IMG/VR virus record: IMGVR_UViG_3300025000_000033
Location: 1 to 42,203 of that record
Length of the DNA stretch: 42,203 nucleotides
Direction: 5' to 3' (one strand)
DNA from: a virus
The position numbers and the translations under genes are program-made. The notes beneath the pieces were generated by a model that saw nothing but the letters and a program-made list of their open reading frames with translations, made no database searches and was not told where the DNA came from. Below are positions 1 to 42,203 of the stretch, one piece after another. Numbering within the stretch: the stretch's first letter is position 1; each line of letters begins with the position of its first letter.

Positions 1-127
1 AAATATATGTAAACTATTTGAATGTATCTAGTTCTCTATATTTCCGAAATGAAACGGCTTCTGATAGTATAAACTACAAGAACAGAGTATTTAAATCAGT
101 AGTTACTGACTGACAACTAGACTACGT
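1..127. repeat. Left copy of 127-bp exact terminal overlap
   Basis: These 127 bases are identical to 42077-42203. The tail gene that starts at 41443 continues in frame from the right end into position 1, so this is an overlap of a circular contig. 127 is a common assembler k-mer length, which makes an assembly overlap likelier than a biological terminal repeat. Confidence 0.95.
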
Positions 128-779
128 TGTTTGTTCTGATTGATTATATATTTACAATGGTTACTCCGGAGATAAATTATTCAACTACAATTTCAATGAT
201 TTCTGAAAAAGTTGATCATGATACTATGTTCCCCAAAATCTTATGGGAATAGATCCTTATTTTTGGTATATAGCTTATAACAAGAATATTTTCAAGTTCT
301 GAAAGAAATTTACTAATCTTCAATCAGCTTTTTCTATTTCAAGCGTAGAAGCAAACAATATTACAGCTATCTCTGATGAGATCCCTATTGCATGAACAGT
401 ATATTATAGTAGTGATGATAAGAAAACTTTCTATCAATGATCAACATACAAAACCACAGGTTATATCGAATGAATAGTATTTTATTGAGAAGCTATGGAA
501 AAACTAAAGAAAATAGATAGAATCTTCAACGCATTCGATATACCAACATGATGTTCTATTGAAGTCTATTTTGACAAAGAATGAACTGGTTATCCAGGAA
601 CACCAAATTATACAATAACAGCAAGTACAACACTGAAATATAAAGAATTATTTGCAAACGAATTAGCAAATCTTACAAATCACTGGATAAAACCAAAGTT
701 TGTATTGAATGGAACAGGAACAGTAAGTCCAAAATTCTATGAATTTGCGATGTTCTCAGAATATGTTAAAAATATTTAA
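1..779 (+). CDS. Probable tail hub/tubular protein, C-terminal part of a gene wrapping the contig junction
   Basis: This is the continuation of the gene that starts at 41443. Joined across the junction it is 1413 bp and encodes 470 aa. Codons begin at position 3 and run through many in-frame TGA (Gly) codons to TAA at 777-779. The protein is rich in short beta-like stretches with repeated Tyr, Phe, Asn and Gly and has no signal peptide or membrane segment. It follows the head-tail connector gene. In podovirus-like genomes this slot often holds a beta-propeller-like tail tubular or stabilisation protein. That assignment rests on position and composition, not on a recognised motif. Confidence 0.7.
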
Positions 780-797
780 CTTTTACTAATCATAACT

Positions 798-3713
798 ATG
801 GCGTTTACACCAAAAGCATGAAGTACCTACGCAAAAACTCTAGCTGCTAGAGCTGCTTGACAAAAACCAATGACAGCAACTTCTGCAAAAAATATAGCTG
901 CTAACAACATAAAAGCACCATCAACAAACAAAGGTATGACTAAACAAGAAGTATTAGATCAAGCCGTTTCTTCTTGAAAAGCGAAAGTACAATGAAGCAA
1001 TATTATGGTAAATGGTACAAATATCTGATCAACAAAAGAATTTCAATGAGAAGATATGGCGAACGTGCAAGATATAATGACATGAAAATTTTCTCCCCAA
1101 AAAGCTACTGAACAACAAGAACCAATGACAGAACCTAAAGTAGAAGAAACTGATGCAGTAGCAACAACAACAGCTGATCAACAAGCCTCCTGATGACAAG
1201 AAAAACAGAATACTGAAACAGTACAACAACAGCAAGTAGTTTGAGGTATGAACGTAGGAGCTTCATGAACTGGATGAACCCAAACAAAGAAACAAGTATT
1301 GGACCAAGCTATATCATCATGACAAGCTTCCGTAGATCAATCTTGAAATGTTATTACAAAATCATGACAAAATATTGGTAATATAAGCTGAATGGATCTT
1401 AGTAAATCTGCGATCTGACAATCAGCACCAAACGCCAACCAAGCAGTACAACAAGATCAAGAAGCATTACAACAACAAAAACAAGATGATCTAAATAAAA
1501 TCAATGCTATTAAACCTGATGTAGCATTGTGATTGTCTAATTCTCCTGATAGTCCTTTTTGGAATAAGTTCTGACAAGAAGCTATCGATACTGAATCCCA
1601 AGTACCAGGATATATGAACGAAAGAAACAAGATTATAGCATCCTCAATAATGCTTAATAATCCCAATATGAAGTTTATGTCTGATGCTAAAAGAAAAGAA
1701 ACTATCCTCCACGATATTATTGATAGACAAGAATGAGGAATAGATCCGGCAATAGAATCTTGGTATAACAGAACTATCGATAATGTAAACAACTTAATCA
1801 ATAGAGAAATCCCAGCATATAAATCTGAAGATTATTTCAATATGCTATTAAAATGAGAAAAGATAGACTACGATGCAGCAACAGGAAACCCTGAACTAAA
1901 ATCCGCTAGAGAGAGATTCAATAACCTCCAAAAGTTTTCTACAATGGATGTTACTTCGTTGTCTGAATACATGAAAAGCTGAGAACTTCTAAAAGGAGGA
2001 CAGACTTGGAATGATCTATTGAACAAAGGGATGTGAGATTCATTAAATAGAGCATATTCTATGTATGTTACTAAATCAGAAAACTCAGTATACAACTATA
2101 TTGGATGAGAAGTATCTTCTTTTAGTCCTGATAAATCTTTGGAATGACAGAAGAGCCAAAAGTTTGATCTAGGTACATGATTAGAATGAAAAATTTCCGA
2201 GAAAATATTGTCTTTAATGACTGATGATAAGATTCCAACTCTTGCTAGTTTCCTTGCTGCTGATGATGATGTCCAAAGAGCAAAAGAAACAGCTAGAGAA
2301 ACAGAAGCACAAATCAATGATCTATCAACAGAGATAGAAAATTTTGCTGATGATGTTAAAACAAAAGTAGTAGAAAAAGGTGGAGAAGCTACAGACGATC
2401 CTTTCTTGAACGCTTATATCCAAGAAAAGACTAAACCTTTTGTAAGAAGATTGACACAACTCCAATCAAAATATAGAAACGAGATAGCTTTGTTATCTGA
2501 TTTATCAGAAAATGCTAGAACAGAATTTGAAGTAAAAGAATACAACAAAAAAGCTGAAATCGAATGATACCAATTTGTATTATGAAGATTAGATAAACAA
2601 AAAGCTGAAGAAGCTGCAGCTAAACAAGCAGCACAACAACAATCTAACCGAGATAAATCTTTTGGATTACAAGTTGATCAATTCAATCGACAGAAATCTA
2701 AAGCTGATATGCCTAATATGCAAATAACTGGATATGGTGCTGATGGAAAACCTATCTATCAATATTATGATAGCAAAACAAATACTCGGAAGAACGCTCC
2801 AACACAATCTTCTACACAAGCTACATGAATTTATGTAAACGCTAAGTTTTGAAACAAGAATATTGATGTAGATACCGCAATACTTCCAGCATTACAAACA
2901 GCTCAATCAGAACTAGAAGCTAATGGAATAAAGATAGCGGTAGGAGAAAGCAAAAGAGATCAAACAGAAACTATCAAAGGTATGGCTTCAAAATATTGAA
3001 TACCATTTAATGCAAAGAATCCTAACGAAACAGCTGCAGCTTTGAGAAAAGCTTGACACCAAGTTGCTGATGTATGAAAATCTAAACATGAATCATGAAT
3101 GGCTGTAGATATTTATGCTAGTTGATGATGAAAAGTTGATGATAGAACAAAAGCTATCCTAAATAAAAATTGATTCTATCAAACAGCATGAGCAGGAGAT
3201 CTAGGACACTTCGAATATGTAGGTAGTCTTGCAGGACAATGATCAAATTCGATGACAAATATTACACAATGAATATATAATGGTACAATGAATTCTACTG
3301 ATATTCTTAGTCCAAAGACATTAAAGGAATATGGATTAGAATGACAATCTAGAGATTCAATAATTTCCACAGTAAATAAATCGTTATTTGATACATATTT
3401 AAACAAAGAATCTACAAAAGATGAGATCTGAGAATTAGTTACAAGAGCTAAAGCAACATTCCCTAAAGATGAAAATTCTCGAGTTTCTCCATTGAAAGAT
3501 ACAGTATGACCTAATAAAACTTTCCAATATCTTATGGAAAACGATCTTATGGAATATGATACAAGTAATTCTGATGCAGTTGAAGTAATGGGATCTCTTT
3601 TGGAGAAAACTTTTGAATGAAGCAAAGTAGATAGAGATATTTTATATGGCTCATTAAAAGAAAGGTTTGGAAGAAGTGTTGCAAACGATCTTTTAGATTA
3701 TTTAAACTTATAA
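798..3713 (+). CDS. Large virion-associated protein with M15-type peptidoglycan peptidase domain
   Basis: This 971-aa protein has a Gln/Ala/Thr-rich N-terminal third, a helical middle with coiled-coil character, and a peptidase domain at about residues 700-810. The domain shows the M15 (VanY / L-Ala-D-Glu or D-Ala-D-Ala peptidase) zinc signature: H764 and D771 in KHESGMAVDIYA, and H804 in GHFEYV. A 30-residue stretch near residue 47 (TKQEVLDQAVSSG) recurs near residue 164 (TKKQVLDQAISSG), an internal duplication. It lies between the tail gene and the polyvalent protein gene, so it is probably packed in the virion to open the host wall during infection. A free lysis enzyme is less likely given its size and place. 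There is no signal peptide. Confidence 0.85.
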
Positions 3714-3714
3714 T

Positions 3715-6700
3715 ATGGTTCGAGAAAATCCATTAGATATTTTGAAAAAGAAAACAAATATATTTGATTATGCTGCAAATAATTTTTCTGTTCCTGAAGA
3801 GAAAGAACAATTTTCTACACCAATCCCAAAACAGACACAGAAAAAGACTATAATCCAACCAGCTAAGATCGAACCAACAACAATCCAACAGAAAACCGCA
3901 CAGGATTTTAACATCCAACCACAAATAAAGAACTGAAATATCTTCGAACCACAAGAGAATTTTCTCGAAAAAACTATACGTCAAACAAAGACAGCAGTAA
4001 GCCCACTAGAAGAAAGACAAGAACTATATAGAAAATATGGGAATACTTCTTCTGTAGTATGAGAACTTTCACAAAGCTTTTTGTGAGAACTTGTTGATAC
4101 ATGATTCTCTTCTGCTAGAGGAATACTAGATACATGAATCCAAATATGAACTGCTAAAGTTAAAACCTATCTTAATCTTATTTCTAAGAAATGATCCCAA
4201 TATTTCCAAGAAAAAATAGATATGTTACAAAGTATTTGAAAGGACAAGATCAATGCTGCACAAGAATCATATTTCAATGAAAGACCACGATTAAAAGAAT
4301 TAAAAGAGAAGAACCAACAAGCAACAGCTATTGATGCACTAGACAAAAGAGATCGACAAACACTTGGTAACAAAATGTTTGCTACTATTTGACAAGCATT
4401 TCCTGCTATAGCCGCATGAATAGCAACTAAGAATCCTGCATTAGTATACGCTACAATGTTTCCTCAAATGAAAGATGAAGTTACACAGGATCTTACTAAC
4501 GATAAATCACTAAAACTTACACCATCCCAAATAAATACAGCATCAACTATAATGTGATGAGTAAATACAGTAATAGAAACAATAGCATTAGAAACCCAAT
4601 TGAAACCGTTTATGAAACCTCTAACAAAACAAATAACAAACGCTATTGTAAAGAAATGAGTATTAAAAGAATGATTGATCCAAACATTAAAATCAATGAC
4701 AGCTGAATCTATTGAAGAAATAGCACAACAAGCAGTCCAAAATCTTGGAGCAAAAAGTTTATGATCTGAAAGAGATTTTGGTACATTGAAAGAATACGCT
4801 AAAATCTGAATAGAATCGTTTATTCTAAGTTTTGGGATGTCTGTTCCTGGATGAATCATGCAATCTATCCAACAAAATACTATTAATAAAATTATCGAAG
4901 AAGATTGATGAGAAACTAAAGCTACATTAGACGAATTTTTTGATACAATGTCTAGTGTTGCAGTAGAAGAAGATATAGAACTCCCTCCAAGTCCTGAACA
5001 GATACAAGAATCAGAGATGGAACAAGTAGATCAAACTAAATACCAAACAATCCAATCAGAGATCCCTGAAAACACTAGAACAGGAATCCAAAAATACAAG
5101 AACGCTAAAATCGAAGATGTTATCGATAAACTTCCTGATATAAACCTAGATAAAGATCTAGTGATCAAAGATATTCAATGAGATAAATTTACAATAAAAG
5201 AATGAACTCCACTTACTCCATACCAAATGATATGAGGTAAAGTTTTGTTGCAGAACTGAACTACATATATCGTACCAAACAATCAGTTCCAAAATCTAAA
5301 GAACCAATCAACAGAATTGACCGCTAAAGAATTTGCTCCTGAACTTAGAGAAACTGAAGAAACAACTCTTTGAGCTAAAGATTATGCTAAAATAGATCTT
5401 AGTGATGATTGAGCATATGAATCAATACCTGAAAATATAAGACAAATAGTGGAAGAATCAGAAGTTGATTGAGATTTTTCTAAAATACAAGAATTAAAAG
5501 CTAAAATAAACGCAAAATGATGGGATCTAGATTATGATATGGATTGAGAAGTAACAAGTTTTTTCAAAAAAGATGAATGAGAACCAACAAAATACGAAAA
5601 ATATACTCTCCCATGATGAAAGAACTATAAAGAGGTTTTAATTCAAGCTCCAACAGTTAAATATACAGAACTACCAAAAGATATGATAATTAAAAAATGA
5701 TTATTAGGTATATATAACGTAATAAGCGATAACTGAGAATGATGATTTGTAGGTAATTGATGAAAGACAGAATCTGAAGCTATACGTGCAGCATTAAAAT
5801 CATTAAATACCTATTGACCATGAAACGAAAAATCCTTTAGAAGCTCCCACCGAGAACAACCAAACATCCTAGCACATCTAAGACTAAACGAAAGAGAATA
5901 TAACTGAGAAAAGGTTATATTTATGGAAGAGTTGCAGAGTGATCGAGCAAGAGAAGCTAGAAAGAATCAAATATCACAAGAAGAGATAGAAAAAAATAAA
6001 GAAATGCAAACCAAATATACCGAATTTGTAAAAGAAATGCGTAATAAATATCCTATAGATGAGGTTGTTTATCCTAGAGGAATATGAAATAGAGAACTAA
6101 TACAAAGATATTGAACGCCTGAGGAACTGGATAGATTTGAAACATTATTGAGTTTTACCGACAAGGGAACAAATTCAATACCCAATAATACTCTTCTAAA
6201 AAACCGACAAACACTAGCAATCAAAAGAGCATTGTTTGAAGCTGCTGAGAAGTGATACAAATACTTTTCTTGGATCAATGGAGAACAAACAGCTGAAAGA
6301 TATTCTTTGGAGAAACATATTGATAATATAAATTGGAATCCATCACAAATTGGTGGTAAAACCATTAAAATAAATCCTATATCATGAAGTGAAGTTGGTA
6401 TAACAATCGATAAAGATGGTACTATTATTTGATCATCACAAGCGGAATGGAAAGGTAAATCATTATGAGATGTAATCTGAAAATGACTAGCAGAACAGAT
6501 TATGTGAAATGAAGAATGAAAAATAGATTGAAACTGATTAAAGATATGATGAGAACGAGCATATAATATGTATGATAAACAAGTTCCTAATATAGTCAAA
6601 GATCTTACTGGACAAACTCCTATAAAGATTGATTTGTGATACGATATAAATTGAACAAAAACTAAAATACAAAAACAACAAACAATCGAACTTACTCCTG

Positions 6701-9360
6701 AAGTAGTTAGAATAATTAAATGACAAGCACCACTAAGACAAAAACCTAGCTGAAAAGCTATTGAAGATGTATTTGCTCCTGCATTATATCAACTTTTCAA
6801 GAAAGCAACAAAACAACCTATCTCAAAAGAAGAAGCATTAAAGATAGTTAGAAAGTATTTTGATGCAAACGAAGTATCAGTAAACTTTGCAAACAAAATA
6901 TCTACTCCTCAATGATTATTGGCTTTTGGTAAATATGTAAAATGAGCAATAACATTTATTGAAAACCCCGATATTTCTACACCAAGACACGAGGTAGTGC
7001 ATGCGTATCTAGATCTATTTGTAAGTCCTCAAAGAAAAGCTGAGATAATGTCCAATGTAATGAAAAGTGTTGCTTATAAAGATTATCTAGATGGAGAGAA
7101 GCCAACTTTAGAAAACGCTGAAGAGTTTCTTGCTGATCTAGGAAACGATTATATGATGAAACAAGAGATACCATCGAATGTTTGACAGAAAATAATAAAC
7201 TTTTTGAAAGATTTAATACAAAGTATTAAAAAGTTTTTCTGAAAAGAAAATAAGATGATAGATCTATTTAATGATATTATGAATAATAATAGAGATTATA
7301 TTGCTGATAAATTTACAGAAGATCAAAAATTTAAGGTTTCTGATGAAATGAGATACTTCAAACAAATCTCAAAAGAATGACCTAAATTTTGAAATGTAGA
7401 TAAATATGATGCTACTAAATATTTCAAAGAAGAATGAAAGAAATCAATCCAAGATCTAAGAAGTATCTATGAAACAAAGATAACAAAATCAGATTTCAAA
7501 AAAATGTCTACAAAATGAGCTAAACAAGTTCTTAAAGATATTATTTCTCCAATATCAACAGAAATAGGAAAGATAGCTCCTGAATTAAAATATAAATTAC
7601 GTAGACAATATTCTGAAGCAAACAAAAGATCTATTTCTGATATAGAAAATTCAAAAGAATTTCTAGAACTAGAAAAGAAACTTTCTGCTGTAGATTATTC
7701 TGATCTTACTTTTGCATTATTTAATGGAGATAAAGAAAAGACACAAGAAATATTAAAAGATTATAATGTAGAACTCCCTAGAAAAGTATTGGATTGAGTA
7801 TACCAAAGAGCTGAAGAACAATGATTCGATATATGATACGAAAAAGATTATTTTCCAAGAGTTGTTAAAGATCCTGCTGGACTTCTCGAAGCATTACAAA
7901 GAAAAGATGAATCATGATTCATTAAAAGAGCTATCAAAGAAAAAGAGATGTCTATAGGTAGAGTTTTGACTGTAGAAGAAAAAGCCGCAGTAGCAAATTC
8001 AATGCTAAGATGATTCTGAACACAAAATATTATTATTTGAAGCAAGAATTTCAAACAAAGAGGTATAGACGTAGTTACAAAAGATCTTATTCCATACTAC
8101 TACGAACCTTTTCAATGATTATTGAGATACCTAGAATGAGTAAACGATGCTATAGAAATGAAAAAATTCTTTGGATGAGAAAATCCTAATGATAGTATTG
8201 GAGCAGTAACAATGAAACTCTTAGAAGATTGAAAAATAACCCCTGAACAGGAATTACAACTAAAAGAGCTATTACTTGCTAGATTTAATAAATGAGTTAT
8301 GAACTGATGATTATCTGCTTATAGAGATTTAAGTTATATGGTTACTATGGGAAATCCAATGTCTGCAATAACTCAGATAGGAGATCTTGCATGGGCTATG
8401 TATAAAAATTGATGGATCAGAGGAACAAAATCATTATTCTCTAAAAAGAATATTACAAAAGAAGATATTGGGATTAATGAAATTGCTAGAGAATTTTCTG
8501 ATGGATGAAAGCTACAGAAAGCATTAAACAAAATTTTCTCTACTGTTTGAATCTGATGGATGGATAAACTTGGAAAAGAAACTTTTATCAATTCAAGTTT
8601 CGATAAATATGTTTCCCAATCCAAAAAAGATCCAAAATGATTGGAAAAAGATCTCCAAGAGAAATGATTTCCGCAAGAAGCCATCAATACAATAATCAAC
8701 GATCTCCAAAATAAAACAGTCAGTGAGGATGTTAAATTCTTATTATTTAATGATCTAGCTGATTTCCAACCAATTTGACCTACAGAAATGCCGAAAGCAT
8801 ACTTAATGAATCCAAACGCAAGAATAATGTATATGCTCAAAACATTCACAATCAAACAATTAGATGTTATTAGAAGAGAAATCTACGATCAAATAAAAAA
8901 AGATCCAAAAAAATGATTGAAAAATCTAGTTAGTCTTGCAGGAGCTTTGATGATTTTCAACGGTACTGCTGATATACTGAAGAATCTACTACTATGAAGA
9001 GATTTTGAACGACCTGATATGATTCTAGATAATATAATCAGACTTTTCTGATTTTCTAAGTATCAAGTATACAAAGCAAAAACAGAATGAATAGTTCCAT
9101 TTCTCCAATCAGTATTCTTACCTCCAACATCTTTGATAGATTATCCAATAAAAGATATAGTAAAAGCTACAAGTTCTGCAAAATGATTAGAGTTTAGTAG
9201 AGCAAAATCTTTCCAACTTATTCCATACGTTTGAAAACTATATTATCGATGGTTTGGTTGATGATCTCCTGAAGAAAAGAAATCAACATCATTAAAAAAG
9301 AAAACATCATTAAAAACATCATCATCCTCACTAAAAAAGAAAAGTTCTCTGAAAAAGTAG
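3715..9360 (+). CDS. Large polyvalent protein with metallopeptidase-like HExxH motif
   Basis: The largest gene in the genome: 1881 aa, starting one base after the previous stop. Residues about 715-965 match the hallmark region of phage large polyvalent proteins: NILAHLRLNERE, then MEELQSDRAREA (usual family form EiQSDWhq), then LAIKRALFEAAEKGYKYFSW followed by GEQTAERY, then YNMYDKQVPN. An HEVVH motif lies at residues 1092-1096 within PRHEVVHAYLD, as in zincin-like domains of these proteins. The C-terminal half is helical, and the last 27 residues are Lys/Ser-rich repeats (SLKKK). Such proteins are thought to be packaged and injected with the DNA, acting early against the host. Which domains are active here is unknown. 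Confidence 0.85.
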
Positions 9361-9382
9361 TTTATCCATAATATAATATTAT

Positions 9383-11077
9383 ATGCTATTAATAGAAAAC
9401 AAACAGAAAGAAAAAATTGATAAATTAATGACTCAAATAGTTTATTGATTTAATTCTTGAAAACTCGATTGAATATCTCAAATTAAAAATGTTACTGCGG
9501 TTGTTGTAAGAAATTATGCTCCTAATATAGTACCACCTCAAACATGATGGATATGGGTTGATCCTTTACATTGAAAATCATATATATCTGTTTGAGTTTC
9601 TGCGGTATCTGATTGGAGTTTATTATGAGTATTATGAGGTTGAATAGGAGATACAAATATTGCGGTATGAAATGCTTCTTGAAATATTACATCATATACT
9701 ACACTATGATTTATAAACGCTACATGAATATTATATACTCCAAACATAGCAGTAAATACTAATTTATTGTATACAGACAGTGTAAACTGAAAAATCTGAA
9801 TATGATTAACAACACCTGCATATAAACTAGATATTCTCTCAGATACTCAATCATACTTAAATATACAAAGAGTTTGAGCAACAACCTGATATTTTAGAAT
9901 AGAAAACTATACAGCTACAGCATGAGTATTTTCTGCTATATTTAGATGAAGATCTAATTGAGCTAGTTATCCTTGATGCACTTTTTTATGAGAATCAACA
10001 GTAGATTCATGAACAGTAGCAATTACCCAATTTATATCTAGATTTAATAATTGAGCGGTTGTTACTAGACCATTATTCCAATTTATGAATAGTTCTTCGT
10101 CTAGTGTAGCAATGACTATTCTAGCCAATCTTAATGTTTGAATTTGAACAGTTACGCCTACAACAACACTAGAGGTGTCGTCTACAGGTACAGAGAAAGT
10201 AAAAATATGGGGATGAACATTAGTATCTCAATTATCTTTTTGAACTGTCGGTTGAGATTCTGCAATTTGGTTCTGAAACAATTCCAATCTTAGATTTAGA
10301 TGATACTGACAATTAGACCTAGAATTTGTTGCACAGGTAAATGCTTCATCAAAAATATCTTTTAGATCATACGCAGCTGTATTTCAAGATAGTACAACAG
10401 CTGAGAAGATGAGATTTGATCTAGTAAATTGAAGATTTTGATTATTAACAGCAACGCCTAATGCTAATCTTGATATATTATGAACAGCAAGATTTGGAGA
10501 TAGTGTAACTAACTATACAAAATTTGAATCTGATTGAACTATGCAAGCGATATGAACTGCTACAACTTGGGAGGATGCAAATATATGATGATTAGTATTA
10601 CAATGACCAGTCGCTACACTACCTTGATTAGTTGAAATATTAGATAGTACAGGAACAGGAACAGGAATATTCACAAGAAGTTTTGATGTAAATGAGGATT
10701 GAGATGCTTTTATTGAGATACCACACAATTCAATATCTAGTTGAGCTTGTCAATTTCATATACATTTTTCATGAAATACAGCACCAAGCTGAACTACTGA
10801 TAAAGTAAACTTCCAGATAATATATATGTCTACTGATGAGTGAGATTTAGTACCTACACCAACGACAATAACGAAAGAAATTGTTTATGATACTCAATAC
10901 AAAAGAATAACTTTGAATTTTGATAATGTAACGCTATGATCAATGAAACAAATATGATTTAATATAAAAAGAATTGCGGCTAGTGCTAATGAATATCCGT
11001 GAGAAGTTCAAATTTGGACAATATGAATACATCATCAAGTAGATATGCTAGGTTCAAGAGAGATAACAACAAAATAG
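9383..11077 (+). CDS. Tail fibre-like appendage protein
   Basis: 564 aa, beta-rich and Gly/Thr/Ser-rich. A motif typical of phage fibre and trimeric adhesin shafts occurs about three times: IGIGLTTPAYKLDI near residue 137, VGIGTVTPTTTLEV near 250 and FGLLTATPNANLDI near 350. The C-terminal 120 residues form a compact beta-like domain (HIHFSGNTAPSGTTDKV). Most glycines are TGA. It opens the appendage module after the polyvalent protein gene and probably forms part of a receptor-binding fibre. The host ligand cannot be told from the sequence. Confidence 0.75.
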
Positions 11078-11101
11078 TTTTTTAATTTATAATATATTAT
11101 A

Positions 11102-11362
11102 ATGTCAGAAATTAAAATTGCAAAATTTGAATTATATCCACAAGAAGAACCTACAAGTTATGCTGTAGGATTCTCTATTGATGTAAATTGAAGAGCTTTT
11201 TATCGTGATACTACAGTTTCTTTAGAAGAATCTAAAGATAAAACAGACGAAGAAATTGTTGCAATTTGATACGAAAAGCTTAAAGAATGAATAGAATCAG
11301 AAATAGAGAGATTAGGGAAAAAATCTCCTCTAGTATGACAATCATTTACTCCTTTACAATAA
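11102..11362 (+). CDS. Small protein of unknown function in the appendage module
   Basis: 86 aa, with a beta-rich first half (KFELYPQEEPTSYAVGFSID) and a charged helical second half. It starts 24 bp after the fibre gene behind a T-rich leader without a Shine-Dalgarno sequence. It is followed 4 bp later by another small gene, so the two are probably co-transcribed. I do not recognise a family. By position it could be a fibre chaperone or accessory protein. Confidence 0.65.
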
Positions 11363-11366
11363 TATC

Positions 11367-11513
11367 ATGCAATTATCAGACAATCTAGTGCAATCAGTAA
11401 TAAACTATCTTCTTACAAAGCCATATAACGAGGTAGTATTGTTATTATGAGAAATCCAAAAAGAATTATCAGAACAAAGCAAACAACCTGAAACACCAAA
11501 AAAAGATAAATAG
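11367..11513 (+). CDS. Very small protein, unknown
   Basis: 48 aa, with a hydrophobic helical first half (VQSVINYLLTKPYNEVVLLL) and a Lys/Gln/Pro-rich tail. It starts 4 bp after the previous gene and ends in TAG just before a T-rich leader. Support comes from its tight fit in the operon; there is no recognisable domain. Confidence 0.5.
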
Positions 11514-11539
11514 TTTTTTAAATACTAATTTTTCACAAA

Positions 11540-11788
11540 ATGACCGTACAAAATTTCTTACTAATGACAGGAACAATGCTTCCTCGCAAAGTAGTCTATA
11601 AAGATGCTTTGAATAATGCTATCTATTATGCTGATGCAGCTCATGGATCTCTTATAACTGATACAGTACGAAGAGTTATGAAAGGTACTACTGATGCTGA
11701 TTGAGATATTATAGATTTGGTTGAAACAGATGGTTATAATAATGCAGTTCCTGATCTTGCAGCAGTGCAACTTTTATCTTATTCTTAA
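11540..11788 (+). CDS. Small appendage-module protein, first member of duplicated cassette (copy 1)
   Basis: 82 aa, with a central segment SLITDTVRRVMKGTTDADGD. The gene at 15028 encodes a similar small protein (DLITDATWKIMK) in the same place in a second cassette. It is followed 8 bp later by the EYIDTATG gene and then by the signal-peptide protein. Function is unknown; the family looks like small virion or fibre-associated proteins. Confidence 0.6.
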
Positions 11789-11796
11789 AATTAAAG

Positions 11797-12024
11797 ATGC
11801 CTGGACTAAAGATAGATGTCGTATTATGAAAAGTTAGAGAAAAAGACAGTAGTGTTTCTGCTGCCACTACTCCAAAACTATTTTCATGAATCTGAGATCC
11901 TAATTGAACAGTAACAGCTACTAAAGCTGGAGATGAATATATTGATACAGCAACTGGATTAAAATATTTTGCACAAGCTGCAAACGATTCAAGTTGGGCT
12001 GAATACAATTTCATGACCTCATAA
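11797..12024 (+). CDS. Small appendage-module protein with EYIDTATG motif (copy 1)
   Basis: 75 aa, with the motif AGDEYIDTATGLKYF near residue 46. The paralogue at 15323 has GEEYLDTATGTWYKS. This short beta-hairpin type of motif is common in phage fibre and baseplate-associated proteins. It is the second member of the duplicated three-gene cassette and is probably structural. No enzymatic residues are evident. Confidence 0.6.
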
Positions 12025-12048
12025 TTTATTTTTTAAATAATTTTTGTA

Positions 12049-13788
12049 ATGAAGAAATACTTATCTTGGATCTTGTTTATACTATTTGCTTTCACTACTA
12101 CTTTTGCTGCATTTAGGACAGCACAACGATCTACATACGATATGATAGCAAAAAGATTTCTATTTACTTCTGACTGAACAAGTGGGGGAACTTCTGTATT
12201 AGATATAAATAGTGGTTGAAACACTATTGTTTATTGAAGAATAATGAATAGTGGTTGAGTAGACTATATATTTTGATCATGAACTAATGATAAACTTTGT
12301 ATATGGACTGGTGGTTGAGTTTCCTGTCAAACAGATATGATAACTTGACTTGTAGAATCAGATCCTATTTGGAACTCAGAAAGCTGAGATTATATACTTT
12401 GGACAAGTGTTTCTACTGATACTTCTTGATGAAGTTCTGATATTCTAGTTATGAGCCAAAATGCCGTTAGTTGATTTGTAAATTCGAAAGCATTTCTACT
12501 TAGTTGAAACAATATTATTACTGGAGATACTATCTATAATTGATCAATATCTGTATCGTGAGATTTTATTATAACCTGAGATGCTGTTTTTAATTGAGAT
12601 GTTTATTATACACTGAATACTTATTATTCATGAGATACTATATATACAGGAACAACAACATATAACTGAGATACTTATTATATATGAAACTCTTATTTCT
12701 CAGGAAATAATGTATACACAGGAACTAATACCTATAATTCTTATACATACTTTAATGAAGATTTATTCATTCTAGGAAATATAATCCAAACAGGCGATAT
12801 TTACTTAGTCTGAAATGTTTATTTCTCAGGTAACAATATCTACACTGGTACTAACTACTATTTCTGAGATAATTATACATACTGAAATACTTATCTATCT
12901 TGAAACCTTGTAGTAACAGGATCTATTACTGATTGAGCAGGAAACCTATATATTACATGATATACAGAAACCGATCCAATATTTATGGCTAATAGTTGAA
13001 ATTATGCTGTTTTGGTATGAAATAATAATTTTTCTTGAACCCAAAATATAACATGACAATTATTGGTTAATTGAGAAATCGTTGTTGATTGATATACACT
13101 AGAACAAACAATAAATAATATAATTAGTTCTGATGCATATATTGCTTGACGTTCTCCTGATTATTTTACTGTATTATATGATTTTGAGTCAACAAATAGT
13201 AAATTTTCTACAGATAATATGTGATATATCCCATTTGTTACAGCAAATACGCTAACATTACGTGATCCATGAGGAACTAATTCATTCTGATTGGTATCAC
13301 AAAGTAGGGCTTGTGCTTGATTATGAATAACTGATTGTCAGAGTGCTATGGTATATTCATGAAATGTTTGGGTATATTCATCTACTTCAAAAAAATTATG
13401 AAAAGCTTCTATATATACAGATATATCTAATGCAACTAATTGGAATACATGAATAATATTCTCATGATATTCAATGCCAGCTAGTTCGTATATTGTAGGA
13501 GTAGATGCTAATAATCGTATATGATTTACACAAACGAACACATGATTAGTTATGTTTTATGATATGTGAACTTATTTATTATATGATGAAACACTATATT
13601 TTGATACTACTTTATCTACAGCTTTTTTGGGAAATTATTGAATTGGTTATTTATCTTGATCTAAACCATACTTATCATCTCTTACATGATCTCTAATAAA
13701 ATTCAAAGATGTATCAGGTACACAAGTGCGAGGAACACATAATAAATTATATTTAACTAATGCGGATCTATGTATTTCATTTTATTAA
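12049..13788 (+). CDS. Signal-peptide-bearing repetitive beta-rich protein (cassette copy 1)
   Basis: 579 aa. Residues 1-20 (MKKYLSWILFILFAFTTTFA) are a clear export signal: basic start, hydrophobic core and an A-x-A-like end. Residues about 150-310 consist of short repeats of the type YYSGDTIYTG / YFSGNNVYTG, which suggest a stacked beta fibre. The C-terminal part is a less repetitive beta domain with a few cysteines. A signal peptide is odd for a tail protein. It may be exported to the host surface, or it may be a fibre whose N-terminus only resembles a signal. The gene at 15529 is its positional counterpart. Confidence 0.7.
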
Positions 13789-13798
13789 AAACCAAAAC

Positions 13799-14455
13799 AT
13801 GATACTATGATTATTCCAAACAGTGCAAGATTCTATAAAGTTCCTCGAAAAGAAGAAATACAGTATTTGAGATAGAATAATAATAACCTGAGAAGAACAA
13901 ACAACATACGAACGGACAGGAAATATGCGACAAAATATAATCTGAATCTATCTACAATGAAAAGATTGAGAAGATTGACTTCCTTGAAAACCTTGAAAAC
14001 GTGCAGAAGAAGTGAATCTAAAACTATTAGAGAACCGTATATATGAAAGACTAAGGGATGATCAATGATTCATAAAAAAATGTGAGGGAAAGAAATGAGA
14101 TTCGATAAAATGAGATCCTGGAGAAACAATAATACCAAATATCAAAGAAATTGTTGAAATTCTATTGAAAAAGCTTATAGACAATAAAGAATTTATAGAA
14201 AAAGTTACACCAAAACCTTGAAAACCTGGTAAGGATGGGAAAACACCAGTAAAATGAATAGACTATTTTGATTGAGAAGATTGAAAAACACCAGTAAAAT
14301 GAGAGGATTATGATGACTGAGTAGATTGAAATGATTGACACAAATTAGTATTTATTGAAGATCCTAATAATGTTAATCTAAAACCTAATGAGTTCTGAAT
14401 AGATATAAATAAAAATTTCTATATCTACAGAAATAATTCAATTCTTAAATTGTAA
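13799..14455 (+). CDS. Collagen-like tail fibre/adhesin
   Basis: 218 aa with two collagen-like Gly-X-Y stretches, near residues 63-78 (GKDGEDGLPGKPGK) and 140-180 (KPGKPGKDGKTPVKG, with DGKTPVKGxDYxDG repeated). Most of the repeat glycines are TGA codons, so the repeats vanish under the standard code. Between them is a helical segment (IKEIVEILLKKLID). Collagen-like shafts with the TPVKG motif are common in phage receptor-binding fibres. It lies directly upstream of the first HNH gene element. Confidence 0.75.
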
Positions 14456-14520
14456 TGGGGCTTAGCGGCTTAATGTGAGTAAATATGTTAAGGATATTTA
14501 CTCTCCCAAGAAAGTTTTTA
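14456..14520 (+). other. HNH-associated conserved element E1 (sequence plus hairpin)
   Basis: GCTTAGCGGCTTAA (14460-14473) is followed by a perfect 10-bp hairpin, GAGTAAATAT (14477-14486) with ATATTTACTC (14494-14503), then TCCC. A matching element, GCTTAGCGGCGTAA plus a 10-bp hairpin plus TCCC, lies at 39658-39705. Each copy immediately precedes a free-standing HNH endonuclease gene. A T-run follows about a dozen bases later, so a terminator role is possible, but the conserved 5' part is not explained by that. Confidence 0.65.
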
Positions 14521-14538
14521 ACCTTAACTTAAATAACT

Positions 14539-15015
14539 ATGGCTCAATACTGAAAAACACATTGAATGACTTGAACAAACTTTTATAACAGATGGAAACT
14601 ATTAAAAAAAAGATGTAATAATATAAATGATCCTCGTTATAAATGGTACTGAGAACGCTGAATATTTGTTTGTGATAAATGGAATAAATTTGAATGATTT
14701 ATGGAAGATATGTATGAATCGTATATAGAACATCGTATTATATACTGAGAACAAAATACAAGTATAGATCGCATAAATAATAATTGAAACTACTGTAAAG
14801 AAAATTGTAGACGAGCAACTAAAAAAGAACAGATGAGAAATACCAGTAGAAATTATAAAATAATACAACAAGATTTAAATTGAAATACTATAAAAATATG
14901 GAATAATAGAGTGGATATAAAAGAAGAATGATTTAATATATGAAATATTCGATCTTGTTGTAACTGAAAAAGAAATAATGCTAATTGATACATACGAAAG
15001 TATTTTACAATTTAA
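14539..15015 (+). CDS. HNH homing endonuclease (free-standing)
   Basis: 158 aa, with the typical phage HNH layout: a helical start (NFYNRWKLLKKRCNN), KWYGERGIFVCDKW, then SIDRINNNGNYCKENCRRAT (D77 and R78 in the metal-finger core) and KKEQMRNTSRN. The C-terminal 40 residues (IKIWNNRVDIKEEGFNIGNI) look like a DNA-binding NUMOD-type repeat. It sits between appendage genes and is not inside an intron that I can see. Such genes are selfish elements that spread by cutting alleles lacking them. It is preceded by element E1. Confidence 0.85.
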
Positions 15016-15027
15016 TATAATATCATC

Positions 15028-15303
15028 ATGACAAACTATCCATTCTCTGAATTATTCCTACACTGAAATGCACTTGCTTATTACAGTGAACTAGATTGAG
15101 CCAATACTATAGAGTATTTTCTAACTCCTAGAAATCCATCAGATTTGATTACTGATGCAACTTGGAAAATTATGAAAATTATAACAGTTACAGCTACATG
15201 AGCTTTTGAAGCTGGAAAATCAGTTACACGAGCAGGTGGAAGTCCTGATTTTACTTTTACTGCAACAGATCTTGCTACAGTAAAAGCATATACATATCTT
15301 TAA
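15028..15303 (+). CDS. Small appendage-module protein, first member of cassette copy 2
   Basis: 91 aa, weakly similar to the protein at 11540: both have an LITD.....MK segment, followed by a Thr/Ala-rich stretch and a DLA(T/A)V ending. It precedes the small EYLDTATG gene and the signal-peptide protein in the same order as copy 1. It is probably structural; function unknown. Confidence 0.6.
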
Positions 15304-15322
15304 TTGGTAAGTAAATAAAAAG

Positions 15323-15511
15323 ATGGCTCGAGTTATGAATCCATTTACAAACAAACTAGAAAGGTCTTGATGATCTTCTCCGGCAACAGAATGATCATGA
15401 GTACCATCAACAGTACCAACTAGAGTATGAGAAGAATATCTAGATACAGCTACAGGTACTTGGTATAAATCTATATGAACAGCTAGTGCTGATGATCGAG
15501 TAATTTTATAA
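15323..15511 (+). CDS. Small appendage-module protein with EYLDTATG motif (copy 2)
   Basis: 62 aa. The segment VGEEYLDTATGTWYKS near residue 38 matches the motif in the protein at 11797. The rest is short, Ser/Thr/Pro-rich and without known domains. The gene lies between the other two members of the second cassette. Confidence 0.6.
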
Positions 15512-15528
15512 TATAAATTCTTTTCTAC

Positions 15529-17001
15529 ATGAAAAAGCTTCTATCTTTTCTAACAATTATATTGTTCTCTATGATAACTTTTGCATCCGCTGAAGTGAAA
15601 AGAGTAAATTTCTCAACACAAGAAGTTTCTACAAAAAGAATAGTATTTACAGATACAGGACTTCCTAATGGGATTCCAATGTTTGATATAAATAATGAAT
15701 GATCCTTTAATCTATTGTGAAACAATATAAAGACTGTAGATAATTCATTGTATAGTGATTTTTATACATCTAACTGGAGTTGATACAGTTATAATTGTAA
15801 ATCATTCTCTACTGTAAATATAACATGAACAATACCAGCATCTTTCGATGGAAATACTAAATATGTTTTTGAAAGCGGTAGTTATACAATTTGATCTCCA
15901 ATAGTAATAGATGAAAGTTGTACTGTTTTAATCTGATCATGAAATGTTATTCTTAATTGAACAGGATGAATTATACTAAATATAACAGGATCTCAATATA
16001 ATATAATTGAATGATTGAAATTTTATTGAAGTTGATGAGATTCTATTTCAATGACAAACGCTAATAATAATGCAATATATAATCTAGATATTATCAAATC
16101 AAATAGAGCAATTTTAATGAGTAATTCAAAATATAATCTATTTAAAAATTCTAGATTATATAGTTCTACTATATGATTTTCGCTTGCTACAAATTCAAAT
16201 TATAATGTTATAAATAATTGTTTATCATTTAATCATACTCAGAACTGAATATTTATAAATGGATGATATTATAATGTTGTAAATAATAGTGCAGTATTTA
16301 ATAATACCCTAAGATGATATATAGTACAATCATGAACTTGAAATGTATTTAATAATAGTTTTTCTTTGAATAATACATCAGATTGATTGAGATCTGTTGC
16401 TATAAATTTCTATAATAATACATATAATCTTAATAACTGAGTTATGACAATTACTGCAACAAATACATGATATGGAAATAATTATTCTGATACATGATGG
16501 GATGTTGATTTAAAATGGGGATTATCTACAGATTTATTAGTTTCTGATATATGACGATCAAATTGAACATGATTGATAACTACTTTATCAACAGGGTTTT
16601 TAATAATACCTTACGATGAAAATTCTACAGCTATAATTGATATAACTACATGATCAACAGATTGGAAATGAGCTAAACCATTTACTTGATTTCTTACAAA
16701 TATAATTTACTGATTAGAAGTAATAGAACAGATCCAACCTGTAGACTATATAGCATGAAAATTATCTAACGATAACTATTTTAACGAAGATACACTTATT
16801 GCATCATGATTTGATTTTGTAAGTTTTTGATATAGAAATTGAAATCTATCGTTTCTTTATGGAAATACTCCAATGTTAGAGATAACAAAATACTGAATAA
16901 AAACAGATTGAATATATATATGAGATAATCTAAAAATTGTTAATTCCTGAGATAGAGTGTCATTACAATATTTATCTTGATCAGATTGGATTGAACAATA
17001 G
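15529..17001 (+). CDS. Signal-peptide-bearing parallel beta-helix protein (cassette copy 2)
   Basis: 490 aa. Residues 1-20 (MKKLLSFLTIILFSMITFAS) form a signal peptide. Residues about 95-290 consist of short repeats with Asn ladders such as NNAIYNLDI, NYNVINNCLSF and YYNVVNNSAVF, typical of right-handed parallel beta-helices (NosD / pectate-lyase-like). This fold is common in phage tailspikes that bind or cut surface polysaccharide, and in secreted carbohydrate-binding proteins. No catalytic site can be picked out by eye. It is the counterpart of the protein at 12049, although the bodies of the two differ. Confidence 0.7.
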
Positions 17002-17029
17002 ATTGTTTTATATATTTTAATTTATACGT

Positions 17030-17449
17030 ATGGAAGTAAAGTTGACTGCATCGAATATAATGTCATTTATAGCAATAGTATGAGTAATTTTTACTGTTTA
17101 TCTATATTTCAAAAAGCCACAAGATAGTATGGAAATTAAACAAGCAGTGGTTGACAAAGAAATTGATAGTAAAGCTTCAATACTAGCACAGAAAGAGATG
17201 GAGAATAAAGCAAATATTCTTGCAGAACAAGTAAAACTCGGAAAAGAATCAACAGACAAAAAATTTGAATCTATAATACAAGACAACAAAGATGCTATGC
17301 TTCTTGCAACTAACCATACTCATACTGTAGATGTTAAAGTAGATTCACTTATCCAGCAAGTAAATTCTATGAATTTAATATTTACTCAGAAATTTACTGA
17401 ACTTAGCACAATATTGGAAGAACGTCTACCAAAAAGGAATATAAAATAA
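17030..17449 (+). CDS. Membrane-anchored coiled-coil protein
   Basis: 139 aa, with an N-terminal membrane segment at residues 9-24 (IMSFIAIVGVIFTVYLYF). A long charged coiled coil follows (EMENKANILAEQVKLGKEST), with a helical end. It directly precedes the holin-like gene, so it is probably part of the lysis module, as a holin partner or spanin-like protein. No lipobox cysteine is present. Confidence 0.65.
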
Positions 17450-17481
17450 ATTGTATTTTTTAATTTTTAATAATATATATC

Positions 17482-17688
17482 ATGGAATTTAAACAACGGT
17501 ATCTTTCAAGAACTATCCGAAGCCAAATTGTATCTTTTATAGCTTGGATCTTAGTTTCAACTAATATTATCGATCTAGATTCTGAATTACAACAACAGAT
17601 ACTAGATATTATTATGTCAATAGTTGCTATTGCTACGCAAGTAATGGCTGTATATTATAGAATAAAATCTACTAAAAAAATAAAATAG
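17482..17688 (+). CDS. Holin-like small membrane protein
   Basis: 68 aa, with two hydrophobic segments (IVSFIAWILVSTNII near residues 16-30 and IMSIVAIATQVMAVYY near 43-58) separated by a short acidic loop, a charged N-terminus, and a basic C-terminus (RIKSTKKIK). Size and topology fit a class II holin that opens the cytoplasmic membrane at the end of infection. The neighbours are a coiled-coil membrane protein and, further on, wall-degrading enzymes. It ends in TAG one base before the next ATG. Confidence 0.7.
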   Translation: MEFKQRYLSRTIRSQIVSFIAWILVSTNIIDLDSELQQQILDIIMSIVAIATQVMAVYYRIKSTKKIK

Positions 17689-17919
17689 ATGGATCAAAAC
17701 TATATCTTTTATCAGACGAATAAGGCAGTCTGATTCGTTGATTCAAAGCATTTCTGAATAGATATGTATCAAAAGCAGTATAAACCTATATTGTATAAGA
17801 TTCTTTGCTGCACAGAAGATTGAATCAATGAGGTAAGTCAAATTAGATATGATGATATAGATCAATTCATAGATATAATAAAAGAGGAGTTAAGTTTTGA
17901 TACTTTATGAAGTAACTAA
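17689..17919 (+). CDS. Small protein of unknown function in lysis module
   Basis: 76 aa, abutting the holin-like gene and followed 6 bp later by the peptidase gene, so it is clearly in the same operon. The sequence is mixed and soluble, with two cysteines side by side (KILCCTEDG) and an acidic helical end. No family recognised. Confidence 0.6.
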
Positions 17920-17925
17920 AAAATC

Positions 17926-18771
17926 ATGGAAACTAAAGAATTGAAATTTATTGAAGATTATGTTTTTGATATTCCTGATTCTAGAGATTTTCTATTAGAG
18001 GAATATCTAGAGTTTGCTAATTGAAAAACTCCAATAACATGGTTACAAGACAATCTTATATTATATTCTCAATGAAATACCCCAAAATGTACTCGATATG
18101 CTGCTCAATTTCTATCTACAATGCTTGATATGCTAGAAGATATAGAAACTGTTTGAGAAATACTTAGACCACAAAAAGATCCAGGCACTTACAAAGATAA
18201 CAGACCACATACATTATTAGATAGAGCAAAACAATTCAAAGAATTAGATAAAATAATCTGATTTGTTTCAATACCAAGAGTTTGATATAAATACTCTAAT
18301 TGAACATCAATGACATTACAAAGAAGATTAGACCTATTTAAAAAAGCTTTGGATATATCTTTTCTATTTACAGGTACTGATAGAGTGAAACGAACAATGT
18401 CGCAATCGCCTATATTAAAATTCTGATCAGCAGCAACAATCTGACATGCTTTCGATATAACATGAAAAAACGAAATATATCATAGTTCTGATAAATTATT
18501 CAAACATGTAAACTCATTCTGAAAAGAACGAGGAGATAATTGATACTGATATATAGAAGAAAATAATATAGACAAATTGTATACCGCTTATATGTTTATA
18601 GATAAAAAAGATTCTGAATATTTTGCTAATTTCAAAACTATACAAAAAGCTAAACAATGAATAAAAATTTTCAAAGAATTATACGAAATATGAAATCCTA
18701 GACTAAAACAATTCCTGCAAGAAAAGGCAATAACTGCATGATTGGAGAATGTATTGTGATTCAAATACTAA
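17926..18771 (+). CDS. Papain-like cysteine peptidase (probable lysis or virion enzyme)
   Basis: 281 aa. A candidate catalytic cysteine is C55 in NTPKCTRYAAQFL, at the start of a helix as in papain-type enzymes. A candidate histidine is H174 in TIGHAFDIT, followed by D177. These spacings fit C1/C39-like folds. There is no signal peptide or wall-binding repeat. It is located just after the holin-like gene, so it may be an endolysin that cuts peptide cross-links, or a processing protease. The assignment rests on the two motifs only. Confidence 0.6.
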
Positions 18772-18776
18772 ATCCC

Positions 18777-18804
18777 TTGCAAATAGGAAGTAAATATATA
18801 TAAT
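18777..18804 (+). promoter_or_regulatory. Promoter, TTGCAA / TATAAT, 16-bp spacer
   Basis: The -35 TTGCAA is at 18777-18782 and the -10 TATAAT at 18799-18804. It has the same -35, spacer length and -10 as the promoters at 19105 and 26233. It starts right after the peptidase stop codon and points at the small gene at 18839. Confidence 0.75.
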
Positions 18805-18805
18805 G

Positions 18806-18836
18806 ATACTGTTTTACATATTAAACAGTATTTTTA
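18806..18836 (+). promoter_or_regulatory. Inverted repeat just after the -10: operator or early terminator
   Basis: ATACTGTTT (18806-18814) pairs perfectly with AAACAGTAT (18823-18831), followed by TTTTATT. It begins 2 bp after the TATAAT box, so it would include or adjoin the transcription start. It could terminate transcription coming from the lysis genes, attenuate the new transcript, or be a dyad operator for a repressor. Confidence 0.65.
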
Positions 18837-18838
18837 TT

Positions 18839-19084
18839 ATGGATAATTATTATGACAAAAGCATAGATCTAGCATGATCTATCTTACACAATCTTAGAAA
18901 AGAATATCCTAGACTATCAGGACTATTTTTCTGAAAAAATTTATTGGTATATCTTGGTATGGATGAAAAAATGTTCAATCCATATAGAAAAACCCTATTA
19001 TCAGAAAAAAAGTATAAACAACTTTTCGATAAACTTTCAAAATTTAATAACAAATTGTTTGTAAAGTGGCTTCTAACCAAGTAA
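18839..19084 (+). CDS. Small basic protein behind its own promoter, unknown
   Basis: 81 aa, basic, mostly helical (KYPRLSGLFF-like core, KKYKQLFDKLSKFNNK), with no membrane segment. It stands alone between two promoters of the same type and follows an inverted repeat at the transcription start. This arrangement suggests an early, possibly autoregulated gene. No DNA-binding motif is convincing, so a regulator role is only inferred from context. Confidence 0.6.
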
Positions 19085-19097
19085 AAAAAATCTCAAA

Positions 19098-19117
19098 TTT
19101 CCTCTTGCAAAAGGAAA
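19098..19117. promoter_or_regulatory. Near-perfect 20-bp palindrome centred on a -35 box
   Basis: TTTCCT (19098-19103) and AGGAAA (19112-19117) flank TTGCAA, which is itself palindromic. Only positions 7 and 14 of the 20 bases break the symmetry. It sits exactly on the -35 region of the promoter at 19105, so it is a good candidate operator for a dimeric regulator. A weak hairpin is an alternative. Confidence 0.5.
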
Positions 19118-19132
19118 AAAAAAGAGTATAAT
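19105..19132 (+). promoter_or_regulatory. Promoter, TTGCAA / TATAAT, 16-bp spacer
   Basis: TTGCAA is at 19105-19110 and TATAAT at 19127-19132. It drives the gene at 19194 and probably the operon after it. The leader that follows holds two small hairpins: AACGGA (19151-19156) with TCCGTT (19163-19168), and TTGGG (19169-19173) with CCCAA (19184-19188). These end just before the ATG and may control translation. Confidence 0.8.
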
Positions 19133-19193
19133 ACCCATGATATAGAAAGCAACGGACACTGATCCGTTTTGGGAGAGATAAAACCCAATACGA

Positions 19194-19511
19194 ATGCTAA
19201 TATCATTATTATTTATCTATTATTGTTTAATTATGAAGATTACTAGACGAATATTTCCAATCTTTTATCCTGAGAAGAAAGTAGAAAGAACTACTATAGA
19301 ACTTCCATCTAGAGATCAATTGGAAGAAGTTAGAATCCATCAAGAAAATCTACAACAAGAAAAACAGAGGATCTTATTATCAAATTCTTTTGTAGAAAAT
19401 CTGAAACTTGCAGACAAACATTCTAGAAACAAAAAGCTATTAAAGAAACGACAAACAAACAATCTAGATCTAGCAAGAGCATTAGAAGAAAAAAGTAAAC
19501 AAATTATTTAG
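19194..19511 (+). CDS. Membrane-anchored charged helical protein, unknown
   Basis: 105 aa from the first ATG, with a short hydrophobic start (LISLLFIYYCLIM). A second ATG at 19233 would remove it and leave 92 aa. The rest is highly charged and coiled-coil-like (EEVRIHQENLQQEKQRILL, ALEEKSKQII). It is the first gene behind the promoter at 19105. No family recognised. Confidence 0.6.
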   Translation: MLISLLFIYYCLIMKITRRIFPIFYPEKKVERTTIELPSRDQLEEVRIHQENLQQEKQRILLSNSFVENLKLADKHSRNKKLLKKRQTNNLDLARALEEKSKQII

Positions 19512-19539
19512 TTTTTATTTTTTAAGACAAATAAACAAA

Positions 19540-20028
19540 ATGAAATCATTTTTAAAAAGAGCATTAAAACAACTAATAGTTTTGGTTGTTATAACTTGAA
19601 TATGATATGCTTGATTTTCTTATTTTTCTATAGAAAAAGAAACTGATCAACAATTTGTAAACAGAATCCATGATTTCTATATAGATAGTGGATATAACAA
19701 GAAAAGTTTATATCAAAACGATATAGAATTACTCCAAGAATTTAAACAAACAGCAGTAGATAGTCTGACTTATAAACAAACATTAGATTATATTGCTATA
19801 AATAACTGAAAGATGACAGGTTTGATTGACAACGATTGGTTGAATTTGATTGATGAAACATTGAAGTTAGCAAATGAATGAATAGCAAGAGTAGATGTTC
19901 CTGAATATCTCACAGTAGATAGCAAGAAGGCTATTATTGATCCTACACCATCACAACTATTAGATCAGGGTTTATCTCTAGGAATGACTGAAGCCAAACA
20001 AAGCCCAGTCAAGAAGATATTAAAATAA
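19540..20028 (+). CDS. Single-pass membrane protein with large outer domain, possible spanin-like
   Basis: 162 aa. Positive residues at the N-terminus (KSFLKRALKQ) precede a membrane segment at residues 11-28 (LIVLVVITGIGYAGFSYF), then a soluble, acidic, mostly helical domain. The orientation would put the domain outside the cytoplasmic membrane. It is followed 14 bp later by a lysozyme-like gene. It could be a lysis helper or a host-envelope protein. No conserved motif seen. Confidence 0.6.
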
Positions 20029-20042
20029 AAGATTCTGATCTT

Positions 20043-20480
20043 ATGGAAAAAATATGTAAGAAATGAAAGCTAAGATGAAAAATATCTCCACTGTGTAATG
20101 ATTGGTTATTATACTGAAAATTAAAATGAATAAGTAATGAAATGGGGGTTGATTTCTATACAATGGTATCAATAAGTTATGCTGAAAGCCATATATGAAT
20201 AAACTTCGCACCAAGTGCTAGTTGTAGTTGAATGAATAATCGAGGTTGAATTAAAGCTATGATGGATAATGATTGACAGGTCCACAAAGTAAAACTTCCT
20301 TATAAGTGATGTCGATTATATCCTTTTGAATCAGTAGAAGATTATCGAAAATCTCTAGCAAATACATTAAGAATGTGATATGCTTATGCTTGATGTAACG
20401 ATATAATATGTTTATCTAAAAAATATGTATGAGATTCCTGAATAAGCTGGGATCGAGTAAATAGGGTAAATTGATTTTAA
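20043..20480 (+). CDS. Lysozyme / lytic transglycosylase-like protein
   Basis: 145 aa. The segment TMVSISYAESHIGINFAPSA resembles the active site of SLT/goose-type lysozymes, with E48 in AESH as the candidate catalytic acid. MNNRGGIKAM then fits the helix-loop that usually reads as WGI or GLM in the family. Six to seven cysteines are present (C5, C18 and later pairs), unusual for a cytoplasmic protein, and suggest an enzyme acting outside. There is no signal peptide; export would need the holin. It would cleave peptidoglycan glycan strands. Confidence 0.6.
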
Positions 20481-20503
20481 TTTGGTAAAGAAATAAAACA
20501 AAA

Positions 20504-20683
20504 ATGAAAGCATCACGATACCTACGAGCTATATTGACAATATTATTGTGAGGGTTGGTATATTTACTAATAGTACCACCAACCTGACAAAGCTGACTAC
20601 ATTGTTGATGGAATAGAAATATTTATATCCAATGTGCAGGAGAAGAAGAAATGGATTTACTTATGGTTAAATATTGAAAATAA
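20504..20683 (+). CDS. Small membrane protein
   Basis: 59 aa with a basic start and one membrane segment (LTILLGGLVYLLIVPP, residues 11-26), then a short tail with two cysteines and an acidic end. It directly follows the lysozyme-like gene, so it may belong to the lysis set. No family recognised. Confidence 0.55.
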
Positions 20684-20728
20684 TATCTATTGAGTAGAAT
20701 ACCTTTTATATATTTACTATATTGGATT

Positions 20729-20881
20729 ATGAAAAACCTAACATTGTCAGAAATCTGAATTATAATAATAGTCTGAATTTCTATTATTGTATGAATAGTA
20801 CGAGCAAAGTTTTGTATTCCATATTTACTTAATTTTGATAATACGATATTGGATATTCCTGCTATTTGTATTACTAGATAG
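20729..20881 (+). CDS. Very small membrane protein
   Basis: 50 aa, with a strongly hydrophobic segment at residues 9-24 (IGIIIIVGISIIVGIV) and two cysteines in the second half. It lies between small genes on the same strand. Function unknown. Confidence 0.5.
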
Positions 20882-20909
20882 TCTTTTATATATTAAATAT
20901 ATAATTCTT

Positions 20910-21080
20910 ATGAAAATAGCTAAATATAAAATCAAAAACTGGTCTGATATAGATATAAAATTTATTATGACAGATAGCTCAGAAGTATGAAAAGAAAGTA
21001 AAACATACTGATATGTGATGAAAGATTGAACTATATATATTTATAAATTTGTAGAAACTCTTTTACCCACTGATAAATAA
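20910..21080 (+). CDS. Small protein, unknown
   Basis: 56 aa, soluble, beta-like (GYVMKDGTIYIYKFVETLL). It is separated by 3 bp from the next gene, which supports co-transcription. No recognisable domain. Confidence 0.5.
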
Positions 21081-21083
21081 CCT

Positions 21084-21314
21084 ATGACACCAACTAAGCA
21101 AGAAATGAATATAGCTTCAACTATTGTAAGATGATTTCATATATCAACTATGTATAGGAAATCATCTATAGATTCTGCTTTAATGTATTATGAAACAATA
21201 GTATTTGAATATAAAGATATGGAAAACTGAAATATGTTAGAGCAAGAATCTAATTACAATGAAGAGTTCGCTATGATGAAACATATAGAATTTGTTTTAA
21301 AATATATAAAATAA
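21084..21314 (+). CDS. Small helical protein, unknown
   Basis: 76 aa, acidic and helical, with many Met and Tyr residues (DSALMYYETIVFEYKDME). It starts 3 bp after the previous stop and ends 2 bp before the next start. No known family. Confidence 0.5.
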
Positions 21315-21316
21315 AA

Positions 21317-21760
21317 ATGGATAAAAAAGAGTTAATAGATATTATATATAGTAATGATATTATTTCTAAAAAAATAGATTGTTATGTGGTATTTGATGTT
21401 GATGATAATAGGTTTACTAGGTATCTTAATATGTGAGAAATTTTCTCTCTTGCTTGACGAGATGAATGTAAAATAGATCTTTATAATGAATTATGTTATT
21501 ATGTTGATTGAGATGGTTATAGTTGATGATATTGGTGAACTTATGATTGAGATAAATTTAAAGTAATAAAAACCAAGAAACCAACAACAATACTTATATG
21601 AGATATACTTGATTATGTAGAGTCTTGAAAATCTAATAGCTTACCAGAATTTATATCAGATAATATAAATTGAATAATACAACTATGGCTAGAAAAACGC
21701 AAGCCAATAGAAGACCAAAGTATAGAAACAATAGAGTTTATTTATTCCCTACTCCCATAA
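21317..21760 (+). CDS. Acidic protein, unknown
   Basis: 147 aa, acidic, with alternating beta and loop segments (DCYVVFDVDDNRFTRYLNMG; YYVDGDGYSGGYWGTYDGD), the latter with six glycines, four of them TGA. No catalytic signature. It belongs to a compact operon of small genes that run with 2-4 bp gaps. Confidence 0.55.
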
Positions 21761-21763
21761 CCT

Positions 21764-22027
21764 ATGACAACATAGAATCAAGACACTAGCATAGAATTTC
21801 AAATACACGATGAATCATATAAGTTATGATATAGAGATTGAATTACTAAAATCCAAGAATGATTAGATTATTATAAAAATAATTTATCTATCCCAGTAAG
21901 TAAGATTGAAGAACTAAAAGAATGTTATAAATTAGCATATGAAAAATACAATCTACAACAACAATTTATGGTTAAATGATTTCTAATGGACTTAGATGCT
22001 TTATTACATAATCAAACCAATGCTTAA
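21764..22027 (+). pseudogene. Small gene with in-frame TAG at codon 4
   Basis: The frame opens with ATG ACA ACA TAG (TAG at 21773-21775) and then stays open for 83 more codons to TAA at 22025-22027. It reads as 87 codons including the TAG, with a coherent helical protein after it (IHDEHSYK-like start, KIQEGLDYYKNN, KLAYEKYNLQQQF). The ATG lies 3 bp after the previous stop and the end overlaps the next gene by 8 bp, as expected of a real operon member. A CAG/CAA to TAG change, a sequencing error, readthrough, or a non-ATG start downstream are all possible. Confidence 0.55.
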
Positions 22028-22211
22028 CAAATGTACCGATAGAACCATCTGTAATAGAACAGACTTAATGGCTAATGACTGAGAATACATAACAAGAGAA
22101 ATACTAAAGAATAAATGTAGTTCAGAATGTATAAATTTATCTACTTGTCATAGAATAGTAGAATTGTTAGGTCAAAAGAAATGGGAACAAGCACAAGATT
22201 TACTAAAATAG
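22020..22211 (+). CDS. Cysteine-rich small protein, family A (copy 1)
   Basis: 63 aa, with cysteines in the pattern C-x5-C, then C-x3-C-x6-C (NKCTDRTICN; NKCSSECINLSTCHRIVELL). The protein at 23248 has the same layout (NCKDRSICGNNLMAN; HCDKTCSQISICFRILDFL), so the two are paralogues. The start overlaps the previous stop (ATGCTTAA) and gives the best match to the paralogue. The spacing suggests a small zinc-binding or redox-active domain. Confidence 0.65.
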
Positions 22212-22236
22212 TTTTTTATTCTCTAATTTATTTATT

Positions 22237-22812
22237 ATGACTGATACTAATAAAAATTGCGACTCCTGCAACTCCTGCGACTCCTGCAACTCCTGCGACT
22301 CCTGCAACTCCTGCGACTCCTGCAACTCCTGCGACTCCTGCGACTCCTGCAACTCCTGCGACTCCTGCAACTCCTGCGACTCCTGCAACTCCTGCGACTC
22401 CTGCAACTCCTGCAACTACTGCTACTCCTGCAACTACTGCAAGAATCTTAAAATGACAGAATATAATTATTTCTGTAGTGCGAAAAAATACAATGACGAA
22501 AATTCTTTTCAACAGAAAAGATATAGAGTATTTAATACACAAATAACTAAAGAAGAATATGAAAGAATACCTAAGATATATAATAAACTAGAATTTGATA
22601 AAAATGAATCATATACTACCAGATTCAAAACAGCATTCAAGAAAATGTGGAATAAATTAGATAGTAAATGAAGACAACAATACCTTGATATACCGCACTT
22701 CAATGCAGAAATATTTGAAGATATTACAGGTATAGAAATAAACGATACAGAAGAAATGACGTTAGAGCAGATTTGTAAAGAACTTGGCAGAAATATAAAG
22801 ATTATAAAATAG
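22237..22812 (+). CDS. Cys-Asp/Asn-Ser triplet-repeat protein with conserved C-terminal domain
   Basis: 191 aa. Residues 8-68 are an uninterrupted three-residue repeat: C at every third position, 21 in all, separated by DS or NS and near the end by NY or YS. The remaining 120 residues form a soluble charged domain (FNTQITKEEYERIPKIY, RFKTAFKKMWNKL, YLDIPHFNAEIFEDITGIE) that looks like a folded phage domain of unknown role. No signal peptide. Such a regular Cys ladder could bind many metal ions, form a flat disulfide or thiol ladder, or be a slippage-expanded linker. It is flanked by other Cys-rich genes. Confidence 0.7.
22258..22440 (+). repeat. Coding tandem repeat, 9/18-bp unit
   Basis: The 18-bp unit TGCGACTCCTGCAACTCC (two 9-bp halves differing at the middle codon) repeats for 183 bp, with one doubled CDS half and altered last units (TAC for TCC). 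It is distinctly more GC-rich than the surrounding sequence. Lengths that are multiples of 9 keep the frame, so copy number can change without breaking the gene. Confidence 0.9.
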
Positions 22813-22824
22813 ATTTACTTCGTA

Positions 22825-23028
22825 ATGAATAATATGAAGCCTTGTATCCCACACCATTGAATTGAGAAATGAGAATCTTATGTACACCTAAAAGATAAGG
22901 TTGGTATAAAGACTAAACAAGAACTATTAGATGTATGTGGTAATTGTGAAAAATATCTATCTTGCGACTATGTATTGAGATTGTTTACGCTTTTATCTGT
23001 TAATGAAAAGAAATGACATCAAGAATAG
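22825..23028 (+). CDS. Cysteine-containing small protein, family B (copy 1)
   Basis: 67 aa, with NMKPCIPHHG at the start, then LLDVCGNCEKYLSCDYVL. The protein at 23456 shares the layout (KKTCIPKRYES; LLEICNNCDDFLCKTAYDL). The C-x2-C-x5-C cluster suggests a small metal-binding site. It overlaps the next gene by 16 bp. Confidence 0.65.
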
Positions 23029-23267
23029 GACACTCTCCTGAGTGAAGGATATTGCAAGAAGAACATTACATATGGAAACAACAACCTGAAATCCATAAAG
23101 AGCTATGTGATTGTTTATGTCAAGAAAATAAAGCCAATATGATAAACATTAGAAACTGAAACCCTGAGAAGCTAAAAGAAAGAAGCGAAAAATATAGAAT
23201 AGAATATCTCAGAAGGATTAAACACGTTTTATTTGATATACTAGACGATGACCAAGAAACTAAATAA
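23013..23267 (+). CDS. Small helical protein, unknown
   Basis: 84 aa, charged and helical (KLKERSEKYRIEYLRRIKHV), with a C-x-C-x-C-like pair (LCDCLCQEN). It overlaps the gene before by 16 bp and the gene after by 20 bp, a sign of translational coupling. No family recognised. Confidence 0.55.
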
Positions 23268-23463
23268 CTGTAAAGATCGCTCTATCTGTTGAAATAATTT
23301 AATGGCAAATAACTTTGATTACGTAAATAGTGAATATATCAAAGAACATTGCGATAAAACATGCTCACAGATCTCTATTTGTTTTAGAATACTAGATTTT
23401 TTGAAAGAAAAAAATTCCAAAGAAGCATTAAAAATTTTAATTGAGAATGATAATAATGAATAA
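23248..23463 (+). CDS. Cysteine-rich small protein, family A (copy 2)
   Basis: 71 aa, paralogous to the protein at 22020: both have a C-x5-C start, LMAN, a central Y.(T/N)xE(Y/I), and C-x3-C-x5/6-C followed by a RI.(D/E)(F/L)L helix. It overlaps the previous gene by 20 bp and the next by 8 bp. Likely a small metal-binding protein; role unknown. Confidence 0.65.
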
Positions 23464-23641
23464 AAAGACATGTATTCCAAAAAGATATGAATCTGATTGA
23501 AAATTTTGAGTACATATACAAGATAAAACTCAAATAGATACAGAAAAGAAATTGTTAGAAATTTGTAATAATTGTGATGATTTCTTGTGTAAAACTGCCT
23601 ACGATTTAATTGTATTACTTAAAGCAAATAATATTAAATAA
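23456..23641 (+). CDS. Cysteine-containing small protein, family B (copy 2)
   Basis: 61 aa, paralogous to the protein at 22825 (TCIPKRY start; EICNNCDDFLCKTAYDLIVLL). Its start overlaps the stop of the family A gene (ATGAATAA). The A-B order in both places suggests that an A/B pair was duplicated around the triplet-repeat gene. Confidence 0.65.
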
Positions 23642-23664
23642 GTTTTATTATTTTATCAAATATC

Positions 23665-23943
23665 ATGCAAAAACTAAACCAAAGGGAATGTGTTCTAGAA
23701 GTTCTAGATCAACACTATTGAAAACGAGTAGACTTTAGAATTTTTTGGTATAAATGAATATCAGAACCAGGATCAAGAATTTCTGAATTGAGAAGTAGAG
23801 ATGGTATGTTTATTCCCAATAATTTCATAATAAATAAAGAAACCTGACAAAAACAAAGTTATTATGCTTTGAATCCAAAGTTTACACTAAAAGAATCTTT
23901 TGAAAAATGATTAGTTGTAAAATCCAATTTTGATTTTAGATAG
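23665..23943 (+). CDS. Winged-helix-type DNA-binding protein
   Basis: 92 aa. The segment SEPGSRISELRSRDGMFIPN followed by KQSYYALNP matches the winged-helix pattern of small phage regulators: a recognition helix with RISELR, then a beta wing ending in YYAL. It lies just upstream of the structured RNA and the replication initiator, so a regulatory role in early or replication gene expression is plausible. Confidence 0.65.
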
Positions 23944-23988
23944 ATTGTCTTGATTTTTACTATAAAATCTTTATTATTCTTTTAATAA

Positions 23989-24120
23989 AGCTTTTGCGAG
24001 CAATGATAGTAGGCGGTAGTAATACCAATACGGTGGTGTACCTTTCGGAAACGAAGGGAGGGACTATCAAAAGAATCCTCTAGGAAACTCGCTCGCAAAA
24101 GCTCCTAGGGGATTTCTTTA
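23989..24120 (+). ncRNA. Structured RNA candidate with pseudoknot potential, ending in a terminator
   Basis: Several nested perfect helices occur in a 193-bp non-coding gap. P1: 23989-24001 (AGCTTTTGCGAGC) with 24091-24103, 13 bp without mismatch. P2: GATAGT 24005-24010 with ACTATC 24063-24068. P3: CCTTTCG 24041-24047 with CGAAGGG 24052-24058 around a GAAA loop. A further small hairpin is GGTA-GTAA-TACC at about 24016-24027. P4: 24074-24085 (AATCCTCTAGGA) with 24103-24114, followed by TTCTTTA. The 3' strand of P1 lies in the P4 loop, so P1 and P4 form a pseudoknot or compete. It is GC-richer than its surroundings. I do not recognise an Rfam family. Confidence 0.75.
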
Positions 24121-24136
24121 TATTTAATTTTTATTT

Positions 24137-24901
24137 ATGGATTGACGAATTAAATTACATAGAAAATTTATTGATCGAGAATGGTATAGTGATATAAATA
24201 CTAAGACTTTATTTTTACATCTTTTAATTATAGCTAATTATAAAGAAAGTTCTTGGAGATGACAAATAATTAAAGAATGAGAAATACTTACTTGATTATA
24301 TAAACTTCAAGAACAAACAGGTCTAACCTTACAAGTTATAAGAACTTCATTAAATAAGCTAAAATCAACAAACGAAATAACAATCAAATCAACAAACAAA
24401 TTTTCTATTATAACTCTTTTAAAATGGGAATTATATCAAGAATGAATAACTGAAATAACAAACAACTTAACAAACAATCTAACAAACGAGCAACAAACAA
24501 CTAACAAACAACTAACAACATCCAAGAAGAAAAAGAATTTAAAAGAAGTAAAAGAAGTATATATAGAGAGAATCAATAAATCTTATTTTCCTAATGAAGA
24601 TATAAACATAATATTTAAAAAATTTTTAGAAATGAGATATGATAATAATAAAATACCATCAGATTATGCTATAGAACTTTTAGTAAAAAATTTATCTAAA
24701 TATACTGATCATATAAAAATAGCTATGTTAGAGAAAAGTATTGTTAGTAATCGAGCAGATGTATTCCCAATCAAAGATCCACCTAAACAGAATGCTATAT
24801 GATTGACTGAATGAAGAGAAAGGCATAGACAAGAACTTATTAGACAAAGGGATAATGATAAAAAAATATTAGAATGAACTTTAACTCTTCAAGATATTTA
24901 A
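24137..24901 (+). CDS. Replication initiator, lambda O-like / phage replisome organiser
   Basis: 254 aa. Residues 1-105 fit the N-terminal winged-helix domain of phage replisome organisers: GRIKLHRKFIDREWYSD, KTLFLHLLIIANYKESSW, GEILTGLYKLQEQTGL, VIRTSLNKLKSTNEITIK, FSIITLLKWELYQE. A Thr/Asn-rich linker (residues about 107-128) is encoded by iteron-like repeats. The C-terminal part is helical and charged, probably for helicase loading. As in lambda, the gene seems to carry the origin it acts on. No polymerase or helicase is encoded nearby, so the host replisome is probably recruited. Confidence 0.8.
24457..24519. repeat. Iteron-like direct repeats, putative replication origin
   Basis: AACAAACAACTT-type units of 12, 12, 11, 11 and 11 bp run head to tail at 24457, 24469, 24481, 24492 and 24503, with a partial sixth at 24514. 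Two more AACAAAC(G/A)A copies lie upstream at 24367 and 24391. The array is inside the initiator gene and is followed by a purine-rich, AT-rich stretch (24520-24580). This is the lambda ori layout. The repeats also fit a low-complexity Thr/Asn linker, so the DNA role needs testing. Confidence 0.6.
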
Positions 24902-24903
24902 TC

Positions 24904-25422
24904 ATGAAAACACTTAAATGAGAAATAACTATATCAGAAAAAGATAAAATCAATTGTTTTAATAATATTGAATGATTATTAGATTTTGATTTTGATAAAT
25001 TCAGAGATATAGTTAAATGATATGCTCAATGATTATGAAAAGTATTTTTAAACTTATGAATATTGAAAGCTAAATGAGATAAAAAAGCTATAGATCTACA
25101 TAAAAAAATGACAGAAACTCATCGAAAAGATGAAAAAAAGCTAATATCTAAAGAGATGGAAATAGAGAAAACTAAAGAAATGAATATAAATAAGAATAGA
25201 TTTATAAAAGATTGGAAAGAAGAACTTAATGACCAAGAGAAAACTCTTAAAAAAGTTAGAACAATAGAAACTAAATTATGAAAATCTATTGTAGTATGAA
25301 TAGTAGTAACAGTAGATGGTTATAAATTAAAATTTTGATGAACGACTTTAATATCACAAAAAGAAACTCCTGAATTATATAATGAAATAGATAAAAACTA
25401 TCACGATTATTTATCTAATTAA
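24904..25422 (+). CDS. Helical protein following the initiator, unknown
   Basis: 172 aa, starting 2 bp after the initiator. Highly charged and coiled-coil-like in the middle (KLISKEMEIEKTKEMNINKN), with a beta-like segment near residue 135 (GKSIVVGIVVTVDGYKLKFG). In many phages this position holds a helicase loader or a single-strand-binding protein, but no ATP-binding or OB-fold signature is seen. Confidence 0.6.
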
Positions 25423-25431
25423 AATATATCC

Positions 25432-25593
25432 ATGCGAAGATCCTACATAAAAGAAAACTGAGATCGATATATAGATGATCATCCAACAAAAGAAGATGCA
25501 CTAGATCTTGTTGATAAAAATAAATGACGTTGATATATTGTAGAAGTCTGAAACTTTTTACATTCTGATTGTGTAAATGTCGTTAGATCATAA
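25432..25593 (+). CDS. Very small protein, unknown
   Basis: 53 aa, charged and soluble (SYIKENGDRYIDDHPTKEDA), overlapping the start of the NinG-like gene by 17 bp. No family recognised. Confidence 0.5.
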
Positions 25594-26242
25594 TAGAAAA
25601 TACAAACACAGAAAGAAAATTAAAGCCAAATTAAAAAAATTGGCTTCTGATTGTATTAAAAAACAAAAACAAAGAAGTGAATCTATTGAAAGACAAATAG
25701 TTAAGCAAAGAGAAAAGAAAACCAGTATTGATAAATTATTTAATCCAAAGAAAGCCAAAAAAAAGGTTAAAAAAAGAATAATAAAAAAATATTCTTTCAA
25801 AGTTATTAAAAATTTAGCATTTAAAGAATTTCAACTCTATTGTAAATTATTTAGATCATGGAGTAAAGATTGAAAAATTTATGTATTGGCTTATGATATT
25901 TTAGTGGTTCGTAGTATTCACAGCGTACAATGATGACATGTTTATAGTAAATATAACTATCCTCATATAGCTTTTGATGTAGATAATTGCCGACCAATAC
26001 TACCATCTACCAATAAATCTCAGTTCGATAAAATAGGGGATTGGTTCTGTAAAGTTCCTCTAAGTATAGAGGCAAAACGTAATTTAGTAGAAAAAGCTGA
26101 AAATCCATGACATATTTTGGAATTAAAGACCAAAAAATATTATATAGAAAAATATGAATATTATAAAGAACTTAACAATAAAGAGTATGAAAGACTGGGA
26201 ATTGAAAGAACCAAAAAAAGTCAAAAAAAGACTTGCAATTAG
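25577..26242 (+). CDS. ninG: NinG-like recombination endonuclease
   Basis: 221 aa. A very basic, Lys-rich N-terminal 70 residues is followed by the NinG pattern: AFKEFQLYCKLFRSWSKDGK, then GGHVYSKYNYPHIAFDVDNC with H121 at the usual nuclease histidine, and a helical end. NinG proteins act with phage recombination systems on branched DNA. Most of the paired cysteines that usually hold the metal (C-x2-C on each side of the GH motif) are missing here, as RPILPSTNK replaces the usual CxxCN. The fold may be kept without zinc, or activity may be lost. Confidence 0.7.
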
Positions 26243-26260
26243 TAAAAATTTGATTATAAT
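26233..26260 (+). promoter_or_regulatory. Promoter, TTGCAA / TATAAT, 16-bp spacer
   Basis: TTGCAA is at 26233-26238, overlapping the end of the NinG-like gene, and TATAAT at 26255-26260. It is the third copy of this promoter type. It would start the recombination operon at 26349. The leader of about 85 nt holds a GGGGGG run at 26274-26279 and a GAGTC direct repeat, but no strong hairpin or Shine-Dalgarno. Confidence 0.8.
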
Positions 26261-26348
26261 TCAATAAATAAATGGGGGGCAATAAACGAAACGAGTCAGT
26301 AGTAGTGAGTCCTGCATTTCAAATGTTTTATTCTATTACTTTTTAATC

Positions 26349-26885
26349 ATGGGGGAAAGCAAAACTATTTTCGAAAAACTTTTCGAGATACAACAAATGA
26401 AATTAGTATTTGAAAAGACCGCAATGAATCCATTCCACAAATCAAAGTATTGTCCTCTTCCAAAATTATGGGAGAGGTTAGAGCCAATACTCACAGAAAA
26501 GAAGTTGTTAGTTTGTTTTATTCCTAGAGATTGAAAACTAATTACTTTGATCAAAAATATGGAATCAAATGAAGATCCGTTGTCTTGTGAATTAGAGATA
26601 TGAAGTAAAGAAGCACAAAGAATGGGATCAGACATAACTTATTTTAAAAGATATTCTCTATGATGTTTATTTAACATCATCACAGATGAAGATATTGATG
26701 GAAATAAATGAACACCCAAAGCAAAGAAGGTTTTCACAGAAAAACAATGCTGAGAATTTAAAGCACGAACAAAATGAAAAACTAAAGAAAAGATAATGCA
26801 AGAAGCACTAAGATTAAAAAAGGATTATGAAATCTCAAAAGAAATAGGCGAACATATGGATTTATTTCTTAAAGATATTAAATAA
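26349..26885 (+). CDS. erf: ERF-family single-strand annealing recombinase
   Basis: 178 aa. It matches the ERF family core: IQQMKLVFEKTAMNPFHKSK, YCPLPKLWERLEPILTEKKL, then GSDITYFKRYSLGCLFNI and DEDIDGN. ERF proteins anneal complementary single strands in phage recombination and often circularise terminally redundant DNA. First gene behind the promoter at 26233; the stop overlaps the next ATG (TAATG). The exonuclease at 27995 is its likely partner. Confidence 0.85.
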
Positions 26886-27115
26886 TGGCTGATAAATTTG
26901 ATCAACGAAATGAATTGTGTAAAGCAGTAAAAAATCAAGAATACTGAGCTAATAACGTAATCATGCAAGATATATTTATTTTGTGAGATACAGTCCAAGA
27001 ATTATCAAACAATATGCACAAGTTTTTTGAAGCGTGATGAAATAGTATTCAATTCACGGATTGAATCAGAATAGAAAGATTATCTCCAAGAGTAGTTTTA
27101 TCTTCTAAGAAATAA
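26885..27115 (+). CDS. Small protein in recombination operon, unknown
   Basis: 76 aa, soluble, mostly helical (IMQDIFILGDTVQELSNNMH), coupled to the ERF gene by a shared base in TAATG and followed after 1 bp by the next gene. No domain recognised. Confidence 0.6.
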
Positions 27116-27116
27116 C

Positions 27117-27986
27117 ATGGAATTTAATTTAGAGAAATTCAACCCAACTATAGCCGAACTTACAGAATTAGCTGATAGTTATAAATGATTAGAAATAGCT
27201 TGAATAGAAGATAAGGAATGATATGAGATTGTTAAAAAAGCTCAACTAGATCTTAGAGATAAAAGAAATTATATACAAGAAACACTAAAAAAATATAGAC
27301 AAGATGCTATAGATTTTCAAAAAGCAGTTATAAAACAAGAAAATGAATTAGTTTCGATTATAGAATGAACTGAACAAGAATTAAAGTCTAAAAGAAAAAA
27401 AATTGATGATGAAATAGAGATAGAAAAAAGGAAAAAAATACTTCCTGATAGAAGAGCTGAATTGGAAAGAAATTGAATAACGACAAACTGATTATGAGAA
27501 ATATTATCTGATGATTATATATTAGATATGGATTCAAACAAATTTAATGAATTTGTATTAAGAAGAAGAGAAACTATGTTACTTGAAAAAGAACAAAGAT
27601 TATTAGAAGAACAAAATAAAATAAAGTTAGCTGATAGAAAGAAAAGATTGGCTGAGGTATGAAATATAACTATGTCTGATTGATATATTCTTTGATATAA
27701 AGATGATGAATTTGATAAACGTATCGAAGAAGAAAAAGAAATAGTTAAAAATGCTGAGAAAAAAGCTGAAGATAAATTAAAATTAGAACAACAACAGAAA
27801 GAAGAAAAAGAGAAACAAAGGCTTATAGACGAAGAAAATACTAGGAAAGCAGAACAAGAAAAACTACAAAAGAAAACAAAATATCAGAAATGGTTAAAAG
27901 ATAACGATTATCAACCTGATGATCATATTGCTAATGATTGAACAACAGCTATATTATACAGAAAAATATCTACCTTTACTCTTTAA
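27117..27986 (+). CDS. Long coiled-coil protein in recombination operon
   Basis: 289 aa, nearly all charged helix and coiled coil. The N-terminal 90 residues (FNPTIAELTELADSYKGLEI, DKEGYEIVKKAQLDLRDKRN) resemble the DUF1351-type proteins often encoded next to phage recombinases and nucleases. The middle (residues 190-260) is a Glu/Lys/Gln heptad-rich rod. It may organise the ERF-exonuclease complex or protect DNA ends. The family match is by eye. Confidence 0.6.
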
Positions 27987-27994
27987 TCTAAATA

Positions 27995-28768
27995 ATGACA
28001 GAAATAATTAGAAAAACTCTATATAACTGAACGGAAATTATAGATTTCTACCCTACATCCCATCAATACAAAAGAGTAACTATCGAAGATTGAAAAGAAA
28101 AGAAAGAGAATTTGATCTCAGTTACAGCTATTACCTGAGTAGTAGATAAAAGCTGACCGCTTATGTTTCGAGCCACTAATCTTGCAAGAGATTATTTGTT
28201 ACAACTTCCAAAAGAAGAAATAACACCTGAAGAGATTATCAAAGCATGTATGCAACATAAAACATTCAAAGAACAAGCAGCAAGTATTGGAAAACAAGCA
28301 CACGAACGAGCTGAAATGTATATCAAAGCAGAATCATTATCATTACCTGAAGATCCAAAGGTTGCTAGTGCGGTATGAGCTTTCTTAGATCGAGTAGAAC
28401 ACAGTGGAATAAAGTTTATTGAATCAGAGTTCTTTGTATATTCTAAATTACATTGATATATTTGAACAGGAGATGCAACAGGAACAATATGAGATAAAAA
28501 ATATCTAATAGATTTCAAAACCTCAAATGCTATTAGAGATCTAGAATACTGAATGCAAACAGCATGATACTTAAGAGCAAAAGAAGAAGAAACAGGCGAG
28601 AAATATGATTGAATCATTATTGTAAGATTCTCTAAGGATGAGGATTGATTCGAAACAAAGTTTATCGAAGATCAGAAAGAAATAGATTATTTATATGAAG
28701 CTTTTTTGGCTGCTAAGAAGCTTAAAATTGCGGTTAAAAAATACGACACATGGGGGAAAACTGAATAG
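27995..28768 (+). CDS. PD-(D/E)xK exonuclease (Cas4/RecB-like)
   Basis: 257 aa. Residues about 140-195 contain the nuclease core: KLHGYIGTGDATGTIG with D160, KYLIDFKTSN with D173 and K175, and YGMQTAGYLRAKEE with Q188, the order typical of RecB/Cas4-type phage exonucleases. Two glycines of GYIGTGD are TGA codons. It would resect double-stranded ends to single strands for the ERF protein. The C-terminus overlaps the next gene by 19 bp. Confidence 0.85.
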
Positions 28769-29181
28769 AACTAGAGGATCTCGATCTCAAAATTGTAGAT
28801 AAATACATAAAAGAGATTGATAAGATCGTCTGAAAGATGCAATGAGTAAGAGATACGGCAATCCAAGATAAATTGGAGTTCTGAATCTATTATTTTTCTA
28901 TGGAAGTTGCTAAACTACACAGAATCTATACTAGAAATTCTTATAAATTATCGAGGGAATCAGACATAAGATTCAAAGTAGAAAGAAGCAAACACAATTC
29001 TGATCTAGCAACAACCAAAAAGATTAAAACAGATCTAAGAGCAGAAAATAATACAGTAGAACTCCAAGAATGAGTAATAGACTGGTTGCAAGATATTAGA
29101 GATATATTCAAAAGGATAGCAAACCATCAAAACGATATGCGTATAGATGATCTTGCTATGGCTAAAAGAACCCCACAATAA
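28750..29181 (+). CDS. Helical protein after the exonuclease, unknown
   Basis: 143 aa, all-helical and charged (DLDLKIVDKYIKEIDKIVGK; KIKTDLRAENNTVELQEG). It starts inside the exonuclease gene, so the two are translationally coupled. In several phages a small helical protein here is a nuclease co-factor. No specific family recognised. Confidence 0.6.
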
Positions 29182-29202
29182 CTTTATTTCATTATATCAC
29201 AA

Positions 29203-29436
29203 ATGGCTAACACAACAGGAAAGAGATTTGATATAGAAGATCTCACAAACCAAATAATATCATATCAAAAAAGAATGTTAAAAGAAAAAAATAAGAAATA
29301 TACTATCAGACAACTATTCGAAAAGTTTTGATTTGCTGGATGAACATATTTTATGATGATTAGAAGATGAGTAGCATCCAAAAGAAGTATAGAAAGACTT
29401 AAAAAGTATGGTATTTATCTTTTAATTAAAGACTAA
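29203..29436 (+). CDS. Small basic helical protein, possible HTH
   Basis: 77 aa, basic. The segment YTIRQLFEKFGFAGGTYFMM followed by IRRGVASKRSIERLKKYGI resembles the layout of a Cro/XRE-type helix-turn-helix with a short second repeat. It may bind DNA; this rests on pattern only. It ends 1 bp before the next ATG. Confidence 0.55.
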
Positions 29437-29437
29437 T

Positions 29438-29755
29438 ATGAACTCCAACGATGTAGAACTAATAAACCAATGATTATTATATAACAAATACAAAGAATTA
29501 AATGAAAGAGCTGAAAATGATTGATATAATGGGAAAGTTATGATCTATAAAAATAGAATGGATATATGCTTCTATAATTATATGAGATTGTTGATGGAAA
29601 CAAAACGTGAAAATATAGAGATAGCGTTCTTGGAAACAATCCACGAAAATCTATCAGAATTAGAAATATCTATTATATTGTGATCTTCAAGATTCCAAGA
29701 CTTTCTAAATGAGTATACATTGAAAATATTAGAATCAGATTGAATACATAAATAA
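29438..29755 (+). CDS. Helical protein, unknown
   Basis: 105 aa, helical and charged (NQGLLYNKYKELNERAEN; ENIEIAFLETIHENLSELEI), no membrane segment. It is co-transcribed with the genes before and after. No family recognised. Confidence 0.55.
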
Positions 29756-29773
29756 CTTTTATTTTTTATTGAA

Positions 29774-30091
29774 ATGATCATGAAAAAGACCATAAAAAAG
29801 ACAACAAGCGATAAAACTATTATCAAAAATCTAAAAAAACAGTTAGAGAAAGCTAATAAAATATCAGAAGTAGTAGAATCTAGAAACTATGATCTAAGAA
29901 AACAGATTGTAAGTCAAGCAGAACAACTAAAAGAAAGAGAAAGAGAATTAGATAATCTAAAATTTACAAATAATGCTCTAGAAATAAATCTTTCAAGACT
30001 AGAATGAATGGTAACTGTTTATCAAAGAATAACAGGAACTGAAAGGGAAGATAGAATAGATCAAGATACTTTTTGTCGTAATTGAAAATAG
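29774..30091 (+). CDS. Coiled-coil protein, unknown
   Basis: 105 aa. A Lys/Thr-rich start (MIMKKTIKKTTSDK) is followed by a clear coiled coil with a regular heptad (IKNLKKQLEKANKISEVV; EQLKERERELDNL). The last 25 residues are not coiled. A second ATG at 29780 would shorten it by two residues. Function unknown. Confidence 0.6.
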
Positions 30092-30118
30092 ATATTTTAC
30101 AGATTGATATTATACTGG

Positions 30119-30361
30119 ATGATAAACAGAAAATTAGTAAGAAGAATGAATAGATTACATAAAATATATCGATGAATATATAATTTTAAGTTTGAAACTC
30201 GAAATGAAGTACAACTAGCATATAGTATCTGACAAAAGCAAAGAGATCATATAAAAACACTAAAACCATACTGAGAAAGTATAACAAACGTATTAAATAA
30301 ATTCGATAGCAAAAACCTACTACAGAAACTATTAAACAAAAAAGAATTAAACACTTCCTAA
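30119..30361 (+). CDS. Small basic protein at the end of the replication operon
   Basis: 80 aa, strongly basic (NRKLVRRMNRLHKIYRGIYN), helical, no membrane segment. The end of the gene lies inside a terminator hairpin, so it is the last gene of its operon. Its charge suggests nucleic acid binding, but no motif is recognised. Confidence 0.55.
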
Positions 30362-30375
30362 AAAGAGTGTTTTTC
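30349..30375 (+). terminator. Terminator of the replication/recombination operon
   Basis: AAACACT (30349-30355) pairs with AGTGTTT (30366-30372), followed by more T. It overlaps the stop codon of the gene at 30119. It separates the replication module from the packaging module. Confidence 0.7.
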
Positions 30376-30377
30376 TA

Positions 30378-30405
30378 TTGATTTCTACCAAAATATAGTT
30401 ATACA
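30378..30405 (+). promoter_or_regulatory. Possible promoter for the packaging genes
   Basis: TTGATT (30378-30383), a 16-bp gap and TATACA (30400-30405) fall directly after the terminator and 31 bp before the small terminase gene. The match is weaker than for the three TTGCAA promoters, but the spacing is the same. Confidence 0.4.
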
Positions 30406-30435
30406 TATAAGTATTTATAATCTATTATTATAATC

Positions 30436-30984
30436 ATGGTAAAAAAGGGAAACAAATTTTCTAAAAGAGTACCAAAATGATTTACAGAAATAGATCCTGA
30501 AACAGATGAACCTATAGAGAATAAAAAATGAAAGAAATGAAAGAAATCTGAACCAATAAAACCTATACTATCACGATCCATAATAAAAGAACTCCCAGCG
30601 GTATATAATATAATGGATTATACTCCCCAAGAATTATGGAAGAAATTTAATGATTATCTAGCACGATCAGATAAAAACTATGAAGAGATAACAATATCAT
30701 GATTTCAACTATATGCTTCTGTATGAAGAAACTATCTGAACAAGAAAGAAAAAAGTCAAGAATACGAGGGAGTTGTTGATGCTATCTATCAAACATTCGA
30801 ATATAGATACGAACAATGAGCTGCAAAATGAAATTCTGTTGCTTATATTATGAATAACAGATTCAAAGGAAAACGAGAATCATCTCAAACCAATAACAAT
30901 AATCTTACATGAGTCTCAAAAGATGTTGTAGAAATTTTAGATAATATTCTAAACAAAGGGAATGGAGGAGAAACCAAAGTATAA
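30436..30984 (+). CDS. terS: Terminase small subunit
   Basis: 182 aa. A Lys-rich N-terminus is followed by a P22 gp3-like packaging pattern: YTPQELWKKFNDYLARS, ISGFQLYASVGRNYLN, then YEGVVDAIYQTFEYRYEQG and SVAYIMNNRFKGKRE. It recognises phage DNA and hands it to the large subunit. It overlaps the large subunit gene by 23 bp, the usual coupled arrangement. Confidence 0.8.
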
Positions 30985-32497
30985 AGATTGACAACTAGAA
31001 GAACTACTTTGATCTAAACGATGGAGATTAACATCGTGAATGTTTTATAAAATTAAAGATAAACAAGGAAATATCGTTCCATTTATTCCCAATCCTTTCC
31101 AATTATATTATTTCAAGAACAAACATAATAGAAATCTGATCCTGAAAGCTAGACAGCTTTGATTCTCTACAGCAATCCAATTAGATGATCTTGATGATGC
31201 TCTATTTATAAAGAATTTATCAGTAGGTATTATCGCCCAAGATACACCAACAGCACAACTAATCCGTAAAGATAAAATCGAAGTAGCCTTAGATAATATT
31301 CCTGATCGATGCAAACCTTATCGAAAATATGATAAAGCGAACACTAAAGAGATCCAATTCAATAACTGATCTAGTATTTATACATCTAACTCCTTTAGAT
31401 GATGAACGCTCCAAAGACTACATATTTCTGAGTATTGAAAGATATGTGCTAAATATCCTGACAAAGCTAGGGAAATAAGAACAGGAGCAATCGAATCTGT
31501 TGAAATGTCGCAAGAAGTAACAATAGAATCAACAGCAGAATGAAACGAGTGAGATTTCTACGATAAATGCGAATCATCTAGTAAATTGATGTGAAAACCA
31601 CACACACCTTTGGACTATAAATTCTTCTTCTTTCCTCGATGGTTAGAGAAAACATATTCGTATGAGTGAATAGTAGTTGTTCTTACAAGAGAATTAGAAG
31701 AATATTTTGATAAACTAGAAACTGAATACTGAATAGTTCTTACACAATGACAAAAGAATCGATATTATCTCAAACAAAAGGATCTTAAAGATAATATGAA
31801 ACGTGAATATCCATCTGTATACAACGAAGCTTTTGAGATCGCCACAGAATGATCATACTTCCAAAGCCAAATCAATATGGCTTATCAACAGAATAGAGTT
31901 CTTAGAGTTCCTTACGATCCAAATCTTATGGTTTATACTTGCTGGGATATTGGATGAGCTGGTTGATGAGATGATACAAGTGTATGGTTCTTCCAAATAT
32001 TTTGAAACGAGATCCGCCGAATAGATTATCGAGAATGATCATGATATTCAATGTTATATGTTCTTAATAATATTATCATGGAGAAACCATATAAATATGC
32101 TAAACATATTTGACCTCATGATATGAGAGTACACGAACAAATGACAGGAGAAACTAGACTAGAAATAGCTGAGAAACATTGATTCAAATTCGAATTAGTT
32201 GAATCTCCTCCAGGAGCAGTATCAAACAGAATTGATATAGCAAGGAATCTATTCTCTAATATGTGGTTTGATAGCAAGAACTGTTTCTCTTGAATTAGTA
32301 AATTAAAAAACTATAAGAGAAAACGAAACGAGAGTACATGAACATTTATAGATCAAGTTGATAAAAATTGATCTCAACATAGTGCCGATTCCTTTGGATA
32401 TTGATGTCAATACATATCAGAAACATTGATCCCAAAGATGTGAAAGAGTAACCACGAAGAAGAAGCTATTAAAATGTTTCCAGGATTGAGGGGCTAA
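30962..32497 (+). CDS. terL: Terminase large subunit
   Basis: 511 aa. ATPase domain: KARQLGFSTA (residues 62-71) in the Walker A position with a glycine encoded by TGA, and LHISEYGK (153-160, E157) in the Walker B/catalytic Glu position. Nuclease domain: YTCWDIGG with D329, HDMRVHE in the middle, and HSADSFGYG with D476. Order and length fit headful or site-specific packaging motors. It pumps DNA into the prohead through the portal encoded next. Confidence 0.9.
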
Positions 32498-32518
32498 TTT
32501 ATTTTCTAAAATGCTTTC

Positions 32519-34549
32519 ATGAAACAAGACAAAAAGATCCTCGATGAAGAAACAAAGAATATGTTAAACGATGAACTCGAAGAGAAGATGGAGAAAGAGG
32601 AATGATTAAACCTATGAAACCTTAAATGAGAAGTATACAATGAAACTATGGATGAAGAGGAACAAAAAAAGATCATAGACGAAACTATGAAAGAACTTAA
32701 AAAGTCTGAAGATGCTCTAGCATCAATAATAGCTGACTATCCTGATGTAAAGAAAGCATACTTAGATAACGAAAAACGTGATGATCCTTTCTATGTAGAC
32801 TATAACTTGCTATTCAACAATGTTGATATGCTTATGGCCCTATCATATTCTAATGATGTCAAAGCTATATTTACAGGAACACAATCAGCTGATTTCTGAA
32901 ACGCTGATATTCTCTCCAAAACTGCTGAATACGATTATAGAGAAGAAATGGATATGGATATACTTAATTATGAATTATGAATCGATAAATATCTTGGATG
33001 AGTAGGTTGTGTTATCCGAGAATGGAACGAAACTACACAAGCTCCATCTCCTAAATGCTGACCAGTAGAATACTTTAGACCTGATCCTAAATGACGAGGA
33101 CATATAAACAAATATAGATTCCTTGGATGGTATTGAAGAATGACTAAACAACAGATGAAAGATGCTGGAGATTTTTTCAATATAGAAGAAATAACTGACA
33201 CAGATCGAACAGAAAAAGAGTTCGCTGAAAACGATAACTGATCAAATGTAACCCAATCTAGTGATTGATATGAAGATGAATCAGCATATTTTGCTATATA
33301 CAACCATTTTAGAACTAAATCAGATTGAAAGAAATGTTTAGTAACATTAGCAAACGGAGGTAAAACTCTTATTAGATATATAGAATTGGAGTACGAAATA
33401 GGATGACAACCAGTTTTCCCAATATCATTAGACTTTTGGAAACCAAAAAGAGATTATCCTATGGGAATCCGTTTATATGACCTTGGAGGAAGGAAACAGA
33501 AAGTTTTATCACTATTACTCAACTTAGCAGTCAAGAAAGCAGTTAGATCAAGTTTATGAAACCATATTATAGCGGATGATGCAGCAGTAAAGAATAAGAA
33601 CCAATTAAGACAATTAACAGAGTTTCCTGAAGTTATTCTTGTTGATACAAGTAACGGACAAAAGAACGTAAACAATATCGTATCAGAACTCCAACGCTCA
33701 CAAGTTCCACAAGATAACTACAACACAGAAGAAAGAATCAAACAACTATCATATGAGGAAACATCTATTTGACCAAACCAATTATGAATCAGTCCAACAG
33801 GAGATCAAACAGCAACAGAAATTAGAGATAACGCTTCCAATAGTTCGATAAGATTATCATTATCAAATAGAATCCAAATGAATTTCTGGAAAGACTTCTA
33901 TAGGAAATGGTTGATGATGTATAACTATCACTACAAAGAATGATCTAAGAAGCAAGTAATAATATCTAGAGAATTTTGAGATAGATATTTGACTTTTGAA
34001 AGGAAATACTTATCTTTGTCTAGTGATCCACATATCAAAGTAGTATCTAAATTCGATATAGAGCAAAAGAACAAACAACTATTTGCTAATCACGTTGTTT
34101 TACACTCATATATCGAGAAACTCGCAGCACAACCTTATATTCCATTATCTGTAAGGTTATCTATGAGAAAATCTCTTAGACTATTATGATACGAAGAAGA
34201 TGAGATCCTAGACTATGTAAAAGAAAGTGCCGAAGAACAAGAAGCAAAAGATCAATTATATCTATTAAACGAAAACACTAAACTAGAAGAACTTACGCCT
34301 GAACAAATAGACGAACATCATGAAGATTATATCCATGTATATAAACAAGCTAAACCAACAGCAGCAACCAAAGCAGCTATGCAAGATAGATTGAGAATGC
34401 AAAAGAAACGTGATATAGAGAAAGCAAAATCTATGGAAGCAGCAGGACAGCAACCAAACACAAATTGAATGCAAAACCAAATGACAGCTAACATGATCTG
34501 ACAAGATAACGCAAACAAACAACCAAGTCTAGCTGATGTCCAAATGTAG
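32519..34549 (+). CDS. Portal protein
   Basis: 676 aa, similar in size to P22-type portals. Features seen: an acidic helical start, a wing domain with PVEYFRPDPKGRG, a stem/clip region, and the segment TGDQTATEIRDNASNS, which matches the rTATEi pattern common in portal proteins. The C-terminal 100 residues are helical and Gln/Lys-rich. The ATG at 32519 is chosen because that at 32511 leads to an early stop. It forms the dodecameric DNA gate of the head. Confidence 0.8.
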
Positions 34550-34575
34550 TTTTTTATTTATTTATTATATTTCAA

Positions 34576-34752
34576 ATGAACGAAAAAGATCAATACGTGC
34601 TAAACAATCTAGAAGCTCAAAAAGCTAAACTAGAAGAAAGATTGGATGGTGCAACAAAAAAAGAAGCTGAAGCTATCTTGAAAGAGATCGCCAGTGTAGA
34701 AGATCAAATCGAAAACTATGGTAAACCTAAGACAAAGAAATCTAATAAATAG
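34576..34752 (+). CDS. Small coiled-coil protein after portal, unknown
   Basis: 58 aa, a single charged helix (NNLEAQKAKLEERLDGATKK; AILKEIASVEDQIENYG) with a Lys-rich end. Coiled-coil heptads are regular. The position suggests a head assembly helper. No family recognised. Confidence 0.6.
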   Translation: MNEKDQYVLNNLEAQKAKLEERLDGATKKEAEAILKEIASVEDQIENYGKPKTKKSNK

Positions 34753-34760
34753 TCTTATAG

Positions 34761-34785
34761 GATAGATAGATAATACCTATCTATC
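34761..34785 (+). other. Hairpin after portal module
   Basis: GATAGATAG (34761-34769) pairs perfectly with CTATCTATC (34777-34785). It lies 8 bp after a stop codon in a 155-bp non-coding gap (34753-34907). No T-run follows directly, so it may be an mRNA processing or stability element. The rest of the gap holds a self-complementary AATAAGCTTATT and the terminator at 34862. Confidence 0.5.
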
Positions 34786-34861
34786 TGAATAAGCTTATTG
34801 CTCCTATTTATTTTATAAAACCATACAATGATCAGAGGGAGATAGCTTACAACGGATATGT

Positions 34862-34886
34862 TTTGTGAACTCTCACAAATATTTTT
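34862..34886 (+). terminator. Intrinsic terminator
   Basis: TTTGTGA (34862-34868), loop ACTC, TCACAAA (34873-34879), then TATTTTTT. Typical rho-independent layout, closing the packaging transcript before the gene at 34908. Confidence 0.75.
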
Positions 34887-34907
34887 TAACCTTTTATTAA
34901 AAAAACT

Positions 34908-35393
34908 ATGAATGAACTAGAAAAAGTACAAGAGGAGAAGATTGAAAGCGAACCAAAAGCTTTAGACAGTCTTGTAATATCTCCAAAAGAACAAGAAAAA
35001 AAAGATTTTGAGGCACTTATTAAAAGAACAAACGAAAAAAGATTAGAACTCATGAAAGAAACACCAACAATACCATTCGAAACAGGAAAATTGAATAAAG
35101 ATTGAATAGTAAACAACCTCAATATATGGATCAGTCTATATATAAATACATTGCAGACTATAAATATCAAAAATCCTATATTGATCAGAAAGAACCAAGA
35201 AACTGTTATAGAACGAGATAAAATTATAAACGATGCTCGTGAAAATGGGGAAGATACATTTGAATTCGAGAAATCAAGAGCAGCTACACTAGAATTTATA
35301 GAAAGATTGAAAGATCAAATAGAAGCAGAATCATTTAAACTAGAGGAATTCGAAACAACTATAAAATACTTACAAGAATTAGCAAATATTTAA
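34908..35393 (+). CDS. Helical protein in head module, unknown
   Basis: 161 aa, charged and helical throughout (ISPKEQEKKDFEALIKRTNE; LEFIERLKDQIEAESFKLEE). It would look like two separate frames under the standard code; the single TGA near residue 67 (NKDGIVNN) is glycine. Possibly a head assembly or minor virion protein. No family recognised. Confidence 0.65.
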
Positions 35394-35417
35394 TGGTTTT
35401 ATCAATAAACTTACACT

Positions 35418-36254
35418 ATGGGAGATGATATAATAGAAAAAGATATTCCATGATCTAACTGAAGATCTATATGAAAGATAGGATTCGATATGGAATGTGA
35501 TGGAACTCGTGATTATGTAAATAAAATGTTTAGACCATCAAAGATTGATCAGGTTCTGAATTTTTATGGTATTCCTCATATCTACAAAAACGAATACAAG
35601 AAATATCTTAAATACAGAATCCAGCCAAGACATTGTGGAATAGTAAACGATTATTTCCTAATATCATTACGTCAAGATTGATATGATGTATCTGACTTCG
35701 ATTATAAGAAACTTCAAGACGAATATAACCAAAGAGTTCCTGAACCTGAACAAACAGGATTAGATCTCCATGTAAACTATGATCTATTCTTAAAAAAAGA
35801 TCAAGAACATAGAGCTGCAATACTAAAACAATCAGATTCAAAGAAAGACGAACAAATAGAAGATATGCAAAAAGCTATGCAACAAATGCAGAAAGATATG
35901 GCTCTACTTATAGGGCTAGTATGAAAACCCAATGTTTTATTATCTAAAGATATACCAAATGACTGAACCAGTCCAAGCTGAAGCGACAGCACAAGAAACG
36001 CAACCAACTGAATTGAAGAAACTCCACCGAAAGAAGATGGAAACACTTGAACAACTTGAAACGAAAGCACCATTGACAGCAAGTGAAGCGAAGAAATTCA
36101 ATGAACTAGCAGCTGAACTGAATGATCTGAATTGATTTGAAGTGAAGAGGCTATTGACGATGGATTCAACAAATGATGAATCGAACCTTTCAAAATCTGA
36201 GGAGAAGAACCAACCAAAACAGAACCAGGAACAAAAGATTGGAGGACAGCTTAA
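35418..36254 (+). CDS. Protein with folded N-terminus and Gly/Ser/Thr-rich tail overlapping the next gene
   Basis: 278 aa. Residues 1-150 look folded (FDMECDGTRDYVNKMFRPSK, NFYGIPHIYKNEYKKYLKY), residues 150-170 form a Met/Gln-rich coiled coil (DEQIEDMQKAMQQMQKDM). From about residue 181 the tail is disordered Gly/Ser/Thr/Glu (GTSPSGSDSTRN, GTSSGTEGSEG). That tail is encoded in the same DNA as the N-terminus of the gene at 35959, in another frame. Function unknown; it belongs to the head region by position. Confidence 0.65.
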
Positions 36255-36645
36255 TGATGCTGACAAACTACAAGCAATCTATGATATGTTACCAATGATT
36301 AGAGAAGCTTATAGTATCTGTCAATTCATGTTAGAAAATAGATGATTCAATACAGCTTATAAATGATATATGGATAAAGATAGTCTAAGAAGAAAAACAG
36401 AACAACTATTTGCGGTACTAGATTATTATGGAATAGCACACACAGAAGAAAAGAATGCAGAACTTCTATCATGAGTAATATATAGAAAACAAGAACATAT
36501 CGATATTATCTGTAAGTATCTAGCGATAGAATGAATAGCATACGATAGAGATGATTTTAGATACAAACCACTACCACAGGATGAAAAAACAGTTGACTGA
36601 TACAAACCAACCACAAACCCTCAGTTCTCAAATTGGACTCCTTAA
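35959..36645 (+). CDS. Helical protein overlapping the previous gene by 296 bp
   Basis: 228 aa. Residues 1-60 are helical (KKLHRKKMETLEQLETKAPL, TASEAKKFNELAAELNDL), residues 60-95 are polar and linker-like, and residues 95-228 form a helical domain (ADKLQAIYDMLPMIREAYSI, LLSGVIYRKQEHIDIICKYL). The first 98 codons share DNA with the tail of the upstream gene. Codons there (GCG, ACG, CTG) are unlike the rest of the genome, as expected when two frames are constrained. Function unknown. Confidence 0.65.
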
Positions 36646-36946
36646 AGAACTAATAGATCATCCAGCTTGGAAGATGTTATCTACTGAGCTGGATATTATT
36701 ATTGGAAGTATAAAAGAGAAATTATGGATTCCATGTAGTGATGAATCTATGAGATTTAATTCTAGAAATCTTTTAAATGAAAGATTGACATCATTATTTG
36801 TTATGAGAAATCTTGCATCAATAACACTAAAAGATCTAGAGAATATATATCAAACAGAATCTGATAGAGTTGTTCCATTACAGGAAAAGCTTGAAAAAGA
36901 ACACAAAAAGCTTAGTGATGAGTTACTCAAATATATTAAAGTGTAA
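36581..36946 (+). CDS. Helical protein, unknown
   Basis: 121 aa from the ATG at 36581; an earlier in-frame ATG at 36551 would add ten residues and lengthen the overlap with the upstream gene, so I prefer the later one. Helical (LSSQIGLLKELIDHPAWKML; VPLQEKLEKEHKKLSDELLK). The HPAWKML segment is of a kind seen in small phage head-module proteins placed before the scaffold. No firm family. The stop codon lies in a TAATCC/GGATTA hairpin. Confidence 0.6.
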   Translation: MKKQLTDTNQPQTLSSQIGLLKELIDHPAWKMLSTELDIIIGSIKEKLWIPCSDESMRFNSRNLLNERLTSLFVMRNLASITLKDLENIYQTESDRVVPLQEKLEKEHKKLSDELLKYIKV

Positions 36947-36961
36947 TCCTTAATGGATTAC

Positions 36962-37032
36962 ATAGATACACAAGGGTTTTTTCAAAATAGTTCTCCCTCA
37001 GCTATTCTGGAAGTTTTCCTTTGTGTATCTAT
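36962..37032 (+). other. Long stem with inner hairpin before the scaffold gene
   Basis: ATAGATACACAA (36962-36973) pairs perfectly with TTGTGTATCTAT (37021-37032), extended by three more pairs. Inside is a second hairpin, AATAG (36986-36990) with CTATT (37002-37006), whose loop is TTCTCCCTCAG. It fills most of the 136-bp gap 36947-37082. A structured leader, RNase processing site or small RNA are all possible; it has no terminal T-run of note. Confidence 0.6.
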
Positions 37033-37082
37033 ATAATTCTATTGATTTATCAAAAAGTTTTATTATATTACCAATAATAGTC

Positions 37083-37784
37083 ATGTGAGAACACGACAAG
37101 CTAACATCAGGCATAAATGATGAAGAGCTTTGATCAGGCATAAATGATCAAGACTTGGACGAAGATTTCGACCAAGATGAAGATTTGGATGAGGATCAAG
37201 ATCAAGATGACGATCAAGATGATGATGAAGATCATGATCAAGATAAGAATCAAGATAAAGATGATCAGAAACCAAAGCAACCTGTTGATTGGAAGAAAAA
37301 GTTCTATCAAACAACTAATCTACAAAATAGACAGTTGAATGATCTGAAAAAAGAAATCAATCAATTAAAAAATTCAAAGACACTCAGCGATGAGGATTTG
37401 AAAAAGATCAAAGAGAAGTATGATGAAGAAGATCTAGGTATTATCGAAAAGATAATAGAAAGAAAAGCTAATGAAATATTAGACACTAGGCAACAAACAT
37501 CTCTTGCACAAAGAGAAATGAATATCTTCTTGAAAGAACATCCTGAATTAGATGAACCTGAAATCAAACATATCAAATCTTTGCAAAAAGAATATTGATA
37601 TAGTCTGAAAAAGGCATACACAATCTTATTTGGAAGAAATGATTCTGATAGAGATATAAAACAAAAACCTAGACACTCAATATCAAATAGTTTTTGATGA
37701 GATAATAACAACAGATCCTCTAAACAAAATGCTTCTAAAGAAGATGAGAAAGCTTTCAAAGATATGGATGCATTCTTGTCATAA
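37083..37784 (+). CDS. Acidic scaffolding protein candidate
   Basis: 233 aa. Residues 20-65 are an extremely acidic low-complexity run of Asp, Glu and Gln (DEDFDQDEDLDEDQDQ). Then a helical domain with coiled coil (NDLKKEINQLKNSKTLSDED; KIIERKANEILDTRQQ), and a short end with EKAFKDMDAFL. An acidic N-terminus, helical body and location directly before the capsid gene are what phage scaffolding proteins show. It would guide prohead assembly and then leave. Confidence 0.7.
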
Positions 37785-37793
37785 AAAACTTCC

Positions 37794-37821
37794 AGTAAAT
37801 AAAAGGGAAATTTTATTTACT
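37794..37821 (+). other. Perfect hairpin between scaffold and capsid genes
   Basis: AGTAAATAAAA (37794-37804), loop GGGAAA, TTTTATTTACT (37811-37821): 11 bp without mismatch, 14 bp before the capsid ATG. It could be an mRNA processing or stabilising element that raises capsid expression relative to scaffold, or a weak terminator (TATATCTTT follows). Confidence 0.6.
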
Positions 37822-37835
37822 TATATCTTTAGACC

Positions 37836-38798
37836 ATGATGGATTATGCAGGATTAAAAGGTAGTACATCTACCTCTAGTAATGCGTTTTTAAATAAAAT
37901 CGTTAAAAACGTACTTAAAAACTTTGAACCTAATTTAGTATTCTCTCAATTTGGAGAAGCACCAGTTGACGATTCAATGGCTGACAATGTAGTTTGGGCA
38001 AAATTTCCAGCGTTGGGAATTACACCATCTCAATCAGAATTGATTGATGGAGTTACTTCTAATGACATCGGATACACTGCTGAAACTATCACTGCAGTAT
38101 CAAAACAATACGGTTTATATGTAATTCTTACAGATAAACTTTCTAAAAAAGCATTATTCAATATGTCTACAGTTGTTTCTGAACTTCTTGGAGATAATAT
38201 GGCTAGAATTATTGATAATGTTATTCAAAATGAAGTAACTGATAATGCAACTAATAGAGTATATGCAGCAACAACTGCAGGTGGAACAAGAGCTGCTAAT
38301 AGAGCTGCTTTGGGATCAACTCATGCTATGTTTACATACGATATTGCTTGTATGGCAACTAAGTTGGCTGGAATGAATGCTCCAAAATGGAGTGCAGGTG
38401 CTTATATTGGAGTAACACACCCTTTCGTTGCTCATTACATCAAAACAGAATCAGGAGCAGGTGGATGGTTACAACTTAAACAATATACAACTGCTGGACA
38501 AGATGATATTTATAGAGGAGAAATTGGAATGATACATGGAGTTAGAATGATTCAATCATCTAACGTAAAAAGCTATAATTCTGCTGTAACTGTATATCCT
38601 TCAACTTTTCTTGGAAAAAGAGCTTTTGGAATAACATCTCTTCAAGAATTAGAAACTATTGTTAAACCTTTCGGAAGTGGTGGAACTGCTGATCCATTAA
38701 ACCAAAGAATGACAATTGGTGTTAAGAAATCTTTCGCACCTAAGATTCTTAATCAAGCATCAATCGTAGTATTTGAATCTGCTGGAGTTACTATATAA
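37836..38798 (+). CDS. Major capsid protein, N4 gp56-like family
   Basis: 320 aa. It resembles N4 gp56-type capsid proteins: an N-terminal arm (AFLNKIVKNVLKNFEPNLVF), GEAPVDDSMADNVVWAKFPA, TAETITAVSKQYGLYVILTD, SELLGDNMARIIDNVIQNEV and the C-terminal ITSLQELETIVKPFGSGGT. All 28 glycines use GGN codons and none uses TGA, in sharp contrast with most other genes here. A second ATG follows at once (37839). It lies between scaffold and terminator, as expected of the most expressed gene. Confidence 0.85.
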   Translation: MMDYAGLKGSTSTSSNAFLNKIVKNVLKNFEPNLVFSQFGEAPVDDSMADNVVWAKFPALGITPSQSELIDGVTSNDIGYTAETITAVSKQYGLYVILTDKLSKKALFNMSTVVSELLGDNMARIIDNVIQNEVTDNATNRVYAATTAGGTRAANRAALGSTHAMFTYDIACMATKLAGMNAPKWSAGAYIGVTHPFVAHYIKTESGAGGWLQLKQYTTAGQDDIYRGEIGMIHGVRMIQSSNVKSYNSAVTVYPSTFLGKRAFGITSLQELETIVKPFGSGGTADPLNQRMTIGVKKSFAPKILNQASIVVFESAGVTI

Positions 38799-38803
38799 TA
38801 AAC

Positions 38804-38846
38804 ATAGGGGGTATATATAAAACCTATACCCTCTATTTCTTTTTAT
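38804..38846 (+). terminator. Terminator after the major capsid gene
   Basis: ATAGGGGGTATA (38804-38815) pairs with TATACCCTCTAT (38825-38836), 12 bp with one G-T pair, followed by TTCTTTTTATT. Confidence 0.8.
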
Positions 38847-38864
38847 TCTATTATTCTTATTACC

Positions 38865-39638
38865 ATGACTGAACTTACATTAAAACAAACAGCGAGAATG
38901 ACTAGGGATTTAAATCCTGATGCCTCTAGTTGTCTTGAAAATTTTGTAGACTATGTTGTAGCTTCTGTATTAGCAGGAAATGGAATCCCTGTTGTTACTG
39001 ATGCAGTTACAAACATTGTTGCTACAAGAAAAAATACGCTTTATGTAACAAATATCAACGCTCAAACATTGCTTACACCAGTTAATTCTGCAACATGATT
39101 AGATATTGCTGGAGATGCTACTGCTGGAGATGGTTACGAAATCAATCTTCAAAACCCTGGGAATACTGATGCTAAATTCAACTTTACTGTTGGATCTGAA
39201 CCAGTAGGATTCTTTATTGAAGCATGTTTGACTACTGCTGATATATCAGGAGCTGCTGAACTTTTGGTAGGTTTTAGAAAAGCTGGAGTATTCGACAAAG
39301 CTAGAACAGTATATACTGATTATGCTTTGATTGGAATGATCCAAGCTGATATTAAAATCGCTACTGATCTTGCTGATGCTGGAGAAACATTGACTGATAC
39401 TACAATGAATGCAGTTGATGGTGGACAAGTAACATTGAGAGTTGAAGTAACAACTGATGGAAAAGTTTCATATCAAGTTGCTAATGGATCTACTGCTGTT
39501 CTTGCAGCTCCTACAGTTGCTATAGACTACACTTTTGCTGATGCTACAATTGTTGTACCAGTTATTAGATTGATTCAACACTCAGATATTACTGGATCGT
39601 GTGTATTAAATTACGTTAAATGCGGTTACTTAGGATAA
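38865..39638 (+). CDS. Structural protein next to the capsid (possible head decoration/minor capsid)
   Basis: 257 aa, beta-rich with Ala/Thr/Val patterns (GFFIEACLTTADISGAAELL, TVYTDYALIGMIQADIKIAT, VTLRVEVTTDGKVSYQVA). It resembles other capsid-linked proteins in composition. Like the capsid gene it is almost free of TGA: only one of 21 glycines (TGA at 39096). It follows the capsid terminator, so it may be expressed by readthrough at lower level. Precise role unknown. Confidence 0.65.
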
Positions 39639-39652
39639 AAAAATACTATTAA

Positions 39653-39712
39653 AGGTTGCTTAGCGGCGTAAAGAGGTATGAATGTAAGAGATTTATACCT
39701 CTCCCTATCTTT
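39653..39712 (+). other. HNH-associated conserved element E2 (sequence plus hairpin)
   Basis: GCTTAGCGGCGTAA (39658-39671) is followed by a 10-bp hairpin, GAGGTATGAA (39673-39682) with TTTATACCTC (39692-39701), then TCCC and a T-rich run. It matches E1 at 14460-14507 in the 14-base box (one difference), hairpin length and TCCC end, while the stem sequences differ. It lies directly upstream of the HNH gene at 39734. Confidence 0.65.
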
Positions 39713-39733
39713 TTATACTCTTACTATAAAATT

Positions 39734-40234
39734 ATGGAAATTCGAAAACCAATAGAATGATATGAATGATTATATGAGGTGTCGGATTTATGAAATTTTA
39801 AATCATTATCTATAAATAGATTATTAAAACCACGAAAAGATACATGATGATATAATCAAGTAAATCTAAAATGAAAAATATATTTAGCACATCGTATAGT
39901 TGCAAAAACCTTCATAGAAAACATTGAAAATAAGGCTACTGTAAATCATAAAAATTGAATTAGAAACGATAATAGAATAGAAAATTTAGAATGGTGTAGT
40001 TTTAAGGAAAACATTAAACATTCTCGAGATAAATTATCAAGAAAGAATATTTCTTGATGAAAACATTATAAAAGTAAAATAATACATCAATATTCACTAA
40101 GCATGGAATACATAAGATCATGGGAATGTTTACATGATATAACTAGAGAATTATGATTTGATTTTAGAATTATATCAGAACATTGTTTATGAAAAAGAAA
40201 ATGATGATATGGTTATATATGGAGATATTGATAG
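39734..40234 (+). CDS. HNH homing endonuclease with NUMOD4 domain
   Basis: 166 aa. Residues 1-45 are a NUMOD4-type start (EGYEGLYEVSDLGNFKSL), followed by the HNH core YLAHRIVAKTF, VNHKNGIRNDNRIENLEW (H72) and ENIKHSRD. The C-terminal 60 residues (SLSMEYIRSWECLHDITREL, RKGGYGYIWRYG) look like a DNA-binding helix module. A free-standing selfish endonuclease inserted between structural genes. It is preceded by element E2. Confidence 0.85.
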
Positions 40235-40300
40235 ATTATTATAAATGATAGTTAGAAATTATTTTTTATCATAATCTTTTAGCCCTTATAAATTTCTAAA

Positions 40301-41440
40301 ATGACAATAGTATCAGATATAATAGCAGCAGCGTATTTAGAAGCAAGATGTGATGCTAATAATGTTCCAGCAGCAGCCGCGATACAATATTGTGATGATA
40401 TATATAATGAATTGTTAGACGAAAAGAAGCTTACGAACGAGGATTTTGTTAAAAGAACATCTAAGATCGATTGTAAACCTATGAGAAATAAATATTCGCT
40501 TCCAACTGACTTCGAAAAGATGCAACAAGTTTCCATAAAATATTCTGTTCCTACATACGATGCACGAGCTACATGAACAGTCTACGCTATTTGAGATAAA
40601 GTAACAAAGAACGGAAAAGCTTATATTTGCAACGCTGATCATACAGCTTGAACAAGTTTCGAAAACACTAAAACATATACAACTTCTGCTATTATGGTTG
40701 CAGGAGAAACGGTTGTTATAAATTGAGTAACTTTTACAGCCAAGGCAGCTGGTGCTGCAGTGAATCCATGAGATTTTGCTATCTGACTTAACCAAACTGC
40801 ATGTATGGCTAATTTGTTTGCAGCCATCAATTCTTTAACCTCAGGAACTGCAGCAACTTTCATTGCATTATCAACTTACAATAAAAATCTATTAGCTGCT
40901 GCTGAAATAGTTGCAACAAATCCAACATTAGATACAGTGGTAATAACATCAAATGATAATATAACAACCTCAACAGTTTCTACTGTAGGATCATGGGGAG
41001 CTGAAACAGGATGAAATCGAATACAGATCTACGAATGATATATACCATGTTCTCCAAGAATGGTAGATTTTGATTTTATGCAAGATTTTAACAATATATC
41101 TGAATCGAATCCTGTATATTTCTATGAAAATAATGATCTATATATCTATCCTCGACCAAAAGTTAGTGTTACTCAATGAATCAAATTCGATTATATTCAA
41201 TCTCAGGAAACATTGACAATAACTACTGATAATTGAGCAATCCAAATAGAATCTAAACTCCATGATGCTTGGGTATATTGAGTTGCTAAGAAGTATATGG
41301 ATTATATGGGAAAAGATTCATCAAAATTAGATTTCGAGTTCCAAAAATGAGTATTGAAATGTCAAAACTGGTGGAAAAATAGACACTATGCACCTGTTGT
41401 AGAAGAACTTCCATCATCTTTACTTAGATATATGCGTTAA
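40301..41440 (+). CDS. Head-tail connector (adaptor) with inserted beta domains
   Basis: 379 aa. Residues 1-88 look like a gp6/adaptor-type N-terminus (DIIAAAYLEARCDANNVPAA, YSLPTDFEKMQQVS). Residues 91-125 (TVYAIGDKVTKNGKAYIC) resemble a CBM5/12-type carbohydrate-binding module. Residues 126-237 (GETVVINGVTFTAKAAGAA, CMANLFAAINSLTSG) resemble a widespread phage virion beta domain. Residues 238-379 return to an adaptor-like C-terminus (LHDAWVYGVAKKYMDYMG, WWKNRHYAP). The insertion would stick out from the neck. It starts the tail genes, 3 bp before the next gene. Confidence 0.7.
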
Positions 41441-41442
41441 AT

Positions 41443-42203
41443 ATGGCTGAAAAAGAATATATTCCATACATAATAAACCAATGGTATTGATGACAAAGCG
41501 AAAGCGAATTTATGTCCTCTTGATCTGATTTTTCTTATTCACAGAATATAAACATCTATGAAAGTCCAAAATATATCGAACTATCAAAAGCTTTTGTGCA
41601 AGTTACTCTAGCTCCTACATGATATGTAACAAAAATCCTTAGACTACCAAACAATATCCAATCAAATGCTTATTTTACAAGTGTTTGAGAAATTTTTATA
41701 GATGCTGGTGCTTGACCAGTTTTAGTACATACTTTAGTTGATGCTGACAAATATATCTTAAATGCAATATGTTTCACTACATTTCTATTGGTTTTTACGG
41801 CAACAGATATACATAAAATAACTTTTACTTGAAGTGATTTTAAAACATTCGCATCATGCAATGAAGCAATACTATCGTTTACCTCCTCATATCAAGGATT
41901 TTCTACTAACGAAAACAAGGATCTTTGTATCTATAATTTTAAAGATACTATACTTTATTTTAGTGCTGGTAACATACTTTATTCTGTCTGAAATACTCTT
42001 GCAGCAGTTTCCACCTCCGAAACACTAAGAAAATGAGCCAAAATAGTATGACTATCTTTCCTAAATAGTAATTTAAAAATATATGTAAACTATTTGAATG
42101 TATCTAGTTCTCTATATTTCCGAAATGAAACGGCTTCTGATAGTATAAACTACAAGAACAGAGTATTTAAATCAGTAGTTACTGACTGACAACTAGACTA
42201 CGT
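41443..42203 (+). CDS. Probable tail hub/tubular protein, N-terminal part of a gene wrapping the contig junction
   Basis: Start of the 470-aa protein whose end is at 1-779. The sequence begins MAEKEYIPYIINQWYGGQSE and continues as beta-rich repeats with hydrophobic/aromatic strands (FVQVTLAPTGYVTKILRL; LCIYNFKDTILYFSAGNIL), which look like blades of a propeller-like domain. No signal peptide. It starts 2 bp after the connector stop. In podoviruses the protein after the connector is often a tail tubular or stabilising protein; that is my inference here. Confidence 0.7.
42077..42203. repeat. Right copy of 127-bp exact terminal overlap
   Basis: Identical to 1-127. Removing one copy leaves a circular genome of 42,076 bp. 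Confidence 0.95.

Follow-up and report, generated by a model that had tools for sequence, protein, structure and literature searches.

The stretch of DNA analysed here (the window, comprising all 42,203 bases of IMG/VR virus record IMGVR_UViG_3300025000_000033) encodes a small protein with cysteine at every third residue of its N-terminal part. Related cysteine ladders are present in many unrelated phages, and in proteins that share the domain following a ladder, pentapeptide or hexapeptide-like repeats can be found in its place. On balance, the ladder is probably a rod-like module of triplet repeats that replaces pentapeptide solenoids, its core position being taken by cysteine and its surface diversifying.

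The ladder gene and its relatives

The gene occupies positions 22,237–22,812 of the plus strand, from an ATG at 22,237 to a TAG stop at 22,810–22,812, and encodes a protein of 191 aa if TGA is read as glycine (code 25). With translation table 11 the product ends after 144 aa, at the TGA at 22,669–22,671, which is Gly145 in table 25. The 191-aa reading is considered right because open frames of at least 150 codons cover a fraction of 0.14 of the window, rising to 0.78 once TGA is a sense codon. Glycine is preferred to tryptophan since the TGA of relative L141, located between HFNWE and FTYITGI, aligns with a glycine codon of relative L143.

The cysteines noticed in an earlier note on this DNA are genuine: in the TGA=Gly reading, 21 of them occupy residues 8, 11 and so on to 68, filling all 21 register positions and none of the 40 off-register positions, a pattern far beyond chance. 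The ladder (residues 8–68, 22,258–22,440) is encoded by a 9-bp tandem array, delimited by TRF at 22,258–22,442 with 20.6 copies and 88% matches. The two spacer residues (D/N/Y, then S/Y) are mostly Asp-Ser or Asn-Ser, with the last few differing (N-Y, Y-S, N-Y); the ladder contains nine aspartates and no basic residue. It is followed by a junction, or cap (residues 69–111, 22,441–22,569; KNLKMTEYNYFC...QQKRYRVFNTQITKEEYERI), conserved in all relatives, and by a C-terminal helical domain (residues 112–191, 22,570–22,809; W..L.....IP.F...F..ITGI), of which a homologue forms the C-terminus of the pentapeptide-repeat phage proteins in phrog_14105.

A family search with the region after the ladder as a query yielded at least 27 loci, including the window. 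The 27 loci have a common architecture, comprising a short start, a ladder of 6–34 cysteines, the junction and a small helical domain, so a whole family shares what the earlier note had envisaged as one possibility, a repeat scaffold joined to a C-terminal domain that is conserved. The junction motif is C-x-[GN]-L-[RK]-M ... QQK-Y-V-FN-x-x-[TS]-KEEY, and is also written, for the 27 loci, as C-x-[GND]-[LI]-[RK]-M-[ST]-E ... F-C ... Q-x-x-x-x-x-FN. No repeat-free member was found among them, and 492 of the 498 internal register positions are cysteine. Spacer variation is position-specific (N/D/Y/S at the first position, S/Y/F at the second); Asp is common and Lys/Arg are rare. TGA is a sense codon in L141, L142, L144 and L156, as in the window, and others use the standard code. 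One member, L151, belongs to a Saccharibacteria assembly; the 5.5 kb that it has in common with viral contig L143 are identical, so this is probably a viral contig that was binned there. Given the variant code and L151, the hosts are inferred to be probably Patescibacteria. A tblastn search of the phage collection with the window C-terminal domain gave zero matches, and annotated relatives were reached solely via L091. The first viral match, L003, was rejected as a ladder relative, since it aligns over the last 27 residues only and has no ladder; many matches to the cysteine pattern were likewise discarded, being simple DNA repeats read in arbitrary frames.

The window protein also matches the phrog_15341 profile (E 7.5e-9, residues 7–74 to profile positions 44–112; E 2.0e-11 in a second search). 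This group, which includes Campylobacter phage proteins CP21_166 and CPt10 gp169, likewise has cysteine at each third residue, over 22–76 positions, and is encoded by small genes that are early or scattered and, in some phages, present in multiple copies. Its members carry a cap at the N-terminus, Y-x-D-S-D-N-N-K-W or MKTQIF...GCWNC, and their ladder DNA is non-repetitive, whereas the window protein lacks such a cap and has a near-uniform array; the match begins at profile position 44 and is confined to the ladder, the cap (profile 1–40) being absent. In large environmental phage contigs (L167–L214, e.g., IMGVR_UViG_3300037172_000055 and 3300030508_000015), many paralogous ladder genes are dispersed, each with a different ladder behind a constant N-terminal cap, RWYDENNNSW.

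Another match to phrog_15341, Vibrio phage 1.238.A gp68, was deposited as an 'insect antifreeze protein', and deposited annotations of phage ladders invoke this family (PF02420/IPR016133), which has a likewise Cys-rich solenoid of small-period repeats. Insect antifreeze proteins have a 12-residue repeat, TCTxSxxCxxAx, containing Thr and Ala. This 12-residue Thr/Cys/Ala repeat is absent from the window protein, which did not match PF02420 at E up to 1 in a Pfam scan. In Flavobacterium phage FL-1 (KY421186.2, L149:900–1900), gene APZ82901.1 was deposited in the wrong frame (VAPIAP...); the cysteine-ladder frame starts with MKTQIF..., and the 'HCRAGW' domain described below follows in another frame, so the ladder gene holds a frameshift, either real or from sequencing. 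These two labels are doubtful. The window protein is thus a variant of a ladder kind already deposited, for which no published description was found; the view in the earlier note that such a phage protein had not been described stands as far as published descriptions could be found, and fails for the databases (phrog_15341, 1.238.A gp68, FL-1). The genome papers on CP21 (PMC4546147) and CP220 (PMC2853527) describe DNA repeat regions; the text of the former, searched for cysteine, and that of the latter, searched for Cys-rich and antifreeze terms, do not mention these proteins. Another paper, which covers 'cysteine-rich repeats' in eukaryotes as well as phage sites, deals with a different, longer repeat (PMC7379824).

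Beyond phages, the phrog_15341 profile has matches in 25 of 287 Patescibacteria genomes, mostly in proteins of about 570 aa with tandem paralogues. Several of the same proteins were recovered with a profile of the phage junction from which the cysteine repeats had been left out, and an hhalign comparison of the phage junction with the Patescibacteria cap gave a probability of 96 and E 4e-9 over 26 columns. It is the second half of the window junction that these proteins share. A profile of the proteins' own cap found matches in 38 of 380 genomes (about 10%), reaching 19 or more per genome, in tandem paralogues (L244–L292). No Pfam or NCBIfam model matches this unannotated, multicopy family. 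As in the phage ladders, cysteines are spaced by multiples of three (160 of 189 spacings in 23 divergent representatives) and are followed by C-x-[GN]-L...K-Y-x-x-x-N-x-x-x-S-K-E-E-Y. In contrast to the window protein, the ladder is degenerate, with cysteine at only part of the core positions and mostly S, L, V, G, N or I at the others; there are two caps per protein and extra zinc-ribbon-like ends, and the genes are chromosomal and multicopy. The phage and Patescibacteria junctions are likely to be of common descent.

Exchange with other repeats and possible fold

The window C-terminal domain matches phrog_14105 with E 8.8e-7 (profile 214–284), and that of relative L128 with E 3e-12. Members of this group, such as WMU95219.1 of phage AR1086-1, have the same FN...W...IP.F...ITGI domain after a repeat region; unlike the window protein, they carry an N-terminal DUF7666 and/or NTG pentapeptide repeats where the window has the C-x-x ladder. 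The window-type domain was found with Pentapeptide_2 repeats in Clostridioides phage AR1086-1, Roseobacter phage CRP-811 and faecal phage MT835533; an artificial consensus probe, corresponding to no natural protein, recovered the same three phages as an earlier search. The relationship is distant (21–30% identity to the window domain). The proposal that homologues of the C-terminal domain might carry different N-terminal repeats was borne out. Neither the window protein nor its ladder relatives match PF00805 or PF01469 in Pfam, and PF01469 is absent across the whole 42,203-base record.

Two further domains, unrelated to that of the window and to each other, behave similarly. The HCRAGW domain (phrog_31265) follows cysteine ladders in L020, L054, L223, L227–L233, L235 and others (L020, L054 and many of L218–L239 constitute its ladder loci); on a Bordetella plasmid it is combined with PF00805 (ADLxx) pentapeptides and not with a ladder. 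In L089 and L203 the 'GCFxG' domain accompanies ladders, and in Bacteroides phage BF766P1 its partner is a hexapeptide-like repeat. That three unrelated domains each accept either kind of repeat is the main reason for regarding the ladder as the functional counterpart of a solenoid. To judge from these architectures, it appears to behave as an interchangeable rod-like module, the exchange being one of position and not a proof of the same fold.

According to the proposed explanation, the protein would be a repeat-rod adaptor encoded in the early or replication region. Its N-terminal ladder would be a module of triplet repeats, folded most likely as a narrow solenoid; each triplet would contribute one stacked core position, occupied by cysteine, and two spacer residues forming the outer surface. 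The ladder would lead into the conserved cap and the small helical domain, and would occupy the place of pentapeptide or hexapeptide solenoids in related phage proteins. The surface may be altered through fast turnover of the array and selection for different spacer residues. Such diversification would fit a module that binds a variable partner from the host or its defences.

A more far-reaching reading, put forward tentatively, is that C-x-x units represent an unrecognised class of solenoid, found in phages of several bacterial phyla and in the multicopy Patescibacteria family, with a fast-rewriting binding surface that replaces pentapeptide repeats. It would add a protein repeat unit of very small size whose fold can be tested and would join the unexplained PHROGs 15341, 14105 and 31265 as one modular system; rewriting of the array in an otherwise unchanging gene would point to an interface under strong diversifying pressure.

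The narrow solenoid, already suggested in the earlier note, is favoured indirectly by the module exchanges and gains nothing from prediction: AlphaFold2 gave block-mean pLDDT values of 77–91 for residues 101–170 of the window protein and of about 27 over most of the ladder. For a distant relative with a W-D-N-N-W cap, pLDDT was about 92 in the cap and 38–58 in the ladder. No solved structure resembling the ladder protein was matched; Foldseek returned a single weak match (E 0.04), whose target is a phage protein labelled 'Pentapeptide', and a VIA-align structure search returned none. A lag-4 (four-triplet) signal in the Patescibacteria family is suggestive, and shrinks under a column-preserving null; in the phage ladders it is not significant.

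The main rival, to which a minor but appreciable probability is assigned, is a metal or cluster scaffold, in which thiolates at regular intervals bind Zn, Cu or Fe-S clusters and folding is driven by the metal; the protein would then serve as a metal sink or as a rod stabilised by metal. The spacings CxxC and CxxCxxC are frequent in metal sites, and the near-invariance of cysteine in the phage ladders would suit ligation, as would the unfolded ladder in AlphaFold2 models, which contain no metals. Weak PDB sequence matches are to zinc-binding CXXC domains and similar proteins (E 0.045 or worse); however, no metallothionein, ferredoxin or other metal-binding Pfam family was found in the window protein at E up to 1. 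The S, L, V, G and I tolerated at Patescibacteria core positions fit packing better than ligation, and the exchange, in three contexts, for pentapeptide repeats, which are free of metal, speaks against metal binding as the common function.

An unlikely alternative is a DNA-mimicking rod that, like the pentapeptide proteins Qnr and MfpA, would inhibit gyrase or a restriction enzyme. The acidic window ladder, the scarcity of Lys/Arg in the spacers of the family and the pairing of its C-terminal domain with pentapeptide repeats elsewhere are compatible with mimicry; nevertheless, the many Arg spacers in large-phage and Flavobacterium-type ladders indicate that a negative surface is not conserved. 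A redox buffer, or a disulfide-crosslinked, antifreeze-like rod outside the cell or in the virion, is slightly less probable still: the thiol content is high and relatives bear the antifreeze label, but PF02420 is not matched, no signal sequence is apparent and the gene lies among replication genes, outside the tail and capsid cluster.

Selection and turnover of the array

Ladders encoded by mixed codons in non-repetitive DNA were found in cultured phages. In Campylobacter protein CP21_166, 73 of 76 register positions are cysteine (TGT 55, TGC 18), and mean 9-mer identity is 0.56; in Vibrio phage 1.238.A gp68, cysteine occupies 23 of 24 (16 TGC, 7 TGT). Such codon usage shows purifying selection on the cysteines, and the ladder is more than the product of a single DNA repeat, because the cysteine pattern is retained in relatives whose DNA is non-repetitive.

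In the 27-member family, minority spacer codons amount to 389 non-synonymous and 12 synonymous cells, a ratio that is descriptive because the units are copied and the cells are not independent; by codon type, the figures are 112 and 7. A similar picture, with homogeneous third bases and varied residues, is seen in 21 paralogues from large phages.

The number of units changes rapidly between some close relatives. L228 and L230 have identical coding flanks (126/126 and 384/384 nt) and 25 and 28 units, respectively, and L223 and L237, also with identical coding flanks (126/126 and 366/366 nt), have 30 and 50, although these are metagenome contigs, so assembly error is possible for any single pair. 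Nearly all the ladder differences in these two pairs are amino-acid-changing variants. Unit numbers are equal in L134/L135, L138/L139 and L143/L151, as well as in L141/L142, which differ in three spacer codons. In-frame change in array length, anticipated in the earlier note, was thus seen between the ladder genes of relatives rather than between strains of this phage.

Neutral slippage, in which a 9-bp repeat would stay open in frame by chance, the reading against which the earlier note had weighed its own, can draw on the DNA uniformity of the window array and the shifting unit number, and is nonetheless very improbable, since the ladder is kept in 27 of 27 members with no repeat-free member found, mixed-codon ladders retain their cysteines and spacer variation is overwhelmingly non-synonymous.

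A variable protein of a diversity-generating retroelement was also considered and rejected: a PF00078 reverse transcriptase is absent from the 42,203-base record (which is possibly incomplete), and most arginine codons of the large-phage ladders are AGA, which breaks a third-base-fixed (NNT) rule. L141 and L142 are 99.5% identical over 4 kb, yet the C-terminal half of their ladder gene is locally divergent, with 17 non-synonymous and 9 synonymous differences in 104 codons, as if recombination had replaced it.

Genomic surroundings

DnaD-like, Erf-like and exonuclease genes and terminase are encoded downstream of the ladder gene, and methylase and nuclease genes lie near the ladder genes of some relatives. 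An early, intracellular role of the ladder protein is likely from this location. Comparison of the relatives' neighbourhoods revealed no constant partner gene beside the ladder.

The ladder gene is enclosed by a duplicated cassette of small cysteine-containing ORFs (about 65–71 aa) of two kinds, each present twice (21,996–22,211, 22,825–23,028, 23,248–23,463 and 23,447–23,641). The ORFs at 21,996 and 23,248 are 38% identical, and that at 22,825 resembles that at 23,447 by eye; the three searched against PHROG gave no match.

Elsewhere in the window, the protein encoded at 13,760–14,455 contains collagen-like G-x-y stretches (GKDGEDGLPGKPGK, GKPGKDGKTPVKG) and is probably tail-associated. Judged by eye from their translations, the ORFs at 14,539–15,015 and 39,734–40,234 look like HNH-type homing endonucleases. 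The protein encoded at 37,083–37,784, directly upstream of the likely major capsid gene, has an acidic DQDED repeat (18-bp array, 37,188–37,264) and is possibly a scaffold protein.
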